A DNA stretch of 64,000 bases from Nibricoccus aquaticus (lineage in GTDB: Bacteria; Verrucomicrobiota; Verrucomicrobiia; Opitutales; Opitutaceae). Position numbers and translations under genes: made by a program. The notes under the pieces were generated by a model. It searched no databases, was not told the origin of the DNA, and saw nothing but the letters and a program-made list of their open reading frames with translations. Shown here in pieces: positions 1-64,000 of this stretch. Position 1 is the stretch's first letter. Each line of letters opens with the position of its first letter. The DNA lies in NCBI RefSeq assembly GCF_002310495.1, contig NZ_CP023344.1, positions 2,559,501-2,623,500 on the forward strand. Reading direction: 5' to 3'.

Positions 1-81
1 AGCGGGGCGATGCGGGCTAGAAGTTTTTGTGGCGGCGGGTGGTCATCGGCGCAGCGTGACCGAAGCGGAAGAGATGTGTGG

Positions 82-1137
82 TCAGGCGAAGCGCGGGGCG
101 AGGGCGGCGTGGATTTCGCGGACCATGGACTCGGTCGTGGACCAATCGATACAGCCGTCGGTGATGGAGACGCCGTACTTGAGCTGGTCTTTTGGCACGG
201 GGAAGGGCTGGGCTCCGGCGTGGAGGTTGCTCTCGACCATCGCGCCCATGATCGAGGTGTTGCCTGCGGTGATCTGAGCGAGGAGTTCGCGCATGACGTC
301 GGGCTGACGCTCGGGTTTTTTGGCGGAGTTTTCGTGGGAGCAATCGACGAGGATGGCTTTGGGGAGACCGGCTTTGGCGAGGAGTTGCTCGGTCTGGGCG
401 ATGTGGGCGGCGCTGAAGTTGGGGCCGCCGGAGCCGCCGCGCAGGACGATGTGGCTGTCGGGGTTGCCACGGGTGACGACGGCGGAGGCGATGCCGTCGA
501 GATTGATGCCGAGAAAAGTCTGAGGCTGGGAAGCGGCTTTGATGGCGTTGACGGCGGTCTGGAGAGAGCCGTCGGTGCCGTTTTTGAAGCCGATGGGAGC
601 AGACAGGCCTGAAGCCATCTGGCGGTGAGTTTGCGATTCAGTGGTGCGGGCACCGATGGCACCCCAGCAGACGAGGTCGGCCACGTATTGCGGGGTAATC
701 GGGTCGAGGAACTCGGTGGCGGTGGGCAGGCCGAGGTCAAGGACTTCGCGGAGGAAGGCGCGGCCTACGCGGAGGCCTTCGGCGATGTCGTGTGAGCCGT
801 CGAGATGCGGGTCCATGACGAGGCCTTTCCAGCCGACGGTGGTGCGGGGTTTCTCAAAATAGACGCGCATCACGATCATGACGCGGTCGGCGACTTCTTT
901 GGAGAGGGCGGCGAGGCGGCGGGCGTAGTCGGCTCCGGCGGCAGTATCGTGGATCGAGCACGGGCCGACGATCAGGAGGAAGCGTTTGTCGTCCGTGAAG
1001 ATGAGGCGACGGATGTCGGCGCGGGAGCGGGCGATGAAGTCGGCCTGGGCCTCGGTCTTGGGCAGCTCGGCGAGGAGCTTGCTGGGAGCGGGAAGGGGAC
1101 GTGTCTCGACGACGTTGATGTCGGAGGTCTTTTGCAT
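82..1137 (-). CDS. aroG: 3-deoxy-7-phosphoheptulonate synthase (DAHP synthase, class I)
   Basis: Condenses phosphoenolpyruvate with erythrose 4-phosphate, the first step of the shikimate pathway, in the cytoplasm. The 351-residue protein has the family length and the class I motifs: VGPCSIHD around residues 57-64 (metal-binding Cys60), FEKPRTTVGWKG around 94-105, and LRGG and DCSHEN further on. I start at the ATG at 1137 (MQKTSDINV). The frame stays open to an ATG at 1245, but that extension crosses a strong hairpin at 1214-1243 and looks like leader, not protein. The AroF/AroG/AroH subtype cannot be told from sequence alone. Confidence 0.95.
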   Translation of the reverse strand: MQKTSDINVVETRPLPAPSKLLAELPKTEAQADFIARSRADIRRLIFTDDKRFLLIVGPCSIHDTAAGADYARRLAALSKEVADRVMIVMRVYFEKPRTTVGWKGLVMDPHLDGSHDIAEGLRVGRAFLREVLDLGLPTATEFLDPITPQYVADLVCWGAIGARTTESQTHRQMASGLSAPIGFKNGTDGSLQTAVNAIKAASQPQTFLGINLDGIASAVVTRGNPDSHIVLRGGSGGPNFSAAHIAQTEQLLAKAGLPKAILVDCSHENSAKKPERQPDVMRELLAQITAGNTSIMGAMVESNLHAGAQPFPVPKDQLKYGVSITDGCIDWSTTESMVREIHAALAPRFA

Positions 1138-1213
1138 GAAGGGGCGAAAATTGGCCCGTTCGCAGTTAGGGAAGCAAGCTTCGGCTCGAATCGCCGACCC
1201 CGGAAAAGAAGTT

Positions 1214-1285
1214 GGCCGGTCGCCTACCCCTAAGCGACCGGCCATTTGCTTTCTTAGTTACCCCAAAACTCCCGCTAGGCGGGAG
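1214..1285 (-). promoter_or_regulatory. Two hairpins in the aroG leader, one terminator-like
   Basis: On the minus strand, upstream of the aroG start, a stem CTCCCGC/GCGGGAG (1269-1285) is followed by TTTT (1265-1268). A second perfect 10-bp stem, GGCCGGTCGC/GCGACCGGCC, lies at 1214-1243. The first looks like an intrinsic terminator placed between the likely promoter region and the gene, so attenuation is possible. I found no leader peptide rich in aromatic codons. Either hairpin could simply be a palindromic repeat. Confidence 0.4.
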
Positions 1286-1399
1286 AAGTGAGAAATTGAA
1301 TGAGCAGAAGAGACTATCGGAGGCTCTTTTCGTCAAATAAAACTTGGGTTTTGGCGGAGCTGGTTTTGCAATGTGCCTTCGTTTAGATACTTAAACTCT

Positions 1400-2281
1400 A
1401 TGAATTTTGGCGCTCGTGTCCGTTTTAATTGTTACCAACCGGCGGCTGTGCTGCGGGTGAGCGGTGAGGATGCGCTAAGCTTTCTGCAAGGGCAGTTTAC
1501 GCAGGATTTGAAAATGGTGGAGGCCGGTGCGGCGGCGTATGGATTGTGGCTCAATCAGAAGGGAAAAGTTTTGGCTGACAGCTTTGTGTTGAGGGCGGAG
1601 GGAGGCGTCTGGTGGGTGATTAGTTACTTCTCGGCGGCAGTGGTGATTCGGGAGCGACTGGAAAGTTATCTTATCGCGGATGATGTGGTGATTGAGGACG
1701 AGACAGTGGCCTGGGAAGGCGTGTCGGTGATGGGTGCGGGAGAGGGTGAAGGCGCAGAGGTGAAGGCTTGGTTGGCGGGTAGGGTAGGGTTGATCTGGCA
1801 AGGTCGCAGGGCGGCGGTTGTGACGTGGGAGTGGCTGCGGCCGAAGGGGAGTTCGCTGGAGATGGGCGCTGAGGCGGAAGAGATTTCAGAGGAAGAATTG
1901 GAGCATAGGAGGATTGAGAGCGGGATTCCGGCGGTGCCGCGGGATGTGGGGGCGGGGGATTTGCCGAATGAAGCAGGGCTGGAGGAGGTGGCGGTTTCTT
2001 ATACGAAGGGCTGCTATTTGGGGCAGGAGGTGATGGCGCGATTGAAGGCGATGGGGCAGGTGCGGCGGCGGTTGTTGAAGGTGGAGGGTGCGGGAATGCC
2101 GGGGGCGTTGCCTGCGGGGTTGTTTCACGGCGAGAAGCGCGTGGGCGAAGTGCGCTCGGCGGTGAAGGCGGAGGCGGGATGGAGCGGGTTGGCGATGGTA
2201 TCGTTGCTGGGGATGGAGGGGGTTACTGCGTTGAGTCTGACGCCGGGTGGTGCGGCGGAGGTGGAGGTTTTCAAATCATGA
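1400..2281 (+). CDS. ygfZ: YgfZ/GcvT-family folate-binding protein
   Basis: YgfZ-family proteins bind tetrahydrofolate and support iron-sulfur enzymes such as the tRNA methylthiotransferase MiaB. The 293-residue product has the signature KGCYLGQE at residues 203-210, with the conserved Cys, and an N-terminal SFLQGQFTQDL typical of the GcvT fold. The ATG at 1400 is preferred to the in-frame GTG at 1373 because the homologous region begins right after it. It is divergent from aroG. Its TGA overlaps the next start codon (ATGA), indicating translational coupling. Confidence 0.9.
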   Translation: MNFGARVRFNCYQPAAVLRVSGEDALSFLQGQFTQDLKMVEAGAAAYGLWLNQKGKVLADSFVLRAEGGVWWVISYFSAAVVIRERLESYLIADDVVIEDETVAWEGVSVMGAGEGEGAEVKAWLAGRVGLIWQGRRAAVVTWEWLRPKGSSLEMGAEAEEISEEELEHRRIESGIPAVPRDVGAGDLPNEAGLEEVAVSYTKGCYLGQEVMARLKAMGQVRRRLLKVEGAGMPGALPAGLFHGEKRVGEVRSAVKAEAGWSGLAMVSLLGMEGVTALSLTPGGAAEVEVFKS

Positions 2282-2529
2282 ACGAGCACGAGCAACTGGT
2301 GGCGCTTTGCGCGAAGATGGGGGCGGCTCCGGCGCAGGCGGAGGTGATGGCGACGCAGCTGGCGAAGCGGGCGGATCAGCTCGCGGTGGAGCGCGAGATT
2401 TCGCGGGTGGAGGCGATGGGGCATTTGCTGCAGCTGGTCGTGAAGGGGCGCAGTGGAGAAGCGCCGCCGGGGTTTGAGGGCGGGCGTCCACCGGGGGCGA
2501 AGGCGGATGGTGGCGGGCGTGTGGTTTGA
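2278..2529 (+). CDS. Small hypothetical protein coupled to ygfZ
   Basis: An 83-residue product whose ATG overlaps the ygfZ stop codon (ATGA at 2278-2281). Residues 1-60 look helical and soluble, with a cysteine near position 10 and many Ala, Glu and Arg residues. The last 20 or so residues are Gly/Pro-rich and probably disordered. I recognise no domain. The overlap and matching codon style support a real gene co-translated with ygfZ. The function is unknown. Confidence 0.6.
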   Translation: MNEHEQLVALCAKMGAAPAQAEVMATQLAKRADQLAVEREISRVEAMGHLLQLVVKGRSGEAPPGFEGGRPPGAKADGGGRVV

Positions 2530-2611
2530 TTGTTTAACAGTTTGAGGGGATGGAAAACCGTCTCGCCATGCTGCGGGCGGGTGGTGAGTTTCGCGGGCTT
2601 TTCGCCTACCC

Positions 2612-3751
2612 ATGAAAGAACAGATTATTGCCCAGTTTCAGAAAGCATTTGGCCGCGCGCCGGAGTTCGTGACGCGGGCTCCTGGTCGCATCGAGTTCAT
2701 CGGGAATCACACGGACTATAATGGCGGCACGGTGCTCGGGGCATCGATTGACCGCGGTGTGTGGGTGGCGCTGGCGCGGCGGACGGATGGGAAGCGGCGG
2801 TTTTTCAGCGCGTTTGCCGGGGAGATCACGGAGGCGGCGGCGGGCGTGCCGCAGGCGCAGACGGGCAAGGCGTCGTGGATCAATTATCCTCTCGGGGTGC
2901 TGGCGGCGCTACCTGTATTCGGACTTAAAGCACCGGAAGGTTTTGATTATGTGGCGGCGTCGGATCTGCCGACGGGCGCGGGGCTGAGCAGCAGCGCGGC
3001 GATCGAACTGGCGTCGGCGCTGGCGTTTCTTGAGGCGACGGGGCAGCGGCCGGATCGTGAGACGGTCGTGAAGATCGGGAAGCACGCGGAGAATCATTTC
3101 GTGGGCGTTCCGTGCGGGATTCTGGATCAGGGCGTGTCGGGATTTGGGAAGAAAGACCATCTGGTTTTCATCGATTGTCGCGGGCCGAAGTTTGCGACGG
3201 TGCCGCTGCCGTCGGATGCGCATTTTTGGATTTTCAACACGCACCACAAGCACGCGCTGGTGGATGGGATGTATGCGGCGCGGCATCGTGAGTGCATGGA
3301 AGCGGCGAAGGCGATCGGCGTGTCGTTGCTCGTGGAGGCATCGATCCAACAGCTGGATGCGGCAAAGGCGACGTTATCGTCGGATGCGTACAAGCGCGCG
3401 AAGCACGTGATCGAGGAGATCGCGCGTGTCGAGGCGGCGAATACGGCGTTGCGGGCGGGCGATCTGGCGGGCGTTGGCAAGCTGCTGACGGCGTCGCACC
3501 GGAGTTCGCAGAATTATTTTGAGAACAGCACGCCGGAGCTGGATTTACTCGTGGACACGCTTACGGGGACGCCGGAGGTGTTTGGGGCGCGGCTGACGGG
3601 CGGCGGGTTTGGCGGGGCGGTGATGGCGCTGACGAGTGCGCGGTTTGGCGACGCGCAGGCGGAGTCGGTCGCCGCGGTTTATGAAAAGGTCTACGGCACG
3701 AAGCCGGAGATCCTGCATTGCCAGACAGGCGATGGGGCGGCGGTGAGCTGA
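2612..3751 (+). CDS. galK: Galactokinase
   Basis: Phosphorylates galactose at C1 using ATP, the entry step of the Leloir pathway. The 379-residue protein has the usual length. The GHMP-kinase galactose-binding signature GRIEFIGNHTDYNGG is at residues 25-39, the ATP-binding loop LPTGAGLSSSAA is near 118-129, and the C-terminal GHMP motif (LTGGGFGGAV) is near 328-337. No other gal genes are adjacent. It converges on ilvA with only 9 nt between the two stop codons, so little room remains for a terminator. Confidence 0.95.
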   Translation: MKEQIIAQFQKAFGRAPEFVTRAPGRIEFIGNHTDYNGGTVLGASIDRGVWVALARRTDGKRRFFSAFAGEITEAAAGVPQAQTGKASWINYPLGVLAALPVFGLKAPEGFDYVAASDLPTGAGLSSSAAIELASALAFLEATGQRPDRETVVKIGKHAENHFVGVPCGILDQGVSGFGKKDHLVFIDCRGPKFATVPLPSDAHFWIFNTHHKHALVDGMYAARHRECMEAAKAIGVSLLVEASIQQLDAAKATLSSDAYKRAKHVIEEIARVEAANTALRAGDLAGVGKLLTASHRSSQNYFENSTPELDLLVDTLTGTPEVFGARLTGGGFGGAVMALTSARFGDAQAESVAAVYEKVYGTKPEILHCQTGDGAAVS

Positions 3752-3760
3752 GCGGGGATT

Positions 3761-4753
3761 TCAGGCGGCGAGTGAGACGGAGCGTGCTCGCGAGAGGGCG
3801 CGGGCGTGGACGAGTGGATCGATGTTCCGGCCGGTGAGCGGGACGACGACTTGCTTGCGGGCGAGTTCGGGGAGTTTTCCTGCGAGGCACGCTGCGAGAC
3901 CGGCGGCTCCGGCGCCTTCGACGACGGTGTTTTCAGTGTCGTGCAGATGGAGCACTGCGGCGGCGAGTTCGTCCTCGGTCACGGTGACGACACGGTCCAC
4001 GAGTTGTTGCGCGATGGCGAAGGTCGTGGCTCCGGTTTTGGCGACAGCTAGGCCGTCAGCGAGCGAGGTGCTGACGGGGACGCGGACGGGTTTGCCCGCG
4101 TGGAGTGCGACGGCGAGACCGGGTGCATGGGCGGGCTCGACGCCGATGACGAGCGCATCGGGGCGCAGGGCTTTCACTACGGTCGCGACACCGGCGAGGA
4201 GTCCGCCGCCGCCGACAGGAACGACAAAAGCGTCGGCATCCGGGAAGGCGAAGAGGGCTTCGAGCGCGAGGGTCGCCTGGCCGGCGATCACGGTGAGATC
4301 GTCGAAGGGATGGACGTAGGTCGCGCCGGTTTGTGTGGCGAGGTTTTCGGCGAAGGAGGCTGACTCGTCGTAGGTCGCGCCGTGCTGGAGGACGTGCGCG
4401 CCGAGCTGGCGGCAGCGGTCGGCTTTCACGCGTGGCGCGTTGAGCGGCATGACAACGGTAACGGAGATGCCGAGTTGCGCGCCGTGGTAGGCGAGGCCGA
4501 GCGCGTGGTTGCCGGCGGAGGCGGCGACGACACCGCGGGCGCGTTCGGAGGGAGAGAGCGAGAGGAGGGCGTTGCGCGCGCCGCGTTCTTTGAAGGAGCC
4601 GGTGGATTGTTGATAATCGTGTTTCAGAATAATGCCCATGCCCGCGAGTTCGCTGAGCGGTCGGGAGACCGCGCTGGGCGTGGCGCGCAAACCTCCGGCG
4701 ATGCGCGCGTGCGCCTGCCGGACGGTTTCTAGATTGAGGGCTTCAGGTTTCAT
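3761..4753 (-). CDS. ilvA: Threonine dehydratase (threonine ammonia-lyase), short form
   Basis: PLP enzyme converting threonine to 2-oxobutanoate and ammonia, the committed step to isoleucine. The PLP lysine is Lys55 in GSFKERGA (52-59), and the phosphate-binding loop GGGGLLAG is at 181-188. At 330 residues it has the catalytic domain only and lacks the C-terminal ACT-like regulatory domains of long biosynthetic IlvA, resembling catabolic TdcB. An Ile-rich leader peptide and terminator directly upstream (4772-4928) argue for a biosynthetic role with transcriptional rather than allosteric control. The start is the ATG at 4753, because the longer frame would read through the terminator. Confidence 0.9.
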   Translation of the reverse strand: MKPEALNLETVRQAHARIAGGLRATPSAVSRPLSELAGMGIILKHDYQQSTGSFKERGARNALLSLSPSERARGVVAASAGNHALGLAYHGAQLGISVTVVMPLNAPRVKADRCRQLGAHVLQHGATYDESASFAENLATQTGATYVHPFDDLTVIAGQATLALEALFAFPDADAFVVPVGGGGLLAGVATVVKALRPDALVIGVEPAHAPGLAVALHAGKPVRVPVSTSLADGLAVAKTGATTFAIAQQLVDRVVTVTEDELAAAVLHLHDTENTVVEGAGAAGLAACLAGKLPELARKQVVVPLTGRNIDPLVHARALSRARSVSLAA

Positions 4754-4771
4754 TGGGAAAATTTGGACAAC

Positions 4772-4799
4772 AAAAAGCCCCGGGCTTTGGGCCCGGGGC
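4772..4799 (-). terminator. Attenuator terminator in the ilvA leader
   Basis: In the minus-strand RNA a perfect stem GCCCCGGGC/GCCCGGGGC (4777-4799, loop CCAAA) is followed by five U residues (4772-4776). It lies 19 nt before the ilvA start codon and 40 nt after the leader-peptide stop. The 5' arm contains CCCGGG, which can also pair with GCCCGGGC inside the leader reading frame (4856-4863). Terminator and antiterminator would therefore be mutually exclusive. Confidence 0.85.
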
Positions 4800-4838
4800 G
4801 GATGGAAAGTGACGGTTGCGTGTGTGCTTGTGGTGCGG

Positions 4839-4928
4839 TTACGCGACGTCTCCATGCCCGGGCTGGCTGCGAATAATAATCATCATGCCGATGATCATGG
4901 CGCGGGCGATGTGGTTGAGGGACGTCAT
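4839..4928 (-). CDS. Isoleucine leader peptide of ilvA (29 residues)
   Basis: A 29-codon frame running ATG (4928) to TAA (4839) directly upstream of the terminator. Residues 11-19 read MIIGMMIII: five Ile codons and three Met codons in nine, ending in three consecutive ATT codons (4872-4880). It resembles known ilv leader peptides in having a short polar start, a run of branched-chain control codons and a Gly/Pro-containing tail. A ribosome stalled on the Ile codons would leave GCCCGGGC (4856-4863) free to pair with the terminator's 5' arm. Translation through to the stop would mask it. The mechanism is inferred; the peptide and hairpin are seen. Confidence 0.85.
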   Translation of the reverse strand: MTSLNHIARAMIIGMMIIIRSQPGHGDVA

Positions 4929-4971
4929 TACGAGGCGCAGAGGCAAAGCGAGCGCGCTGGGTTTGGCAAGA

Positions 4972-6168
4972 TCATCGTACGAACGAGAATCCGGCGCGGA
5001 TGGTGGAGGTTTTTAATTCGTAGGCGCGCAGGCTCTCGCCGTAGCCGTTGAAATATTGAATGAGGAAGTAGGTTTCGAAATCGAGCAGCCGGGTGCGCAC
5101 GGGGAGCGTGAGGTCGAGCTGCATGCTGGGGTGGTCGAATTCTTTGCCTGCCCAAAGAGTCGTCACGAGCGAGAGACCTTCGTTTTTGCCAAGGATCAGA
5201 CGGAGTTGTCCGTAGCCGCGGTAGTCTTTTAGTTCGGGATTATCCTCGAGCGAAGTGAGGTAGGTGAAAACTTCGGGAACGACCAGCATGTGCCAGCCAT
5301 CGAGATTTCCCAGCGCGAGGGCGGTTCGCAGATAAGCGGTGTTGAGGCTGCGCGAGTCGAAGCCTTCGCGGCCGTTGGATTCATGTTTGAGCGCGACTTG
5401 ATATCCGAGCCAGGTGAGGCCTGTTCCTGTTTTTGCCGTGGCGGGGGCGAGCGATTCAAAGATGAGTTCGGGCATGTAGCTCGTGTCGTAGAAGGGACTC
5501 GAATCGGCGCTCATGTCCCAGAGCGAGCGTTGAGTGTAGGCGAACTGAAGCGTCGCGGGAACGATCTTCGAGGTGACTTGGCCGAGGTTCAACAGGCGGT
5601 ACTTGAAGCTGAATTGGAATTTCCCGACGGGATCGTCGGGGCCGTAGATAAAATAAATGGGTTCATGAACGCCCAGGCGTCCGGCGAAAGTGCGCAGCAG
5701 CGATGTGGCTGCTGGACGAGCGGCGATCAGGCTGGTGAGGGACTGGCTGGAAGACGTGGAGCCGGGGTTGCTGGCTGCGGATGGGTTGATGTCGAGAACG
5801 GCGTGCAACGGAGAGCCCGTGATGCCGGTTACTTCCAGGATGACGCGGCCCTGGAGATCTTTGGGAACGGTGAAGATGTAGGTGCGAACGCCGAAACCAC
5901 CTGCGGCGATGAGTTCGGAGGGTGCTTCTTCGGCGCGCAGGGAAAGCGTCCAAGAGCGCGTATCCAGTATCAGGGTGCCGCCGATAGTCGGTGGAGCTTC
6001 AAACACGGCTTCGGTGGTCAGCGGGTTGAGCGCGACGAGATCGATGCGGACCTCGGAGCCCGGAGCGACGGCGGAGGAGGGAGGGAGTAAATTGAAGATC
6101 GGTGCCGCCAGGGCAGTCGCGGCGGCGCCGATCAGTGCGAAAGTGAAAGCGATGAAGCGGTGCATCAT
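4972..6168 (-). CDS. pldA: Outer-membrane phospholipase A (OMPLA/PldA family)
   Basis: Calcium-dependent phospholipase of the outer membrane. The catalytic triad aligns with the E. coli spacing (142/144/156) as His262, Ser264 and Asn276 in KHESNG...SRSLN. FAYTQRSLW (209-217) and SSPF...Y.PEL also match. The start ATG at 6168 gives a signal peptide (residues 1-22, ending ALAAP); a GTG at 6198 is an alternative. Residues 30-130 form an extra beta-rich, Ig-like N-terminal region absent from the E. coli enzyme. It follows the TonB receptor gene by 67 nt on the same strand. Confidence 0.88.
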   Translation of the reverse strand: MMHRFIAFTFALIGAAATALAAPIFNLLPPSSAVAPGSEVRIDLVALNPLTTEAVFEAPPTIGGTLILDTRSWTLSLRAEEAPSELIAAGGFGVRTYIFTVPKDLQGRVILEVTGITGSPLHAVLDINPSAASNPGSTSSSQSLTSLIAARPAATSLLRTFAGRLGVHEPIYFIYGPDDPVGKFQFSFKYRLLNLGQVTSKIVPATLQFAYTQRSLWDMSADSSPFYDTSYMPELIFESLAPATAKTGTGLTWLGYQVALKHESNGREGFDSRSLNTAYLRTALALGNLDGWHMLVVPEVFTYLTSLEDNPELKDYRGYGQLRLILGKNEGLSLVTTLWAGKEFDHPSMQLDLTLPVRTRLLDFETYFLIQYFNGYGESLRAYELKTSTIRAGFSFVR

Positions 6169-6235
6169 GGTTACGAGAGGAGGATGACGCTGGTCCACTC
6201 TCTCGCAAGCGAGGCGGCGTGATGCACGCCATTCA

Positions 6236-8335
6236 TCAGAAGCTCACACGGAGGCCGAGGGTGATGTTACGGCCCGGGAGCGGGGCGACGTCTTTGAGGA
6301 AGGAGACGTGGTTGCGGGCTTCTTCGTCGGTGAGGTTGTTAGCGCGCACGAAGACGTCGCAGGCGTAGCGGTTCAGGTCGAAGTGCCAGCCGAGCGATGC
6401 GCCGAGCAAGGTATAGCTATCGGTCGCGGTTTCGTTGGCGGATAGATTTCTCGCGCGATCGACGAGTTGCGTGTCGATGCCGGCGGAGAACGGGCCGCCG
6501 CGGTAGTCGAAGCCAAGTGTGAGACGGCGTGGCGTGATGCGCGGGAGGTTTTCACCGGTGCCGCGGATTTTTCCGCGCACGGTGTCGGCGGCGATGCGGA
6601 TGTCGAAGGCGTGGGCGGTGGATTCGTGGAGATGGAAAATGGTTTCCAGTTCGGCACCGTAGAACTGCGCGTCGCGTTGGGTGTATTGATAGACGACGAG
6701 ATCGTCTTGTTCAGCGCCGGTGGGTTGCTCGAAGAGGAAGCCGTCGAAACGGTTGGCGAAGACGGTGAGCTCGCCGGTGATGAAGCCCGCGTGGCGGCGA
6801 AGGCTGACGTCGAGGGCGAGGGATTTTTCTTTGCCGAGGGTTTCGTCGCCGATCTCGAATGCGCCGGTGCCAATGTGCGGGCCGTTGGAGAAGAGTTCCT
6901 GGGCGTTGGGCTGGCGCTCGGTGCGGGCAAGGGTTGTGCCGAGCGACCAGGCGTCGCTGAGTTTCCAAACGAGGCCGGTGGACAGGCTCACGCCGTCACC
7001 ATCGCGGCTGCGGTTGGAGCCGTCGCGGACTTCGATGTCTTGGGTTTCGATGCGTGCGCCGAACTGCCAGGTGAGCGGATCGAAGGTGGCTTCCTCGAAG
7101 GCGAAGAGCGCGTAGCTGGCGGTGTGGGAGGGCGGGAGGAAGGCTTCGTCGCCGATGGCGGAGAAATCGTTGTGCGAAATCTGCGCGCCGAGGGCTCCGG
7201 TGAGGAGGCCGAGGGGTTGGTGGAGGAGTTCGAGGCGGCCATCGTAGCCGCGATTTTTGAATACGGTGCCGATCTCGGCGCCTTCGAGTTCCTGGTGGCG
7301 GTAGTCGGCCAGGCCGAGTTTGAAGCGGGCGGATTCGAAGATGCCGAAGGGCTGGGTGAGCGCGCCCTGGAGATCGAGACGGCGCTGGCGGAGGTCGATG
7401 CGGACGGGAGGCTCTTCTTCGGTGGCGGGCGCAGATGGATCGAGTGAGCTTTCCTCGTGTGCGTGCGCGCCGGGCGGGATGCCGTAGATCGTGTTGTGGC
7501 CGCTGGCGGAGAAGCCGAGGTAGCCGCGGGTGCCGATCCAGGAGAAGCCGGCGGCGGCACCGTCGGCGGTTTGGGCGGAGTTGGTGAGGCGGTCGCGGGC
7601 GAACTCGGGGGCGGGTTCGCCGTTGGCGGCGGCGTGGGCGGTTTCCTCTGCGCGGAGTGCGGAGGATTCGGCGAAGCCGGGGATGCGGGTGTCGTCACTG
7701 GTCCGCCGATACGCATCGACGTGCCAGGCGAGCGGGCCGCCAGCGCCTTCAAGGAGGACGGCGGCGCTTTTGCCTTCGTCAACCGAACTGTAGCGGAAGG
7801 CGGTGCGGCCTTCGAGGGGACGGTCGGGGAGGGTGGTGGCGATGCGGTGGTCGATGACGTTGACGACTCCGCCGACGGCGTTGCCGCCGTAGAGGAGGGC
7901 GGCGGGGCCGCGGACGATTTCGAGGCGGTCGATGAGGAGAGGGTCGAGGGCGACGGCGTGATCGGGGCTGGTGGTGGAGGCGTCGATCGAGCCGGTGCCG
8001 TTTTGGAGGATACGGATGCGGTCGCCGCCGAGGCCGCGGATGACGGGGCGGCTCGCGCCGGGGCCGAAGTAGGTGGAGGCGACGCCGGGCTGGCCGGCGA
8101 GGGATTCGCCGAGGGTGGGCTGGAGTTTCAGGGCGAGGGCGCGGCCGGTGAGGACGGAGGTGGGCGCGGCGATCTCGGCTTGTGAGCGTTCGAGGGGAGT
8201 CGCGGTGACGACGAGGTTTTCGAGGGCGACCGGTTCATCGGCGGGCGAGTGCGAATGCGCGGGCGGCGTGGTGGACTGGCCGTGCGCGAGCGCGGCGGCG
8301 AGGAGGAGAAGTGGGAGGTGACGGAAAGAGGACAT
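6236..8335 (-). CDS. TonB-dependent receptor, ZnuD-like
   Basis: A 699-residue outer-membrane receptor with signal peptide (1-20), plug domain and C-terminal barrel ending in Phe. The plug carries the sequences seen in zinc-piracy receptors of the ZnuD type: RPVIRGLGGDRIRIL, SPDHAVALDPLLIDRLEIVR and GPAALLYGGNAVGGVVNVID. His-containing stretches (PPAHSHSPADEP after the signal peptide, GAHAHEESS in an early loop) favour a transition-metal substrate, probably zinc; copper cannot be excluded. The ATG at 8335 is chosen to give a proper signal peptide. Upstream on the same strand are a His/Cys-rich small protein and a CusF-like protein. Confidence 0.88.
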   Translation of the reverse strand: MSSFRHLPLLLLAAALAHGQSTTPPAHSHSPADEPVALENLVVTATPLERSQAEIAAPTSVLTGRALALKLQPTLGESLAGQPGVASTYFGPGASRPVIRGLGGDRIRILQNGTGSIDASTTSPDHAVALDPLLIDRLEIVRGPAALLYGGNAVGGVVNVIDHRIATTLPDRPLEGRTAFRYSSVDEGKSAAVLLEGAGGPLAWHVDAYRRTSDDTRIPGFAESSALRAEETAHAAANGEPAPEFARDRLTNSAQTADGAAAGFSWIGTRGYLGFSASGHNTIYGIPPGAHAHEESSLDPSAPATEEEPPVRIDLRQRRLDLQGALTQPFGIFESARFKLGLADYRHQELEGAEIGTVFKNRGYDGRLELLHQPLGLLTGALGAQISHNDFSAIGDEAFLPPSHTASYALFAFEEATFDPLTWQFGARIETQDIEVRDGSNRSRDGDGVSLSTGLVWKLSDAWSLGTTLARTERQPNAQELFSNGPHIGTGAFEIGDETLGKEKSLALDVSLRRHAGFITGELTVFANRFDGFLFEQPTGAEQDDLVVYQYTQRDAQFYGAELETIFHLHESTAHAFDIRIAADTVRGKIRGTGENLPRITPRRLTLGFDYRGGPFSAGIDTQLVDRARNLSANETATDSYTLLGASLGWHFDLNRYACDVFVRANNLTDEEARNHVSFLKDVAPLPGRNITLGLRVSF

Positions 8336-8474
8336 GAGGATGCGTGGTTGTTTTTCGGATGCAGACGGAGACGCACGAGCGGACGGAGCCAAAGCAGTGG
8401 CTGGGCGTGACGCGGGTGCGTGGAAATCGAGACGCGGCGCGGCGGCGGCGTTTAACGAAGGAGACAGAAACCGT

Positions 8475-8792
8475 TCAGCAGGCGGGCGGGCCGCACTGCG
8501 GAGGCAGGCGGTGGGGCGGAGCGGTGAGGCGTAGCTCGGGGTGAGAAAGCGGGAGGAACTGGGCCCACGCGCTCGCGGGCGCGGGGGCGGTGAGGACGTC
8601 GAAAGTGGTCCAGATGCCGTGAGCGAAGAGAACGACGGCGCAGGTGTGTTCTTCGTCGTGGTGACAGTCGTGGTGGACGTGTTCGTGCGCTTCGGGCGAG
8701 GCGGCGAGAATGGTCAGCGTGAGCACCAAAGCCACGGCTCCGGCCGCGAGGAGGCGGCGGAAGGTTTGGGCGAGTGGCGAGTCGGTGAACAT
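8475..8792 (-). CDS. Small His/Cys-rich membrane-anchored protein
   Basis: 105 residues: an N-terminal hydrophobic segment (about 13-31), then a metal-ligand-dense stretch EAHEHVHHDCHHDEEHTC (about 34-51), a second hydrophobic patch and a Pro-rich tail with two Cys. The layout resembles small DUF2946-type proteins found next to metal-related TonB receptors. The likely job is periplasmic metal binding or buffering for the downstream receptor. This is inferred from composition and context only. The gap to the receptor start is 139 nt. Confidence 0.7.
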   Translation of the reverse strand: MFTDSPLAQTFRRLLAAGAVALVLTLTILAASPEAHEHVHHDCHHDEEHTCAVVLFAHGIWTTFDVLTAPAPASAWAQFLPLSHPELRLTAPPHRLPPQCGPPAC

Positions 8793-8892
8793 CGAGGCGG
8801 AGGAAGACGGCGGAGCGTGAAGGGAGGGATTATGGCAAAGTCGTCAAGGGGGGCTGGTCGCGGGGGTTGCGCGAGACGGCGTGGGCCGGGTT

Positions 8893-9060
8893 TCAGCGAG
8901 TGGCGGCTGGGGCGGAGGCTGGAGGTGTGGCGGGTGCGGAGGTTTTTTTCTCGAGGGCGATGAGGCGTTTTTCGAGGGCGGCGAGCTGGCGGAGGCTGGC
9001 GATGTTGATGACGACGAGGGCGAGGACGACGAAGAGGAGGACGTAGGGGAGTTTTTGCAT
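8893..9060 (-). CDS. Small single-span membrane protein with coiled-coil (55 residues)
   Basis: A short frame, ATG at 9060 to TGA at 8893, starting 9 nt after the stop of the upstream gene on the same strand. Residues 5-21 form one hydrophobic segment (YVLLFVVLALVVINIAS), residues 24-39 a leucine-heptad helix (LRQLAALEKRLIALEK), and the tail is Ala/Pro-rich. This looks like a real membrane-anchored coiled-coil microprotein translated with its neighbour. No family is recognised. Confidence 0.6.
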   Translation of the reverse strand: MQKLPYVLLFVVLALVVINIASLRQLAALEKRLIALEKKTSAPATPPASAPAATR

Positions 9061-9069
9061 GAGAAATTT

Positions 9070-10257
9070 TTAAGGGAGCGGCGGGAGGGAAAGAGGGCGG
9101 GCGTCGAAGAGGTGCCAGATGCCGTCGCGTTGTTCGATGCGGGCGAGGAGCGAGGTGATGTTGTTGAGGGCGGAGAGAGTTGGGTCGTCGATGCGGAAAG
9201 TGGTTTGGCCAGCAGGGAGGATGCCGGGGATTTCGGGGTGCTCGATGACGGCCTGGTTTTTTCGCGGGATGAGTTGGATGACGCGACCAGTGAGCGCGTG
9301 GCCGGGGAGAGTGGCGGTGTCGGGCGGGCAGGTGAGGCAGGGGCGGCCTTGGAGGAAGCTTTCAGCGGGCGGAAGTGTGATGAGGCGCGTGATGAGTTGG
9401 GTGACACCGGTGGTGGTGAGTTCGTGAGCGAGGAGGAGTTGTGCGGGGGTGGTGTCGTCGTCTTTGAGCAGCGCGAGTTGCGGGTGGCCGAGGGCGCCGG
9501 CGGACGGCGCGGAGGTGATGAGAATGGGGATACTGAGGTCACCTGCGGGTGAGAGGCGGCGGAGCCAGAGGGCGGCGGCGGTTTTTTCAGGGCCGTGGGA
9601 TTCGAGCCAGGTGATGTAGGCGGAGCCGTCGCGGAGGAGGACGGCGCTGGCGCGGCCGAGCGGGCGGCCGTCGTCGATGCGGATGGGGAGGAAGAATTGT
9701 TCGCCGGCGGAGGTGGAGAGGGCGGCGAAGAGACGCGGGGATTTTTCGGCGTGGTTGAGCCAGATCACGAGGACGCGGGCTTCGCGGGAGTGGAGCAGGG
9801 GCGGCTCGGGTGGGACGGATATGGAGTGGGGCTGAGGCCAGTTGTCGGAGCTTAGGGGTTGGGGCACGGAGGTGGTCGATCCGTGGTGGCGTTGTGTATG
9901 GAGATCGAGGATGCGGCCGTTTTTTTCGGGGAAGAAGGCGGTGAGTTCGCTGCTATCTGGGAAGGTGACTCGCGGAATGACCGATGCGGGCGGAGTTTTT
10001 GTGATGGGGAGCGGGGCGGGCGAGGACCAGCGGGAGGTGGCGCGGTCCCAAGTGGAGCGGATGTGCGCGGGCGGGCTGTCGGAGGAGGTTTCGCTCCAGG
10101 CAAGCTGGAGGTTATCGGCGGTGGTGATAAAAAGTGGGGTGGTGGCGCCGACGGGGGCGGGCGAGGGGATGAGTTGTTGAGTGATCGTCAGGGCGGGGGA
10201 GTCGGCGCGCAGAGCGGGGGCGCAGAGGGCGAGCGCGAGGACGAGCAGGCGTTTCAT
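9070..10257 (-). CDS. Secreted sialidase-fold-like protein with degenerate CusF-like C-terminus
   Basis: 395 residues with a clean signal peptide (1-17, MKRLLVLALALCAPALRAD). The ATG at 10257 is chosen for this; the frame is open further upstream. The middle has repeated beta segments with W and D motifs, as in BNR/sialidase-like propellers. Near residues 325-365, GRVIQLIPRKNQAVIEHPEI...PAGQTTFRI matches the copper-binding CusF-type domain (H.EIPG.MPAMTM.F), but the two Met ligands are replaced, so metal binding is doubtful. It heads a four-gene minus-strand run ending in the TonB receptor. Confidence 0.6.
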   Translation of the reverse strand: MKRLLVLALALCAPALRADSPALTITQQLIPSPAPVGATTPLFITTADNLQLAWSETSSDSPPAHIRSTWDRATSRWSSPAPLPITKTPPASVIPRVTFPDSSELTAFFPEKNGRILDLHTQRHHGSTTSVPQPLSSDNWPQPHSISVPPEPPLLHSREARVLVIWLNHAEKSPRLFAALSTSAGEQFFLPIRIDDGRPLGRASAVLLRDGSAYITWLESHGPEKTAAALWLRRLSPAGDLSIPILITSAPSAGALGHPQLALLKDDDTTPAQLLLAHELTTTGVTQLITRLITLPPAESFLQGRPCLTCPPDTATLPGHALTGRVIQLIPRKNQAVIEHPEIPGILPAGQTTFRIDDPTLSALNNITSLLARIEQRDGIWHLFDARPLSLPPLP

Positions 10258-10476
10258 GGCGGGAGCGAAGCGGTGATAAGGGCAGACGCGAGCTTGGGGG
10301 AATTTTTTGGCGAAAAAGGAATCGGCGGTTGCATCCGGCAGCGCGGGAAAAATTCTTGGCGGACATGTTGGTTGAACGCGCGCGGCCGGTGGAGCCGGAT
10401 AAAAACAGAGTGGAACATCGTTTCTGCGCGCACTGTCAGGCCGAGGCCACGCGCATAGAAAAGCGGGCCTGCGGTC

Positions 10477-10491
10477 TGGCACGCTTTCGGC
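10477..10491 (+). promoter_or_regulatory. Possible sigma-54-like -24/-12 element
   Basis: TGGCACG (10477-10483), four bases, then CGGC (10488-10491) keeps the GG-N10-GC spacing of RpoN promoters. The transcription start would fall about 3 nt before the ATG at 10506, which is uncomfortably close. I regard this copy as weak. Confidence 0.2.
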
Positions 10492-10505
10492 GGCATGGAC
10501 TGACG

Positions 10506-11519
10506 ATGTTTTCCTGGCAGAGATTTTTCCTAGTGGTGTTTGCGAGCTGGATGCTGGCGCTGAGCGCGCGGGCGGATGCGTTGATTTTCTCGGATGGGGA
10601 CCGGGTGCAGGGGACTTTTGTGCGGCGTGAGAATGGAAAGATTATTTTTCAATCGCTGCGTTTTGGAAATCTGAGCGTGCCGGAAAACGAGGCGACGGTG
10701 GAGATGACTTCGCAGCCGCCGCCGATTGTCGCGCCGATGCCGTCGGAAGCGCCTGACGCGATGGAGATCAAGGAGGACGTGCCGCCGTCGCTGTACGATC
10801 AGATCTTGCTGACGCGATTCCGGCGGAAGGTGGAGGACGGCATAGTCCAGTGGTGGGAGCCGTGGACGGGGCGGCTGGCGGCATCGACGGACATCGTGCA
10901 TGACGCGAAGGATCGCAGCGTTTTCCTGGCGGAGGGGCGCGTGCGCCGTAACTGGGCGAAGGATGAAGTGCGGCTGGATGCGCGGTATGAATTTCGTGAG
11001 GAAAACAACATCAAGACGGTGGATTTGATCAAGGGCACGGGGCTATGGCGTCATGATTTGAGCACGCGGATTTTCGGCTCTTATCGTCCGTTACTGGAGC
11101 GCGACAAGGTGAACTCGAATGGGTTTCAGCCGTTTCCGTACGTGTTGTTGCAGCAGCAGGTGGGCGTGGGTGTGCATCTGTTGCGGCGCGAGCGGATCAA
11201 GGTGCGCGCGGGTGTGGCCGAGAATTTTTTCAACGTATGGGCGATTCACAACAGGGAGGAAAAATCGTACGAGCACGTGGAGTCGTTGTTCTTCGAGGCC
11301 GAGGCGACGTTGCCGTGGCGCATCACGATCACAGAGCGCGGTGTGTGGTACTATTCGCTCAAGGATGCCACGCAGGGATGGGAGAATGAATTTGAGTTCT
11401 CCAAGAAGTTGACGGATTCGCTGAGCTTGGGCGTCCGCCACGAGTTTCGTCAGAACAATCCGGATCAGCGCGTGCAGGATTATGAACGGCTGCGGTTTTT
11501 AATCGGGTACGATTTTTGA
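10506..11519 (+). CDS. DUF481 family outer-membrane protein
   Basis: A 337-residue secreted protein with a signal peptide (1-25, ending ALSARAD). The early segment ALIFSDGDRVQGTFVRRE is the typical start of DUF481-type proteins. Amphipathic beta strands rich in Arg, Tyr and Trp follow, ending LRFLIGYDF with a terminal Phe as in outer-membrane barrels. The in-frame upstream extension to 10329 lacks a plausible start and is discarded. It is divergent from the metal cluster, with 248 nt between starts. The role of this family is poorly known. Confidence 0.75.
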   Translation: MFSWQRFFLVVFASWMLALSARADALIFSDGDRVQGTFVRRENGKIIFQSLRFGNLSVPENEATVEMTSQPPPIVAPMPSEAPDAMEIKEDVPPSLYDQILLTRFRRKVEDGIVQWWEPWTGRLAASTDIVHDAKDRSVFLAEGRVRRNWAKDEVRLDARYEFREENNIKTVDLIKGTGLWRHDLSTRIFGSYRPLLERDKVNSNGFQPFPYVLLQQQVGVGVHLLRRERIKVRAGVAENFFNVWAIHNREEKSYEHVESLFFEAEATLPWRITITERGVWYYSLKDATQGWENEFEFSKKLTDSLSLGVRHEFRQNNPDQRVQDYERLRFLIGYDF

Positions 11520-11595
11520 ATGAGGGAAGGGGCGCAGAGATGAAGGCGGAGTTTTAATCTGGAACTCAGGAAGGCTGGAGGCGGAGTGATGCGGG

Positions 11596-11651
11596 ACACG
11601 CTTGGGTCTCAAGCGTGATAGGTGGCCTGGCGGACGACACGGAGGTCGTCC
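11596..11651. repeat. Two REP-like palindromes
   Basis: CACGCTTG/CAAGCGTG with a 5-nt loop (11596-11616) is followed by GGACGACACGGAGGTCGTCC (11632-11651) and the tail CTCCATTCAAGA. The second unit recurs exactly at 39749-39768, including CTCCATT. They lie between DUF481 and the end of the WD40 gene. Confidence 0.75.
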
Positions 11652-11686
11652 CTCCATTCAAGACACGAGTCTAGTGGATGCGCGGA

Positions 11687-12706
11687 TCAGGCTTCGCACT
11701 TCAGGACGTACACGGCGCCTTTTTCGCTGCCGATGGCGAGGTAGGCGTCGTCGGGGGACCATGCGATCTTCGTGGCGGCGGCGGGCATCTTGATGGTGGC
11801 GCGGAGCGGTTGTTTTCGCTCGGGGCTCCAGAGCATGAGGGTGCCGTCTTGTGAGGCGGTCGCGAGGACGCCGAATTTTTTCTGGAAGGCGACGGCGCAG
11901 ACTTTGGTGTCGTGCGGGAGCATGGCGGGTTCACGGCCTTCGGGGCCGGCGCCGAGGCAGTCCCAGATGCAAGCGTCGTTTCCGCCGCTGGTGGCGAGCC
12001 AGCGGCCGGTGCGGTCGAAGGAGAGTTCCTTCACTTTGCCTTCGTAGCCGCTCATGTGGAATTCCTGGTCTTCCTCGGGGAGCCAGAGGTGGACGCTTGG
12101 GTCTTGGTTTCCGGATACGAGCCAGCGGCCGTCGGAGGACCAGACGAGGGCGTGGATGCCGTTGGCGTAGGCGAATTCTTTTTGAGCGACGTAATCATCG
12201 GCGTCCCAGAGGCAGACGCCGCCGAAGTAGGCGGCGGCGAGGGCGCCGCCTTGAGGGTGCCACGCGATGGCGGAGAGGGTTTTCGGGGCTGACTTGAAGC
12301 GGTGGCGGATGGAGGCGTCGGCGTTGAGGAAGGTGAGGTCGCGGCCGGCGGAGGCGGCGAGGATCGGAGCGGCGTTTTCAGCTGTGGGGCGCCAGGCGAG
12401 GTGTTCGACCCAAGCGGTGCCGAGTTCGGCGGTGGCGGTGTGCTGGCCGGCGGCGGTGTCCCAGAGTTTAGCGGCGCCGTCCTGGCCGCCGGTGGCGAGC
12501 GTTGCGGCGGAAGCCGGTTTCCAGGCGAGGCAGTTGGTGCCGTCGGTGTGGCCGGGGAGTTCGTGGAGTTTCGCGCCTTTGACGGAATCGAAGAGTGACA
12601 CAGGGCCGGAGGCCGAAGCGGCGGCGAGTTGGGTGCCGTCGGGGGACCACGCGAGGTCGATCACGTAGTCATCGAGGACGGCGGCCCAGTGTTTGGTGAG
12701 GTTCAT
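11687..12706 (-). CDS. WD40-repeat protein
   Basis: 339 residues made almost entirely of WD40 blades, recognisable from repeated signatures: AWSPDGTQLAAASASGPVSL, LATGGQDGAAKLWD, VSGNQDPSVHLW, LATSGGNDACIWD, LATASQDGTLMLW and AWSPDDAYLAIGSEKGAVYV. This fits a single seven-bladed propeller. There is no signal peptide, so it is probably a cytoplasmic scaffold. The start is the ATG at 12706. It lies 56 nt downstream of the ECF sigma gene in the same direction, so it may belong to the kinase-sigma operon; its partner is unknown. Confidence 0.85.
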   Translation of the reverse strand: MNLTKHWAAVLDDYVIDLAWSPDGTQLAAASASGPVSLFDSVKGAKLHELPGHTDGTNCLAWKPASAATLATGGQDGAAKLWDTAAGQHTATAELGTAWVEHLAWRPTAENAAPILAASAGRDLTFLNADASIRHRFKSAPKTLSAIAWHPQGGALAAAYFGGVCLWDADDYVAQKEFAYANGIHALVWSSDGRWLVSGNQDPSVHLWLPEEDQEFHMSGYEGKVKELSFDRTGRWLATSGGNDACIWDCLGAGPEGREPAMLPHDTKVCAVAFQKKFGVLATASQDGTLMLWSPERKQPLRATIKMPAAATKIAWSPDDAYLAIGSEKGAVYVLKCEA

Positions 12707-12762
12707 CGGCAATCCGCAAAAACGCGGAGATGCAGGGAAACGCCAAGCGGAATTTTCGCCAG

Positions 12763-13473
12763 TCAGAGAGCCAGCGAGGCGAGAAGCAGGCGGAGTTCGT
12801 CGTCGATGTCGGAGTCGCGGGCGACGGTGTGGGCGATTTCGGCGCGGAGGAGCTGGCGGTAACGTTGACGGAGGCGGTGGAGGGCGACGCGGATGGCGGG
12901 CTCGGTCATGTTGAGTTTGGCGGCGAGATCGGCGTGCGCGATGTCGGCGCGGCGACCGGCGAGGTGGGGGCTGAGGGCGTCGAAGAGGGCGGTGCGGTTG
13001 GTGGCGATGTGTTCGTCGCGTAGGCTCGTTGTGACGCGAGCGAGGAGGGCGAGGGCCCAGGCGCGGTCGAAGGCGCGGTCAGGCGGGAGATCGGACGACG
13101 GTGTTTGCGCGAAGGCGGTTTCGGCGGCTTGCGTGTCGAGCGGGGTGAGAAGGTGCGCGCCGCGTTTTTCGGCACGGGCGTGATCACGGAGGTCAGCCAA
13201 GTAGTGGTTGAAGCTGCCGAGGAGGAAGGCGCGGAAACGGCCGCGGGTGCGCTCGGCGTCGGCGAGGGATTCGAGGCGGAGGAGGCGGGCGAAGAAACCC
13301 TGGACGGCGTCCTCGGCGTCGGCGGGCGGGAGCGGGTGGCGGCGGGCGTGGGCGTAGAGGGGTTGCCAATACGTGTGGCAGAGTTCGGCGAGGGCGGCCT
13401 CGGATTTGAGGGCGTCGGAGTCGTGTGCGGCGAGGACGAGGGTCCAGCGGGTGGTGGCGAAGGAGGCGCTCAC
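12763..13473 (-). CDS. ECF-type sigma factor coupled to the chimeric kinase
   Basis: A 236-residue ECF sigma factor. It begins with FATTRWTLVLAA, as in sigma factors paired with Ser/Thr kinases in Planctomycetes and Verrucomicrobia. Region 2 (DAEDAVQGFFARLLR, then RFRAFLLGSFNHYLAD) is near 50-93. Region 4 (LAAKLNMTEPAIRVALHRLRQRYRQLL) is near 181-207. The start is a GTG at 13473 whose last two bases lie in the kinase stop codon (GTGA overlap), so it is translationally coupled to the kinase. No anti-sigma gene is present; the kinase is the obvious regulator. Confidence 0.9.
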   Translation of the reverse strand: MSASFATTRWTLVLAAHDSDALKSEAALAELCHTYWQPLYAHARRHPLPPADAEDAVQGFFARLLRLESLADAERTRGRFRAFLLGSFNHYLADLRDHARAEKRGAHLLTPLDTQAAETAFAQTPSSDLPPDRAFDRAWALALLARVTTSLRDEHIATNRTALFDALSPHLAGRRADIAHADLAAKLNMTEPAIRVALHRLRQRYRQLLRAEIAHTVARDSDIDDELRLLLASLAL

Positions 13474-16466
13474 GGGGCTGGCTGTGTTTTCAGGAGCTCG
13501 TTGAGCTCGAGCTCGCGGATGGCGAGCTCGGTTTTGGCTTTGGAGAGGACTTCGGCAGTTGCCGTGCCGGTTTCCACGCGCGTATTTGCTTCGTCGAGGC
13601 GGCGTTTGGCGGACACGACTTTGATTTGGGCGCTCTTCAGCGGATCGTTGGCGAGTTCTGCCTCGAGGAGTGTGACTTCGTCCTTGGCGGCGTGGAGTTC
13701 TTCGTTCCCGACCATACCTGCTTTGTGACGCTCGCTAACTGCGGCGAGGCGGCGTTTGGCGGCGGCGATTTTTGTCTGCGTGATCTTTGATTGGTCGCCG
13801 AGGAGTTCGGCTTCGAGGATCGCGACAGTGTCCTGCGCGGCGTGGAGTTCTTCGTTGGTGCTGGTACCGGCTTCCACCCGGGTTTTGGCGAGAGCGACCA
13901 GGCTTTTCGCTTCTGCGAGTTTGAGGCGGAGAATTTCCTGTTGGGCTTCTGAGGGAAGCGCGGCGGTGGCAGCGGGAGACGGGGATTGTGCTGCGGGAAA
14001 GGTGTCGAAAGCGATTTGGTTGAAGTCGGCTTTTTTAGCCGCGTCCAAGAGCGCGATGACTTTGGAGTACTCGGTGTTGGCGGGTACTTGAATGCGGAGA
14101 TGAGATGATTCGGCTGCCGGAGTTGGTTTTGCCGGTGTGGTGCTGTCGTTGGGGCGGTCGGTTGGATCGATAGAAGACGTGAGGACTGGGGGAAGTTTTG
14201 GAGAGGGTTTGTTTTCAGCGCGGTTGCTCCAGGCGATGGCGGTGGGGGCGGAGAAGAAGCCGAGGAGGGTGGCGCTGACGATGGCGAGAATGAGGGAGCG
14301 GCGGGTGTGGAGTTTGGCGGCAGTGTGGGGTTCGGCGAGGCGCATGAGGAGGCCGATGGCCCAGAGCATGAGGAGGGAGGGGAAGCCGATCAGGGTGAAG
14401 AGGGCGATGTCGGGCAGGCGGATGGGGTGGAGGCGGTGTGCGAGGAGGGTGAGCGTGTGGAGCTGGGCGAAGAAAAGCACGAGGGCGCAGGACAAGGTGG
14501 CCAGCCAGGATTGGAGGATGGCGATGAGTTGGGGGCGGCGATCGGGCGAGAGCCAGATGGCGCGGTGGGGGATGTTGATGTATTCATCGGGGAGTCGGCG
14601 CATGAGCAGGGCGGCGCCTTGGAAAAGAAGGCCGAGGCCGAGTGGGAACAGGCCGGTGAAGGCGAGGTAGCCGGACTTGCTCATGTAGCCGTCGGCGCGG
14701 CCGTTCATACCGAAGTGGCTGGCGACGGTGGCGGGCAGTTCGTCGGCGGTGGAGAAGATCCAGAGGAGGTGCAGCGCGTTGAGGAGGAGAAAGGCGGCTG
14801 CGATGAGGGGCAACGTGCGGGGTGAGGAGGCCGGGGAGCGCTTGGAAATTTTCCACAGCAGGAACGCCAGAGCTGCGAGTGCGACGAAGAGGAGGGTGAG
14901 CGTGATAGTCGTCGTGGCGGAAACGGAATTGGGGGAGTGCTGCGGATTGTTCCGGGTGTTGAAGATCACACCTCCGATCACCGAAGAGGCGGCGATGGCG
15001 ATGGGAGGCTGGTCTCTACGGCTGACCAATAACTGGTTGTCGATGGGGCCAGCGGTGGTGACGCGGGCGACGTAGGTTAACGACTCGGTGTGGTGGTAGG
15101 CGACGATGTCGCCCGGGGTGAAGTGGTGGTTGAGCTTATAGACGAAGGCGAGGCTGCCGGCGGGGATCTCCGGTTCGATGGAGGAGCCTTCGATGCGGTA
15201 GGGTGCGATGACGAAGAATCGCAGCGCGAGCAGCACGAGGAGCGTGATGGGTGCGACGCGGAGGAGCCAGAACTTGAGGCGTGGATGGGAGAAGATCGCG
15301 GAAGCGCGGAAGGGCGGAAGCGCGGAAGGGTCGGAGACGGAATTGGTGGGAGAGAGCGGAACGGCGGATGAGGGGGCAGAAGCCGACGGGGACGTCGGCG
15401 CTCCCGGGGGTGTTGAGGAAGAGGCGATGGTTTCGAGGTGGGTTTTGAGTTCGGTGGCGGCGGAGTAGCGGAGGGCGGGGTTTTTCTCGAGGGCGCGGAG
15501 GACGATGGCGTCTAGGCGGATGTCGAGGTGGACGCGTTGCGAGGGGGGCTGGAGTTGTTGCGCGTCGGGGAGTTCGCCGGTGAGTAGTTGATAAAGTACG
15601 ACGCCGAGTGCGTAGATGTCGGCGCGGTGATCGACGGCGGCGGGGTGGGCGCGTTGTTCGGGGGCCATGTATTCCGGCGTGCCCATTACGCGGCCGGTCT
15701 CGGTGAGACTCGAATGACCAATGGACAGTGACCAATGATCAGTGTCGGAGGTCAGGGCGGGTGCGGGGGTTTCGGACGGGCTCGGCGAGCCGTCCCTACC
15801 CGCGGAGGTGGCGGTGATTTTGGCGAGGCCGAAGTCGGCGATCTTCACGCGGCCGAGGCGGTCGATGAGGAGGTTTTCGGGTTTGATGTCGCGGTGGATG
15901 AGGCCGCGGTCGTGCGCGTATTGAAGCGCGTCGCACAGTGGTGGGACGATCGCGAGTGCTTCGCGGGGCGAGAGGCGACCGGCGGCGAGGAGCTGGCGGA
16001 GATTCAGGCCGTCCACGAACTCCATGAGGATGAAGAAGCGTCCGCTGGAGGTGTGGCCGAATTCGTAGAGGGTGACGATGCCGGGGTGATTGAGTTTCGC
16101 GAGGGCGCGGGCTTCGCGGGTGAACCGGTCGGCGAAGGACGGATCGGCGTCGAGGCCGGGGCGGAGGAGTTTTAAGGCGACGTGGCGGTCGAGGGATTTC
16201 TGGCGGGCTTTATAGACGGCGCCCATGCCGCCGCGGCCGAGGAGTTCGAGGATTTCAAGCTGGGGAAAATCGGGAGCGAGATCGGCGGGGCTGGGAGGCG
16301 GCGCGGAGTTGGAAGGTGCGGCGGGTTCGCTGGTGAGACCGGCGGCGAGCAGGCAATGCGGGCACGCGCCGAGCGGGGCATTGGCGGGAAGCGCGCGTCC
16401 GCAGTGAGGGCATTTCGCGGAGCCTGGCGTGGCGGAAGAGGGCGAGTTGGAAGTCGGAGAAGACAT
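13470..16466 (-). CDS. Chimeric membrane Ser/Thr kinase: zinc ribbon, kinase, S26-like, DUF1648, ExbD-like, 50-residue repeats
   Basis: 998 residues. Zinc ribbon CPHC...CPHC (19-38). Complete kinase: GRGGMGAVY 77-85, Lys99, HRDIKPEN 191-198, DFG 211-213, APE 268-270. The DFG-to-APE span is about 57 residues, lengthened by a repeat-derived insert. After a Pro/Ser linker come a transmembrane segment (~400-420) and a signal-peptidase-like part: IEGSSIEPEIPAG with the Ser429 position kept, PGDIVAY at 451-457, but YVARV at 465-469, so the catalytic Lys is Ala. Next are more membrane helices with a DUF1648 core (LPATVASHFGMNGRADGY, ~577-594), an ExbD-like segment (YSKVIALLDAAKKA, ~800), and three copies of a 50-residue helical repeat (846-995, marked NEELHAA). 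It overlaps the sigma gene by 4 nt. Confidence 0.88.
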   Translation of the reverse strand: MSSPTSNSPSSATPGSAKCPHCGRALPANAPLGACPHCLLAAGLTSEPAAPSNSAPPPSPADLAPDFPQLEILELLGRGGMGAVYKARQKSLDRHVALKLLRPGLDADPSFADRFTREARALAKLNHPGIVTLYEFGHTSSGRFFILMEFVDGLNLRQLLAAGRLSPREALAIVPPLCDALQYAHDRGLIHRDIKPENLLIDRLGRVKIADFGLAKITATSAGRDGSPSPSETPAPALTSDTDHWSLSIGHSSLTETGRVMGTPEYMAPEQRAHPAAVDHRADIYALGVVLYQLLTGELPDAQQLQPPSQRVHLDIRLDAIVLRALEKNPALRYSAATELKTHLETIASSSTPPGAPTSPSASAPSSAVPLSPTNSVSDPSALPPFRASAIFSHPRLKFWLLRVAPITLLVLLALRFFVIAPYRIEGSSIEPEIPAGSLAFVYKLNHHFTPGDIVAYHHTESLTYVARVTTAGPIDNQLLVSRRDQPPIAIAASSVIGGVIFNTRNNPQHSPNSVSATTTITLTLLFVALAALAFLLWKISKRSPASSPRTLPLIAAAFLLLNALHLLWIFSTADELPATVASHFGMNGRADGYMSKSGYLAFTGLFPLGLGLLFQGAALLMRRLPDEYINIPHRAIWLSPDRRPQLIAILQSWLATLSCALVLFFAQLHTLTLLAHRLHPIRLPDIALFTLIGFPSLLMLWAIGLLMRLAEPHTAAKLHTRRSLILAIVSATLLGFFSAPTAIAWSNRAENKPSPKLPPVLTSSIDPTDRPNDSTTPAKPTPAAESSHLRIQVPANTEYSKVIALLDAAKKADFNQIAFDTFPAAQSPSPAATAALPSEAQQEILRLKLAEAKSLVALAKTRVEAGTSTNEELHAAQDTVAILEAELLGDQSKITQTKIAAAKRRLAAVSERHKAGMVGNEELHAAKDEVTLLEAELANDPLKSAQIKVVSAKRRLDEANTRVETGTATAEVLSKAKTELAIRELELNELLKTQPAP
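15774..15795. repeat. REP-like palindrome inside the kinase gene
   Basis: GGACGGGCTC/GAGCCGTCC around GGC, with tail CTACC, lies within the kinase coding sequence. It encodes residues about 224-231 (RDGSPSPS) of the activation loop. The next 45 bases contain a second low-complexity element (TGACCAATGGACAGTGACCA, 15716-15735). The arms differ by one extra G. Confidence 0.75.
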
Positions 16467-16593
16467 GTGGAGCGGAGCCGATGGCGCGAAACGCGCAGTG
16501 GCTCTTATCCATTCCTGAGGGAAGCGCGGGGAAACGTTACAGGCTAGGCTGGGAGGGAGGCGCGGGGAGGGGGTGGGCTGGGCGGCTTCGGAC

Positions 16594-16614
16594 GGACGGC
16601 TCGGCGAGCCGTCC
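16594..16614. repeat. REP-like palindrome at the murI 3' end
   Basis: GGACGGCTC/GAGCCGTCC with a 3-nt GGC loop, then CTACC. The CTA (16615-16617) is the reverse complement of the TAG stop of murI, so the repeat tail supplies the stop codon. Confidence 0.8.
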
Positions 16615-17517
16615 CTACCTTCGGAGGGCGTTTGGCGGGCGGTGATCCTCGGAGGGCGTTGGGAGGATGGGGCGGAGGCGGGCGCGTTCGGCAGTGAAGG
16701 CGTGGCCGAGCATGCGTTCGCCGCGGGCGGCGAACCAGGCGGGGTCGTCGGTCGTGGCGAAGCGGCGGGAGCCGTGGCGGGTGAGTTTCGATTCGTGCTC
16801 GGGGTGACGAGCGAGCCAGTCGGCGAAGCGGGTGGCGACGAGGGCACCCTGATCGAGAATCTCGATACCGGGCGGAATCAGGCGGCGCAGGGCGGGCAGC
16901 AAGAGGGGGAAATGGGTGCAGCCGAGGAGAATTCGTTGAGGCGGCTCGGGGCGTTCAAGCACGGGCGTGAGGGCGCGTTGGAGGAAAAATTCGGCGCCGG
17001 GGCCGCTGAGTTCACCGGCTTCCACGAGCGGGACCCAGAGCGGACAGGCTTGCTGGATGAGGGTGAGGCTGGGCGCGAGTTTGCGCAGCTCGATGCCGTA
17101 GGAGTCGGAGGTGACGGTGCTCTCAGTGGCGAGGACGGCGACGGTGCCGCTGGCAGAGGATGGCGGTGTTTCTCCGGGAATGGTGCCGGGTGGCAGGCCG
17201 ATCAATGCCTCGACGGACGGGCGGACGACGCCGAGCACGCGGTGGTGGGGGCGGTGACGCGGCAGGTGGAGTTGCTGGATGTTGCGGAGGGCGCGCGCGG
17301 AGGACGTGTTGCAGGCGAGGATGACGGTGGTGCAGCCCTGCTCGAAAAGCCATTCGACGGATTCGAGCGTGAAGTCGTTGATCACATCCGGGCTGCGAGC
17401 GCCGTAGGGGGCGCGGGCGCTGTCGGCGAGGAAAAGGTAGTCGTAGGCGGGCAGCGCCTCGAACAAGGAGTTGAGCACGGTGAGGCCGCCGAAGCCGGAA
17501 TCAAAAACGCCGATCAT
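16615..17517 (-). CDS. murI: Glutamate racemase
   Basis: Interconverts L- and D-glutamate for peptidoglycan precursors. The 300-residue protein carries the two-base catalytic set: FDSGFGG with Asp6 near the start, Cys69 in ACNTSSA and Cys200 in GCTHFP. The ATG at 17517 (MIGVFDSGFGGL) is the obvious start because the family motif begins at residue 5; the longer in-frame extension is arginine/proline-rich noise. The TAG stop lies in the tail of a REP-like palindrome. The gene is upstream of the kinase on the same strand with 149 nt between them. Confidence 0.95.
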   Translation of the reverse strand: MIGVFDSGFGGLTVLNSLFEALPAYDYLFLADSARAPYGARSPDVINDFTLESVEWLFEQGCTTVILACNTSSARALRNIQQLHLPRHRPHHRVLGVVRPSVEALIGLPPGTIPGETPPSSASGTVAVLATESTVTSDSYGIELRKLAPSLTLIQQACPLWVPLVEAGELSGPGAEFFLQRALTPVLERPEPPQRILLGCTHFPLLLPALRRLIPPGIEILDQGALVATRFADWLARHPEHESKLTRHGSRRFATTDDPAWFAARGERMLGHAFTAERARLRPILPTPSEDHRPPNALRR

Positions 17518-17633
17518 GATGTGGGTGTTGGTTTCAACGAGTGTCCTGCGGGATGAGCTGAGCGATCCTGCGGGCGGGGGCAAGGCGGGCTTGGATGGCT
17601 TGCGGAATGGAGCGCGTGGCGTTTTGTGCGGGC

Positions 17634-18215
17634 ATGGCTTCATCCTCTCCCAAGATTCTCGCGTTTGCGGGCAGTGCACGGCGCGAGTCGCTGAATCGGA
17701 AATTACTCGCGGTGGCGGTGCAGGCGGTGCGCGACGCGGGTGCGGAGGTGACGCTCGTCGAGCTGAAGGATTTCGCGCTGCCGTTGTATGACGGCGATCT
17801 CGAAGACGCGCAGGGAATGCCGGCGGGGGCGGCGAAGCTGGTGGAGTTGATCAAGGCGCACGACGGGCTGCTGATCGCTTCACCCGAGTACAACTCGATG
17901 ATCACTCCGCTGCTGAAGAACGCGATCGATTGGTGTTCGCGAGCGGACGACGATCCGTTTCCGGGGAAAGTCGTGGCGGTGGTTTCGGCGTCGCCGGGCG
18001 CGCTGGGCGGGATCCGGTCGCTGAAGATGGCGCAGCAGTTGTTGCTGCATCTCGGGTGTCACGTGGTGCCGGGAAACACGATGCTGCCGCAGGCGCACAA
18101 GGCGTTTGGGGCGGACGGCGGGCTGGCGGAGGGACAGGAGCGGACGGTGAAGTCGGTGAAGGCGCTGGCCGGGGCGTTGGTGGAGACGGCGCGGAAGCTG
18201 AGCGGGAAAAGCTGA
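17634..18215 (+). CDS. NADPH-dependent FMN reductase family protein
   Basis: A 193-residue flavodoxin-like oxidoreductase. KILAFAGSARRESLNRKLL near the N-terminus is the FMN phosphate-binding loop, and SPEYNSMITPLLKNAIDW (about 88-105) is the family hallmark. PGALGGIRSL follows at the dimer/flavin interface. It probably reduces FMN, quinones or azo compounds in the cytosol; the substrate is unknown. The ATG at 17634 is used because the motif begins right after MASSSP. It is divergent from murI, with 116 nt between starts. Confidence 0.88.
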   Translation: MASSSPKILAFAGSARRESLNRKLLAVAVQAVRDAGAEVTLVELKDFALPLYDGDLEDAQGMPAGAAKLVELIKAHDGLLIASPEYNSMITPLLKNAIDWCSRADDDPFPGKVVAVVSASPGALGGIRSLKMAQQLLLHLGCHVVPGNTMLPQAHKAFGADGGLAEGQERTVKSVKALAGALVETARKLSGKS

Positions 18216-18270
18216 GCGAAGTGGCGTTGAGGGCCGGAGGGCTGGTGCGAAGAGGGTTGAAGCTTGTTGG

Positions 18271-18313
18271 AAAAAGAAAACGCACGAACCGGCCCGTGCG
18301 GGCGATTCGTGCG
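18271..18313 (-). terminator. Intrinsic terminator after the DUF5069 gene
   Basis: On the minus strand CGCACGAA and TTCGTGCG (18281-18313) form the base of an extended GC-rich stem, followed by TTTTCTTTTT (18271-18280). It lies about 56 nt after the DUF5069 stop codon. Confidence 0.75.
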
Positions 18314-18368
18314 TGGAGTTCTCTTATGCTGGCGGTGGTTTTGGCGGCGGTGTTGAGCGATGAATAGC

Positions 18369-18815
18369 TTACTTCAAGACGGCGGCGTGGAAGGCGGTCC
18401 AGTCATCGAGGGCGTTGAGCTCGGGGGCGGAGCCGACCACGGAGCCGTCGTCGGGATAGCCGGCGGCTTTGAGGATCGAGGCGCGGGTTTCGTCGTTGTG
18501 ATGGAAGCCGAGGATGGCGGTATTGAGTTTCTGGATGGAGGCGCGGCTGAGCTTCACGCCGGGCTGGGCTTTAACCCAGGCTTCGAACTCGGAGTAGGTG
18601 GGGCGTTTGTCGGTGACGAACTTGGTCAGGGCATCGGCATTGAGGCCGAGTCCGTTGATGACCATGGAGTCGTAGCCGCCACCGATGGCTGGATAACCGG
18701 CGGCGAGTTTACCGCGCGCGCCGAGGGAAACTTTTTGCCAGAGGCGGGGGAGGTGCAACACGCCGAGCGGGCCGGAGACGTGGCATGGAATCAGGGGAAT
18801 GAAGGTATCGCTCAT
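18369..18815 (-). CDS. DUF5069 domain protein
   Basis: A 148-residue soluble protein matching the DUF5069 pattern common in Verrucomicrobiota: an early LPRLWQKVSLGARGKL, then YDSMVINGLGL, the middle FEAWVKAQPG, and a C-terminal stretch that ends DDWTAFHAAVLK. There is no signal peptide or catalytic motif I can name. It is followed by a clear terminator and is probably monocistronic. The function is unknown. Confidence 0.8.
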   Translation of the reverse strand: MSDTFIPLIPCHVSGPLGVLHLPRLWQKVSLGARGKLAAGYPAIGGGYDSMVINGLGLNADALTKFVTDKRPTYSEFEAWVKAQPGVKLSRASIQKLNTAILGFHHNDETRASILKAAGYPDDGSVVGSAPELNALDDWTAFHAAVLK

Positions 18816-19031
18816 GGGTTTTTATTTAGGACTGACACGCCGCGCGATGAAAGGAACCCGGGTCGCCCGCGGCGTGGCGAAGAGAGTTTTGGAAAAAGAG
18901 AAAACGCGTGGGGTGGAAGCGTGGGTGAAGATCGGGGCTTTTCAAGCGAGGCGAGGAGATTGACGGGAGGTGTGCAGCGGGAGTGAGACGGTTGCGGGAG
19001 AGTAGCGGCTTTCCGGGGATCGATGCTCAAC

Positions 19032-19056
19032 GGCCTCAGGCGAGCTGAGGCCCTAC
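19032..19056. repeat. REP-like palindrome at the luxR-type gene 3' end
   Basis: GGCCTCAG/CTGAGGCC with loop GCGAG (19032-19052), then CTAC. The CTA at 19053-19055 forms the TAG stop of the regulator gene, as at murI and trhO. Confidence 0.78.
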
Positions 19057-20198
19057 ATGAGGCGGACGGGGAGATTTTCCAGGGAGCGGTGGAGGGGGGC
19101 GAGTTTGCCGCGGCTGGTGATGCCGAGTTTGCGGAAGATGCTGCGCAGGTGGGTGCGCACGGTGCTTTCGCTGACGCCGAGTTTGCGGACGATCTCGGGG
19201 TTTTTGTGGCCGGCGGCGGCGAGGCGGGCGACTTCGCGTTCGGTGGCGGTGAGCTTGGAGAGCTCGGTGAGCGCGTGGGCGGACTCGTGGTGTTCGTGCG
19301 CGGGCCGGGAAAACTGGAGGACGAACGACGGCTGTAGGGAACGACCGGAGACGGGCTCGACGAGCTGGAGCGTGGCTTGGAGGCCGGGCTCGGAGGGGTG
19401 ATCGAGGCGGCGGATGGCCTGGAGCTGGGCGACCGTGTTGGTCTGGACGGCGGTTTCCCAGTCGGCCTTGAGGGCTTTGCAGGCGGCGCGCAGGTCGGGC
19501 GGGAGTTGCGGGGAGCGGCTGGTTTTGAGGGAGCGGGCGGCGGAGGCACCGAGACGCCAGACGGCAAGGGCTTCGCGAGCGGGGGTATTGATGTATTGGA
19601 TAGCGAGATCCCAATCGAGCGAGGCGATGGAGAGCGGGAGGGCGTGGACGGTGTGTTCGAGGGAGCGGTGGGCGGCGGCGTTTTTTTCGGAGGCGAGGAG
19701 GCGGTTGACGGCGGCGTTGACGAGCGGGTGGAGTTCACGGAGCAGGCGCATTTCCTTATTGGTGATGTCGCCTTGAGCCTCGGTGCGGATGAGGGAGAGC
19801 TGGCCGATGAACTCGCCGGTGTCGGACCAAAACATGAGGCCGGCGGAGTAGCGCCAGCCCTCGGGCTTCATGAATTGTTCGTAGAAGGGGAGTCCGGGGA
19901 GAGCTTCGGCGGGGAGGTCATCGCTCATGCGCATGACGGGCGCGCCGGGGTTTTTGGCGAGCAGCGGACCGAGGGGGGCGACGGCGTTGAGGCGGACGAA
20001 GTAGTTATCCGGGTCGGGGACGGAGAGCGTGGTGCGGAGGAAGACGGGCATGGTGCCGAGGCAGGGCAGGCCGACCAGCGTGTGGAAGACCGGCATGGCG
20101 GCGCGCAGGAGCTGGTTGGAGGCGAGCCAGACGTCGTTGGGGGTGACGGCGCGCTGGAGGGCGACGAGGGCGTTGAGCGTGGTTTCTGGATACGACAT
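19053..20198 (-). CDS. LuxR-type transcriptional regulator
   Basis: A 381-residue regulator. The C-terminal ~55 residues are a clear LuxR/FixJ helix-turn-helix (LTATEREVARLAAAGHKNPE, then SESTVRTHLRSIFRKLG). The N-terminal ~200 residues resemble a GAF-like sensor and the middle a PAS-like fold (DWDLAIQYINTPAREAL). No receiver domain is seen. The ATG at 20198 gives MSYPETTLNALVAL. It is divergent from the decapeptide-repeat gene with a perfect palindrome between them (20263-20282), so it probably controls that operon. The signal is unknown. Confidence 0.85.
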   Translation of the reverse strand: MSYPETTLNALVALQRAVTPNDVWLASNQLLRAAMPVFHTLVGLPCLGTMPVFLRTTLSVPDPDNYFVRLNAVAPLGPLLAKNPGAPVMRMSDDLPAEALPGLPFYEQFMKPEGWRYSAGLMFWSDTGEFIGQLSLIRTEAQGDITNKEMRLLRELHPLVNAAVNRLLASEKNAAAHRSLEHTVHALPLSIASLDWDLAIQYINTPAREALAVWRLGASAARSLKTSRSPQLPPDLRAACKALKADWETAVQTNTVAQLQAIRRLDHPSEPGLQATLQLVEPVSGRSLQPSFVLQFSRPAHEHHESAHALTELSKLTATEREVARLAAAGHKNPEIVRKLGVSESTVRTHLRSIFRKLGITSRGKLAPLHRSLENLPVRLM

Positions 20199-20262
20199 GC
20201 GACGGAAGGTGGTGCGGGTTGGTAGCAGGCCGTGTGCGGGCATCGACTTAAATCCCCGGCAA

Positions 20263-20282
20263 TATCGTCGGATCGGACGATA
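20263..20282. promoter_or_regulatory. Palindrome between divergent luxR-type gene and repeat-protein gene
   Basis: TATCGTCGGATCGGACGATA: 7-bp perfect arms around 6 nt. It sits 65 nt from the regulator start and 43 nt before the repeat-protein start. The -10-like TACAAT (20304-20309) lies just downstream. It is a candidate operator for the LuxR-type protein. Confidence 0.5.
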
Positions 20283-20325
20283 GGCGGTGCGCGGGGCAGG
20301 CGCTACAATCCGGCGAATTTCTTTC

Positions 20326-23300
20326 ATGAAAACCGCCCCACGCGCCCTCGTAGTCATTCCTCTTCTTGGCGCATTGATTGCCCCGCTTTCAGGGATCGCG
20401 CAGACGCCGAAGATTCCGAGCGTACCGTCCGCAGAGACGATTTCGAAGAACGCGGCGGCGGCTGAAAAAGCCGAGGCGGCGCAGAAAGCTGCCGAGAAGG
20501 CAGCGGCTGCCCAGAAGGCGGCAGATAAAGCGGAAGCGGCTAAGAAGGCGGCTGAAACGGCTGCTATCGCGCAGAGGTCCGCTGAGAAAGCCGCTATCGC
20601 ACAGAAAGCCGCGGAGACGGCCGTGATCGCGCAGAAATCTTCGGAGAAAGCGACAGAGGCACAAAAGGCTTCGGATAAAGCGACGGCGGCGCAGCAAGCG
20701 GCTGAAAAGGCAGCCGCTGCACAGAAGGCGGCAGAGACTGCGGCGAGCGCGCAAAAGTCGGCCGAGAAAGCGGCTGTTGCTCAGAAGTCCGCAGAGAGTG
20801 CGTTGATCGCGCAGAAATCAGCGGAAAAAGCTGCGGCTGCACAGAAGGCGATGGAAACGGCAGTCGTTGCGCAGAAGTCTGCGGAAAAGGCGGCGGGCGT
20901 GCAGAAGACTGCGGAGAAAGCCACGGCGGCTAGCGGTGCGACGGAGAAGGCGGCGGCGAGGCAGGCGGCGGTGGAGAAGTTGAACGCGGTCAGCAAAACG
21001 GCGACGCAGGCGGAGACGGCGCAGAAGGCGTCGGAGCGCGCGGCGAGTGCGGCTGCTGGAAAGACGGTGGCACCGGCTCCGGAAGTTGTCCGTATCCGGG
21101 CGTTGAATCAGCCGGCGGGAGCGAAAGGCAAAGACGGGGCGGCGACGCGGGAAATTGTTGTTACTGGAGAGCCGCGCAATCCGATCGCGGAGCGTGAGGC
21201 GAAGGAGGCGGCGGCGCGCGGGGCGGGCGATTTGGTGAAGGCTCCGGTGGTGAAGGAGTCTGTGGCGGACGAGGAGCGGCGGCTGGTGAAGGACACGGTG
21301 CGCGATGGGCTCGCGAATTTAGAAGTGGCGCCGGAAGTGGCCAGCAAACTAGCGGATGATTTTGTCGATCCCGATAAGGCGGAAGGAGCGAAGGATCGCG
21401 TCGGCGTAATCGCGGACGCATCTGTCGATTTGCAGCTGGTCGCGGTGAGCGATGAGAAACGGAAGGAGGTCATCGATGCGGTGAGCCGGAGCAAAGATCC
21501 TCAGGGGACGGCGGACGAGAAGGTGGGCGAGGCGGCGACGGAGGAAGTTTTTGGGAAGGATGTCGCAAAGCTGGTGCCGGGCGAGAAGCGCGGGCAGTTC
21601 CGTGAAGTTTTCAAGCGCCTCGCCGATGTGCGGGGAGGACTGGAGGTCATCGGTGGCGATCCGGATGATCCGGAGGTCGTGGCGGCGGTGAAGGAAGGAG
21701 CGGAGCGCGGAATCACGACGAAGGAGGAGTCGCGCGAGTTGTTTGAGCGCGCGGGGCAGAAGGTGCTGGATCGCCAGGGGTTTTCACCGGCAAAGGAGGG
21801 CGAGAGTTTTGATGCGCGTCTGGCGCGTCTGGCGAAAGAACAGGAGGCCGAGATGGCGGCGATCCGGGCGGCTCAAGCGGCGAAGGCGGCGGCTGCGGCG
21901 GCGAAGGCGAGATTGGGGAAAGGAACGCCGACGCTCGGGGACTCGATCACGCAGGGGGCGGCGGGCTCGTCGGCAGTGGGACGCAGTGTCTCGGTGCGCG
22001 TGGAGGTGGCGGTCGGTGGAGGCAAGGGCCGGACGAGCGGCGCGGGGAACGCGGCGCAAGGGACGGGCACGGACGCGTCGAGAACGACGGGGACCGGCGG
22101 GCGTTTTCAATCGGATCTGGCGAGCAGTCGTTTAGCGGCGGATACAGGCGGGACGTCTTCGGCGGCCAAGCCGACTACGGGACGGGCTGATGCGGCGCTG
22201 CCGGGCACGGCGACACCGCCCACGACCTCCGCGCCGACTGCGCCTGGGGCGCTGGAGCAGGGAACTGGCGTGAATGGCTCGCAGACGCCGGTAGCCAACG
22301 CTCCGACCGCGCCTGTGTCGGGCAGTGGGTCGGGAACGCCGAACTCGACGGTGAGTTCGCCGGCCAACGATATTGTGGTGGGTGGCGGTCAGGGGTCGTC
22401 TTTTGGCGGGCATTTCCAAAGCCCGGATGGGAACACGGGCGGCGATCTCACGTTTAATCCTGATGGTACGTTTTCGGGCACGGTCACGACGGTGACGCGG
22501 GATGCTTCGGGCAACATCACGAGCTCCACTCAAACCGGCATGGTGGGCACGTGGGGCGTCGATGCTAACGGCAACGTGGTCGTGACGAGCGCGACGACCA
22601 CGCCGTCGACCTCGTCGAATAACAACCAGAGCACGCCGCCTGCGTCGGGAAATCAGAGCAACGGTACAGGCACGAACAATGGCAATAGTTCCGAAACCAG
22701 CAGCGAGGATGATGACGACGATGACGATGATGATGACAAAGACGATCCGCCGCCGCCTGCTGACGAAACCAAGACCGAGGAAGCGCCTGCAGAGGAAACG
22801 ACTGAGGCGACGACTGAAGCGGCCACCACGCCGAACCCGATGGATATTGGCGGGGGCGATCCGTCGCAGCTTTTCATCAGCACGGGCGGCAAGCTCGGCG
22901 GGCAGGAAGCGCGGAGGCAGCAACGCGCGCTCGAACTCGCGGGCAGCGGCGGTGGTGCGGGCGGGCCGAATGCGACGGACAAAGGCTCGTCGGGTGTCTT
23001 GCTGACTCCGGAAGAGCAGGCGAATGCGGCGCGTCTGATCGGAGTGAAAACGGGCGGTGCGGTGACGAACCCGAATCCGCTCGATGGCGGCACGGTGACG
23101 ATCACGCAGCGTGATCTGGATGAACTTTATCTGCGCGGAAACGGTGGCGCGAAAGGACCGACCGACGCGACTCCACCCGCTCTGCCGCAAGATCCGAATA
23201 GTCCGCTGGGTGGTGTGCCGGGGATCGTCGCTCCGGGTGGTGGCACGCGCGTGAACGCGCAGGTGCCTGCGGCCGCGGTTCGTGTGGATGCGGACAAGGC

Positions 23301-23343
23301 GAAGGTGAATGTCGATGCGCAGATCAAGGAGAGCGTGAAATGA
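20326..23343 (+). CDS. Large exported decapeptide-repeat protein
   Basis: 1005 residues with a signal peptide (1-25, ending SGIAQ). From about residue 45 to 244 there are some 20 tandem copies of a 10-residue unit with consensus (A/S)AEKAAxAQK, predicted as a long charged alanine helix. Then come a helical globular part (~270-520), a Gly/Thr-rich linker, a beta-rich segment (GGHFQSPDG...GTWGVDANGNVVVTS, ~695-755), a run of ten Asp (~798-807) and a Pro/Gly-rich tail. I recognise no family. Its TGA overlaps the start of the beta-barrel gene (ATGA), so the two are co-translated. A surface or periplasm-spanning fibre is plausible but inferred. Confidence 0.8.
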   Translation: MKTAPRALVVIPLLGALIAPLSGIAQTPKIPSVPSAETISKNAAAAEKAEAAQKAAEKAAAAQKAADKAEAAKKAAETAAIAQRSAEKAAIAQKAAETAVIAQKSSEKATEAQKASDKATAAQQAAEKAAAAQKAAETAASAQKSAEKAAVAQKSAESALIAQKSAEKAAAAQKAMETAVVAQKSAEKAAGVQKTAEKATAASGATEKAAARQAAVEKLNAVSKTATQAETAQKASERAASAAAGKTVAPAPEVVRIRALNQPAGAKGKDGAATREIVVTGEPRNPIAEREAKEAAARGAGDLVKAPVVKESVADEERRLVKDTVRDGLANLEVAPEVASKLADDFVDPDKAEGAKDRVGVIADASVDLQLVAVSDEKRKEVIDAVSRSKDPQGTADEKVGEAATEEVFGKDVAKLVPGEKRGQFREVFKRLADVRGGLEVIGGDPDDPEVVAAVKEGAERGITTKEESRELFERAGQKVLDRQGFSPAKEGESFDARLARLAKEQEAEMAAIRAAQAAKAAAAAAKARLGKGTPTLGDSITQGAAGSSAVGRSVSVRVEVAVGGGKGRTSGAGNAAQGTGTDASRTTGTGGRFQSDLASSRLAADTGGTSSAAKPTTGRADAALPGTATPPTTSAPTAPGALEQGTGVNGSQTPVANAPTAPVSGSGSGTPNSTVSSPANDIVVGGGQGSSFGGHFQSPDGNTGGDLTFNPDGTFSGTVTTVTRDASGNITSSTQTGMVGTWGVDANGNVVVTSATTTPSTSSNNNQSTPPASGNQSNGTGTNNGNSSETSSEDDDDDDDDDDKDDPPPPADETKTEEAPAEETTEATTEAATTPNPMDIGGGDPSQLFISTGGKLGGQEARRQQRALELAGSGGGAGGPNATDKGSSGVLLTPEEQANAARLIGVKTGGAVTNPNPLDGGTVTITQRDLDELYLRGNGGAKGPTDATPPALPQDPNSPLGGVPGIVAPGGGTRVNAQVPAAAVRVDADKAKVNVDAQIKESVK
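20458..21058 (+). repeat. Tandem 30-bp coding repeats (decapeptide array)
   Basis: About 20 degenerate 30-bp units encode the AAEKAAAAQK-type repeats. The protein pattern is kept while synonymous positions vary (GCG/GCC/GCT, AAG/AAA), so the array is old and under protein-level selection rather than a recent expansion. The last four units are the most degenerate. Confidence 0.8.
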
Positions 23344-24293
23344 GTACCCTCTCTTTTTCGTCCCGCTTAGTTTTTCCACGCATGAAATCGTTCGGCGTAC
23401 TGCTCGTTCTCGCATCTCCGCTGAGCCTCTTGGCCCAGCCCGCGTCGTCTGCGGCGCTCGAAGCGCTGGGGCGTCAGGATCTGACGGGGCAAGGGACGTT
23501 TCATCGCATCGGGTTGATGCGTTTGCAGGAAGACACGGTCGCTGTGCTCGGAAAAATCAAGGAGCGTGTGAGCGGTCAGGTGCGCGCCAACACGATGCTC
23601 TTCGCCTCGGATAATATCTTCAACACGCCGGACGCGGAGGTCGCGGACCAGCAGCTCGCGGAGTTTATCGGCGCGAGCGTGAAGGTGAAATTTCTTGAAG
23701 AGCTGACGCTCAACACGAGCTACGACTTCGCGTTTTTTCGTCACAACGACGATGCGAACAGCGGCAGCGATTTCGACACGCGGACGTTTCGCCAGCAGCT
23801 CAACTATGAGACTTCGATCCTGGCGGGAAAAGTGGCGGTGGGGATTCCGCTGACGTGGCAGCACTCGCAGGTTTTCGCGGCGGGCGAGAACGATGCACTG
23901 GCGAAGACGTGGACGTATGGAAGCGGCGTGGAGCTGACGTGGTTTCGCAGCAGCCGGGTGCTGCCGACGTTTTCGTACAATTACTTTTTGTCCGACCCGA
24001 AGATCGGCGCGGGCAAACACAAACATGACTTCAACCTCGGCGTGACGTTCATCCCGCTGACGGGGACGCGGCTTTTTATCAGCCCGTCGGTCCAGTACAG
24101 CCACGAGGATTTCAAGAAGAGCGAGCGCACAGATGATGCGTGGACGCCGACGCTCGCGGTGAGCTGGGGCCCGCTGTCGTTTTTCGCGATCGACGCGGTG
24201 GCGAGTTATACGGATTCGCGGTCGAGCAACGCGGCGGCGGAGTTTGAGGCGCTCACGGGGACGCTGTTTGCGCGGTTGTTTTGGAAGTGGTGA
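23340..24293 (+). CDS. Outer-membrane beta-barrel protein paired with the repeat protein
   Basis: 317 residues, ATG overlapping the upstream stop (ATGA at 23340-23343). An internal Met at residue 15 (MKSFGVLLVLASPLSLLAQP) gives a better signal peptide and may be the true start (23382). The mature part is alternating amphipathic strands (LNTSYDFAFF, KVAVGIPLTWQHSQVF, VELTWFRSSRVLPTFSYNYF) and ends FARLFWKW, with an aromatic C-terminus as in BAM substrates. It is probably an outer-membrane porin or anchor for the repeat protein. Confidence 0.8.
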   Translation: MSTLSFSSRLVFPRMKSFGVLLVLASPLSLLAQPASSAALEALGRQDLTGQGTFHRIGLMRLQEDTVAVLGKIKERVSGQVRANTMLFASDNIFNTPDAEVADQQLAEFIGASVKVKFLEELTLNTSYDFAFFRHNDDANSGSDFDTRTFRQQLNYETSILAGKVAVGIPLTWQHSQVFAAGENDALAKTWTYGSGVELTWFRSSRVLPTFSYNYFLSDPKIGAGKHKHDFNLGVTFIPLTGTRLFISPSVQYSHEDFKKSERTDDAWTPTLAVSWGPLSFFAIDAVASYTDSRSSNAAAEFEALTGTLFARLFWKW

Positions 24294-24296
24294 GTG

Positions 24297-24450
24297 GAGC
24301 GTCCGCTGCGCGGCTAGGACGGCGCAGATATCTAGATCGTTGGTGAGCCGGCTCGATCCGTGGATCACGCCCGCGTAACCGCCACGACGACGCAATGAGT
24401 TTCGCATCAGCGAAGCGTTCAAGCAGACGGTACAAGCTTTGATGGGCGCG
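24297..24450 (-). pseudogene. Remnant of a MNT-type nucleotidyltransferase
   Basis: Read on the minus strand, one frame gives SLYRLLERFADAKL (about 24440-24399). After a frame change near 24375-24390 another frame gives GGYAGVIHGSSRLTNDLDIC. The latter holds the nucleotidyltransferase motif GS-x(6)-D-x-D. No frame is continuous, and the match ends just before the beta-barrel gene's stop, so the gene is both frameshifted and truncated. It sits directly downstream of its small partner gene, an arrangement seen in MNT toxin-antitoxin-like pairs. Confidence 0.6.
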
Positions 24451-24462
24451 ACCGGCTTCTCT

Positions 24463-24606
24463 CTAGGCTAGCATGAGTTCCAGCGCCGACTCGTGCCGCA
24501 ACGCGCGCTCTTGAGGAGTGAGCGCGAGATTGGAGTCGAGTAGGCTTAGATCGAAAGCTGCTCGGCGCGCTTCTTCGAGGGCGTCGTCGGGCTTTATGGT
24601 TTTCAC
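24463..24606 (-). CDS. Small partner protein of a decayed nucleotidyltransferase pair
   Basis: From a GTG at 24606 this encodes about 47 residues ending in the pattern AFDLSLLDSNLALTPQER with RHESALELML following. Proteins with this DLSLL...LTPEER...ALEL layout are commonly encoded just upstream of nucleotidyltransferase genes. A longer frame from a GTG at 24768 is open, but its first 54 residues look unrelated. Expression and function are uncertain because the downstream partner is broken. Confidence 0.45.
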   Translation of the reverse strand: MKTIKPDDALEEARRAAFDLSLLDSNLALTPQERALRHESALELMLA

Positions 24607-24791
24607 GCTGGGGAGCTCATGACCTTTTCCAACGATATTTTCGGCGAGCTCAGATTCGAGATGTGGAGGGGACCAGATGCTACCGCAGGCGCACGGGGTA
24701 TTCAATGCGAGCTGTACGCTCACGAATGAGAGGACGTTGAAGTAGGTGAAGGCGCTGGCAGTCTTCACGAGAGAGCGGGGCAGCTAGCTTC

Positions 24792-25415
24792 CTAAAAGTG
24801 CTCCAATGTTTCGTCAGAATTTATTCTGAATCTGCCGCCCGCTATCTGATGAACTAGCTTCAACGCATCCATGTAACTGCATGACGGGCCGCACCACCCC
24901 ATGATCGTGTTCGCCAAGATACCAATGGTCTTTGGACGATCCTCAATTCTCACGGAGGTTAGGGCGGTAACGGCAATGGACCCCCACCTAAGTGATCCGC
25001 TGAGCGATCTGATTTCGACCTGTGGGCGATCAAAATTTTGCGGCCGATCAAGGAAGCCACGCAGAGAATCGAATCGGTGCGCATATCCGCCGTCTGACAG
25101 AATTCGGGAAACGAGGGAATCGAAGCCTTTGTCGGCAGAAATGATAAATAGCTGAGATTTGGGATCTCTGCAGAAGAATAACCCTGCTTGGAACGCTAGC
25201 TGGAAATCGAGTGCATTGGGGCCGGTTGATGTGCATCTCCGGATGCGTACTCCACCCCGAAAAACGGGAGACATTTTATCGATCCATTGCTGCTCGTTTA
25301 CATTTTGATTTTTACCGCAGAAAATCACCAAATCCGCTGGAAAGTTTCTAGCGTTGTGGCTGTCCAGTCGATGGACGTTCTCGAAATCAACTAGCACGTA
25401 AGTAGGCGGGGTCAT
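24792..25415 (-). CDS. PIN-like domain protein (putative RNase)
   Basis: A 207-residue protein with a PIN/NYN-like fold signature: YVLVDFENVHRLD at the N-terminus (first acidic residues), GPNALDFQLAFQAG in the middle, and FIISADKGFDSLVSRI with further acidic residues. These acids would form the metal-dependent nuclease site. It is visibly less GC-rich than its flanks, which suggests recent acquisition. It lies 23 nt upstream of the long form of the small partner frame on the same strand. No antitoxin for the PIN protein itself is evident. Confidence 0.72.
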   Translation of the reverse strand: MTPPTYVLVDFENVHRLDSHNARNFPADLVIFCGKNQNVNEQQWIDKMSPVFRGGVRIRRCTSTGPNALDFQLAFQAGLFFCRDPKSQLFIISADKGFDSLVSRILSDGGYAHRFDSLRGFLDRPQNFDRPQVEIRSLSGSLRWGSIAVTALTSVRIEDRPKTIGILANTIMGWCGPSCSYMDALKLVHQIAGGRFRINSDETLEHF

Positions 25416-25460
25416 GTAATTACCCGACTACATCGTCACAAGCCGGCGTCCTGTTACAGG

Positions 25461-26903
25461 TTACGTTGTCAGGCAGAGTTTGAAGCCTTCGTTCAGGGCG
25501 GCGCGGTCGAGGTTTTTGCCGATGAAGACGAGGGTGTTGGTGCGGGCGTCTTTGCCCCATTCGCGGTCGAACTTGGCGTCGAAGAGCATGTGGACGCCTT
25601 GGAAGACGAGGCGCTTGTTGGAGCCTTTCACGCTGAGGACCCCTTTCATGCGGTAGATGTCGTTGCCCTTCGTTTTGAGGAGTTCGCCGATCCACTCATT
25701 GAGCTTCTTCCCGTCGAGGTCGCCGGGCGTGCTGATGCCGACGGAGGAGACGTCGTCTTCGTGCGAGTGGCTGTGTTGAAAGTCGCGTTGCCAGTCGGGC
25801 TTCACGGTTTCGCTGCCGATGTGGATGTGGAGCGGGTGGTCGCCGCAGCCTTCGAAGACGAGGTAGTGGCCGTCGGCGGGCGCGTGGATGAGGTAGCGGC
25901 CGCACTCTTCGTTGAGGACGAGGCGCTGGAGTTGCGGGCCGGCGGTGAAGGTGTCGCCGTCGAGCACGCGGTTTTCCCAGTCGGAGAAGGTGACGACGGC
26001 GGTCTTGATGGCGGCGTCGATCACGGGCTGTTCGAGCGAGGTGATGGGGAGGACAACGACATCGAGTTCGTTGGGGTTGCCGTGGTGGTGATGGGCGTGC
26101 GCGTGGCCGTCTTCGCCGTGGGCATGATCGTGATCGCCGTGATCATGGTCGTGGCCCTCGCCGTCGTGATCGTGGTCGCAGTGGCCGATGACGAGTTCGT
26201 GAGCGCCCTCGGTAAGCGGGTAGGCGCCGGCCCACTCGAACGGGTAGTCGGGTTCGAGGAATTGCGGGTCGAGCTCGGTGGCGCGGGAGAGGTTGAAGCC
26301 GCCGACGTTGAGAACGGCGGAGAGCGGGACGTTGGCGTTTTGCGCGCGGTGGATTTTGGCGGCCGCATTCATTTTCCGGATGCGGGCTTCGAGTTTTTCC
26401 AGGTCGGCGGGGGCGACGAGGTCGGTCTTGTTGAGGATGAGGACGTCTGCGAAACCGATTTGTTTTTTGGCCTCGGGGGAATCGTCGATGTGCTGGAGGA
26501 TGTGCTTCGTGTCGACGAGGGTGACGATGCCGTCGAGGCGGAAGCGGGTGCGCATCTCGTCGTCGGTGAAGAAGGTCTGGGCGACGGGGCCGGGGTCGGC
26601 GAGGCCGGTGGTTTCGATGAGGATGCCGTCGAGGCGGTCCTTGCGCTTCATGAGGCGGCCGAGGATGCGGATGAGGTCGCCCCGGACGCTGCAGCAGATG
26701 CAGCCGTTGTTCATCTCGAAGATTTCTTCGTCGCTTTGGATGACGAGCTGGTTGTCCACGCCGACTTCGCCGAACTCGTTTTCGATGACGGCGATTTTTT
26801 TGCCGTGCTGCTCGGTGAGGATGCGGTTGAGCAGCGTGGTTTTACCGGCGCCGAGGAAGCCGGTGAGGACGGTGACGGGGATGGGAGCGTTGGCGTCGGA
26901 CAT
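25461..26903 (-). CDS. COG0523/CobW-family GTPase, putative zinc chaperone
   Basis: 480 residues. The Walker A motif GFLGAGKTT is at 15-23, the metal-binding CICC motif at 68-71 and NKTD at 158-161, with a CobW C-terminal domain after about residue 375. A His-rich segment at 241-274 holds 15 His in 34 residues and would buffer metal. COG0523 proteins move zinc (or Co, Ni) into client proteins during limitation. Start ATG 26903. The region upstream has a short GA-rich repeat (26907-26942). FolE2, whose family is often linked to zinc scarcity, lies 12 kb away. Confidence 0.92.
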   Translation of the reverse strand: MSDANAPIPVTVLTGFLGAGKTTLLNRILTEQHGKKIAVIENEFGEVGVDNQLVIQSDEEIFEMNNGCICCSVRGDLIRILGRLMKRKDRLDGILIETTGLADPGPVAQTFFTDDEMRTRFRLDGIVTLVDTKHILQHIDDSPEAKKQIGFADVLILNKTDLVAPADLEKLEARIRKMNAAAKIHRAQNANVPLSAVLNVGGFNLSRATELDPQFLEPDYPFEWAGAYPLTEGAHELVIGHCDHDHDGEGHDHDHGDHDHAHGEDGHAHAHHHHGNPNELDVVVLPITSLEQPVIDAAIKTAVVTFSDWENRVLDGDTFTAGPQLQRLVLNEECGRYLIHAPADGHYLVFEGCGDHPLHIHIGSETVKPDWQRDFQHSHSHEDDVSSVGISTPGDLDGKKLNEWIGELLKTKGNDIYRMKGVLSVKGSNKRLVFQGVHMLFDAKFDREWGKDARTNTLVFIGKNLDRAALNEGFKLCLTT

Positions 26904-26906
26904 GGT

Positions 26907-26942
26907 GAGGAAGAGTGAAGGGTGAAAAGTGAAGAGTGAAAG
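26907..26942 (+). repeat. GA-rich microsatellite-like repeat
   Basis: Imperfect repetition of GTGAAGAGTGAA-type units between the divergent COG0523 and glycosyltransferase genes. It probably lies in their 5' regions; no function is implied. Confidence 0.6.
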
Positions 26943-27100
26943 ACGGAAGGGAAGAAAGTCGGAAGCGGAGTCGGAGCGTGTCGCTGGTGCAGGGCGAAGG
27001 CGCGCAAGCAACGGCAGGGGGGCGAGGGCGTCAAGGGGCGGGGCGAGGACGGCGTGCTTGCGTTGAGCGGTGTGAGCGCATGAGCGTGGGGGAGCTTTCG

Positions 27101-28255
27101 ATGAAAAACTCCACCACGGGCAGCGGCGATGCGGCGGCGAAGAATGGGATTTTGATTTTGCACGCGACGGCGGGTGCGGGTCACACGCGGGCGGCGCAGG
27201 CGATCGGGGCGGCGCTGAAGGCGCGGGGCGAGGCGTTTCAGCTCGTGGACATCCTGGACTGCACGCCGGCGCTTTTCCGGCGGATGTATGTGAAGTCGTA
27301 CATCGATCTGGTGCAGAAGGCGCCGGAGCTGTGGGGGTATTTATACGACCGGATGGATGTTGTGCGCCCGGCGACGAGCAAGCGGGTGAAGGCGCGGCTG
27401 GCGTTTAATCAGCTGAACAGCCAGCCGTTCAAAAAGCTGCTCAAGGAGAGCGCGCCGAGGGCGATCGTGTGCACGCATTTTTTGCCGCTGGAGCTGCTGT
27501 CGGATTTGAAGGGGCGCGGGAAGATCGACGTGCCGGTGCACGCGGTCGTCACGGATGTGAGTCCGCATGCGTTGTGGGTGTATCCGAATATCGATTGTTA
27601 TCACGTTGCGACGGCGTCTGCGGCGCGGGAGCTGGTGCGGAAAGGTTATCCCGCGGAGAAGATTCGCGTGACGGGGATTCCGGTCGATCCGGTGTTCGCG
27701 GAGCGGACGGCGGGGCCGGCGGCGCGGGCAAAACTCGGGCTGCCGGAAAAGCCGACGGTGCTGTTGTCGTCGGGCGGATTCGGCGTGGGGCCGATGGTGG
27801 AGGCACTAGAGTCGTTTCGCGCGAGCAGCGCGGAGATTTCGCTCGTGGTGGTGGCGGGGAAGAATGCGGAGCTGGAGAAGAAATGCCGCGAAGTGGCGAA
27901 GACGTTGCGCGTGCCCGTGACGGTGCATGGGTTCGTGACAAATATGCACGAGCTGATGGATGCGGCGGATCTGATTGTGACGAAACCGGGCGGGCTCACG
28001 ACGACGGAGGTGCTGGCGAAGGGGAAGCCGATGGCGCTGGTGTCACCGATCCCGGGACAGGAGCAGCGCAACTGCGAATATCTGCTCGAGGCGGGCGCGG
28101 CGGTGCGGCTCTACGATGTGGGCGACGCGGCGTTTTACCTGACGGGGTGGCTGGCCGATGCAGAGCGCATGAAGCGCATGACGGCGGCGGCGAAGGCGAT
28201 CGCGAGGCCGAGAGCGGCGAACGATATCGCGGGGGCGTTGCTGGGCGGGGTGTGA
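27101..28255 (+). CDS. MGDG synthase/MurG-like glycosyltransferase
   Basis: A 384-residue GT28-fold enzyme. The N-terminal MGDG_synth-type domain starts GILILHATAGAGHTRAAQAI and contains ICTHFLPLELLSDL-like and VTDVSPHALW segments. The C-terminal half has LLSSGGFGVGPM and the nucleotide-sugar site TKPGGLTTTEVLAKGKPM. It probably transfers a hexose from a UDP-sugar to diacylglycerol at the membrane. I choose the ATG at 27101 because GGGGGAG lies 9 nt upstream; an ATG at 27080 is also in frame. The App1-like gene follows within 17 nt. Confidence 0.88.
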   Translation: MKNSTTGSGDAAAKNGILILHATAGAGHTRAAQAIGAALKARGEAFQLVDILDCTPALFRRMYVKSYIDLVQKAPELWGYLYDRMDVVRPATSKRVKARLAFNQLNSQPFKKLLKESAPRAIVCTHFLPLELLSDLKGRGKIDVPVHAVVTDVSPHALWVYPNIDCYHVATASAARELVRKGYPAEKIRVTGIPVDPVFAERTAGPAARAKLGLPEKPTVLLSSGGFGVGPMVEALESFRASSAEISLVVVAGKNAELEKKCREVAKTLRVPVTVHGFVTNMHELMDAADLIVTKPGGLTTTEVLAKGKPMALVSPIPGQEQRNCEYLLEAGAAVRLYDVGDAAFYLTGWLADAERMKRMTAAAKAIARPRAANDIAGALLGGV

Positions 28256-28272
28256 GTGGAGTCTAAACTTTC

Positions 28273-29232
28273 ATGACGCGGAAAAAACTCACGGCGGCGC
28301 TTATTTTTTCATCACTGGTTCTCATGACGACGACAGCGGTAACGGCGGACGACGAGTTGCACACGATCGTGGACGATGGCTGGGTGGGGGCGCAGGGATT
28401 TCATTTTTCGGGGAGACTGACCGAAGTGCGGCGTGGTGCGGAGAAAGGCGCGAGCAAGTGGAGCGCGTTTTATCGGAGCACGCGGATGCTTTTCACGAGT
28501 GGAGAGGAAGGCGCGGTGACATGGCGCGTAGGAAAGATGGAATGGACGACGCGGGCGGACGATCACGGGTATTGGGAGCTGACAGCGAATACGCCGCTGG
28601 GGCTGGCGCCGGGCTGGCATGAGATCGAGGCGGTGCCGGCGGCGAGTGGTCCGGCGGGCGTGCTGGTGCCTGATCCGCGCAATGCGCTCGGGCTCATCTC
28701 GGATATCGACGACACGATTCTGGTGAGCGAAGTGCTGAGTAAGCGGCGGTTGCTCAGCAACAGCCTGATGGTGCCTGCGGAGGAACGCAGCGCGGTGCCA
28801 GGGCTGGCGGATCTTTACCAGCGGATCGCGAAGAAGAATCCGGCGCCGGAATCGACACCGATTTTTTATGTATCCGGTTCTCCGCGTCAGCTGACGGACA
28901 GCATCCGGCGGTTTTTGAAAGTGAACGGGTTTCCGCGAGGGGTGCTCCAGTTGAAGGAGATCTCGACGGAGCGGGGCGATTCACTGAGTGACACGCCGAC
29001 GTACAAGCGGAAGCACATCGACAGGATTCTCGCGGCGTTTCCCGGGGTGAAGTTCATGTTGATCGGGGATGACGGGGAGCATGATCCGGAGATTTTCGCG
29101 GCGGTCGCGGAGAAATATCCGGAACGTGTGGAGGGTGTGTGGATCCGGCGGGTGCATGATGATCTGACGCGGGCGAAATTTACGGGGCAGCGGGATCTGA
29201 CGGAGTTGCTGGTGGTGGAAAAGACGGAGTGA
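28273..29232 (+). CDS. App1-like phosphatidate phosphatase domain protein (DUF2183)
   Basis: 319 residues with a signal peptide (1-25, ending TAVTAD). The HAD-like motif ISDIDDTI is at about 142-149, FYVSGSP follows, and GDDGEHDPEIF is near the end. These are the marks of the App1/DUF2183 family, which in yeast dephosphorylates phosphatidate. Export to the periplasm fits a lipid substrate. It directly follows a glycolipid-type glycosyltransferase that would use diacylglycerol, the product of such a phosphatase, so the two may act in sequence (inference). Confidence 0.85.
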   Translation: MTRKKLTAALIFSSLVLMTTTAVTADDELHTIVDDGWVGAQGFHFSGRLTEVRRGAEKGASKWSAFYRSTRMLFTSGEEGAVTWRVGKMEWTTRADDHGYWELTANTPLGLAPGWHEIEAVPAASGPAGVLVPDPRNALGLISDIDDTILVSEVLSKRRLLSNSLMVPAEERSAVPGLADLYQRIAKKNPAPESTPIFYVSGSPRQLTDSIRRFLKVNGFPRGVLQLKEISTERGDSLSDTPTYKRKHIDRILAAFPGVKFMLIGDDGEHDPEIFAAVAEKYPERVEGVWIRRVHDDLTRAKFTGQRDLTELLVVEKTE

Positions 29233-29390
29233 GACGGGGCGTGGCGGGGATTTTTTAACCGCGAATCGACGCGAATGGTGGAGCTTCGGAGTGGGTCACA
29301 GATGGCACGGAGCGCGGACACAGAGAACACAGCGCTCGGAATTGGAGGAGAACGGGTACGATAGCGTTGTGAGGAGTAATGAGAGACGGG

Positions 29391-29419
29391 GGGACCGCTC
29401 ACTGCGCGCTCGCGGCAAC
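29391..29419. repeat. Dispersed repeat, copy 1
   Basis: GGGACCGCTCACTGCGCGCT followed by CGCGGCAAC. It matches 52215-52243 with a few substitutions and one indel. It is non-coding and upstream of htrA. Confidence 0.5.
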
Positions 29420-29453
29420 GGAGGAGAGGATCGCGCTAGGGGCGGGGAAACTA

Positions 29454-29479
29454 CGAACCTTACAAAACTGTAAGGTTCG
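29454..29479 (+). promoter_or_regulatory. Perfect 11-bp-arm palindrome upstream of htrA
   Basis: CGAACCTTACA, loop AAAC, TGTAAGGTTCG: an AT-balanced perfect inverted repeat in an otherwise GC-rich leader, ending 58 nt before the htrA start. It could be an operator for a dimeric regulator or a stable 5'-UTR hairpin. It is not a CIRCE element and has no U-run. Confidence 0.55.
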
Positions 29480-29537
29480 CGAAAGGGGCGGGCAATGGGG
29501 ATGTGGGATAGTGGGCTCACTTCCCGATCAACTCTTC

Positions 29538-31106
29538 ATGAATCTTCCCGTTATGAACTCCACATCCAGTCCTTCATTTTCCAGCCGTCGCAAGGTTTGG
29601 TCGACGGCTGGTTTGGTTGCAGCAAGCGGTCTCACGTTGTCTGTGGTTGCGTGGGCCGCTGGTGATCAGGGTAAGCAGCAAGTGTCCGTGAAAATTGATG
29701 AACAGCCGCTGGCTCGCTCAGGGGTGGGCGAGTCGGCGAGCTATTCACCGGTGATCAAACAAGTCGCGCCCAGTGTGGTGAGCGTGAAAGTCATTGCTCG
29801 CGGCAAAGAAATTTCCGCCGAAGAGCTCCCGCCATTTCTTACCGATCCGCGTTTCCGCCAGTTTTTCGGAACGCCTTATGGGTTGGATGAAGGTCAGGGA
29901 AATCAGGGTCGGCGTCAGGGCCAAGGTCGGCAACTGCCGCGCCGTCCAGACCAGCAGGGCGAAGGCTCGGGCGTGGTGGTCAGCGCCGATGGTTACATCC
30001 TCACGAACAATCACGTCGTGAACGGCGCGGACGAAATCAAAGTTTCCTTTAACGACGGTCGGGAGCTCACGGCGAAAGTCGTGGGCACCGATCCGAAATC
30101 CGACCTGGCCGTGATCAAGGTCGATGCGAAAGATCTTCAAGCGGTGGTGTTCACCGACAGCGACAAAATCGAAGTGGGCGACAAGGTGCTCGCGATCGGA
30201 AATCCGTTTGGCCTGAGCCAGACGGTGACGAGCGGCATGGTGAGCGCGCTGGGTCGCGCGACGATGGGGCTCGATTACGAGGATTTCATTCAGACGGATG
30301 CGGCGATCAATCCGGGTAACTCGGGTGGTGCGCTCATCGATGTGAAAGGCCGTCTCGTGGGCATCAATACGGCGATCTATAGCCGCTCGGGTGGATTTCA
30401 GGGAATCGGTTTTGCGATCCCGGCGAATCTCGCCCGTACGGTGATGGAGCAGCTCGTGGCCAATGGCAAAGTGGTGCGCGGTTATCTCGGTGTCACGATG
30501 CAGCCGATCGATGCGGGGCTGGCCGAACAATTCTCCCTCAAGAGCAAAGAAGGCGTGATTGTGGCTGAAGTTGTCCAAGGCAGCCCGGCGGCCAAGGCCG
30601 GGTTGGAATCGGGCGATGTGATCACGAAGTTCCAAGGCAAAGACGTGAAGGATGCACGCGCGCTGAAATTCAGCGTGGCGAATATTGCTCCAGGCACGAA
30701 GGTCGCGGTTGAAGTTCTTCGTCAGGGTAAGACCGAGAAGCTTGAACTCAAAGTAGGCGAGCAGCCGAAAGACATGGCGCTGGCGGCTCGTGGTGGCGCG
30801 ACTAAATCCGAAGGCACGCTGAATGGTGTGGGCGTGGCCGACATCGAACCGGCAGCGCGTCGTGAGTTTGGAATTTCCTCCCGTGTGCAAGGTGCGCTGG
30901 TGACGGAAGTGGAGCCGACGTCGGCTGCCGCGGCGGCTGGTCTGCAGCCCGGCGATGTGATCCAGGAGATCAACCGCGAACCGGTGCGCACGGCGGAAGA
31001 TGCGGTGAAACTCACCGAGAGCAACGAGTCGAAAAAGACTTTGCTCCGCGTGTGGAACCGACAGGGCACGCGCTTTGTCGTGGTGGATGAAACTGAATCC
31101 TCCTGA
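29538..31106 (+). CDS. htrA: HtrA/DegQ-family periplasmic serine protease
   Basis: 522 residues. Signal anchor about 20-41, trypsin-like domain with triad His159 (TNNHV), Asp189 (KSDLAV) and Ser262 (GNSGGA), then two PDZ domains (about 320-410 and 430-522; each has the GLxxGDVI pattern). A Gln/Gly/Arg-rich loop (about 117-143) replaces the usual LA-loop. It degrades or refolds misfolded envelope proteins. ATGs at 29538 and 29553 are both possible. It precedes a two-component system, from which it is separated by a strong terminator. Confidence 0.95.
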   Translation: MNLPVMNSTSSPSFSSRRKVWSTAGLVAASGLTLSVVAWAAGDQGKQQVSVKIDEQPLARSGVGESASYSPVIKQVAPSVVSVKVIARGKEISAEELPPFLTDPRFRQFFGTPYGLDEGQGNQGRRQGQGRQLPRRPDQQGEGSGVVVSADGYILTNNHVVNGADEIKVSFNDGRELTAKVVGTDPKSDLAVIKVDAKDLQAVVFTDSDKIEVGDKVLAIGNPFGLSQTVTSGMVSALGRATMGLDYEDFIQTDAAINPGNSGGALIDVKGRLVGINTAIYSRSGGFQGIGFAIPANLARTVMEQLVANGKVVRGYLGVTMQPIDAGLAEQFSLKSKEGVIVAEVVQGSPAAKAGLESGDVITKFQGKDVKDARALKFSVANIAPGTKVAVEVLRQGKTEKLELKVGEQPKDMALAARGGATKSEGTLNGVGVADIEPAARREFGISSRVQGALVTEVEPTSAAAAAGLQPGDVIQEINREPVRTAEDAVKLTESNESKKTLLRVWNRQGTRFVVVDETESS

Positions 31107-31164
31107 GAAAAATTTCAGTGTCCTGTGATGCAAGAAACAGGGTGCTGTGTTGAAGTGATGGCCG

Positions 31165-31199
31165 CCCCGGATCGTGAAAACGGTCCGGGGTGTTTTTTT
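31165..31199 (+). terminator. Intrinsic terminator after htrA
   Basis: CCCCGGA/TCCGGGG stem (31165-31190) with inner CG/CG pairs and a GTGAAAAC-containing loop, followed by TGTTTTTTT (31191-31199). Confidence 0.88.
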
Positions 31200-31307
31200 G
31201 AAGAAGTCGAACGCGTGATTTCGGAAACGCGGGAGATGTCGAACAGGCGGGACTCTCCCTACCTTTCCGAACCAGCGGGTTGGATAACCCCCTCTCCGTT
31301 TCGAACC

Positions 31308-31328
31308 AACGCGCCGGGACGGCGCGTT
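31308..31328. repeat. Palindrome upstream of the response regulator
   Basis: AACGCGCC/GGCGCGTT around GGGAC, followed by CCACC. It is preceded by related half-palindromes (31244-31256 GGGACTCTCCCTACC-type). It is probably a member of the dispersed REP-like families. Confidence 0.55.
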
Positions 31329-31375
31329 CCACCTTTGGCTTTCCTTCGGTGAATGCATCCAATCAAAGTATTTCC

Positions 31376-32047
31376 GTGCGCATTCTCATTGTTGAAGACG
31401 ACGCCAAGATCGCCTCCTTCGTAGTCAAGGGCCTGAAGCAGGAAGGGTATGCCGTGGATCACGCGCCCGATGGCGACACGGGGCTGACGCTCGCGGGGAT
31501 GACACCGTATGATGCGGCGGTGGTGGATGTGAATCTGCCGGGGCTCGATGGGCTCAGTCTGGTGAAGCGGTTGCGGATGACGCATCTGACGATGCCGGTG
31601 TTGTTCCTCAGCGCGCGTTCGAGTGTGGAAGATCGCATCAAGGGATTGCAGGCGGGCGGGGACGATTATCTGACGAAGCCGTTTGCGTTCGCGGAGCTGA
31701 CGGCGCGGTTGCAGGCGTTGATCCGGCGCTCGACGCGGACGCCCGAGGCGACTCGGCTCACCGTGAATGGTGTGGAGATGGATCTGATGTCACGGACGGT
31801 GACGGTGGGCGGCGAGTTGGTGGAGTTGCAGCCGCGGGAGTTTTCGCTGCTGGAATATCTGCTGCGCAATCCGGGGCGGCCGGTGACGAAGACGATGATT
31901 CTGGAGCACGTGTGGGACTATAGTTTCGATCCGCAGACGAATGTCGTGGACGTGTTGATGTCGCGGTTGCGGGCGAAGGTGGACCCGGACAAGACGCGTA
32001 TCGAGACGGTGCGGGGTGTGGGTTATGTTTTCAAACGAGGGACGTGA
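31376..32047 (+). CDS. OmpR-family response regulator
   Basis: 223 residues: receiver domain with acidic pocket (E7, D8, D9), phospho-acceptor Asp51 (VVDVNLPG) and Lys in YLTKPF, then a winged-helix DNA-binding domain (ELVELQPREFSLLEYLL ... VVDVLMSRLRAKVD ... VRGVGYVF). The start is a GTG at 31376 because VRILIVEDD is the canonical beginning; upstream sequence is palindromic repeat. The cognate kinase gene starts 34 nt downstream. The QseB/CusR-type subgroup is likely; the regulon is unknown. Confidence 0.92.
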   Translation: MRILIVEDDAKIASFVVKGLKQEGYAVDHAPDGDTGLTLAGMTPYDAAVVDVNLPGLDGLSLVKRLRMTHLTMPVLFLSARSSVEDRIKGLQAGGDDYLTKPFAFAELTARLQALIRRSTRTPEATRLTVNGVEMDLMSRTVTVGGELVELQPREFSLLEYLLRNPGRPVTKTMILEHVWDYSFDPQTNVVDVLMSRLRAKVDPDKTRIETVRGVGYVFKRGT

Positions 32048-32081
32048 ACGAGGCGCGGAAGCACGAACGAACACACGAAGC

Positions 32082-33479
32082 ATGACGACGTTTTCAAATT
32101 TGCGGCGGTCGGTGGCGGTGCGGCTCAGCGTGTGGTTCGCGGTGTTGTTTGCGGTGGGGTTCAGCGCGATTTTCGGGCTGCTTTACTGGCTGCTGGGGCG
32201 GCAGCTGGAGCAGCGTGAGCACGAGGCGTTGCGGCTGCGATTGCAGCAGTACTCGGCGGTTTATGCGACGCTCGGGCTAAATGGATTGAAGCAGCGCGTG
32301 GAGGAGGACAGCCGGGCGCCGTATGTGCGTTCGTTGTTCATCCGGCTGATGTCGCCGCGTGGCGTGGTGTGGATGAGCGTGCCGCCGGACTGGATCGAGC
32401 AGGATGAGAAGCGCGTGACGGTGCCGGATGCGTGGGGAGGGATGACGGAGAAGACGGAGCTGACGGTGCGCGTGCCGCTGGATGAGCAGGAGGATCTGGC
32501 GGTGTTGAACGTGGTTTTACCGGACGGGCTGCTGCTGCAGGTGGCGCGGAGCACGGACAACCGGACGGCGTTGTTGCAGCCGTTGCGGAGGATTTTCGTG
32601 TGGGTGGCGCCAGCGGTGGTGCTGGTGGGATTTGCGGGCGGGGTGTTTGCTGCGCGGCGGGCGACGAAGCCGCTGCGCGCGGTCGTCGAAACGGCGAAGC
32701 GGATCGTGCAGACGGGGGCGATGGATGCGCGGGTGCCGGAGCCGAGGCGCGACGACGACATGGCGGAGCTGGTGAGGCAGTTTAATACGGTGCTCGATAA
32801 AAACGCGGGGCTGCTGACGGCGATGCGCGAGGCGCTCGACAATGTCGCCCACGACCTGCGCACGCCGCTGACGAGCATGCGCGGCGGGGCGGAGCTGGCG
32901 CTGGCGGCTGGCGATGTGGCGGCGAAGGACGATGCTCTGGCGGATTGCGTGGAGCGGTCGGACGAGGTGCTGCGGCTGCTGCGGGCGTTGATGGAAATCT
33001 CGGAGGCGGAGGCGGGGATGTTGAAACTGAAGAAGGAGCCTTGCGATCTGGGGCAGCTCGCGCGGAGCGCGGGCGGGCTTTACGACGAGATCGCGGGGGC
33101 GAAGGAGATTTCGTTGAGCATCGAGGTCGCGGATACGCCGGTGCTGGCGGATGCGACGAGGCTGCGGCAGGCGGTGGCGAATCTTATCGATAACGCGATC
33201 AAGTACACGCCGGACGGCGGGCGCGTGGCGGTGACAACGGAGCGCCGGGAGCGCGAGGCGGTTTTAATCGTGAAGGATTCGGGGCCGGGCGTGCCGGAGG
33301 CAGAGCAGGCGCGGATCTGGGAACGGCTTTATCGCGGGGACCAGAGCCGTTCGCAGAGCGGACTTGGGCTGGGGCTGAGTCTGGTGCGCGCCATCGTGGA
33401 GGCACACGGTGGACGCGTGAGTGTGCGGAATGCGCCGGAGGGCGGGGCGGTGTTTGAGGTGGGGCTGCCCCTGGGGTGA
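32082..33479 (+). CDS. Sensor histidine kinase
   Basis: 465 residues. Transmembrane helices at about 18-38 and 170-191 flank a ~130-residue periplasmic sensor. A HAMP domain (~190-245) leads to the HisKA box with His257 (NVAHDLRTPL), and the ATPase domain has N (LIDNAIKYTPD), G1 (DSGPGVP) and G2 (GLGLGLSLV) boxes. It pairs with the OmpR-type regulator just upstream. The layout resembles the CusS/QseC group, but I see no metal-binding motif in the sensor loop. Confidence 0.92.
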   Translation: MTTFSNLRRSVAVRLSVWFAVLFAVGFSAIFGLLYWLLGRQLEQREHEALRLRLQQYSAVYATLGLNGLKQRVEEDSRAPYVRSLFIRLMSPRGVVWMSVPPDWIEQDEKRVTVPDAWGGMTEKTELTVRVPLDEQEDLAVLNVVLPDGLLLQVARSTDNRTALLQPLRRIFVWVAPAVVLVGFAGGVFAARRATKPLRAVVETAKRIVQTGAMDARVPEPRRDDDMAELVRQFNTVLDKNAGLLTAMREALDNVAHDLRTPLTSMRGGAELALAAGDVAAKDDALADCVERSDEVLRLLRALMEISEAEAGMLKLKKEPCDLGQLARSAGGLYDEIAGAKEISLSIEVADTPVLADATRLRQAVANLIDNAIKYTPDGGRVAVTTERREREAVLIVKDSGPGVPEAEQARIWERLYRGDQSRSQSGLGLGLSLVRAIVEAHGGRVSVRNAPEGGAVFEVGLPLG

Positions 33480-33527
33480 GCGAGCCCGCGCCGCGTATTC
33501 GGCGGGCGGGCACGCGTGTACGGCGGG

Positions 33528-34370
33528 CTAAGGCCGGGGACTCGACGGTTTCGCGAGGATTACGCAGAGCTCGCTTCCGAGCGACGGGACGAGGGTACCC
33601 CAGAGCTGGTTGAGACGGACCCAGGCGGCGCTGTTTTCGAGGAAGAAGCCGGTGAGCCGGAAGAAGTGCGAGCCGGAGAGGAAGGCGACGTCGAGGCCGG
33701 TGTCGCGGGCGAGCTGGCGGCAGCGTTCGGGATCGAAGACCTGTTGATGGCCCCAGTCGGGACGTTCGCCTCGGGCGATGCCGCGGCGGTGCTGGGCCTC
33801 GCGGAGGCGGGCGAGCCAGCCGGGCATGGTGGGGAAGCCGAGCAGGAGGAGACCGCCTGGGCGCAGGACGCGGGCGAGTTCGCGGGCGGCGGTTTCCGGG
33901 GAGCGCAGGTGTTCGAAGACGTGTAGGCTGACGATGGCGTCAAAGCTGGCGTCGGCGAAGGGCAATGGTTGTTCGAGGTCTCCTGATACAAGCGAATCGT
34001 AGCCGGAGGCCAGGAGGTGGGGATGACCGAGGTGTTTGTCGAAGCCAGTCCAGCGGGAGGATTTGTCGCCGCCTGCGATGCGGCGCAGGTAGCCGCCCTG
34101 GCAACCGGCGTCGAGAATGGCGAGCGGGCGGTCGATGTGGGCTTGATAGTCCGCGAGCGCGGCGGCGGCCCACCAGTAGCGGAGGCTGCGGAAGGGGTAG
34201 CGGGTTTTGGCGGCTTTGGGGCCGAGTGGACAGTCGGCGGCGCGGTGAAACGCGCTGCGATCGAGAAGAGAAAGAGGCCAGCGCAGGAGCGACAAACGCG
34301 CATATGCGGGCGCACGGGAAGGCATGGTCGCAGCGGTGAGCGGCGACTCGGAGGTAAGCGAGTAGGACAT
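33528..34370 (-). CDS. SAM-dependent methyltransferase (class I)
   Basis: A 280-residue Rossmann methyltransferase: motif I LAILDAGCQGGYLRRIAGG, an acidic residue after strand 2 (GFDKH), FADASFDAIVSLHVFEHL (motif II region) and ARVLRPGGLLLLGFP (motif III). The C-terminal half matches the ubiquinone/glycan-type Methyltransf_11 group. The substrate is unknown. It converges on the histidine kinase with about 48 nt between. A second ATG at 34325 is also plausible as a start. Confidence 0.85.
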   Translation of the reverse strand: MSYSLTSESPLTAATMPSRAPAYARLSLLRWPLSLLDRSAFHRAADCPLGPKAAKTRYPFRSLRYWWAAAALADYQAHIDRPLAILDAGCQGGYLRRIAGGDKSSRWTGFDKHLGHPHLLASGYDSLVSGDLEQPLPFADASFDAIVSLHVFEHLRSPETAARELARVLRPGGLLLLGFPTMPGWLARLREAQHRRGIARGERPDWGHQQVFDPERCRQLARDTGLDVAFLSGSHFFRLTGFFLENSAAWVRLNQLWGTLVPSLGSELCVILAKPSSPRP

Positions 34371-34453
34371 TTAATTCTGAGCGAGTTGATAGATGCCCAC
34401 GGCGTGACAGCCGTGCGGCGTTGAGTACCAGCGCGGGTTTCAGCCGCGCGGTC

Positions 34454-34801
34454 TCAGCTCAGAAAGATGCGGAAGCGGATGTGCGCCGGAGGCGCGAGGC
34501 AGCGGATGTGCCCAAAAGTTGGTGACGGAGAAATCGAACGGGCGGGATCAGGCGTTCGCGGGAGCGGGAGGCGCTCGATGAGGGCGAGGGCGAAGACGGG
34601 CGCCTTCAACTCGTGCCGGGCGGCCTCGGGTTTGCCGGGGCAGTCGCATTCGTTTTCGGCGATGCTGAACTGGTGCTGCGGGGGCTCGGCGTCGAAGGTG
34701 GGGAGGTACCGGCAGCAGAGTGGATTCAGCAGCGCGAGCACGAGCACGCGCAACAGGAGCGTGGATACGATGAAGGCGTGAATGGAGCGTTTCCGGGGCA
34801 A
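34454..34801 (-). CDS. Hypothetical small exported protein
   Basis: 115 residues with an N-terminal hydrophobic stretch (about 10-27, IVSTLLLRVLVLALLNPL), a Cys pair soon after, and ECDCPGK in the middle; the tail is Pro-rich. The size and plan resemble the His/Cys-rich small protein at 8475-8792, but without the His cluster. No family is recognised. Another frame in the same stretch is comparably open, so the call is tentative. Confidence 0.4.
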   Translation of the reverse strand: MPRKRSIHAFIVSTLLLRVLVLALLNPLCCRYLPTFDAEPPQHQFSIAENECDCPGKPEAARHELKAPVFALALIERLPLPRTPDPARSISPSPTFGHIRCLAPPAHIRFRIFLS

Positions 34802-34850
34802 GCGGGGACTTAGGCGCTTGGCCCGAGGAATCGTTCAAATTATTTAATGC

Positions 34851-34882
34851 AAAAAGCCAGTCCCTGGAGGGACTGGCTTTTC
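34851..34882 (-). terminator. Intrinsic terminator after pyk
   Basis: AAGCCAGTCCC/GGGACTGGCTT with a 4-nt loop is flanked by A5 on one side and TTTT on the other. It can work in both directions and lies 25 nt beyond the pyk stop. Confidence 0.9.
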
Positions 34883-34906
34883 AGAAAGCAGGCGCGACGT
34901 GGCGGC

Positions 34907-36349
34907 TTAGCGGACGGTGCGGAGCTGGACGCTGTCGATGAGGCGGTCGTTGGAGACGATGTCGGTGACGACGATGAGTTTGTCGCCCTGTTTCACGTGG
35001 CCGGATTTTTGCAGCTCGTGGATGGCGAGGCTGATGGTCTCGTCGGGGTCGGAGGCGAAGGGGAGGAGGAAGCCTTCGACGGCGCGGAGGATGCGGAGCT
35101 GGCGGAGAACCTCGACGGTGGGCGTGAAGGCGAAGATCGGTGAGCGCGGCGGGCGGAGGGCGGCGAGGCCGCGGGCCATGAAGCCGAGGCGGGTGAAGGT
35201 GAGGATATGCGAGTGGGGAATCTCGTTGGCCATGACGACGGCGGAGCGGAGAACCTTCATCTTTTCCTGCGTGAAGACGGCGGGCTCGTCGTAGTGGTCG
35301 GAGATCTCGTGTTCGATGCGGCGGGCGATCTTGTCGAGGATGCCGACGCATTCGACGGGGTATTTGCCGATGGTGGTTTCGCCGGAGAGCATGACACAGT
35401 CGGCCTGTTCCAGGACCGCGTTGGCGACGTCGGTGATCTCGGCGCGGGTCGGCATCGGGGAGCCGATCATCGATTCGAGCATGTGGGTGGCGATGATGAC
35501 GGATTTGCCGTGAGTGAGGCAGGCGTGGACGGCGGCGCGCTGAATGATGGGGAGTTCCTCGAAGGGGCACTCGATGCCGAGGTCGCCGCGGGCGACCATG
35601 ACGGAGTCGGTGACTTTTACGATCTCCTCGAGGTTTTCGATGGCGGACTGATCCTCGATTTTGGCGATGATCTGGGCCTTGGATTTATTGGCAGTGAGGA
35701 ATTCGCGGAGGCCTTCGATGTCCTTGGCTTCGCGGACGAAGGAGAGGGCGACGAAGTCGATGCCTTCGGCGATGCCGACGAGGGTGTCGCCGCGGTCTTT
35801 TTCGGTGAACGACGGGAGGTTCACTTTGACGCCGGGGAGGTTGATGTGGCGTTTCGATTTGAGTTCGCCGGGGATGAGGACGCGGCAGCGGATGTGGGCT
35901 TCGTTTTTCGCGAGGACTTCCAGGCGGATGAGGCCGTTGTCCACGAGGACGGTGTCGCCGACTTTGATGTCGTTGACGAGGTTCTGGTAATTGACGTCGA
36001 CGGAGCGGATCTCCTCGGATTTTTCGCGTTCGCCGCCAGGTTTCACGGTGAAGTCGAAGATCTCGCCGGGCTGGAGTTCGATGGGTACGGCGACGTCGCC
36101 GGTGCGGATTTCGGGGCCTTTGATGTCCATCATGATGGCGATCTCGCGGCCGATTTTTTTGGAGACGGTGCGGATGCGGCGGATGACGGTGCGGACCCAG
36201 TCGTGTTTCGCGTGCGCCATGTTGAGGCGGGCGATGTCGCCGCCGGCGAGGATGATCTTCTCGAGCATCTCTTCGCTCTCGGTGGCTGGACCGAGGGTGA
36301 AAATGATTTTGGTACGGCGAAGCGTGGCGGCGTTTGCGTTCATAAGCAT
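34907..36349 (-). CDS. pyk: Pyruvate kinase
   Basis: Transfers phosphate from phosphoenolpyruvate to ADP at the end of glycolysis. About 480 residues. RRTKIIFTLGPATES starts the barrel; Arg and Asn in DIARLNMAHA take the place of the usual LNFSHG; the B-domain runs about 85-170; the active-site signature IIAKIEDQSAIENLEEI contains the catalytic Lys and Glu; and MVARGDLGIE binds metal. The SH of the usual motif is AH here (LNMAHA), a mild variant. ATGs at 36349 and 36343 both fit. The terminator follows directly. Confidence 0.94.
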   Translation of the reverse strand: MLMNANAATLRRTKIIFTLGPATESEEMLEKIILAGGDIARLNMAHAKHDWVRTVIRRIRTVSKKIGREIAIMMDIKGPEIRTGDVAVPIELQPGEIFDFTVKPGGEREKSEEIRSVDVNYQNLVNDIKVGDTVLVDNGLIRLEVLAKNEAHIRCRVLIPGELKSKRHINLPGVKVNLPSFTEKDRGDTLVGIAEGIDFVALSFVREAKDIEGLREFLTANKSKAQIIAKIEDQSAIENLEEIVKVTDSVMVARGDLGIECPFEELPIIQRAAVHACLTHGKSVIIATHMLESMIGSPMPTRAEITDVANAVLEQADCVMLSGETTIGKYPVECVGILDKIARRIEHEISDHYDEPAVFTQEKMKVLRSAVVMANEIPHSHILTFTRLGFMARGLAALRPPRSPIFAFTPTVEVLRQLRILRAVEGFLLPFASDPDETISLAIHELQKSGHVKQGDKLIVVTDIVSNDRLIDSVQLRTVR

Positions 36350-36423
36350 CTGAATTGGTGCGCGAATGGTCTGGGTGGGCAAGCTTGCGCACGTTCGCCA
36401 GTCAGCAGGAACGATGCTCAGAC

Positions 36424-37224
36424 TCAGGCGAAATCGTGGAGGGGAGTACACATGCCGGGCTCGACGACGGAGAGCAGGCAGCCGGTGGCGAGCGAGGCGC
36501 CGGTGAAGGCGAGGCGGACGGCTTCAGGGCTGTTACAATCGCGGCTCAAGTGTGTGAGAAAGACGTGGCGCCAGCTCGGGCTGGCGACGGAGTCGAGGAG
36601 GGCGCGGGTGCTCTGGTTGGAGAGATGGCCGTGGCGGCCGCTGATGCGCTGCTTGAGCGACCAGGGGCGTTTCGTGTCGTTTTTGAGCAGTTCGGAGCAG
36701 TGGTTGGCCTCGACGACGAGGATGTCCACTTCGCGGATACGCTCGTGGATGTGTTGGGGGCAGTGGCCGAGATCGGTGAGCCAGGCGAGGCGGCGGCGCG
36801 GGGTGAGGAGGTCGCCGTCGGCACCGGTGGCGAAAAGGAAGCCGACGGGGTCCTGCGCGTCGTGGGGGACGGTGAAGCTCTCGACATCGAGATCGCGGAA
36901 GCGGAAGCGGGCGCCGGTCTGGAAGAGCTGCCAGTCGGGGCGGAAATCGAGTTTTTCCTGGAGGACGCGGGAGGTGGCGGCGTTGGCGAAGACCTTGATG
37001 TGGGGGTGGCGGTTGAGGCCGGAGACGATGGCGGAGTGGTCGCCGTGTTCGTGGGTGAGGAAGATGGCATCGATGCGGTCGAGGGATTCGCCGACGGAGG
37101 CGAGGAGCTGGGTGGTTTTGCGGGCGGAGAAACCGGCGTCCACGAGCACGCGCGCACCGGCGGATTGGAGCAGGGCGCAGTTGCCCGAGCTGCCGGTGCC
37201 GAGGATGCAGAACTTCATGCTCAT
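36424..37224 (-). CDS. Metallo-beta-lactamase-fold hydrolase (WalJ/YycJ-like)
   Basis: A 266-residue metallohydrolase with the metal motif HEHGDH at 58-63 and an early MKFCILGTGSSGNCALL typical of the YycJ/WalJ group. Later ligands are in VPHDAQDPVGF and LTDLGH, and NHLS-like HLSNQSTRALL is near the C-terminus. WalJ-type proteins are linked to DNA metabolism and cell-wall control in Firmicutes; the role here is unknown. The start is ATG 37224 (or 37218). It is divergent from queD. Confidence 0.87.
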   Translation of the reverse strand: MSMKFCILGTGSSGNCALLQSAGARVLVDAGFSARKTTQLLASVGESLDRIDAIFLTHEHGDHSAIVSGLNRHPHIKVFANAATSRVLQEKLDFRPDWQLFQTGARFRFRDLDVESFTVPHDAQDPVGFLFATGADGDLLTPRRRLAWLTDLGHCPQHIHERIREVDILVVEANHCSELLKNDTKRPWSLKQRISGRHGHLSNQSTRALLDSVASPSWRHVFLTHLSRDCNSPEAVRLAFTGASLATGCLLSVVEPGMCTPLHDFA

Positions 37225-37321
37225 TTGTCGTCCGTGTGGAAGCACCGGCGGGGCGGCAAGGCAAGGCGGGGGTGGATGTGAATTTGACCCGGATGGGGGA
37301 GTCGTTTTTGTTGCACGGCTT

Positions 37322-37804
37322 ATGCCGGAAAAAACTCGTTCACGCTCGTCCAAGAAGGGTGCGGTGGTGCGTCCTCAAAAGGGCACGGTGATCATCACGC
37401 GGCAGGTACACTTCAACTCGGCGCATCGGCTGTACAATCCGACGAAGAGCCAGGCGTGGAATCTGGAGCAGTTCGGGCTTTGCACGAATCCACACTGGCA
37501 TGGGCATAACTATGTGCTGGAAGTTTCGCTGCGCGGAGAACCCGATCCGGAGACGGGATGTGTGATGGATCTGGGCGATTTGAAGGAGCTCTTGAACCGG
37601 GTGATCGTGGACAAGTGCGATCACCACAACCTGAACGATGAGGTGGATTTTTTGCGCGGGATCATTCCTTCGACGGAGAATCTGGTGATCGCGTTTTGGA
37701 ACGAGCTGGCGCCGCACATCACGCACGGTCGGCTGCACAGCGTGAAGTTGTTCGAGACGCCGAGGAATTTCGCGGAGTACCGCGGACCGGAAGGAATTTA
37801 TTGA
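37322..37804 (+). CDS. queD: 6-carboxytetrahydropterin synthase (QueD/PTPS family)
   Basis: A 160-residue T-fold enzyme. Zinc ligands His35 (SAHRL), His60 and His62 (HWHGHNY); catalytic Cys54 (GLCTNPHWH) and His101/102 (CDHHNLN); substrate-binding Glu119 (STENL). It makes 6-carboxytetrahydropterin for queuosine from dihydroneopterin triphosphate, the product of the FolE2 encoded next door. The ATG at 37322 was picked because the same frame is spuriously open for two kilobases upstream, antisense to pyk and walJ. A Lys/Arg-rich N-terminal tail of ~20 residues is extra. Confidence 0.92.
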
Positions 37805-37887
37805 GTGGGCGGTTGCCGCCGGTCTGTTCCGGTGGCGCTGACTTTGCGCGGTTATCGTCCCCCCGCGCGTTAAACGAAAAACGAATC

Positions 37888-38865
37888 ATGAAAAAGAAAC
37901 CTATGTACCTGCATCGCTCCGCCGACGGCGCTGAGCCGAAGATCGCGCGGGCGTTTGATGCGACGTTCAAAGCCGATGCCGCGTACCGCGCGACACTGCC
38001 TGACATGATGGAGGCGGCGCAGGACTCGATCCAAGGAGCGCACGTGCCGATCCAGCAGGTGGGCGTGCATAATTTCCGGCTGCCTCTGAAGTTTCGGACG
38101 AAGAAGAAGGACGTCATTACGCTCGAAGCGAGTGTGACGGGGACGGTGTCGCTCGAAGCGGAGCTCAAGGGAATCAACATGAGCCGGATCGTGCGGTCGT
38201 TCTACGAGCACAAGGACGAGGTGTTCACGGGCGAGTGGATGGGGAAGATTTTGCGCGCGTATTTGAAGAAGGTGGAGAGCAAGAACGCGCGGCTGAAGAT
38301 CCGGTTTTCTTATCCGATGCTGCGGCCGAGTCTGCGCAGCGGGCTGGACGGGTATCAGTTCTACAATGTGGCGTTCGAGGGTGTGATGACGGGAGCGGGC
38401 GAGTACCGCCGGTTTATCCATTTCGACTTCGTGTACTCGTCGGCGTGTCCGTGTTCGGCGGAGCTGTCGGAGCACGCGCGGGACAAACGCGGCGCGTACA
38501 CGGTGCCGCACTCGCAGCGGAGCAAGGCGCGCGTGATCGTGGAGGAAGTCGAAGGCGCGAAAATCTGGATCGAGGATATTCACGCGCTGTGCGAGCGGGC
38601 GTTGAAAACCGAGACGCAGGTGATGGTGAAGCGCGAGGACGAGCAGGCATTTGCGGAGCTGAACGGCGCGCACCTGAAGTTCGTCGAGGATGCGGCGCGA
38701 CTGCTCTACGGAGAGTTTAATCGCGAGAAGCGCGTGAAGGATTTCCTCATCGCGTGCTCGCACTTGGAGTCGCTGCATTCGCACGACGCGGTGAGCGTGG
38801 TCTGCAAAGGGGTGAAGGATGGCTTCAAGGCGGACTTCATGGATTTCGGGTCGCTGCTGTGCTGA
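37888..38865 (+). CDS. folE2: GTP cyclohydrolase FolE2 (type IB)
   Basis: A 325-residue enzyme converting GTP to dihydroneopterin triphosphate for folate and queuosine. The family markers are [13 protein letters not shown] near 57-69, the catalytic Cys in [19 protein letters not shown], and [11 protein letters not shown] after it. FolE2 works with metals other than zinc and is often favoured when zinc is scarce. It lies 83 nt after queD in the same direction, so the two consecutive pathway steps are probably co-expressed. Confidence 0.95.
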
Positions 38866-38956
38866 GGCGAAGCGGAGTGTTTTCGCGGATGATCGTTATT
38901 TTTAATCGCAAAGACGCGAAGACGCTAAGGTCGGAGCAGAGTTGAGAATTTATATT

Positions 38957-39673
38957 ATGAGCAAACCAGTCGTTTTGATTACAGGGGCGTCGCAGGGGAT
39001 CGGGGCGGCGATCGCGAAAGTGTTTGCGAAGGAATTGCCGGGGTGCCGGCTGGCGCTGGTGGCGCGGGCGGAAAAAAATCTGCGCGCGGTGGCGACGGTG
39101 TGCGTGAAGCTCGGCGCGGGCGAGGTGGAGGTTTTTCCGGCAGACGTGAGTGATGAAGCGGCGGTTGAGGGGTTGAAGGCGGCGGTGACGAAGCGGTTTC
39201 GTGGCGGAGTGGATGTGCTCATCAATAACGCGGGGGTGTTTCGGGCGGCGCCGTTTGGGGAGACGAGCGTGAGGGATTTTGACGAGATCGTGGCGGCGAA
39301 TTTGCGGAGCGTTTTTCTGATGTCTCGGGCGTTCGTGCCGGCGATGGCGAAGCGGGGACGCGGGGATGTTTTTAATATGAGCTCGATCGCGGGGCTCGGG
39401 GCGTATCCGAACAGCGCGGCGTACTGCGCGGCGAAGTTTGGGGTGACGGGGCTGAGCAAGGTGATGCGCGAGGAGCTGCGGGAAAAAGGGGTGCGCGTGT
39501 GCTGCGTGCATCCGGGGGCGACGTGGTCGCCGTCGTGGTCAAAGAGTGGCGTGAAGGAAGAGCGGATCATGCCGGCGGCGGATGTGGCGCGGGCGTTTTT
39601 CGATGTGTATCGGCTGGGGCGGCGGACGGTGGTGGAGGAGATCGTGTTGCGGCCGCAGCTGGGGGATTTGTGA
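38957..39673 (+). CDS. Short-chain dehydrogenase/reductase
   Basis: A 238-residue classical SDR: cofactor motif TGASQGIG at 9-16, NNAG (LINNAGVF), catalytic Ser in MSSIAG, and Tyr/Lys in YCAAK. It contains CCVHPG...W after the catalytic region. The nearest functional guess is a sepiapterin reductase/3-oxoacyl reductase-like enzyme, which would fit the pterin neighbours, but the substrate cannot be read from sequence. The start is ATG 38957. The leader holds a degenerate CGCAAAGACGCGAAGACGC repeat. Confidence 0.88.
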   Translation: MSKPVVLITGASQGIGAAIAKVFAKELPGCRLALVARAEKNLRAVATVCVKLGAGEVEVFPADVSDEAAVEGLKAAVTKRFRGGVDVLINNAGVFRAAPFGETSVRDFDEIVAANLRSVFLMSRAFVPAMAKRGRGDVFNMSSIAGLGAYPNSAAYCAAKFGVTGLSKVMREELREKGVRVCCVHPGATWSPSWSKSGVKEERIMPAADVARAFFDVYRLGRRTVVEEIVLRPQLGDL

Positions 39674-39748
39674 TTACGGCTTTTGGAGGAAGGCATGGCT
39701 GCTTGGACGGTGAGCCGGGCTCTGTGCGGACCGTGGACGATCGATCCT

Positions 39749-39768
39749 GGACGACACGGAGGTCGTCC
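39749..39768. repeat. REP-like palindrome, identical to 11632-11651
   Basis: GGACGACACGGAGGTCGTCC followed by CTCCATTAAGA. The 20-nt core and CTCCATT tail are identical to the copy at 11632, 28 kb away. Confidence 0.8.
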
Positions 39769-39797
39769 CTCCATTAAGAGAACGGGCCGGTTACGGG

Positions 39798-39827
39798 GTC
39801 TTGCAGGGTGCAAGACGGCATTTTTTT
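39798..39827 (+). terminator. Intrinsic terminator after the SDR gene
   Basis: GTCTTGC/GCAAGAC stem with loop AGGGT (39798-39816), then GGCA and seven T residues (39821-39827). Confidence 0.78.
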
Positions 39828-39923
39828 GGCTCATGCCAAATGCACGGATTATGCGTGGGGTGAGTTCACCAGGCTTTTTGTAAGGCGTTGTAGAGGTGAT
39901 GGTTGATTCTAGGTCGGGTGGGT

Positions 39924-39939
39924 TGGCACAGGCATGGCT
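39924..39939 (+). promoter_or_regulatory. Sigma-54-like promoter before the 100-residue membrane protein gene
   Basis: TGGCACAGGCATGGCT keeps GG at -24 and GC at -12 with the 10-nt spacing required by RpoN; the ideal is TGGCACG-N4-TTGC. It ends 18 nt before the ATG at 39957. Whether the genome encodes RpoN is not visible here. Confidence 0.35.
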
Positions 39940-39956
39940 TTCTAGGGGGCACGCTT

Positions 39957-40259
39957 ATGAACACCGCCAACGCCATCGGATTTTTTCTTCTCGGAACGGT
40001 TATGCAGGTTGCCGCGCTGACGGCCTCGCCGAGTGCGGGCTCGAGCATCGGCTTGGCGGATACGCAGACGCTGTGGCTGCAACTGATGGGGCTGGTGACG
40101 GGCGCGATCGGCGCGGGTTATCTGCTCCGGATGGGAGCGCAGGAAATGTCTGTGATGCTGAACCGTCTGGTGCTGCGCCGGTCCGAGGCTCGCGAGCAGA
40201 TCACGCAAGGGGCGCGTGCCCGGCAGGCGATGCCGGTGGGTGTTCGCGTGCGGTTTTGA
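39957..40259 (+). CDS. Small membrane protein
   Basis: 100 residues with two hydrophobic segments (about 5-20, IGFFLLGTVMQVAALT, and 37-55, LQLMGLVTGAIGAGYLLRMG) and a basic C-terminus (RLVLRRSEAREQITQGARAR). There is no signal-cleavage site, so it is probably an inner-membrane hairpin protein. A sigma-54-like motif lies just upstream. The start is ATG 39957, chosen because earlier in-frame codons cross the promoter-like element. No family is recognised. Confidence 0.65.
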   Translation: MNTANAIGFFLLGTVMQVAALTASPSAGSSIGLADTQTLWLQLMGLVTGAIGAGYLLRMGAQEMSVMLNRLVLRRSEAREQITQGARARQAMPVGVRVRF

Positions 40260-40295
40260 TTTTCCCAACCGCCTGTTTCGCCGTCGTGTGAGCGA

Positions 40296-41531
40296 TCACT
40301 GGACGGCGAGCTGGCGCTTTAGGTAGTTATTCATCGCGGCGAGGATGGCGGGATCGAGCGGGACTTTGTGGCCGCGAGGTTCGCGATCCATCATGAAAGT
40401 GTCGTCGCTGCCAAGTTCGGCGAGGCGCTTGCGGAGAACGGTCATTTGGTGGAGCGCGTCGGGCGATTCGGTGATGTTGATGGAGAGAAAGACTGGGCTG
40501 GTCGCGGTGCCGAGGTACTCGAGCGCTCCGTGGCGACGCCAGGTGTCGAGGGCGGTTTCGCGGGTGCCCCAGGCTTTGTCGTAGCGGGGAATCATGTGAT
40601 CGTCGGCACGGAGATCGGTGTAGGTGAAACGGCCCGACAAAATGACGGCTCCCTGGACAGCGCTGCTGACGCCGGGGTGTTCGCCGTGGCCTTCAAATTC
40701 GGCGAGGCCTTCGGTGGAGAGGAGCATGAGGGCCATGCCGCTGCCGCGGGAGAAACCGACGGGGATGATTTTACCGCTGAGGCCAAGGGCGGCGGTTTCG
40801 GCGCGGAGGGTGCGAACGGCGGCTTTGATTTTCCACGCGGAGGAGGGCATGGCATCGAGGCCTTTGTAAGGTGCGGCGACGGGGTGATCGGCCATGGCTA
40901 CGGCGAAACCTTCGGTGGCGAAACCGTCGAGGAGAGTGTCGCTGCATATGGAGAGCGAGGTGTTGCCGAAGCGGTCTTTGTTGTCGCAGGAAAACTCGAG
41001 GACGGTGCCGGTGCGGCGGGCGGGATTTTCGGCGGAGCCGGAGGGGTAGATGAGGTCGAGGGCGAGCGTGCGGACGTCGTCGTGAAAGAAAACAAGGTCG
41101 CGTTTGAGGCGGTGGCCGGAAGGGACGATGTAAACGCGGGAGGCGTCGAAGGATTTTGAGGGAAGGAGTTTACCGGCGCGGAGATCGTCGCGGAGTTTGC
41201 CGAGATCGCGGTTGATGAAGGGGACGCAGGCACGGGAGTTTTTTGAGTAGTCGATGAGGACGACCAGGTGGCCGGAGTGGCGGAGGTCGGCGATGATCGC
41301 TTCGTCGGAGTCGGTGCCGATGCGCGGGGCGGCGAGGTTTTGAAGGTAGAAAACGACGGGCGGTGGTTGAGCGGATGAAGCGTCTTTTTCCGCAGGTAAT
41401 ACGGCGAGTTTTAGATCGCTACCGGTTATGAGGCTGGCCCAGTTGATCGGCTCATTTGCGGTGGGGGCGGCAGAGGCAATCAGAAGTGCCGATACGAACA
41501 GCGTGAAGAAACGGAGAACGGAAAAATGCAT
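40296..41531 (-). CDS. Exported alpha/beta-hydrolase
   Basis: 411 residues with a signal peptide (1-21, ending LLIASAAP). The nucleophile elbow is GFSRGSG (PVGFSRGSGMALML), preceded by oxyanion-type sequence; HKVPLD near the end supplies the likely catalytic His. Similar proteins act as esterases or depolymerases, but the substrate cannot be assigned. A hairpin (41536-41565) separates it from the lipoprotein gene upstream on the same strand. It converges on the small membrane protein gene. Confidence 0.75.
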   Translation of the reverse strand: MHFSVLRFFTLFVSALLIASAAPTANEPINWASLITGSDLKLAVLPAEKDASSAQPPPVVFYLQNLAAPRIGTDSDEAIIADLRHSGHLVVLIDYSKNSRACVPFINRDLGKLRDDLRAGKLLPSKSFDASRVYIVPSGHRLKRDLVFFHDDVRTLALDLIYPSGSAENPARRTGTVLEFSCDNKDRFGNTSLSICSDTLLDGFATEGFAVAMADHPVAAPYKGLDAMPSSAWKIKAAVRTLRAETAALGLSGKIIPVGFSRGSGMALMLLSTEGLAEFEGHGEHPGVSSAVQGAVILSGRFTYTDLRADDHMIPRYDKAWGTRETALDTWRRHGALEYLGTATSPVFLSINITESPDALHQMTVLRKRLAELGSDDTFMMDREPRGHKVPLDPAILAAMNNYLKRQLAVQ

Positions 41532-41535
41532 AAAG

Positions 41536-41565
41536 AGAGCGGCCGATGTCGGGATCGACCGCTCT
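41536..41565 (-). terminator. Hairpin between lipoprotein and hydrolase genes
   Basis: On the minus strand AGAGCGGTCGAT/ATCGGCCGCTCT (one mismatch, loop CCCGAC) is followed by CTTTATGCATTTTT. It overlaps the hydrolase start region, so it may end lipoprotein transcripts or modulate read-through. Confidence 0.5.
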
Positions 41566-41615
41566 CACGTGAGTGCTTTGAGGGCCTAAAGTCTAGGCTG
41601 CGTCGGCAGATGTTT

Positions 41616-42080
41616 TCAGTGGATCGAGGTCACTGCGGGAGCGATGGGGCGGTCAGAAAGTGTGAACCGCAAGGTGCCGCTGCTGTTGGCCTGGCTGGCG
41701 GAGAAGGTGAAGCGGATGGCGGAGGTGGTCGGCGTGATCGACGAGGTGAAGGTGGTGCCTTGCATCTGGCCGATACGGGCGGTCGATGCCGCGGTGGAGA
41801 CGGGAAGTTCGGACAGGGTGAGCGTGACGTCGATGGGCGAGACCACCTGATAGTAGAGGGTTTTGCCGGGCTCGACGGTGACGTCCTGCGTGGGACTGGT
41901 ATTTAGATTTTGCGGGCCATCCGAGGAGACGACCTGGGTGTTGCTGACCGGGATTTGATAGCTGACCGGGTAGGCGACCACGGGGCGCGGCGGTGTGGGC
42001 GAGACGCAGCCGCTTAGAGCAATAAGTGCGGTGAGCGGGAGGGCGATGAAGGCGGAGCGGAGGAAGCGATGGGTTTTCAT
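41616..42080 (-). CDS. Hypothetical lipoprotein
   Basis: 154 residues with a type II signal peptide: basic start MKTHRFLRS, hydrophobic core and lipobox LSGC (Cys24). The mature part is Thr/Ser/Val-rich beta sequence (VTVEPGKTLYYQVVSPIDVTLTLSELP in two pieces), suggesting a small beta-sandwich. There is no Asp at +2 (Val instead), so outer-membrane sorting is expected if Lol rules apply. The function is unknown. Confidence 0.8.
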   Translation of the reverse strand: MKTHRFLRSAFIALPLTALIALSGCVSPTPPRPVVAYPVSYQIPVSNTQVVSSDGPQNLNTSPTQDVTVEPGKTLYYQVVSPIDVTLTLSELPVSTAASTARIGQMQGTTFTSSITPTTSAIRFTFSASQANSSGTLRFTLSDRPIAPAVTSIH

Positions 42081-42266
42081 AGAGGAGGGAGTTGCCTCTC
42101 ATTCGCTGTCTGCATGCCAGTGGAGGCGTTTCGTTTTTAGCCGCTGGAAAAGAAGGGGTTAATTTTTTCGTGCGAAAGATGCGGGTGATTTCTTCATCGC
42201 GAAATGCAGCCTGCTCTCGGTCGATGCCTGCACTCTGCTGCGTGAGCAGGCGCGATGTATTCAAGA

Positions 42267-43943
42267 TCAGCGGGGCGGTTTGTTTTTATTCCGCTGGTCG
42301 TGGATGAAAATGCTGACGACGAGCCAGAGTCCGCCAGTGGCGGCGACGAGGAAGCAGATGATCGCGAGTGATGGGTAGCCGAGCAGGCGCGAAGGCGTTT
42401 CGATGCGCATCATGAGCGAGGCGCCGACGATCAATGCGGCGAGGATGAGGCCGGTGGTGATGCGGTTGGCGATTTTCTGCATGCCATCGACCATCATCTT
42501 GGCGTCCACGGCCTTCACCTTCACCTCGAGCTCTGAGTTCGTCACCGCATCCATGATACGGTTGAGGCGTCCGGGGAGGTTGCTGGCGAAATCCTTCATC
42601 TCGAGGAGCGTGCTGAAGGCGTTTCCTTGGGTAAGGTCTTTGCGCATCCGCTGCGTCATGAGCTGGCTGACGTTTTCACGGATGGAGGCGTTGGGGTCGA
42701 AAGATGGGTCGAGGGTGCGGCCGACCTCGTCGAGCTGGAGGAGCGTTTTCCCGAGCAGAGTCAGTTCGCTCGGGACGAAAAGGCCGTTGTCGTGGGCGTT
42801 GCGGCTAACGTCGAGGAGGGAGCGGCCGACATTGAGCTGGGCGAGTTCCTGGTCGCGGCGGCGGACGACGAGCTGGGAGATTTTTCGGCGGAATTCGGGG
42901 GCGTTGAAGTCCTCCATTTTTTCGCTGAAGCGGATGACGATGTCGGCGGCTTCCTCGCCGTTGCCGTCGCTGACGGCCATGAGGAGTTTGAGGAGATGCT
43001 CCTGCATACCGGGGGCGACGTGGCCGACCATGCCGAGATCGAGGAGGGCGATGCGGCCGTCGTCGGTCATGAAGACGTTGCCTGGATGGGGATCGGCGTG
43101 GAAGAGGCCGTCGAGGAGGACTTGTTTGAGGTAGGCTTTGAACAGATCGGCTGCGAGGGAAGTGGAGCCAGTCATTTCGAGACGGGCGAGCGGGCCGAGT
43201 TTGGTGATCTTGCGGCCGCGGACGTAGTCCATCGTGAGCACGCTGCCGCTGCAGTAGTCGGACACGGGCTGGGGGATCTGGATGGTTTCAAACTCCTTCA
43301 GGTTTTCGCCGACCTTGAGGAGGTTTTGGGCCTCACGCTCGTAGTTGAGCTCGTGCTGGATGGTGGTGCGGAATTCTTGGAGGACGCTGTGGAAGCGGTA
43401 GCGGCGGCCGACGGCGGTGTGGTTGTCGAAGAAGGTAGCGATGGTGGCGAGCACCTCGAAGTCCTCGGCGATCTGCTGACGGATGCCGGGTCGTTGAACT
43501 TTGACTACAACAGGGCGGCCGTCGCGCAAGGTGGCGGAGTGGACCTGGCCGAGCGAGGCGGCGGCGATGGGTTCGGAGGAGAAGTACTCAAAGGCTTTCG
43601 AGAGACGAACGCCGATGCCCTCGGTGACGATTTTTTCGACCTCTTCGAAGGGGAACGGCTTCACGTTGTCCTGAAGGCGGGCGAGAGCCTGGAGGTAAGG
43701 TTCGGGGAGTAGATCGGGGCGGCCGGCGAGAACCTGGCCGAGTTTCACGTAGGTGGGCCCCATCGCTTCGAGGTCGGCGGCGAATTGTTCGGGGGTGCCG
43801 GGGGTGCCAGAGCTGGAGTCTTTTTCGCTGACGCCGAAGGCCTGATCGGAGGCGAGGTGGCGGACGAGGTCGGAGCGGCCGTATTTCCAGAGGAGGGCGG
43901 CGATCTGCTGGTAGCGTTTGAGGTGGGAGGCGGAGAGTTTCAT
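42267..43943 (-). CDS. ubiB: UbiB/AarF/ABC1 family atypical kinase
   Basis: 558 residues. The KxGQ motif (YVKLGQVLAGRPDLLP), the Ala-rich loop (AAASLGQVH), Lys in VVVKVQRPG, catalytic HADPHPGN and metal-binding LLDLGMVG are all present, followed by two C-terminal transmembrane segments (about 490-510 and 525-548). UbiB-type proteins support isoprenoid quinone production and lipid handling at the membrane. The start ATG 43943 gives MKLSASHLKRYQQI; the in-frame upstream extension is not supported. Confidence 0.92.
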   Translation of the reverse strand: MKLSASHLKRYQQIAALLWKYGRSDLVRHLASDQAFGVSEKDSSSGTPGTPEQFAADLEAMGPTYVKLGQVLAGRPDLLPEPYLQALARLQDNVKPFPFEEVEKIVTEGIGVRLSKAFEYFSSEPIAAASLGQVHSATLRDGRPVVVKVQRPGIRQQIAEDFEVLATIATFFDNHTAVGRRYRFHSVLQEFRTTIQHELNYEREAQNLLKVGENLKEFETIQIPQPVSDYCSGSVLTMDYVRGRKITKLGPLARLEMTGSTSLAADLFKAYLKQVLLDGLFHADPHPGNVFMTDDGRIALLDLGMVGHVAPGMQEHLLKLLMAVSDGNGEEAADIVIRFSEKMEDFNAPEFRRKISQLVVRRRDQELAQLNVGRSLLDVSRNAHDNGLFVPSELTLLGKTLLQLDEVGRTLDPSFDPNASIRENVSQLMTQRMRKDLTQGNAFSTLLEMKDFASNLPGRLNRIMDAVTNSELEVKVKAVDAKMMVDGMQKIANRITTGLILAALIVGASLMMRIETPSRLLGYPSLAIICFLVAATGGLWLVVSIFIHDQRNKNKPPR

Positions 43944-44137
43944 GGAATAGCTGGAGTGGATGAGTCTAGGAATGCCGACAGGTGTTTTAAGCAGACGTTC
44001 AGGGCACGGCGGCATGGGTGCGGTCTGGAGCGTAGCGGGATTTATTCCTACCTGAGTTGACGTGGAGCAATCGGGAGTAGCTTTCAGACCCGCCGCTCGC
44101 GCTGTTGGCATATAGGAAGCGGCTAATCCTTTTAACT

Positions 44138-44461
44138 ATGTTTCGTGCAGCCAAAGACGCCGTCGCCGGAAAATCCGCGAAGATTTATCTCAACGATCTG
44201 CTCTCGCGCTATGGGCGTCTGGAGGAGCTGAGAATCGATTCCAAGCGCGGGAGCATGGAGCTGACGTGTTTGTTGCATGGAGAGACGAAGCCGCTGTCTA
44301 TCGAGGTCGGGAAGTACACCATCGAGCAGCAGGGGGAGACACGGCTGCTGCGGCTTGCGGAATGCCGCTGTGAGCGTGTGTGGGTGCAGAATCTTCTGGC
44401 TGATTTTGCAGAGAAAAAAACTTTTCCGTTACCTAGTTGGGCGGCTGCCGCTTTGAGCTAA
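44138..44461 (+). CDS. Hypothetical protein (107 residues)
   Basis: A small soluble alpha/beta protein: MFRAAKDAVAGKSAKIYLND, then SRYGRLEELRIDSKRGSMEL, ICVEV-like strands (PLSIEVGKYTI) and a helical end. The plan suggests a ligand-free SRPBCC- or lipid-binding-like small domain, but I cannot name a family. It is divergent from ubiB with 194 nt between starts. The ATG at 44138 is the natural start; the earlier in-frame codon lies in the divergent promoter region. Confidence 0.65.
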   Translation: MFRAAKDAVAGKSAKIYLNDLLSRYGRLEELRIDSKRGSMELTCLLHGETKPLSIEVGKYTIEQQGETRLLRLAECRCERVWVQNLLADFAEKKTFPLPSWAAAALS

Positions 44462-44605
44462 TTCATCGCAAAGTGCATTCCGGTTCTCGGGTGGACCTTG
44501 CAGATTAGCGAAATGTGAAGTGATGGCTGACGTGAATTGAGCGAGGGGTGAGACGCCGCTTTTGAGAGGGAGAGTGGTCTCTGGTGTTGGCTAGTGAAGC
44601 GCTGC

Positions 44606-44620
44606 TGGCACGGCTCAAGC
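44606..44620 (+). promoter_or_regulatory. Sigma-54-like promoter before the 39-residue membrane protein
   Basis: TGGCACG, GCTC, AAGC: a perfect -24 element and the -12 GC at the right spacing, 83 nt before the ATG at 44703. The same TGGCACG-N4-AAGC string occurs at 50533-50547. Confidence 0.45.
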
Positions 44621-44702
44621 GAAAGAGAGGTTAACCGATTCTCATCATTCCGCATTTCACGCGGTAGAGAATCACACGCTAACAACTTCAAAAAACACTC
44701 CA

Positions 44703-44822
44703 ATGATTGCTACACTTCTTCCCTTGGCCGCTGCTGGTTGGTCGCTCCTCTATCTGCTCTTCGGTGGCGGCATTTTCGGTGCGATCGTGATTTTCGTGAT
44801 CGCTAAGATTTTTCGCAAATAA
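44703..44822 (+). CDS. 39-residue membrane protein
   Basis: ATG 44703 to TAA 44820-44822. One long hydrophobic stretch covers residues 3-34 with a glycine turn (LLFGGGIFGAIVIFVIA) and a basic end KIFRK. It begins 241 nt after the upstream gene and stops 27 nt before topoisomerase IB. A sigma-54-like element precedes it. It is likely a real stress-type microprotein, but no family can be assigned. Confidence 0.6.
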   Translation: MIATLLPLAAAGWSLLYLLFGGGIFGAIVIFVIAKIFRK

Positions 44823-44849
44823 GCGTCCAACGCTGCCGGAGACTCTGTC

Positions 44850-45911
44850 ATGGCTTCAATCGCGCTCATGGACAGCGCTGGTGCGGCCAAAGAAGCCGGA
44901 TTGCGCTATGTCACCGATGATTCCAGAGGGATCACTCGGCGGCGTGCAGGAAAGGCCTTTCGCTACCTGATGCCGGATGGCGCTCCGGTTAAGAACGCCG
45001 ACACTCTTGCGCGCATCCGCAGTCTGGCGATTCCTCCTGCTTGGTCAGATGTCTGGATTTGTCCGCTTACGACGGGGCATTTGCAGGCGACGGGACGGGA
45101 TGTCCGTAACCGGAAGCAGCACCGTTATCATCCCGAGTGGAGAGCAATTCGCGATCAGACGAAGTACGAGCGCATGATTGCTTTTGGCCGGGTGCTGCCG
45201 GCTCTAAGGCGCAAGGTGGAGCGCGATCTGCGGCGGCTTGGAACTGGCCGTGAGAAAGTGCTGGCAGCCGTCACGAGACTTCTTGAAGCGACGTTGATCC
45301 GCGTGGGCAACGAAGAGTATGTGCGGCAAAACGGATCTTTCGGGTTGAGCACACTACGGGACCGGCATGTCTCGATTCGCGGTGGGACGATGCACTTCGC
45401 GTTTCTTGGGAAAAGCGGGAAACGGCATGCGATCGATCTTCATGATCCGCGTCTGGCGAAGATCGTTCGCAGTGCGCAGGAACTGCCGGGACAGACACTT
45501 TTTCAATATGAGGACGAGGCAGGCAACGTGCAGAAAATCGCCTCTGAAGATGTGAACGCTTATCTGCGGGAAATCGGAGGCGAGGAGTTTTCGGCGAAGG
45601 ATTTTCGCACGTGGGCGGCGACGGTTCTGGCGGCGGAGGCGCTACGCGGGTTCGAATGCGTGCACTCAAAAGTGCAGGCAAAGAAAAATGTGATTAGCGC
45701 GATCAAACATGTAGCCGAGAGGTTGGGGAATACGCCGGCGATCTGCCGGAAGTCGTACATCCATCCCGTGATTTTGAACAGTTACCTGGATGGACTCACG
45801 GTAACGGTCATGAAAACACGGGCCGAAAAAATCTCTCGCGGCAGTCTGACACCGATCGAGGCGGCGGTGCTTGAATTTCTTCAGAAGCAATTAACCGCCG
45901 CGCAGAGCTGA
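44850..45911 (+). CDS. DNA topoisomerase IB (bacterial, poxvirus-like)
   Basis: A 353-residue single-strand nicking topoisomerase that relaxes supercoils. The N-terminal beta domain has YVTDDSRGITRRRAGKAF; catalytic residues lie in RVGNEEYVRQNGSFGLSTLR (first Arg), KSGKRH (Lys), FRTWAATVLAAEAL (second Arg region) and the nucleophile Tyr in CRKSYIHP. The length fits the family. These enzymes are accessory and often spread laterally. Base composition is somewhat lower in GC than its neighbours. It may be co-transcribed with the small membrane protein. Confidence 0.92.
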   Translation: MASIALMDSAGAAKEAGLRYVTDDSRGITRRRAGKAFRYLMPDGAPVKNADTLARIRSLAIPPAWSDVWICPLTTGHLQATGRDVRNRKQHRYHPEWRAIRDQTKYERMIAFGRVLPALRRKVERDLRRLGTGREKVLAAVTRLLEATLIRVGNEEYVRQNGSFGLSTLRDRHVSIRGGTMHFAFLGKSGKRHAIDLHDPRLAKIVRSAQELPGQTLFQYEDEAGNVQKIASEDVNAYLREIGGEEFSAKDFRTWAATVLAAEALRGFECVHSKVQAKKNVISAIKHVAERLGNTPAICRKSYIHPVILNSYLDGLTVTVMKTRAEKISRGSLTPIEAAVLEFLQKQLTAAQS

Positions 45912-45952
45912 TTATCGTAGTGGTACACGAGGAAGATACTCGGTTGTGCAGA

Positions 45953-46627
45953 CTAGCGGGTGCCGGGCATCCGAACGCGGGCGGCGAAGGGGAAAAGGCC
46001 GCCGAGAGTGCCGAGGACGGCACCGGCGGCGGCGTCGAGGGCGACGTGCTGGCGGGTGGCGAGTGTCGAATAGATGATGGCTAGGCACCAAAGCCAGTTG
46101 AGCAGATGGACGATGAGGGGAGCGGAGAGGCTGCGGAAGATGCGGCCGGCGCGGATGGCGGAGAAGACGGCGAAGGCGACGTGGAGGGAGGGGCAGGCGT
46201 TGCCGGCGGCGTCGACACTTTTGAGGAACTGGAAGTTTGGATACTGGGTCCAGTCGATGCCGGGCGATGGAATGACGGTGGGCCAGAAAAGGAAGATGCC
46301 GAGACCGATGAGGGCGACGGCGGCGGATTCCCAGCCGTAGGCGACGAGTTCGCGGCGGGTGCGGAGCGCGATGGGCGGGAAGCACACGTAGACCCAGAGC
46401 GAGAGGTAGATCGGCAGCGAGAACGGGGCGAACGCGATGGCGTGATCGAGCGCGGTGAGCGGCATCACGGTGACGGGGAAGCGGGGGGATTCGAGGAGCT
46501 CGAAATAGCCGAGGAAGAAGATCGTGATGAACGCAGTGATGCCGACGGTCTTGAGCACTGGGTGCGCGATCATCCGGGAGAGGAGTTCGCGTGGGGCGGA
46601 GGTTTTTTCCCGGGAGTCGGCAGGCAT
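45953..46627 (-). CDS. PAP2-superfamily membrane phosphatase
   Basis: 224 residues with about five to six transmembrane helices. The PAP2 C2 motif is PSLHVA (NACPSLHVAFAVF) and C3 is TRQHVALDAAAG; C1 is weak. It resembles inositolphosphotransferase-like PAP2 proteins and probably removes phosphate from lipid phosphates at the inner membrane. The start is ATG 46627 (MPADSREK). It converges with topoisomerase IB, 41 nt apart. Confidence 0.82.
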   Translation of the reverse strand: MPADSREKTSAPRELLSRMIAHPVLKTVGITAFITIFFLGYFELLESPRFPVTVMPLTALDHAIAFAPFSLPIYLSLWVYVCFPPIALRTRRELVAYGWESAAVALIGLGIFLFWPTVIPSPGIDWTQYPNFQFLKSVDAAGNACPSLHVAFAVFSAIRAGRIFRSLSAPLIVHLLNWLWCLAIIYSTLATRQHVALDAAAGAVLGTLGGLFPFAARVRMPGTR

Positions 46628-46742
46628 GATTGTCGAGGGCGCGTTAGAAACGCGTCGCCGAGAACGACAGAAGGCGGGCAAGGACGGAAGGTTTAATCCG
46701 CGCAAGCACGCTGGCCTATGCGGCCACTTTTAGTCGGCTGAC

Positions 46743-47771
46743 TTAAGCCCAGATCCAAGGCTCGAGGACATGCTCGTAGCGGCCTTTGGCGAGGATGCGG
46801 ACGTGGCCGAGGCCGGGAAACGGGAGGTGCGCACCGAAAACGCGGAGGCGGTCGGCACTGGCACGGTCGAGGATTTTTTTGCGGGTCTCGATGCCGGTGG
46901 CGGGATCGGAGTCGAAGGCGATGCTCCAATCAGGATGCTCGAACGAGACCACGTGATGATGGACGGAATCGACGAGGTGGAGGAGCTGATCGTTGCCCGA
47001 GGAGAAGAGGAGGGCGATGTGGCCGGGGGTGTGACCGGGAGCGTCGATGATTTCGAGACCGTCGAGGAGTTTTTCGCCGCCTTTAATCTGGTCGAACTTA
47101 ATGGCGGCGAGGTGGGCTTTGGCACTGGCGATGAAGCCTTGTTTGTCGGCTTCGGGCAGATTGGCGCCGGAAAGATCAGGAGAGGAGCCGGTCCAGAAGG
47201 CGTACTCGTGGCGGTGGATGAAGTGGCGCGCGTTTTTGAATACGGGGGCTTTGGTGACGGGATCGAGCAGGCCGCCCATGTGGTCGCCATGGGCGTGGGT
47301 GAGGATGACGGCGGTGATCTGTTCGGGCTTCACACCGGCGGCGGCGAGTTGGGAGGGAAGTTGCCCGGCGATGGGGCCGAAGAGAGCGCCGGAGCCGGAA
47401 TCGACGAGGACGAGTTCGGAGCCCATGCGAACGAGGAGAACGCAGAAGGGAATGCGGATCTGGTCAGGGGAAACGAAGGCGTTTTTGAGAGTGGCGCTGA
47501 CTTCATCGGGGCCGTGGCCTTTCCAGAATTGGAGCTGGGAAGTTGGGCCGGCCATGCCGCCGTCGATGAAGGCGGTGGCTTCGAAGGCGCCGATGTTGAA
47601 GCGGTAGAAGCCGGGTTGCGCGACGGTGGGGGCGGGAGTGCTGGCGGGCGAAGCATCGGCTCCGAAACTGAGCGAGGGGGCGATGAGGGCGGTGGCGGCG
47701 GTGAGGCCGAAGAAGCGGAGGGCGTCGCGGCGTGAGAGCGTGGATGGGCTGGGGAGGAGAGAGGAAGCCAT
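46743..47771 (-). CDS. Exported metallo-beta-lactamase-fold hydrolase
   Basis: 342 residues with a twin-arginine-type leader (SRRDALRFFGLTAATALIAP). Metal motif THAHGDHMGG, further ligands in PGHTPGHIAL and LHLVDSVHHH. The overall plan matches quorum-quenching-lactonase-like or alkylsulfatase-distant MBL proteins of the MBL_fold hydrolase group. The substrate is unknown. Folding before export via Tat would fit a metal-loaded enzyme. Confidence 0.85.
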   Translation of the reverse strand: MASSLLPSPSTLSRRDALRFFGLTAATALIAPSLSFGADASPASTPAPTVAQPGFYRFNIGAFEATAFIDGGMAGPTSQLQFWKGHGPDEVSATLKNAFVSPDQIRIPFCVLLVRMGSELVLVDSGSGALFGPIAGQLPSQLAAAGVKPEQITAVILTHAHGDHMGGLLDPVTKAPVFKNARHFIHRHEYAFWTGSSPDLSGANLPEADKQGFIASAKAHLAAIKFDQIKGGEKLLDGLEIIDAPGHTPGHIALLFSSGNDQLLHLVDSVHHHVVSFEHPDWSIAFDSDPATGIETRKKILDRASADRLRVFGAHLPFPGLGHVRILAKGRYEHVLEPWIWA

Positions 47772-47876
47772 GAGGGCGAAATGGATAGCACTTAATTATC
47801 CAAGGGCAACTGGCGGCAGGAGGCTGGGGGACGATAGTTGGCTGGATTTCAGAGCAGTGCAGCTGGGGAAATTTTA

Positions 47877-48293
47877 TCAGCGTGACTCGATGCCAGTAGA
47901 GGAAGCTCGATGTTGGAGCAGATCCCACTTGTTGCCGGAGAGGTCTTCGAAGACGGCGACGGTGCCGTAGGGTTCGTGGCGGGGGGATTCGTGGAATTTC
48001 ACGCCGCGTGCGAGCATGGCGGCGTGGTCGCGGGCGAAGTCATCGGTGTGGAGAAAGAGGAAAACGCGGCCGCCGGCTTGATGGCCGATGCTGGCGCGCT
48101 CGGTGTCGTTTTTAGGCTGGGCGAGGAGCAGGCGGGTTTCGCGCGAGCCGGGCGGGGCGATCACGACCCAGCGTTTGCCGGAGCCTAGCGGGTTGTCTTC
48201 GACGAGATCGAAAGCGAGGACCTTCGTGTACCACGCGATGGCTTCGTCGTAGTCGCGGACGAGGAGGGAAACGGCGCTGAGGAACTGAGGCAT
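47877..48293 (-). CDS. VOC/glyoxalase-family protein
   Basis: 138 residues: LSAVSLLVRDYDEAIAWYTK at the N-terminus and PYGTVAVFEDLSGNKWDLLQ at the C-terminus are the paired betaalphabetabetabeta modules of a vicinal-oxygen-chelate protein. A metal-ligand Glu sits in the final strand region. It could be a lyase or a drug-binding protein; no specific activity is supported. It is located 105 nt upstream of the MBL gene on the same strand. Confidence 0.82.
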   Translation of the reverse strand: MPQFLSAVSLLVRDYDEAIAWYTKVLAFDLVEDNPLGSGKRWVVIAPPGSRETRLLLAQPKNDTERASIGHQAGGRVFLFLHTDDFARDHAAMLARGVKFHESPRHEPYGTVAVFEDLSGNKWDLLQHRASSTGIESR

Positions 48294-48320
48294 GGGTTCA
48301 CGGTGCAGACCGTGCGCGTG

Positions 48321-49256
48321 TCAGCGAGCGTTGTCCGCGAGGGCGTTGGTCTGGATGTTGACCTGATTGTCGAGGCGCTGGGTGAAGTCTAGCGGGTCGC
48401 CGACGGTAACGGTGCCGGGGGCGATTTGGTAGGCGAAGACTTGGAAGAAGCTGAGCGTGGCGCCGCCGTAGATGGTGGAGAAGGCGCCGTCCACGGCGTC
48501 GAGGCCGCAGGAGACTTTGACGCGGCCGATGCGGGGGACGTGGAAGCGGGCGTCGGTGGTGTGCCAGTGGCCACCGAGATAGACTTCGGCGTAGGCGTGG
48601 AAATCCATGTGATTTTCCGGATCGGGATAAGCGATGTCGGGCAGGTGGCCGGTGACGTAGCGGGTGGGAATGTTGAACGTGCGGTTGAGGGCGACGGCGA
48701 GGTGGGCGAAGTCGCGGCAGACGCCGTAACCGCGCTGGAGAATATCCCACGCGGAGAGATCGGGGCGGCCGGACATGTAGGTGTACTTGATGTTCTGATG
48801 CAGCCAGAGGCTGATGGCCTGGACGCGGGGCCAGCCGTGTTCGACGTGGCCGAATTTTTCCCAGGCGAAGTTGGTGAGTTTGTCGGAGTCGCAGTAGCGG
48901 CTGGGGAGTGTGTAGCGGAGATACTCTGGCGGGAGTTCCTCGACGGGCGTGGGGCGTTTGTCGGTGAGGTCGTGGTTGTCGGGCTTCGAGGAGACGGAGA
49001 CGATGGCGTCGTGTTTGATGACGTTGGTACCGGGGCGCAGATCGAGGCGGAAGACGTGATTGCCGTGGCTGTCCACGAATTCCTCGGCGGGGAGGTTTGG
49101 GCCGAGGCTGAGGCTTTCGGCGAGGACAAGGTGCTGGCGGTCGCGGAGGGGCTGGACGTTGAGGAGCAGGGTGGCGCGGCCGGTGACTTCGTAGGTGAGG
49201 TTGCAGCCGACGCGCAGCGTGATGTCGAAAACGGGCGAGCGGCGGGGGGAAGTCAT
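48321..49256 (-). CDS. Transglutaminase-like cysteine-protease-fold protein
   Basis: 311 residues with an N-terminal beta-sandwich (about 1-130) and a transglutaminase-core domain: catalytic Cys in GYGVCRDFAHLAVAL, His in HAYAEVYLGGHWHTTDARF, and Asp in the latter. It resembles the bacterial transglutaminase-like family with unknown peptide or amidase substrates. There is no signal peptide. It is upstream of the VOC gene by 27 nt, so they are likely co-transcribed. Confidence 0.86.
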   Translation of the reverse strand: MTSPRRSPVFDITLRVGCNLTYEVTGRATLLLNVQPLRDRQHLVLAESLSLGPNLPAEEFVDSHGNHVFRLDLRPGTNVIKHDAIVSVSSKPDNHDLTDKRPTPVEELPPEYLRYTLPSRYCDSDKLTNFAWEKFGHVEHGWPRVQAISLWLHQNIKYTYMSGRPDLSAWDILQRGYGVCRDFAHLAVALNRTFNIPTRYVTGHLPDIAYPDPENHMDFHAYAEVYLGGHWHTTDARFHVPRIGRVKVSCGLDAVDGAFSTIYGGATLSFFQVFAYQIAPGTVTVGDPLDFTQRLDNQVNIQTNALADNAR

Positions 49257-49399
49257 GGCGGCATGAACGCAGATACTGAGCCAGTGGCGCGGTTATTCTT
49301 GGAAGCCGCGGGGAAAAATCAGGGTGGTGTGCTGGCGGGTGTGCGGCATCGAAAACCCGCGCGTTGAACGAGTGCGTGGGGTGGGGGAAGTCGAGGCGC

Positions 49400-49420
49400 G
49401 ACCGTGGGTGTACGGTCCTA
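49400..49420. repeat. REP-like palindrome at the trhO 3' end
   Basis: GACCGT/ACGGTC with loop GGGTGT (49400-49417), then CTAC. CTA at 49418-49420 is the TAG stop of trhO on the minus strand. Confidence 0.7.
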
Positions 49421-50344
49421 CTTGGCGGAACGCGCCGGGCTGCCGAGGTAGTCGGCGGTGGCGGAGGTGAGGCCGACGCGGCGGCAGTCGCGGCAGAGGC
49501 GGGCGTCGGGGTCTTCGGCGAGGGTTTCCTCGGCGACGATGATGATCTTATGGCAGGGATCGTGGAGGCAGTTTATCACGTTGCGCGTGGCGCGGCCGGT
49601 GTGTTCGCAGCGACCTACGGGCGCTTTTGGCTCCTTGGTGCCGACGGGGACGGTCATGCGTTCGTCGAAGACGAAGCAGTCGCCTTCCCAGTGGGCGTCG
49701 CCGACCTGGTCGCCGTAGCTGACGATGCCGCCTTCGAGCTGGAAGACGTTTTTGAAACCAGCCTGACGGAAGAGCGCGGAGGCTTTTTCGCAGCGGATGC
49801 CGCCGGTGCAGTACATGAGGATTTTTTTGTCCTTCAGGTTTTCGTACTGCGGAAGGAGGGCGGGGAGCTCGCGAAAATTTTCGATGGGCGGGAGGATCGC
49901 GCCTTTGAAGCGGCCGACTTCGGATTCGTAGCGGTTGCGGGCATCGAAGAGGACGACGTCTTCCTGCTCAATCGTGCGTTTCCACTCGGCGGGCGTGAGG
50001 TGGGGCGCAGTGTCTTTGGTGGGATCGAGTTCGGAGCCGGCGCCGAGGGTGACGATTTCGCGGCGGACTTTGATATCGAGTTTTGGGAACGGTTGGGAGT
50101 CAGCGTAGCTGATTTTGAAGACGACGTCGGTGAACTCGGGGCGTGCGTGAAGCGCTTGTTGATAGGCGGTGGTTGCGGCTTCGGAGCCGGCGACGGTGCC
50201 GTTGATGCCCTCGGTGCCGAGGAGGATGCGGCCGCGCAGACCGAGGCGTTCGCAGAGTTCGCGTTGTTCGCGCATGAGCGCGGCGGGATCGGCGATGAGG
50301 ACGTACTTGTAGTAGAGGAGGACGGTGAGGCGGGCGGCGGACAT
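49418..50344 (-). CDS. trhO: tRNA uridine(34) hydroxylase TrhO (YceA rhodanese family)
   Basis: 308 residues. N-terminal TrhO domain (VLLYYKYVLIADP, GTEGINGTVAGS), then a rhodanese domain with the active-site loop CTGGIRCEKAS and a C-terminal Cys-rich part (CEHTGR, CLHDPC, CRDC). TrhO hydroxylates U34 of certain tRNAs. The length and order fit the family. The TAG stop is contributed by a REP-like palindrome tail. Confidence 0.92.
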   Translation of the reverse strand: MSAARLTVLLYYKYVLIADPAALMREQRELCERLGLRGRILLGTEGINGTVAGSEAATTAYQQALHARPEFTDVVFKISYADSQPFPKLDIKVRREIVTLGAGSELDPTKDTAPHLTPAEWKRTIEQEDVVLFDARNRYESEVGRFKGAILPPIENFRELPALLPQYENLKDKKILMYCTGGIRCEKASALFRQAGFKNVFQLEGGIVSYGDQVGDAHWEGDCFVFDERMTVPVGTKEPKAPVGRCEHTGRATRNVINCLHDPCHKIIIVAEETLAEDPDARLCRDCRRVGLTSATADYLGSPARSAK

Positions 50345-50532
50345 GCGAGAGAGGAAGAGCGTGGGAATTCAATGCGGTTGGCTCAAGCCGTTGCTCTGCG
50401 CATTTTTTGCGCGGCGAGAAACTGCATGTTGCGCCGCAGCAGGCATCGAGGCGGATGCAGTCTGCAACTGGCGGCGAAGTGCTCTGAATTTAATTCATTG
50501 AAGGGCAGAAGCATCCGCCCGGGGGCGTCCCG

Positions 50533-50547
50533 TGGCACGAACGAAGC
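50533..50547 (+). promoter_or_regulatory. Sigma-54-like promoter before the 330-residue membrane protein
   Basis: TGGCACG, AACG, AAGC, with GG and GC in RpoN spacing, 68 nt before the ATG at 50615. It is nearly the same string as at 44606-44620. The rest of the 270-nt intergenic stretch shows no gene. Confidence 0.45.
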
Positions 50548-50614
50548 GATAGGCAGAACAATCTGCGGTTCAATGAAACGCAGCACTTCAACCCCACAAC
50601 CAAAGCCACATTCC

Positions 50615-51607
50615 ATGAGCACTTATACACAGCCACAGGCAGTCCCGGTCGCCGTATCGGCACCGACGACATCTTTCATTTCTTCCGCGCGCGCCCTTTC
50701 GTGGGGCGCGATTTTCGCGGGTTCGGTCGCAGCACTGAGCGCGCATCTGCTGCTCACGTTGCTCAGTCTCGGTATCGGTCTGCAAACCGCGCAGCCGCTC
50801 ACTAACGATAATGTGGCTGCGGACATCACTGTCGCTGCGGGCATAAGCTGGACGATCAGCGCGCTGATCGCGCTGTGGATCGGTGGCTGGGTGGCGGCGC
50901 GTTTCGCGGATGTCGCCAACCACCGGGTCGGGCGTTTGCACGGTTTCGTGGTGTGGAGCCTGGCGACGGTGGTGACGTTCGCTTCGTTCACGCTCGGTGC
51001 GGGCGCTCTTGCGTCGGGCACGGCAAAACTGGCGGGTAAAACGCTTTCTGTCGCCGGTGCCGGAGTGGGGGCTGCGGCCGGTGCCGCCGCGCCTGCGGCA
51101 GGCGATGCGATTCAGGAATTCACACAGGGCAACGGAGGCGTTGTATCCAGTTTTCTCGATGAGGTGACGCCGGCGCAAAACGGCCAGAACGGCCGCGAGG
51201 GTCAGGTCAATGTTGCCAAGGCGCGCCGCGAAATCAGCTGGTCGCTCTATCGTCTGTTCGCCCAGGAGGGCGGCTCATCTTCGACTGAAAACCGCGCCGC
51301 ACTTGCGCAGACCATCGCGCAAACGACAGGTCGCAGTCAGGCGGACGCTGAGCGCATGGTGGGCGAGTGGGTCACTTCTTACGACCGGGTGAAGCAAGAG
51401 CTGCAGGCCAAGAAGGAAATGGCTGAGCAGAAGGCGCGCGAGGCTGCGGACAAGGCGGCTGATGCCGCGACGAAGACGGCGATCTGGACGTTCATCGCGT
51501 TCATCGTCGGCGCTGGTGCGGCAATCTGGGGCGGGCAGGTGGGCGCTAAACGTTGGTGGAATGCAGAGTACCCCGAAGTTTCGCGTCATCCGTTTCCACA
51601 GCCCTGA
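50615..51607 (+). CDS. Multi-span membrane protein with helical C-terminus
   Basis: 330 residues. Four to five hydrophobic helices: LSWGAIFAGSVAALSAHLLL (about 29-48), an IALWIGGWVAARF-type second pair, a Gly/Ala-rich stretch (GAGVGAAAGAAAPAAG), and a last span near residue 295-312. Between them lies a charged helical region (~170-290, KQELQAKKEMAEQKAREAAD). The first half matches a family of uncharacterised membrane proteins seen in Proteobacteria near stress genes. A possible sigma-54 promoter precedes it. The function is unknown. Confidence 0.72.
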   Translation: MSTYTQPQAVPVAVSAPTTSFISSARALSWGAIFAGSVAALSAHLLLTLLSLGIGLQTAQPLTNDNVAADITVAAGISWTISALIALWIGGWVAARFADVANHRVGRLHGFVVWSLATVVTFASFTLGAGALASGTAKLAGKTLSVAGAGVGAAAGAAAPAAGDAIQEFTQGNGGVVSSFLDEVTPAQNGQNGREGQVNVAKARREISWSLYRLFAQEGGSSSTENRAALAQTIAQTTGRSQADAERMVGEWVTSYDRVKQELQAKKEMAEQKAREAADKAADAATKTAIWTFIAFIVGAGAAIWGGQVGAKRWWNAEYPEVSRHPFPQP

Positions 51608-51727
51608 TGCGCGAGCCTGACACGGCCGCGGAATTTCAATTCGGTTCCTTGATCTATCAGCCCGCGTTGTCTCAGGACGGCGCGGGTTTTCTCTTTGGAG
51701 AAAACCGCAGCGCGGATGCGCACCTGG

Positions 51728-52138
51728 TCACATGGTCTGCCGGAAGACGTTGAGGAGTTTGCGGCTTTGGGCGGGAGTGGTGAAATCGGTCAGCGGCGTA
51801 TTCAGAAACTCGTTGTAGGCGGGGATGTCGCGGAGTTCGCGGGAGCGGAGGTCGCGGAAGGCCATGCCCCAGTCGGGGAAATTGCGCGCGGGGATGGGTT
51901 CTTTGAGGAGGACGAGCAGGTTTTTGTGGCGCGGATCGTGTTTGATGCGGGCGAAGACGGTTTCCACGTTTTGCTCCGGGCCTTCGAGCACCTGCATGAT
52001 GTTGCCGTCTTTGTAGAGGAGCAGGCCGGTCAGTTCGGATTGGGCGTTACGGGCAGAGCATTTTTGCATCAAGGCCACGAGTTCCTCCTTGGGAAGGAGG
52101 TCGGTGGCGGCGCTGACGTAAACGAGGTTGATGAGCAT
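51728..52138 (-). CDS. BLUF-domain blue-light photoreceptor
   Basis: A 136-residue stand-alone BLUF (FAD-binding) protein. The whole photocycle set is present: Tyr7 (NLVYVSAAT), Asn31 (ARNAQSELTG), Gln49 (GNIMQVLEG), Trp90 and Met92 (FPDWGMAF). KHDPRHKN (about 66-73) is also typical. The 40-residue C-terminal extension could relay the signal. No effector domain or partner gene is adjacent, so it probably acts by protein-protein interaction like other short BLUF proteins. Confidence 0.93.
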   Translation of the reverse strand: MLINLVYVSAATDLLPKEELVALMQKCSARNAQSELTGLLLYKDGNIMQVLEGPEQNVETVFARIKHDPRHKNLLVLLKEPIPARNFPDWGMAFRDLRSRELRDIPAYNEFLNTPLTDFTTPAQSRKLLNVFRQTM

Positions 52139-52214
52139 GGCGAATGACCGGTCATCGTCACGAAGGCGCGGAAGCTGAAGCCGCGCGACGGGGAGAAAAA
52201 TGCGAGGCGAGGGA

Positions 52215-52243
52215 GGGGACCACTCGCTGGCGCTCGCGGCTAC
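52215..52243. repeat. Dispersed repeat, copy 2
   Basis: GGGGACCACTCGCTGGCGCT followed by CGCGGCTAC. Related to 29391-29419. It lies between the BLUF and FKBP genes. Confidence 0.5.
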
Positions 52244-52257
52244 GCGGCGGAGGCGGC

Positions 52258-52590
52258 TCAGCCGATGGCGAGGAGTTCGACGTCGAAAACGAGAGTGGCG
52301 TTGGGCGGGATGGCGCCGGGGTAGCCGCGGGGGCCGTAGCCGAGGTGCGGAGGGATGGTGAGTTTCACTTTGTCGCCGATCTTCATAGTGGCGACGCCTT
52401 GATCCCAGCCGCCGATGACCTGCTTCGCGCCGAGGACAAAGGTGAAGGGTTCGTCGCGATCGACGGAGCTGTCGAACTTGGAGCCGTCGGTGAGCCAGCC
52501 GGTGTAGTGGACGGTCACGGAGTCGCCTTTTTTAGGGGAAGCGCCGGTGCCGGTTTTGAGGGATTCGATTTGGAGGTCGGTGGTGCTCAT
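52258..52590 (-). CDS. FKBP-type peptidyl-prolyl isomerase
   Basis: A 110-residue single-domain [36 protein letters not shown] and [20 protein letters not shown] carry the family's proline-pocket residues (Tyr, Phe, Asp, Trp, Tyr, Phe at the end). There is no signal peptide, so it is cytoplasmic. The length matches minimal FKBPs. The stretch between this gene and the DoxX gene (about 236 nt) holds no recognisable gene. Confidence 0.95.
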
Positions 52591-52826
52591 GGGAAGGGAG
52601 TATGGAGGAGGAACGGTGAAGCGTTGAAAGATAGGTCGATTGGAATGACGACTTCAGCGGTGAGATGGGGGAGGGTCAAGAAGAGGGGCGGACGGAAGGG
52701 GCGAGACGAGAGCGGGGGAGGGCGCAGCGAGGTGAGTTATCCCGGCAGCATTTCAGATCATGAGGTGGCCACAAAAAGCGCAGAGCGCGCAAAGATGCCG
52801 ACGGCGGAAGCGCGCGGTTGGGATGC

Positions 52827-53207
52827 TCAGGAGTGTTCGCCGGGTATTCGTTTTACGGCGACCCACCAGACGGCGGCGATGAAGATGGCTTGGAAGGGCA
52901 GGCGGAGCCAGAGGGTGAGCGGGGAGAAATCGGTGCCGGGCATGTGGCCTTGGAGGGCGACGTGGAGGTTGGCGGGGAAGACGGCGATGAGCAGGGCGAT
53001 GAGGCCCCAACCGGCAGCGCGGCGAGTGGCGGCGATGAGAAGACCGATGCCGCCGAAAATCTCGGCTGCGCCACTGATCGTGTTCATGAGGTCGGGAGCG
53101 GGGAGCCAGGGAGGCATCATGCCGAGGTAAATCTCAGGGGTGCGGAAATGATTCGCGCCAGCGATGACAAAGAAGAGGGCGAGGAGCCAGCGGACGACGG
53201 GTTTCAT
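52827..53207 (-). CDS. DoxX-family membrane protein
   Basis: 126 residues with four transmembrane helices (about 5-22, 45-62, 66-84, 104-120). LALFFVIAGANHF at the N-terminus and GAAEIFGGIGLLI are typical of DoxX/DoxD-like proteins. The role is poorly defined; some take part in thiosulfate oxidation or redox stress. It ends EHS, and no partner genes are nearby. Confidence 0.82.
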   Translation of the reverse strand: MKPVVRWLLALFFVIAGANHFRTPEIYLGMMPPWLPAPDLMNTISGAAEIFGGIGLLIAATRRAAGWGLIALLIAVFPANLHVALQGHMPGTDFSPLTLWLRLPFQAIFIAAVWWVAVKRIPGEHS

Positions 53208-53361
53208 GTAGGCGTGTGACCGGATAATCTCTGGGCAGTTCGTGGGCGGGGGTGGGGCTTTAGGGAATTGGCCGGGTTCACGGATGGGGCGCGTTATGGA
53301 TGATTGTGCGTGAGGACGGGCGCGGGTTGCGTTTAGCGCGATGGCGGGAAACGGTCATTTC

Positions 53362-53547
53362 ATGAGTGATCTTTCTAAACTGACTGCGCGTGTCGAAGCC
53401 TTGGAAAAAGCCGTCCAGTCATTGCTGGGGGCGGTGAAAATCATGGAGACGATTCAAGAGGGCGGGCTCGCGGGGCCCGCGAAGAAGACGGGAAAGTCGG
53501 CCGCAAAAAAACGCGCTCCGAAGACAAAGCGCGTCGAAAAATCCTGA
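53362..53547 (+). CDS. Small coiled-coil protein with basic tail
   Basis: 61 residues: LSKLTARVEALEKAVQSLLG (about 4-23) forms a short coiled coil. It is followed by a flexible hinge and a lysine-rich tail (KKTGKSAAKKRAPKTKRVEK), a plan seen in small DNA- or RNA-associated proteins. I choose the ATG at 53362, with 53341 also in frame. It converges on araD across a small GCGTGA/TCACGC hairpin (53556-53571). Confidence 0.6.
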   Translation: MSDLSKLTARVEALEKAVQSLLGAVKIMETIQEGGLAGPAKKTGKSAAKKRAPKTKRVEKS

Positions 53548-53592
53548 GTGAGCGGGGCGTGAGGAATCACGCGCACTAGCCACGGAAATTTT

Positions 53593-54297
53593 TCAGCAGT
53601 TGCCGGTCTGGCCGTAGTAAGCGCCGGGGCCGTGCTTGCGTTTAAAGTGTTTGTTGAGGAGCTCGGCTTCGATGGTCGGGAGCTTGGGTTCGAGCTGGAG
53701 CGACATGAGCGCCATGTGGGCGATGCACTCGACGGCGATGGAAACCTCGACGGCTTTGGCGACGTTGTGGCCCCAAGTGAACGGCGCGTGGCGGTTGACG
53801 AGGACTGCGGGGAAATCGGCGGGATCAAACTTGGCGGAGGTGAAACGCTCGACGATGACGTTGCCGGTTTCCCATTCGTAGGCGGTGGCGATTTCCTGCG
53901 GGGTCATTTTGCGCGTCACGGGGATGTCTCCAAAAAAATAGTCGGCGTGTGTGGTGCCGAAAATCGGAATCGAGCGGCCGGCCTGCGCGAAAGCAGTGGC
54001 GTGCGAGGAGTGTGTATGCACGACGCCGCCGATGGATTCGAAAGCGAGGAAGAGGCGGCGGTGGGTGGGCGTGTCGGAGGACGGGCGGAGTTTTCCCTCG
54101 ACCTGTTTGCCGTCGAGATCGACGAGGACCATGTCGTCGGGCTTGAGGAAAACGTAGTCCACGCCGCTGGGTTTGATGGCGAAGATACCTTTGCTGCGGT
54201 CGATGGCGGAGGCGTTGCCGAAGGTGAGGTTGATGAGGCCGTGCTTGGGCAGGGCGATGTTGGCTTCGTAGGCTTCGCGTTTGAGTTCTTCGAGCAT
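53593..54297 (-). CDS. araD: L-ribulose-5-phosphate 4-epimerase
   Basis: A 234-residue class II aldolase-like epimerase converting L-ribulose 5-phosphate to D-xylulose 5-phosphate. FGNASAIDR (phosphate-binding), KPSGVDYVFL, metal-binding HTHSSHA, RHAPFTWG and the C-terminal KHGPGAYYGQ with the catalytic Tyr are present. araA is 8 kb away on the same strand and araB is not in the window, so the arabinose genes are split. Confidence 0.95.
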   Translation of the reverse strand: MLEELKREAYEANIALPKHGLINLTFGNASAIDRSKGIFAIKPSGVDYVFLKPDDMVLVDLDGKQVEGKLRPSSDTPTHRRLFLAFESIGGVVHTHSSHATAFAQAGRSIPIFGTTHADYFFGDIPVTRKMTPQEIATAYEWETGNVIVERFTSAKFDPADFPAVLVNRHAPFTWGHNVAKAVEVSIAVECIAHMALMSLQLEPKLPTIEAELLNKHFKRKHGPGAYYGQTGNC

Positions 54298-54430
54298 GGG
54301 GAAAGGGAAAGTAGCGAGTAGAGAGTAGGAGGAGAAGCGGACTTTACACAGAGGAGACGAGAGCAGGCGCGGAGGTCACGGAGAAAAACGGGGCGGCGGC
54401 GGGCCGCGCGAGGGACGCGGCGCTGTTCCG

Positions 54431-55468
54431 TCACGTGGTGCCGGGCAGCGGGTGGGACGGCTTGCGGGGGACGCAGAGGGAGAGGGCGACCGAGGCGGCG
54501 AGGATACCGCCGATGATGCCGAGGGACCAGGTGACGGGGAATTTCCCGCCGAAGACGTCGTTGAGCCAGACCATCTTCAAGCCGACGAAGACGAGGATGA
54601 TGCCGAGGCCGAACTTGAGGGCCCAGAATTTATGCATGACGCCGGCGAGCAGGAAGAATAGGGCGCGGAGTCCTAGGATCGCGAATACGTTGGAGGTGAA
54701 AACGATCAGCGGCTCCTTGGTGATCGCGAAGATGGCGGGGACGGAATCGACGGCGAAGACGATGTCGCTGAGCTCGATGAAGACGAGGGCGACGAGCAGC
54801 GGGGTGGCGTGGAGCACGCCGTTTTTGCGGAGGAAGAAGCGGTCGCCTTCGAGCTGCGGCGTGATGGGAATCATGCGGCGGAGCAGGCGGATGAGCGGGT
54901 TTTTCTCGGGCTCGATGGGCTTCTCGGGAGCGAAGAGGATCTTGATGCCGGTGAGGATGAGGAAGCCGCCGAAGAGGTAGATGACCCAGTGCCACTGCAT
55001 GAGGGTGGAGCCGATGGAGATAAAAATGACGCGGAAGACGAGCGCGCCAAGGATACCAAAGAAGAGCACGCGGTGCTGGTATTTCGGCGGGATGGCGAAG
55101 AAGGAAAACACCACGACGAACACGAAGATGTTATCCACCGAGAGGGATTTCTCGATGACGAAGCCCGTGAGAAATTCGAGGGCGGTCTGGTCGGCGAGTG
55201 ACGCGGCTTGTGCGGCGGTGATGCCCTCGGCGAGGAGGCGCGGGTCCTGCGGGAGTTTCCAGTGGGCGTATTTCCAGAGGCCGAAACAGAAGAGCATCGC
55301 GAGGCTGATCCAGACGATGCTCCAGGTGAGGGCTTCCTTGGTTTTGACCTCGTGGGCGTCCCGATGGAAGACGCCCAGATCGAGGGCGAGAAGGCCGAGC
55401 ACGCCGAGCGTGAAGAGGGCGTAGAACCACCAATAGTCGGCTAGCGGGAACAGGCTGTAGGCAGGCAT
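54431..55468 (-). CDS. TerC-family integral membrane protein
   Basis: 345 residues with about eight transmembrane helices. ALDLGVFHRDAHEV, FVIEKSLSVDNIFVFVVVF and LVALVFIELSDIVFAVDSVP hold the conserved membrane acidic residues of TerC proteins, which are linked to metal-ion (Mn2+) export and tellurite resistance. There is no ter operon here. It lies 42 nt downstream of the HPF gene on the same strand. The function is inferred from the family. Confidence 0.9.
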   Translation of the reverse strand: MPAYSLFPLADYWWFYALFTLGVLGLLALDLGVFHRDAHEVKTKEALTWSIVWISLAMLFCFGLWKYAHWKLPQDPRLLAEGITAAQAASLADQTALEFLTGFVIEKSLSVDNIFVFVVVFSFFAIPPKYQHRVLFFGILGALVFRVIFISIGSTLMQWHWVIYLFGGFLILTGIKILFAPEKPIEPEKNPLIRLLRRMIPITPQLEGDRFFLRKNGVLHATPLLVALVFIELSDIVFAVDSVPAIFAITKEPLIVFTSNVFAILGLRALFFLLAGVMHKFWALKFGLGIILVFVGLKMVWLNDVFGGKFPVTWSLGIIGGILAASVALSLCVPRKPSHPLPGTT

Positions 55469-55510
55469 TCAGTTGAAGGGAGTGGCTGGATACGAGGCGG
55501 CGCGCGGGAA

Positions 55511-55861
55511 TTATCGACAGATGCGGGCGGAGCGCATGTGGCGGGACGTGCGGTGGGCGCGGGAGCTAGCGCGGCCGAGGCGTTTGAGGGAGCGTTCGCG
55601 CAGGCGGTTTTCGATGTCTTCGACGGCGCGGGTGAAGGCCTGGACGGGGGTGTTATCGATGCGCTCGGTGCTGAGATCGGGGCCGGGGACGGCGACGTGG
55701 ATCTCGACGCGGAAGGGTGGGCTGGCGTCGGCGCGGTGTTCGACGAGCACGGTGGCATCGTCGATGCGGACGCGGCCGGCGAGGGCGATCAGGCGGGTTT
55801 CGATGAGGGAATCGAGGGCATGGGCGGAGCGCGTGGTGAAGTTGCGGATGGTGAGTTTCAT
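55511..55861 (-). CDS. hpf: HPF/RaiA-family ribosome hibernation factor
   Basis: 116 residues: MKLTIRNFTTRSAHALDSLI start, VLVEHRADASPPFRVEIHVA and a helix ending DIENRLRERSLKRLG give the betaalphabetabetabetaalpha fold of short hibernation-promoting factors. The basic tail (SRAHRTSRHMRSAR) may contact rRNA. The C-terminal dimerisation domain of long HPF is absent. It is divergent from nhaR. Confidence 0.82.
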   Translation of the reverse strand: MKLTIRNFTTRSAHALDSLIETRLIALAGRVRIDDATVLVEHRADASPPFRVEIHVAVPGPDLSTERIDNTPVQAFTRAVEDIENRLRERSLKRLGRASSRAHRTSRHMRSARICR

Positions 55862-55989
55862 GAGGGAGGGAAGCGGATGGTTTTGTTGAGCGGAGAGATT
55901 GACGGCGCCGAGATTAGCGCCAGAAAGCCGCTTCGACTAATACGATGTTTCAACTGAATGCTTAGGATTAAGCGAAACGAGGAACCCGC

Positions 55990-56886
55990 ATGGACTGGCT
56001 GAATTATCATCATCTGCGCTATTTCTGGACGGTCGCTAAGGAAGGCGGGCTGCGGCAGGCGGCGGAGCGGCTGCATGTGTCGCAACCCTCGATCTCGGCG
56101 CAGATCCGGGAGCTGGAGGAGGCGCTGGGCGAAAGGCTTTTCCGGCGGCAGGGGCGGGCGAATGTGTTGACCGATGCAGGGCAGATCGCGCTGCGGTACG
56201 CGGACGAGATTTTCAATCTGGGGCGGGAGCTGGCGAATGCGGTGAAGCAGAGCCCGTCGGCGCAGGCGATCCGGCTGCATGTCGGGGTGGCGGACGCGCT
56301 GCCGAAGCTGGTGACGAACGAAATCCTGAAGCCGGTTTTCGAGATGGCGCAGCAGGTGCATGTGATCTGTCGCGAAGGGAAGGCGGCGGAGTTGATCGCG
56401 CATCTGGCGGCGCACCGGCTGGACATCGTGCTGGCGGACGAGCCGGCTTCGAGTTCGCACCAAGGGCGCGTTTTTAATCATCACCTGGGCGAGTCGGGCG
56501 TGACGTTTTGCGCGGAGCGGAAGCTGGCGGCGGCGTTGAAGCGCGGTTTCCCGAAGTCGCTGAATCATGCGCGGGCGTTGCTGCCGGCGGAGACGACGGC
56601 GTTACGGCGCTCGTTGGAGAAATGGTTTCAAGCGATTGGGGTGCGGCCGCAGGTGGTGGCGGATTTCGAGGATGCGGCGCTGATGAAAGTGGTCGCGGCG
56701 GAGGGGAAGGGGTTTGTGGCGATTCCGACGATCGTGGCGACGGAAGCCACGGCGCGCTATGGGCTGCATGTGATCGGCGCGACGGATCGCTGCGTGGAGA
56801 ATGTGTACGCGATCACGGCGGAGCGGCGGATTTCGCATCCGGCGGTGACGCTGATCACGGAGGGAGCGCGGGAGCTGTTCGCCTGA
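55990..56886 (+). CDS. nhaR: LysR-type regulator NhaR
   Basis: 298 residues. The N-terminal wHTH WLNYHHLRYFWTVAKEGGLR with LHVSQPSISAQIRELEEALG is characteristic of NhaR, which responds to Na+/alkalinity in E. coli. The C-terminal ligand-binding domain follows. It is directly upstream of sbtA (31 nt), so it probably controls this Na+-coupled bicarbonate transporter rather than an NhaA antiporter, which is not present. Confidence 0.9.
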   Translation: MDWLNYHHLRYFWTVAKEGGLRQAAERLHVSQPSISAQIRELEEALGERLFRRQGRANVLTDAGQIALRYADEIFNLGRELANAVKQSPSAQAIRLHVGVADALPKLVTNEILKPVFEMAQQVHVICREGKAAELIAHLAAHRLDIVLADEPASSSHQGRVFNHHLGESGVTFCAERKLAAALKRGFPKSLNHARALLPAETTALRRSLEKWFQAIGVRPQVVADFEDAALMKVVAAEGKGFVAIPTIVATEATARYGLHVIGATDRCVENVYAITAERRISHPAVTLITEGARELFA

Positions 56887-56917
56887 GCGGAGGGAGCGCG
56901 CGCACGACTTTTTTCAT

Positions 56918-57892
56918 ATGCTCGAAAATCTACTCGATCCGCTTTTCCTGTTTTTCGTGGTCGGCTTTGCCGGCGGCGTTTTGCGTTCGGACCTGAAGCT
57001 GCCCGACGCGGTTTATCAGTTGTTGAGCACGTATCTGTTGCTCGCGATCGGGCTCAAGGGCGGCGTGCAGCTGGCGCAGGTGTCGGCGGGAGAGATTGTG
57101 ATGCCCGCGCTGGCGACGCTGGGGCTGGGGTTGTTTGTCCCGGTGGTGGTTTTTGCGGTGGCGATGCGGATCGGGAAGCTGGGGCGGGCGGATGCGGCGT
57201 CATTGGCGGCCCACTACGGATCGGCGAGTGCGGTGACGTTTGCGGCGGGGCTGGAGATGGTGCGGCGTGCGCAGATGCAGCATGAAGGGTTTTTGCCGGT
57301 GTTGCTGGTGCTGCTGGAGATCCCGGCGATCCTGGTGGCGATTTTTTTGCATCGGTCGGGCGCGAAGGCGGCGAGTGTCGCGAGCGAGAGCGGGAAGGCG
57401 GGAGAAAGTTACGGGGCGATCGTGCACGAGATTTTGCTGAACCGCTCGGTGTTTCTGCTGCTGGCGGGGATGGCGGTGGGGTTTTTGTCGGGGCCTGGGA
57501 GGTTCGCTTCGTTTGAACCGTTGTTCGTGCATGCGTTCAAACCGATCCTGGCGTTTTTCATTCTGGAAATGGGGCTCGTCGCGGCGCAGCGGATGCCGGA
57601 GATCAAGAAGGCGGGGGTGTTTCTGGTGACGTTCGGGATCGTCTGTCCGCTGATCGTCGGGGCGTTGGGCGGGTGGTTGGGATTGCTGAGCGGGTTGTCG
57701 CAGGGCGGGGCGGTGATCCTCGCGACGATGGCGGCGAGCGCGTCGTACATCGCGGCGCCGGCGGCGATCCGGGTGGCTATCCCCGAAGCGAATACGGGGC
57801 TCTCGATCGCGGCGGCGCTGGGCGTGACATTTCCCTTCAATCTGGCGCTGGGGATTCCGCTCTACATGTGGTGGGTCGGGCGGATCGGGTGA
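56918..57892 (+). CDS. sbtA: SbtA-family sodium-dependent bicarbonate transporter
   Basis: 324 residues with about ten transmembrane helices arranged as an inverted repeat: LSTYLLLAIGLKGGVQLA in the first half, YGSASAVTFAAGLEM, and ASASYIAAPAAIRVAIPEAN in the second half are SbtA/DUF897 hallmarks. It imports bicarbonate with Na+. No PII-like SbtB gene follows. The NhaR-SbtA pairing is the likely control unit. Confidence 0.9.
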   Translation: MLENLLDPLFLFFVVGFAGGVLRSDLKLPDAVYQLLSTYLLLAIGLKGGVQLAQVSAGEIVMPALATLGLGLFVPVVVFAVAMRIGKLGRADAASLAAHYGSASAVTFAAGLEMVRRAQMQHEGFLPVLLVLLEIPAILVAIFLHRSGAKAASVASESGKAGESYGAIVHEILLNRSVFLLLAGMAVGFLSGPGRFASFEPLFVHAFKPILAFFILEMGLVAAQRMPEIKKAGVFLVTFGIVCPLIVGALGGWLGLLSGLSQGGAVILATMAASASYIAAPAAIRVAIPEANTGLSIAAALGVTFPFNLALGIPLYMWWVGRIG

Positions 57893-57935
57893 GGGGGAGT
57901 TCGCCGAACAACGCAGAGAGGCATGGGTAGATTTG

Positions 57936-57964
57936 GAAAAAAGCCGGCCATAGGTCTGGCCGGC
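57936..57964 (-). terminator. Intrinsic terminator after the sigma-fusion gene
   Basis: On the minus strand GCCGGCCA/TGGCCGGC (57943-57964) is followed by six T residues, 28 nt beyond the stop codon at 57993. Confidence 0.9.
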
Positions 57965-57992
57965 GGTGTTGGGGTGGGATTCGTTTCCCGGA

Positions 57993-59645
57993 CTATTTGA
58001 GGCGGCGAACGGCGAAGTAGAGGGAGGGTACGGCGAGGAGAGAAAGAAGACTGGCGTGGGGAAGCCAGTGGAGGATGGCGTGGCAGAGCGGGTGGGATTG
58101 GAAGGTTTGCCAGGCGTGGGCGGTGTTGGCGTCGGGCGCATAGGCAAGCCCGCCGAGTGCGAGTTCGCGGGAGATCGCGATGCCGCCGAGTGCGATGTCG
58201 TGCGCGAACGCCAGGCCACCTACGGCGAGACTCCAGCCGAAAGCGAGGCCTCCGAAAGCGAGGACGCCGAACGCTGCGCTGCTAAACGAGAGAGCGCCCA
58301 GGCCGATGCCGGAGATGCAGACGAGGCCGGCGCTGACTGCACCGATCGAGATTGGCGCGAGCGTAACGGCACCGATGCCGACGAGACCGCCGAAGGCAAC
58401 GTCACCAAAAGCGAGCCAGCCGCGGGCAATACCGATGCGTTCACCGCGCACCGGATCGGCGCCTTGAGCGATGGCGATCAGTGGTAGGTCCAGAAAGCGG
58501 ATACGGGATTCGTAGCGGCGTGGGCTTCGAGTGGTGGGCAGGATGATGAGCTGGGGTAATTTTGCTGCCTCGGACGCGCGGGCCAGTTTTTGAAGGCGCG
58601 CGAAGAGGAAGACGGCGATCACACTCTGGAGAGCGAGGTAGCCGAGCGTGAGCCCGGTGAGTGTTGTGCCGGTCGAGAGGCCGGTGGAGGCGAGGCCGGC
58701 GTTTTTGGTCAAGGCGACCCAAGTGAAGGCGCCGCCGAAGAGCCCGGCGGCGGCGGTGGATGCGGCGAAGACGCGGAGCAGCAGAGTACGGACAACCGGG
58801 TCGATGCGGGCGCCGCGCCACACCCGGAACGCCACGTAGATTCCCAGCAGACCGATGATGGCGCTGGCGACGGTGCCGAGGAGCGAGATACCCGCGGTCG
58901 ATGCGGCGGTAGCAGAGCTCTTCGAAGAGCCGGCGCCCGCGAGCGAAGCGGCTTTGGCTGTTCCGGCCGAGGCGGCGATGCCAGCGGCGGCGAGGGCGGG
59001 TGGCAGCGCTGTGAGGACGGCGGCGGTGAACGCAGAGCCGGGGCGGGTGCGGAAGAGGGCGGTTTCGAGAACGCTGGAGAGTTCGTCGCGGAGGAGGACC
59101 CGGCCGCGGCTGAGGCGTTGTTTCACGACGTCGTCGGTGAGTTCGAGCGCGGCGGCGACCTGGGCGATGGATTTTTGTTCGCGGTAGAACAGCACGAGGG
59201 GCTCGCGGTAGTTTTCGGGTAGGCGCGCGAGGGTGCGCCAGAGCAGGGCTTTTTCTTCTTCCGTCGTGGCGGCGTCGCGGGGAGATGGTTCGTCGAGGGA
59301 AAGGTTTTGGGATTCAGGATCGGTGACGTCGTCGAGCGCGTGGCGGGCGCGGGTGCGCACGTAATTGAGGGCGAGGAGGCGCGCGATGCCGCAGACCCAG
59401 GCGCGGAAGCGGGCGGGGTCCTGGAGGTCGGGGAGTTGTTTCCAGGCGGCGACGAAGGCCTCCTGGGCGAGGTCTTCGCTGGCGGCGAAGTCACCGCAGA
59501 TCGAATACGCGACGCCGGAGACGGCGGCCTGGTGGAGGGAGACGAGCTGGCCGAAGGAAGCGCGGTCACCGCCGAGGCTGGCGGCGACAAGGACGGTTTC
59601 CTGATTGGGGCGGGCGGCGGCTGAGGAGGTCGGGAGTGTTTTCAC
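57993..59645 (-). CDS. ECF sigma factor fused to a membrane domain
   Basis: 550 residues. Residues ~17-190 are a complete ECF sigma: region 2 (GDFAASEDLAQEAFVAAWKQ, FRAWVCGIARLLALNYVR) and region 4 (LPENYREPLVLFYREQKSIA, LSRGRVLLRDEL). Residues ~205-370 hold about four transmembrane helices. From about 415-500 a Gly/Ala/Phe-rich stretch repeats in ~7-8-residue steps (AFGGLAFGWSLAVGGLAFAH, ALGGIAI), and a last span ends the protein. Sigma and membrane parts are in one continuous frame, and no separate anti-sigma gene exists. Confidence 0.88.
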   Translation of the reverse strand: MKTLPTSSAAARPNQETVLVAASLGGDRASFGQLVSLHQAAVSGVAYSICGDFAASEDLAQEAFVAAWKQLPDLQDPARFRAWVCGIARLLALNYVRTRARHALDDVTDPESQNLSLDEPSPRDAATTEEEKALLWRTLARLPENYREPLVLFYREQKSIAQVAAALELTDDVVKQRLSRGRVLLRDELSSVLETALFRTRPGSAFTAAVLTALPPALAAAGIAASAGTAKAASLAGAGSSKSSATAASTAGISLLGTVASAIIGLLGIYVAFRVWRGARIDPVVRTLLLRVFAASTAAAGLFGGAFTWVALTKNAGLASTGLSTGTTLTGLTLGYLALQSVIAVFLFARLQKLARASEAAKLPQLIILPTTRSPRRYESRIRFLDLPLIAIAQGADPVRGERIGIARGWLAFGDVAFGGLVGIGAVTLAPISIGAVSAGLVCISGIGLGALSFSSAAFGVLAFGGLAFGWSLAVGGLAFAHDIALGGIAISRELALGGLAYAPDANTAHAWQTFQSHPLCHAILHWLPHASLLSLLAVPSLYFAVRRLK

Positions 59646-59781
59646 GCTCTCCAGTGGTTGGGGGCGGGGGAAAGGTGACGGGGAATTTTTCGGACTGTGC
59701 TGCTGGCCGCGTGAAGAACAGCGGTGGATTGTCGCGTCTTATTTCGAAGACCTGACGGGGACAAAAAATGGGCCCAGCGAT

Positions 59782-60687
59782 TTAGTATTCGACGTCGCGG
59801 CAGTGTTTTTCGAGCGCGGTGGCGATAGTTGCGATCTGTTTCTGGCCGAGGATCGGCTCGGCGCTGCCCAGCTGTTTCTCCAGCCATTTTTCGTTCATCA
59901 CGCGGGTGGTGCGCGATGTCTGGCTGGGCGGCCGAAGATCGATCCACCAACCGGGAAGAACGAGGAGGGGAGAGACAGCGGCGGGCTCGGCGTTGTTTTT
60001 GAGCCAGCGCGCGAGCCAGGAGGCGTTGCGTTCGGCTTGATCGAGCGGGGCGTTGTCGGCGCCCCAAGGCCACTCGAGATCGCTACCGTTGAAAGAGACG
60101 GAGTGTTCTTTGCGGCCGGGAAGAGCCGGGCCTTTGCGCCAGGTTTTGGTTTCGAGGCAGAAAACTCCTCCGGGACCGACTGCGACGTGGTCGAGGTTGA
60201 ACGAGTGCCCGTTGTTCATCGCAGGAACGTCGTGAAAGATTCGCCAGCCGCGTGCCTTGAGCGGCTCCAGCGCTTCGGCAACGTAGCGCTCGCCAAAGTA
60301 ACCGAGGTAGCGGTTGCTATTTTCGCTTAGTCGGCGAGTGAACCAGCGAAGGGCCACGATGTAGGCGGCGAGAAAAGCGATCAGTGTGACTACGAGACCC
60401 ACGAGCTGCGCGGTACCAGGCAGGTGCTTTACGCCTAGAAGAAAAAGCGTGATCACTCCCATGGGCAGTCCGCAGACAAGCGCTAGGTGGAAAAGGAGAT
60501 TTTCCTCGAACTTGAGGACCTGCTTTAGCTGCGTCTCTCCAGGACTGCGCAGGAGTTTGAGTTCGTTGCCGAAGGGGGTACGGCGTTTCTTTTTCCGCTT
60601 CTCCCACGCAAGCACTGCGAGCGTGCAGAGGATAAAAAACCAAAAGTAGCCGACGGCGAAGAGGGCGGGTTTCCAGGTCATGGACAT
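59782..60687 (-). CDS. NERD (nuclease-related) domain membrane protein
   Basis: 301 residues. A transmembrane span at the N-terminus (about 5-25) and another pair (~65-105) precede a NERD domain (~130-230): LGYFGERYVAEALEPLKARG, FNLDHVAVGPGGVFCLETKT. The Asp (LDHV) and Glu-x-Lys (ETKT) are in place, consistent with a restriction-endonuclease-like site. It is encoded 30 nt after the AlbA_2/ATPase gene on the same strand, in DNA less GC-rich than its surroundings. The substrate is unknown; a nucleic-acid-processing role is inferred. Confidence 0.85.
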   Translation of the reverse strand: MSMTWKPALFAVGYFWFFILCTLAVLAWEKRKKKRRTPFGNELKLLRSPGETQLKQVLKFEENLLFHLALVCGLPMGVITLFLLGVKHLPGTAQLVGLVVTLIAFLAAYIVALRWFTRRLSENSNRYLGYFGERYVAEALEPLKARGWRIFHDVPAMNNGHSFNLDHVAVGPGGVFCLETKTWRKGPALPGRKEHSVSFNGSDLEWPWGADNAPLDQAERNASWLARWLKNNAEPAAVSPLLVLPGWWIDLRPPSQTSRTTRVMNEKWLEKQLGSAEPILGQKQIATIATALEKHCRDVEY

Positions 60688-60717
60688 TAGACTGTGGGCA
60701 CCGGACAAAAATCTGCC

Positions 60718-62196
60718 TTACGCCCAATAAGGAATATATTCGGCGAACTTTTTCGATTTATTGTCCGGATCCGCAGGTTTGATACGCCCTGCTTCGATGG
60801 CCTCTTGAATGATTACGGATATCATCGAACGCTGCTTTTCAGGCACTTTCAATCGCTCGCGCAATGACGTGTTCGTCATGGTGGCGCTCGACAGAAATTT
60901 GAGCACGGCGTGCTGATAGCAGGCGTCGAGGCGTTCGTTTGGCGACATTTGCGCGTAGGTTTTCGGAGCAAACAATGTGGCCTTAAAAAAGCCGGGAGGG
61001 CTTGTAAATTGAATGGGTGGTAATCCGTAGAGCTCTACTTCCAGTCCCGCTTTCACGAGGCCGGATACACGCTCTTCACAGATTTTCATGCGCCGAAAAG
61101 CTTTGGCCAGACGTTCGTTTCGGGATTCGGGTTGGGTTCCGATTAATCGGTCCAGCTGCTTTGAAGGCAGGAGGGTGCCTGGATTCGTAATCTCTATCCG
61201 GTCAGAAAAAATTTCCACCAGTGGACCTGATCCCGTTGTGGTGAAATCTTGGTGGATTAGCGCATTCGCGATGATTTCGCGTAGCGCAATTTCTGGATAC
61301 AGAGTGCGCTTTTCGCGCAAGGCCTGTTCGATCACTTCACTTTGCGGTAGTTGTGACATCACGAACCGGATGAGCCCTTGAAAGCCGATGGCGTAGCCTC
61401 GACCGCCTTCTTGTTCGAGCTTCGTACGCGCTTTGTTCACGCCGTCATAAACGATCACCCGTACTGCTTTGTGTTCGAGTGATGGGAATTCGCTCATCTG
61501 CCGGGCCGCAGCTATCGCTCCTAAATTGGTGATGTAACCACCGGAGGGGCCTTGTTCTCTCAGAACGAAGGACTCCTGTTCCATCCACGCGAGCAAAGCG
61601 TCCCGGTCAATTGGTGTGGAGCGTTCTAGCAGGCGCAGGAGCGGTTCGGTATCTAGGCGACCGGCGAGGTCATTTTCCTCTAGCAACACAGAGGCTCTCA
61701 AATCTTCCCATTTGGGCGTACGGCTATGAAGCATCATGGTGCCGATTTCCTGACGCGATGCCTTGCGGGTGGAGCCACCTGAGCGAATGAACGCATGCTC
61801 AAGTGTTTTGCCGCGTAGATAGACAGGTTTGGTTGTCGATTCCGGCACGTGGATAAAAAGTAGCCGAGCGCCTTGGTAGCTCTCCACGAAATGATCGATG
61901 GCAATGGGCGGTTCCAGTGCGTCGCGACCAAGGTTGGCCAGCTGATTTATGCACGAAGCGATTTCTGTTTCAGACACCCCGCCGGGAGTTCCCTGATTGG
62001 TGACGCCATAAACCAAGACGCCACCTCCCGCCTGATTGGACAGTGCTGACAAGTGTTCTGTTAGCCGGGCTTTGTCGGGGGAAAGAGCTGCTTTCCAGTC
62101 GAGCTCGTTGAGTTCGTGACGAGGAGGTTCCAAGCTGACTCTCAGCAGACTTACTGCTTTGAGAAGCCATGGTTTTGTGGGGTTGCCGGATTCCAC
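60718..62196 (-). CDS. AlbA_2 (Schlafen-like) ATPase domain protein
   Basis: 492 residues in the COG2865 architecture: an N-terminal AlbA_2 domain (~25-150; NQAGGGVLVYGVTNQGTPGG, FIRSGGSTRKASRQEIGTM), a middle region, and a HATPase_c_4 module (~290-400; ALREIIANALIHQDFTTTG, EITNPGTL). A winged-helix end follows (~430-480). Such proteins are usually transcriptional regulators or mobile-element cargo, and some act in phage defence. AT-richer sequence and the directly following NERD gene suggest an acquired two-gene unit. Confidence 0.88.
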   Translation of the reverse strand: MESGNPTKPWLLKAVSLLRVSLEPPRHELNELDWKAALSPDKARLTEHLSALSNQAGGGVLVYGVTNQGTPGGVSETEIASCINQLANLGRDALEPPIAIDHFVESYQGARLLFIHVPESTTKPVYLRGKTLEHAFIRSGGSTRKASRQEIGTMMLHSRTPKWEDLRASVLLEENDLAGRLDTEPLLRLLERSTPIDRDALLAWMEQESFVLREQGPSGGYITNLGAIAAARQMSEFPSLEHKAVRVIVYDGVNKARTKLEQEGGRGYAIGFQGLIRFVMSQLPQSEVIEQALREKRTLYPEIALREIIANALIHQDFTTTGSGPLVEIFSDRIEITNPGTLLPSKQLDRLIGTQPESRNERLAKAFRRMKICEERVSGLVKAGLEVELYGLPPIQFTSPPGFFKATLFAPKTYAQMSPNERLDACYQHAVLKFLSSATMTNTSLRERLKVPEKQRSMISVIIQEAIEAGRIKPADPDNKSKKFAEYIPYWA

Positions 62197-62421
62197 TTAA
62201 ATAAAAAACTGCTGGTTAAGAGCGATTTGCGTAAAGCTGGTGCTTTGGACTTAATTGAGCCTCGGCATGGCCATCAGTAATCTAGGTTCATGGTGGAAGT
62301 GACATTGGGGGCTGGTTTTTAAGTACAAGCCGCCTTGTGTGGGAAGTCGTAGAAGCAGAGGAAAAGGTCGCAAGCCTTGGCTGCTATCAAAACGGGGTCT
62401 CCTTAGCGGCAGAGGTCTGAG
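62197..62421. other. Intergenic, no gene seen
   Basis: About 225 nt between the AlbA_2 gene start and the araA terminator. It is AT-richer on the left (the likely AlbA_2 promoter) and contains no convincing frame or palindrome beyond weak matches. Confidence 0.5.
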
Positions 62422-62456
62422 GAAAAAACAGGCCGGTCCTGTTGGGGAGACCGGCC
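62422..62456 (-). terminator. Intrinsic terminator after araA
   Basis: On the minus strand GGCCGGTC/GACCGGCC (62431-62456, loop TCCCCAACAG) is followed by TGTTTTTTCC (62421-62430). Confidence 0.88.
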
Positions 62457-62515
62457 GGGAGGAGAGCGGAGCTCGGAATGCGCGACGGGGGCGTCGCGCC
62501 TCCAACGGACGAGAC

Positions 62516-62536
62516 GGACAATGCGGAGCATTGTCC
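62516..62536. repeat. REP-like palindrome after araA
   Basis: GGACAATGC/GCATTGTCC around GGA, then CTACC (62537-62541). It is preceded by a second palindrome CGCGACG/CGTCGCG (62481-62498) with CCTCC. The flanks match the other family members while the stem letters differ. Confidence 0.78.
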
Positions 62537-62549
62537 CTACCTCGGATAG

Positions 62550-64000
62550 TTAGACGCGGAAGCCTTGGGCTAGGTGGTAGTAGACCTCGTTGTTGCGGAG
62601 GTCTTGCTTGAGCTGCGGCAGGGTCGTGTCGGCGTTGATGTGGACCGTCTCGATGCCGGCGATGGTCGCGAAGTCTTCGAGCATTTCGCTCGTGACGACG
62701 TAGCTGTAGCCGGTGTGGTGAGCGCCACCCGCGTAGATCCACGCGGCGCAGGCGGTCTTGAAGTCGGGTTTGCATTCCCAGACGGCGCGGGCGACGGGGA
62801 GCTTGGGGAGCTTCGGCGTTTTGACCGCTTTGACTTCGTTGATGATGAGGCGGAAACGGTTGCCGAGATCGACGAGCGAGGCGTTGAGGGCTTCACCGGC
62901 GGGAGCGTCGAAGACGAGGCGGACGGGGTCTTCTTTGCCACCGATGCCGAGTGGGTGGACTTCGACGGCGGCTTTGCCCTGCGCGATCGACGGGCAGATT
63001 TCGAGCATGTGCGAGCCGAGGACTTGGTGGCCTTTCGGAGACATGTGGTAGGTGTAGTCCTCCATGAACGAGGTCTGCTGTCCACCGGCCATGACCTTCA
63101 TGGCGCGGACGAGGGCGGAGGTCTTCCAGTCGCCTTCGCCGCCGAAGCCGTAGCCTGCGGCCATGAGGCGTTGCGAAGCCATGCCGGGAAGTTGCTTGAG
63201 GCCGTGGAGATCTTCGAAGGTGTCGGTGTAAGCCTTCGCGCCGACTTCGGCGAGGAAGCCGCCCATACCGAGTTCGAGGCGGGCGCTGTAACGGAGTTCG
63301 TCGTGGCGCTTGCCGCCTTTCTTGAGGGCGGGGACGACGGCGTAGAGTTTTTCGTATTCGGCGACGAGGTCGCTGATGGCCTTGTCGGAGACGGCGTTAA
63401 CCTTGGCGACGAGATCGCCGACGCCGTAAGTGTTCACCTCGAACCCGAAGCGGATTTCGGTGGCGACTTTGTCGCCCTCGGTGACGGCGACGTAGCGCAT
63501 GTTGTCGCCAAAGCGGACGACGCGGGCGCCCTGCCAGTCGTGCCAGGCGTGGGTGGCGCGCATCCAGGCGCCGATGCGGTCCTGGACTTCGGAGTCGGAC
63601 CAGTGGCCGACGACGACTTTGCGGCCGAGGCGGAGACGCGTGTGGATGAACCCGGCTTCGCGGTCGCCGTGGGCGGCCTGGTTGAGGTTCATGAAGTCCA
63701 TGTCGATCGTGGACCAGGGGAGGTCGCGATTGAACTGGGTGTGGAGGTGGAGGAAGGGCTTCTTGAGCGAGGTGAGGCCGCGTATCCACATCTTGGACGG
63801 CGAGAAGGTGTGCATCCAGAGGACGAGACCGGCGCACTTCGGGTCGGCGTTGGCTTCGACGCAGACCTTGGCGATCTGGTCGGAGTCCACGAGGAGGGCC
63901 TTGAACTTCAGGGGAAGCGGGAGGCGCTTGGACTTCACGAGGCCGTCGACGACGGCCTGGGCGTTGGCGGCGACCTGCTTGAGCGGGCCTTCGCCGTAGA
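62550..64000 (-). CDS. araA: L-arabinose isomerase (N-terminus beyond the window)
   Basis: Converts L-arabinose to L-ribulose. 482 residues are visible of a family that is about 500 long. The frame is open to the window edge ([14 protein letters not shown] continues upstream of the internal GTG), so the start lies past 64000. Hallmarks: [16 protein letters not shown], a metal/active-site Glu in [24 protein letters not shown] with the second Glu, and [15 protein letters not shown] with His. A terminator follows. Confidence 0.95.

Follow-up and report, generated by a model that had tools for sequence, protein, structure and literature searches.

A predicted isoleucine-sensing attenuator ahead of a stand-alone ilvA gene, and a related leader ahead of cimA, in Opitutaceae

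The ilvA gene of Nibricoccus aquaticus codes for a short threonine dehydratase and is preceded by a small, isoleucine-rich open reading frame and a terminator-like hairpin. This arrangement raises the question of whether charged tRNA-Ile is sensed at ilvA by a ribosome-mediated transcription attenuator, and whether such an attenuator replaces allosteric feedback, as suggested in an initial annotation of the locus. The gene was studied within a 64-kb stretch of DNA (hereafter, the window) and compared with loci of related genomes.

Organization and folding of the ilvA leader

The elements of the locus, in the order in which they would be transcribed, are the following:

4964..4969, minus strand: TTGCCA, possible −35 element of a putative leader promoter (alignment, by eye)
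4839..4928, minus strand: leader frame coding for the 29-aa peptide MTSLNHIARAMIIGMMIIIRSQPGHGDVA (sequence reading; 24 leaders compared, own included)
4899..4907, minus strand: segment 1, GCCCGCGCC, pairing with segment 2 in the 1:2 fold (folding)
4872..4898, minus strand: control codons ATG ATC ATC GGC ATG ATG ATT ATT ATT (sequence; spacing comparison)
4851..4863, minus strand: segment 2, GCCCGGGC (4863-4856) followed by AUGGA, 5' strand of the antiterminator, within the leader frame
4791..4799, minus strand: segment 3, GCCCCGGGC, common to antiterminator and terminator
4777..4785, minus strand: segment 4, GCCCGGGGC, 3' arm of the terminator
4772..4776, minus strand: U-run TTTTT, predicted termination point
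3761..4753, minus strand: ilvA, short threonine dehydratase, 330 aa, PALP domain only (Pfam)

The leader frame (4928-4839) consists of 29 codons plus TAA and begins 43 nt past the stop codon of a phospholipase-A-like gene that is transcribed in the same direction and ends at 4972. The control stretch MIIGMMIII was read at 4898-4872 as first described, its closing ATT ATT ATT codons occupying 4880-4872, and 12 nt separate the start of the last Ile codon from the CCCGGGC of segment 2. The terminator, GCCCCGGGC-CCAAA-GCCCGGGGC (4799-4777), is a 9-bp GC stem followed by TTTTT, and the U-run ends (4772) 18 nt before the ilvA start. The frame had been described as ending just before this terminator; the frame itself was confirmed, but it does not directly adjoin the hairpin, its stop codon lying 39 nt ahead of the terminator arm and about 85 nt ahead of the ilvA start. 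In an alignment inspected by eye, GACA hexamers were found near the −35 column in 15 of 21 rows, CTTGC in five and TTTACA in one; no −10 box or Shine-Dalgarno sequence stood out convincingly.

The window contains 418 short frames of 15-45 codons, and three of them sit 10-100 nt 5' of a strong terminator (11 such terminators were found by scan). Only the ilvA leader among these three is Ile-rich (six Ile) with a 7-nt complement to the terminator 5' arm, the other two having 2 and 0 Ile and a 4-nt complement each. Rfam gave no match at gathering level anywhere in the window, T-box and amino-acid leaders included; seven sub-threshold matches between 4700 and 5100 (six sRNAs and one snoRNA model) look like chance and were discarded.

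Folding of the leader yielded two alternative structures. The antiterminator consists of GCCCGGGCAUGGA paired to UCCAU..GCCCCGGGC, with a GACG/CGUC stem enclosed between them, and segments 2 and 3 alone reached −29.2 kcal/mol (z −4.0; none of 200 shuffles as good). Folding of the whole leader favoured the 1:2 plus 3:4 combination (z −3.2). The proposed pairing of GCCCGGGC with the terminator 5' arm was recovered, and the antiterminator is longer than had been claimed.

Comparison of ilvA leaders within the family

Orthologues of the short-form ilvA were collected first from 57 and then from 252 genomes of the family, N. aquaticus included, and 21 of their leaders were aligned. An Ile-rich frame followed by a terminator was present ahead of all 26 short-form ilvA genes identified with readable upstream DNA (own, 20 relatives, G142, G020, G260 and the divergent G012 and G266), a count from which L037 was left out for having too little upstream sequence. 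These 26 come from the stronger IlvA matches, and the weaker ones may include more short forms, whether preceded by a leader or not. The conservation of Ile-rich frames and hairpins anticipated in the initial annotation was thus found, and orthologous leaders lacking the frame or its Ile codons were sought among these 26 regions without any being encountered. R1, a covariance model built from the 21 ilvA leaders only, matched those of G012 (E 4.4e-5) and G266 (E 4.5e-8).

In a tree of IlvA, 23 attenuated short forms grouped in one clade (99/97), joined by L037, whose upstream region is unreadable; L046 was dropped because of an internal stop, and L077 and L263 are not in the tree. Two sub-clades were distinguished, one with leaders of the CCCGGGC type and the other with leaders of the TCAGGGC type plus the divergent G012. 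Three of the 26 genes look damaged: that of G139 has an internal stop, that of G020 lies in two pieces in different frames, and that of G260 is also affected. The last one (L078, G260:C42) codes for a short IlvA that is divergent and occupies a long branch, TGSSRERG replacing TGSFKERG at the position of the PLP lysine, and its leader has drifted to Leu/Val codons. The G134 frame is 415 aa long, and its extra C-terminus has no resemblance to ACT. An apparently decayed ilvA leader was also observed in L084 (G025:C115:11153-11291), with a frame running beyond the usual stop and a broken terminator arm; the frame read after this copy contained no ilvA.

A total of 24 ilvA leaders were modelled (the 21 aligned ones plus those of G142, G020 and G260). 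The 3:4 pairing appeared in 24 of 24 full folds as a terminator-like hairpin with a U-run, the 2:3 pairing in 24 of 24 nascent folds (begun 12 nt past the last Ile codon), and the 1:2 protector pairing in 22. Terminators of the 21 aligned leaders ranged from −18.7 to −21.6 kcal/mol and antiterminators from −20.7 to −31.0 kcal/mol, the latter with z values of −1.7 to −5.0; since z is −1.7 in two leaders, the significance of the antiterminator is unequal among them. Leaders of G012 and G266 have a third arm sequence, CCCACGGCC, and no clean long 2:3 helix (−15.8 and −18.7 kcal/mol).

Within the 21 aligned leaders, all 189 cells of the 3:4 helix hold standard pairs, two of the nine pairs varying on both sides, and in the 2:3 helix 142 of 147 cells do so (96.6%), one of the seven pairs varying on both sides; seven of the nine terminator pairs and four of the seven antiterminator pairs never vary. 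In this register, the five rows of the CCCGGGC type (own included) have C opposite C at one 2:3 pair; shifting by one base restores seven pairs. The percentage paired and the covariation score exceeded all 500 shuffles for both helices, which relatedness alone can bring about. As many pairs changing on both sides were obtained in 335 and 390 of 500 shuffles, and for the measures of both-sided change and further pair types shuffles were as good in 335-500 of 500. The both-sided changes follow one split between the two leader types and may represent a single event.

Measured from the first base of the final Ile codon, the distance to segment 2 is exactly 12 nt in 22 of 24 ilvA leaders; the same spacing was found in 17 of 24 leaders measured ahead of the citramalate synthase gene cimA (see below; segment 2 of a further one, L156, was not located). 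A ribosome occludes about 12 nt beyond its A site, so that one stalled on the last Ile codon would stop just short of segment 2. Each ilvA leader codes for two to six Ile, amounting to 17.8% of residues in the 24 leaders versus 4.1% in four genes of the window. Leader Ile codons are mainly ATT (80 ATT and 25 ATC, n=105) versus 12 ATT and 61 ATC (ATT 12/74) in those four window genes, which constitute the whole codon background. Codon bias in attenuator leaders has been discussed (PMC1183508).

Leaders ahead of citramalate synthase

With an E threshold of 0.01, R1 had matches in at least 152 of the 252 genomes of the family, many of the weak ones being bare terminators. Outside the ilvA set, 56 matches were taken, namely the full-length listed ones to E 6.4e-6 plus G208. 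Forty of them sit 14-134 nt 5' of a match to the TIGR00977 citramalate synthase model on the same strand, and nine more precede a frame with the CimA start IYDTTLRDG (G061, G073, G059, G145, G130, G071, G149, G182 and G208). The attenuator was consequently located directly ahead of cimA in at least 49 genomes by R1, and in at least 51 when adding G066 and G067, identified by reading; most copies of the attenuator found precede cimA, not ilvA. The CimA of one attenuated gene (L098) scored 690.7 bits against TIGR00977 (cut-off 450). CimA condenses pyruvate and acetyl-CoA to citramalate, which leads to 2-oxobutyrate without threonine dehydratase, and the presence of the same element ahead of cimA in relatives makes it look like a family-wide isoleucine control element.

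Statistics on cimA leaders were calculated from 25 of 29 fetched sequences (L094, L102, L157 and L159 were excluded, their model start being out of frame). The 3:4 pairing was found in 23 of the 25, the 2:3 pairing in 24 nascent folds and the 1:2 pairing in nine. Two ilvA leaders of the CCCGGGC type (L001 and L005) shared 70-80% identical aligned bases with seven cimA leaders, L001 and L098 being alike at 114 of 142 aligned bases; each of these ilvA-cimA pairs scored above all 200 shuffles, which favours common descent over convergence.

The other seven of the 56 matches belong to G188, G189, G172, G213, G231, G025 and G029, the last one at a contig end; in G213, G231 and G025 the match precedes other frames. 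In G213 (L155, G213:C6:2081723-2081863), the leader MKQNTATTIIMMTKANSPWAGGTRRND and a terminator were observed, followed by a 122-aa frame that matches no Pfam family. A leader and terminator were likewise seen ahead of a lone small protein (91-110 aa in the frames read) in G188 (L104/L153), G189 (L103), G178 (L167) and G261 (L169). By eye, this protein resembles the small subunit of acetolactate synthase (IlvN/ACT-like); that of G188, the only one scanned, gave no Pfam or NCBIfam match.

No genome, among the matches listed, carries a full R1 match at both ilvA and cimA. For 15 genomes with an ilvA attenuator (own, 13 relatives and G012), the region of about 450-470 nt upstream of cimA was read, and none of the 15 contained a terminator with an Ile frame or an R1 match; the same procedure did detect the cimA attenuators of G066 and G067. 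The overlap expected between 24 and 51 genomes out of 252 is 4.9, and the probability of finding none is 0.0033, a value that treats related genomes as independent and uses hand-made counts of 24 and 51. Genera g67 and g6 hold both arrangements, indicating that the switch occurs within genera too. Elsewhere in the N. aquaticus genome, no R1 element was detected 5' of ilvB, leuA, cimA or the gene for an ACT-type IlvA, and there was one weak match 3' of ilvB (L087, 17.1 bits). An order-wide R1 search (273 genomes, E up to 1e-4) gave matches in nine genomes of other families; the five that were read (L256, L257, L258, L259 and L261) were terminators without an Ile-rich frame or isoleucine gene, and they were rejected. 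Among the matches listed for 80 contigs with an IlvA relative (R1 E up to 0.1) were L174, which corresponds in position to G117, and, weakly, L247 (14.9 bits).

Proposed mechanism, alternatives and relation to known systems

The anatomy of the leader and its conservation, corresponding changes in segments 2, 3 and 4, an almost invariable spacing and a location before isoleucine-entry genes are the sequence features that led us to propose that ilvA is very probably controlled by a ribosome-mediated transcription attenuator sensing charged tRNA-Ile (probability about 0.9). The leader would thereby govern the formation of 2-oxobutyrate, the step by which isoleucine synthesis is entered. RNA polymerase would transcribe the leader with a ribosome trailing on the 29-codon frame. 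When Ile-tRNA is plentiful, the ribosome would reach the stop codon, located within the potential antiterminator. Segment 2 would then be unable to hold segment 3, the 3:4 terminator would form and transcription would end before ilvA. Since a ribosome at the stop codon would only partly cover segment 2, termination would depend on steric block or on timing. When Ile-tRNA is scarce, the ribosome would stall on the Ile codons, its front edge would reach roughly the start of segment 2 and 1:2 would open, and formation of 2:3 would allow transcription of ilvA. The leader promoter, the coupling, the stalling and the termination in the cell are all inferred. The switch between 2:3 and 3:4 set by Ile codons before a stand-alone ilvA, as originally put forward, is strongly supported by the sequence comparison.

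Three other readings of the locus were considered. The hairpin might serve the upstream phospholipase gene as a constitutive terminator, the Ile-rich frame being a chance ORF: that gene ends at 4972 on the same strand, and such terminators are common. However, an Ile-rich frame with a terminator recurs at ilvA in 26 of 26 readable regions and at cimA in at least 51 other genomes, and the 18 nt between the U-run and the ilvA start leave no room for a promoter. On the basis of this conservation and of the frame count in the window, the chance-ORF reading was rejected as extremely improbable. The leader could instead act mainly at translation, by reinitiation or through an effect of the hairpin on the ilvA ribosome site, with little premature termination. 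The start of ilvA 18 nt past the U-run, with no Shine-Dalgarno sequence evident by eye, would fit this possibility, and a general proposal of reinitiation at leader genes exists (PMC4833913). Against it stand the terminator-like hairpin with a U-run in the 24 folded leaders, the distance of about 85 nt between leader stop and gene start in N. aquaticus, and the fact that the conserved feature is the spacing from Ile codon to segment 2, all of which make a mainly translational role very unlikely.

The third reading, in which the ilvA version of the leader senses methionine, and perhaps valine, besides isoleucine, we regard as doubtful. Internal Met (the last three residues excluded) occurs in 20 of 24 ilvA leaders versus one of 25 cimA leaders, and the stretches MMIM and MMMIIII are found in G012 and G266, respectively; but four of the 24 have no internal Met, and AUG could represent extra start codons or a neutral hydrophobic choice. 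Since the ilvA leaders are of one ancestry, the contrast with cimA may be one event. Met and Val make up 7.0% and 8.1% of residues in the 24 ilvA leaders versus 1.4% each in the 25 cimA leaders.

As regards allosteric control, the controlled gene does code for a 330-residue IlvA whose Pfam match is PALP only, without a C-terminal ACT domain, as originally described. Four matches to this IlvA were found in the N. aquaticus genome, itself included; the second is a 416-aa IlvA (L002) in which an ACT domain was found and whose gene has no leader upstream. R1 matches at E up to 1 were absent from all 63 distinct ACT-type (ilvA_1Cterm-like) loci (62 identified by BLAST match to the ACT region of L002, plus L023, with ACT in another frame; L266 repeats L051, and L272 has only 131 nt upstream). 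The suggestion that attenuation replaces allosteric feedback is in line with an attenuator on the ACT-less form and with its absence from these 63 loci; it is not supported in general, given the ACT-type IlvA of the same genome and two further cases. The allosteric LeuA_dimer domain is present both in the attenuated CimA of L098, the only attenuated one scanned, and in the unattenuated CimA of N. aquaticus (L090). In G172 (L154, G172:C47:2510-2644), the leader MRTASARLLATTTIIISPIPG and a terminator (R1 E 1.9e-8; nascent 2:3 fold −15.9 kcal/mol) precede the gene for a 512-aa IlvA matching TIGR01124, ilvA_2Cterm (800.8 bits, cut-off 411.3), a subfamily different from that of the window IlvA and a model that by its name has C-terminal regulatory domains. 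The retention of LeuA_dimer in L098, together with G172, indicates that presence of the attenuator does not depend on the enzyme having lost allosteric control.

Proteobacteria and Actinobacteria are the groups in which leader-peptide attenuators are best known, and the ilv leaders of Escherichia coli serve large operons and contain Ile, Val and Leu control codons. The leaders described here are like those of ilvGMEDA and ilvBN of E. coli and Salmonella in that branched-chain biosynthesis would be attenuated through a leader peptide. They differ in preceding a lone ilvA or cimA instead of a large operon, in having Ile (plus Met) control codons, not Ile/Val/Leu, and in that the leader frame includes segment 2 and has its stop codon in the antiterminator. 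Attenuation of the E. coli and Salmonella operons is stated in PMC1183508. The ilvBNC operon of Corynebacterium glutamicum (PMC11857589) is likewise a branched-chain operon with leader attenuation outside Proteobacteria, in which phylum, target genes and sequence all differ from those reported here.

Closer to N. aquaticus, genus g59 (L152, L162, L168 and L171) has a related leader with Ile/Val/Leu codons before a branched-chain operon (LIIAVVILLTPSTGRLSHN in L152), found weakly by R1 (E 3.5e-5 to 2.7e-4). The first and fourth genes of the L152 operon are ilvD and ilvC (NCBIfam), and ilvB, ilvN and leuA were recognized by eye. This leader belongs to the same family of genomes and has a layout similar to that of the ilvA leader, from which it differs in its mixed codons, its whole operon and its other segment sequences. 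Upstream of a LeuA-like gene of N. aquaticus (L089), a frame MRHIAQALRLT with Leu codons is followed by a hairpin and TTTTT, a possible leucine attenuator. The ilvA attenuator had been presumed to be little described, and in agreement with this the open-licence literature yielded no paper that deals, by its title or the opening of its abstract, with attenuators in Opitutaceae or with one at cimA, an earlier report in subscription literature being possible; the accessible part of PMC4833913 does not mention Verrucomicrob, Opitut or ilvA.

Taken as a whole, these leaders form a sequence-supported set of attenuators across a verrucomicrobial family, and the 12-nt spacing from codon to hairpin suggests a ribosome footprint. 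We lean towards the view that one homologous Ile attenuator moved between the non-homologous ilvA and cimA, which serve the same pathway step, and was kept on one of them per genome, so that regulation would follow the step and not the gene; on ilvA it perhaps gained Met codons, as a link to the threonine/methionine branch. Since the element guards either route, and never both among the matches listed, it would, if this view is correct, provide a natural test of the reassignment of a regulatory RNA between unrelated enzymes. The position of the attenuator may also mark the route, from threonine or from pyruvate through citramalate, on which each genome relies for isoleucine.
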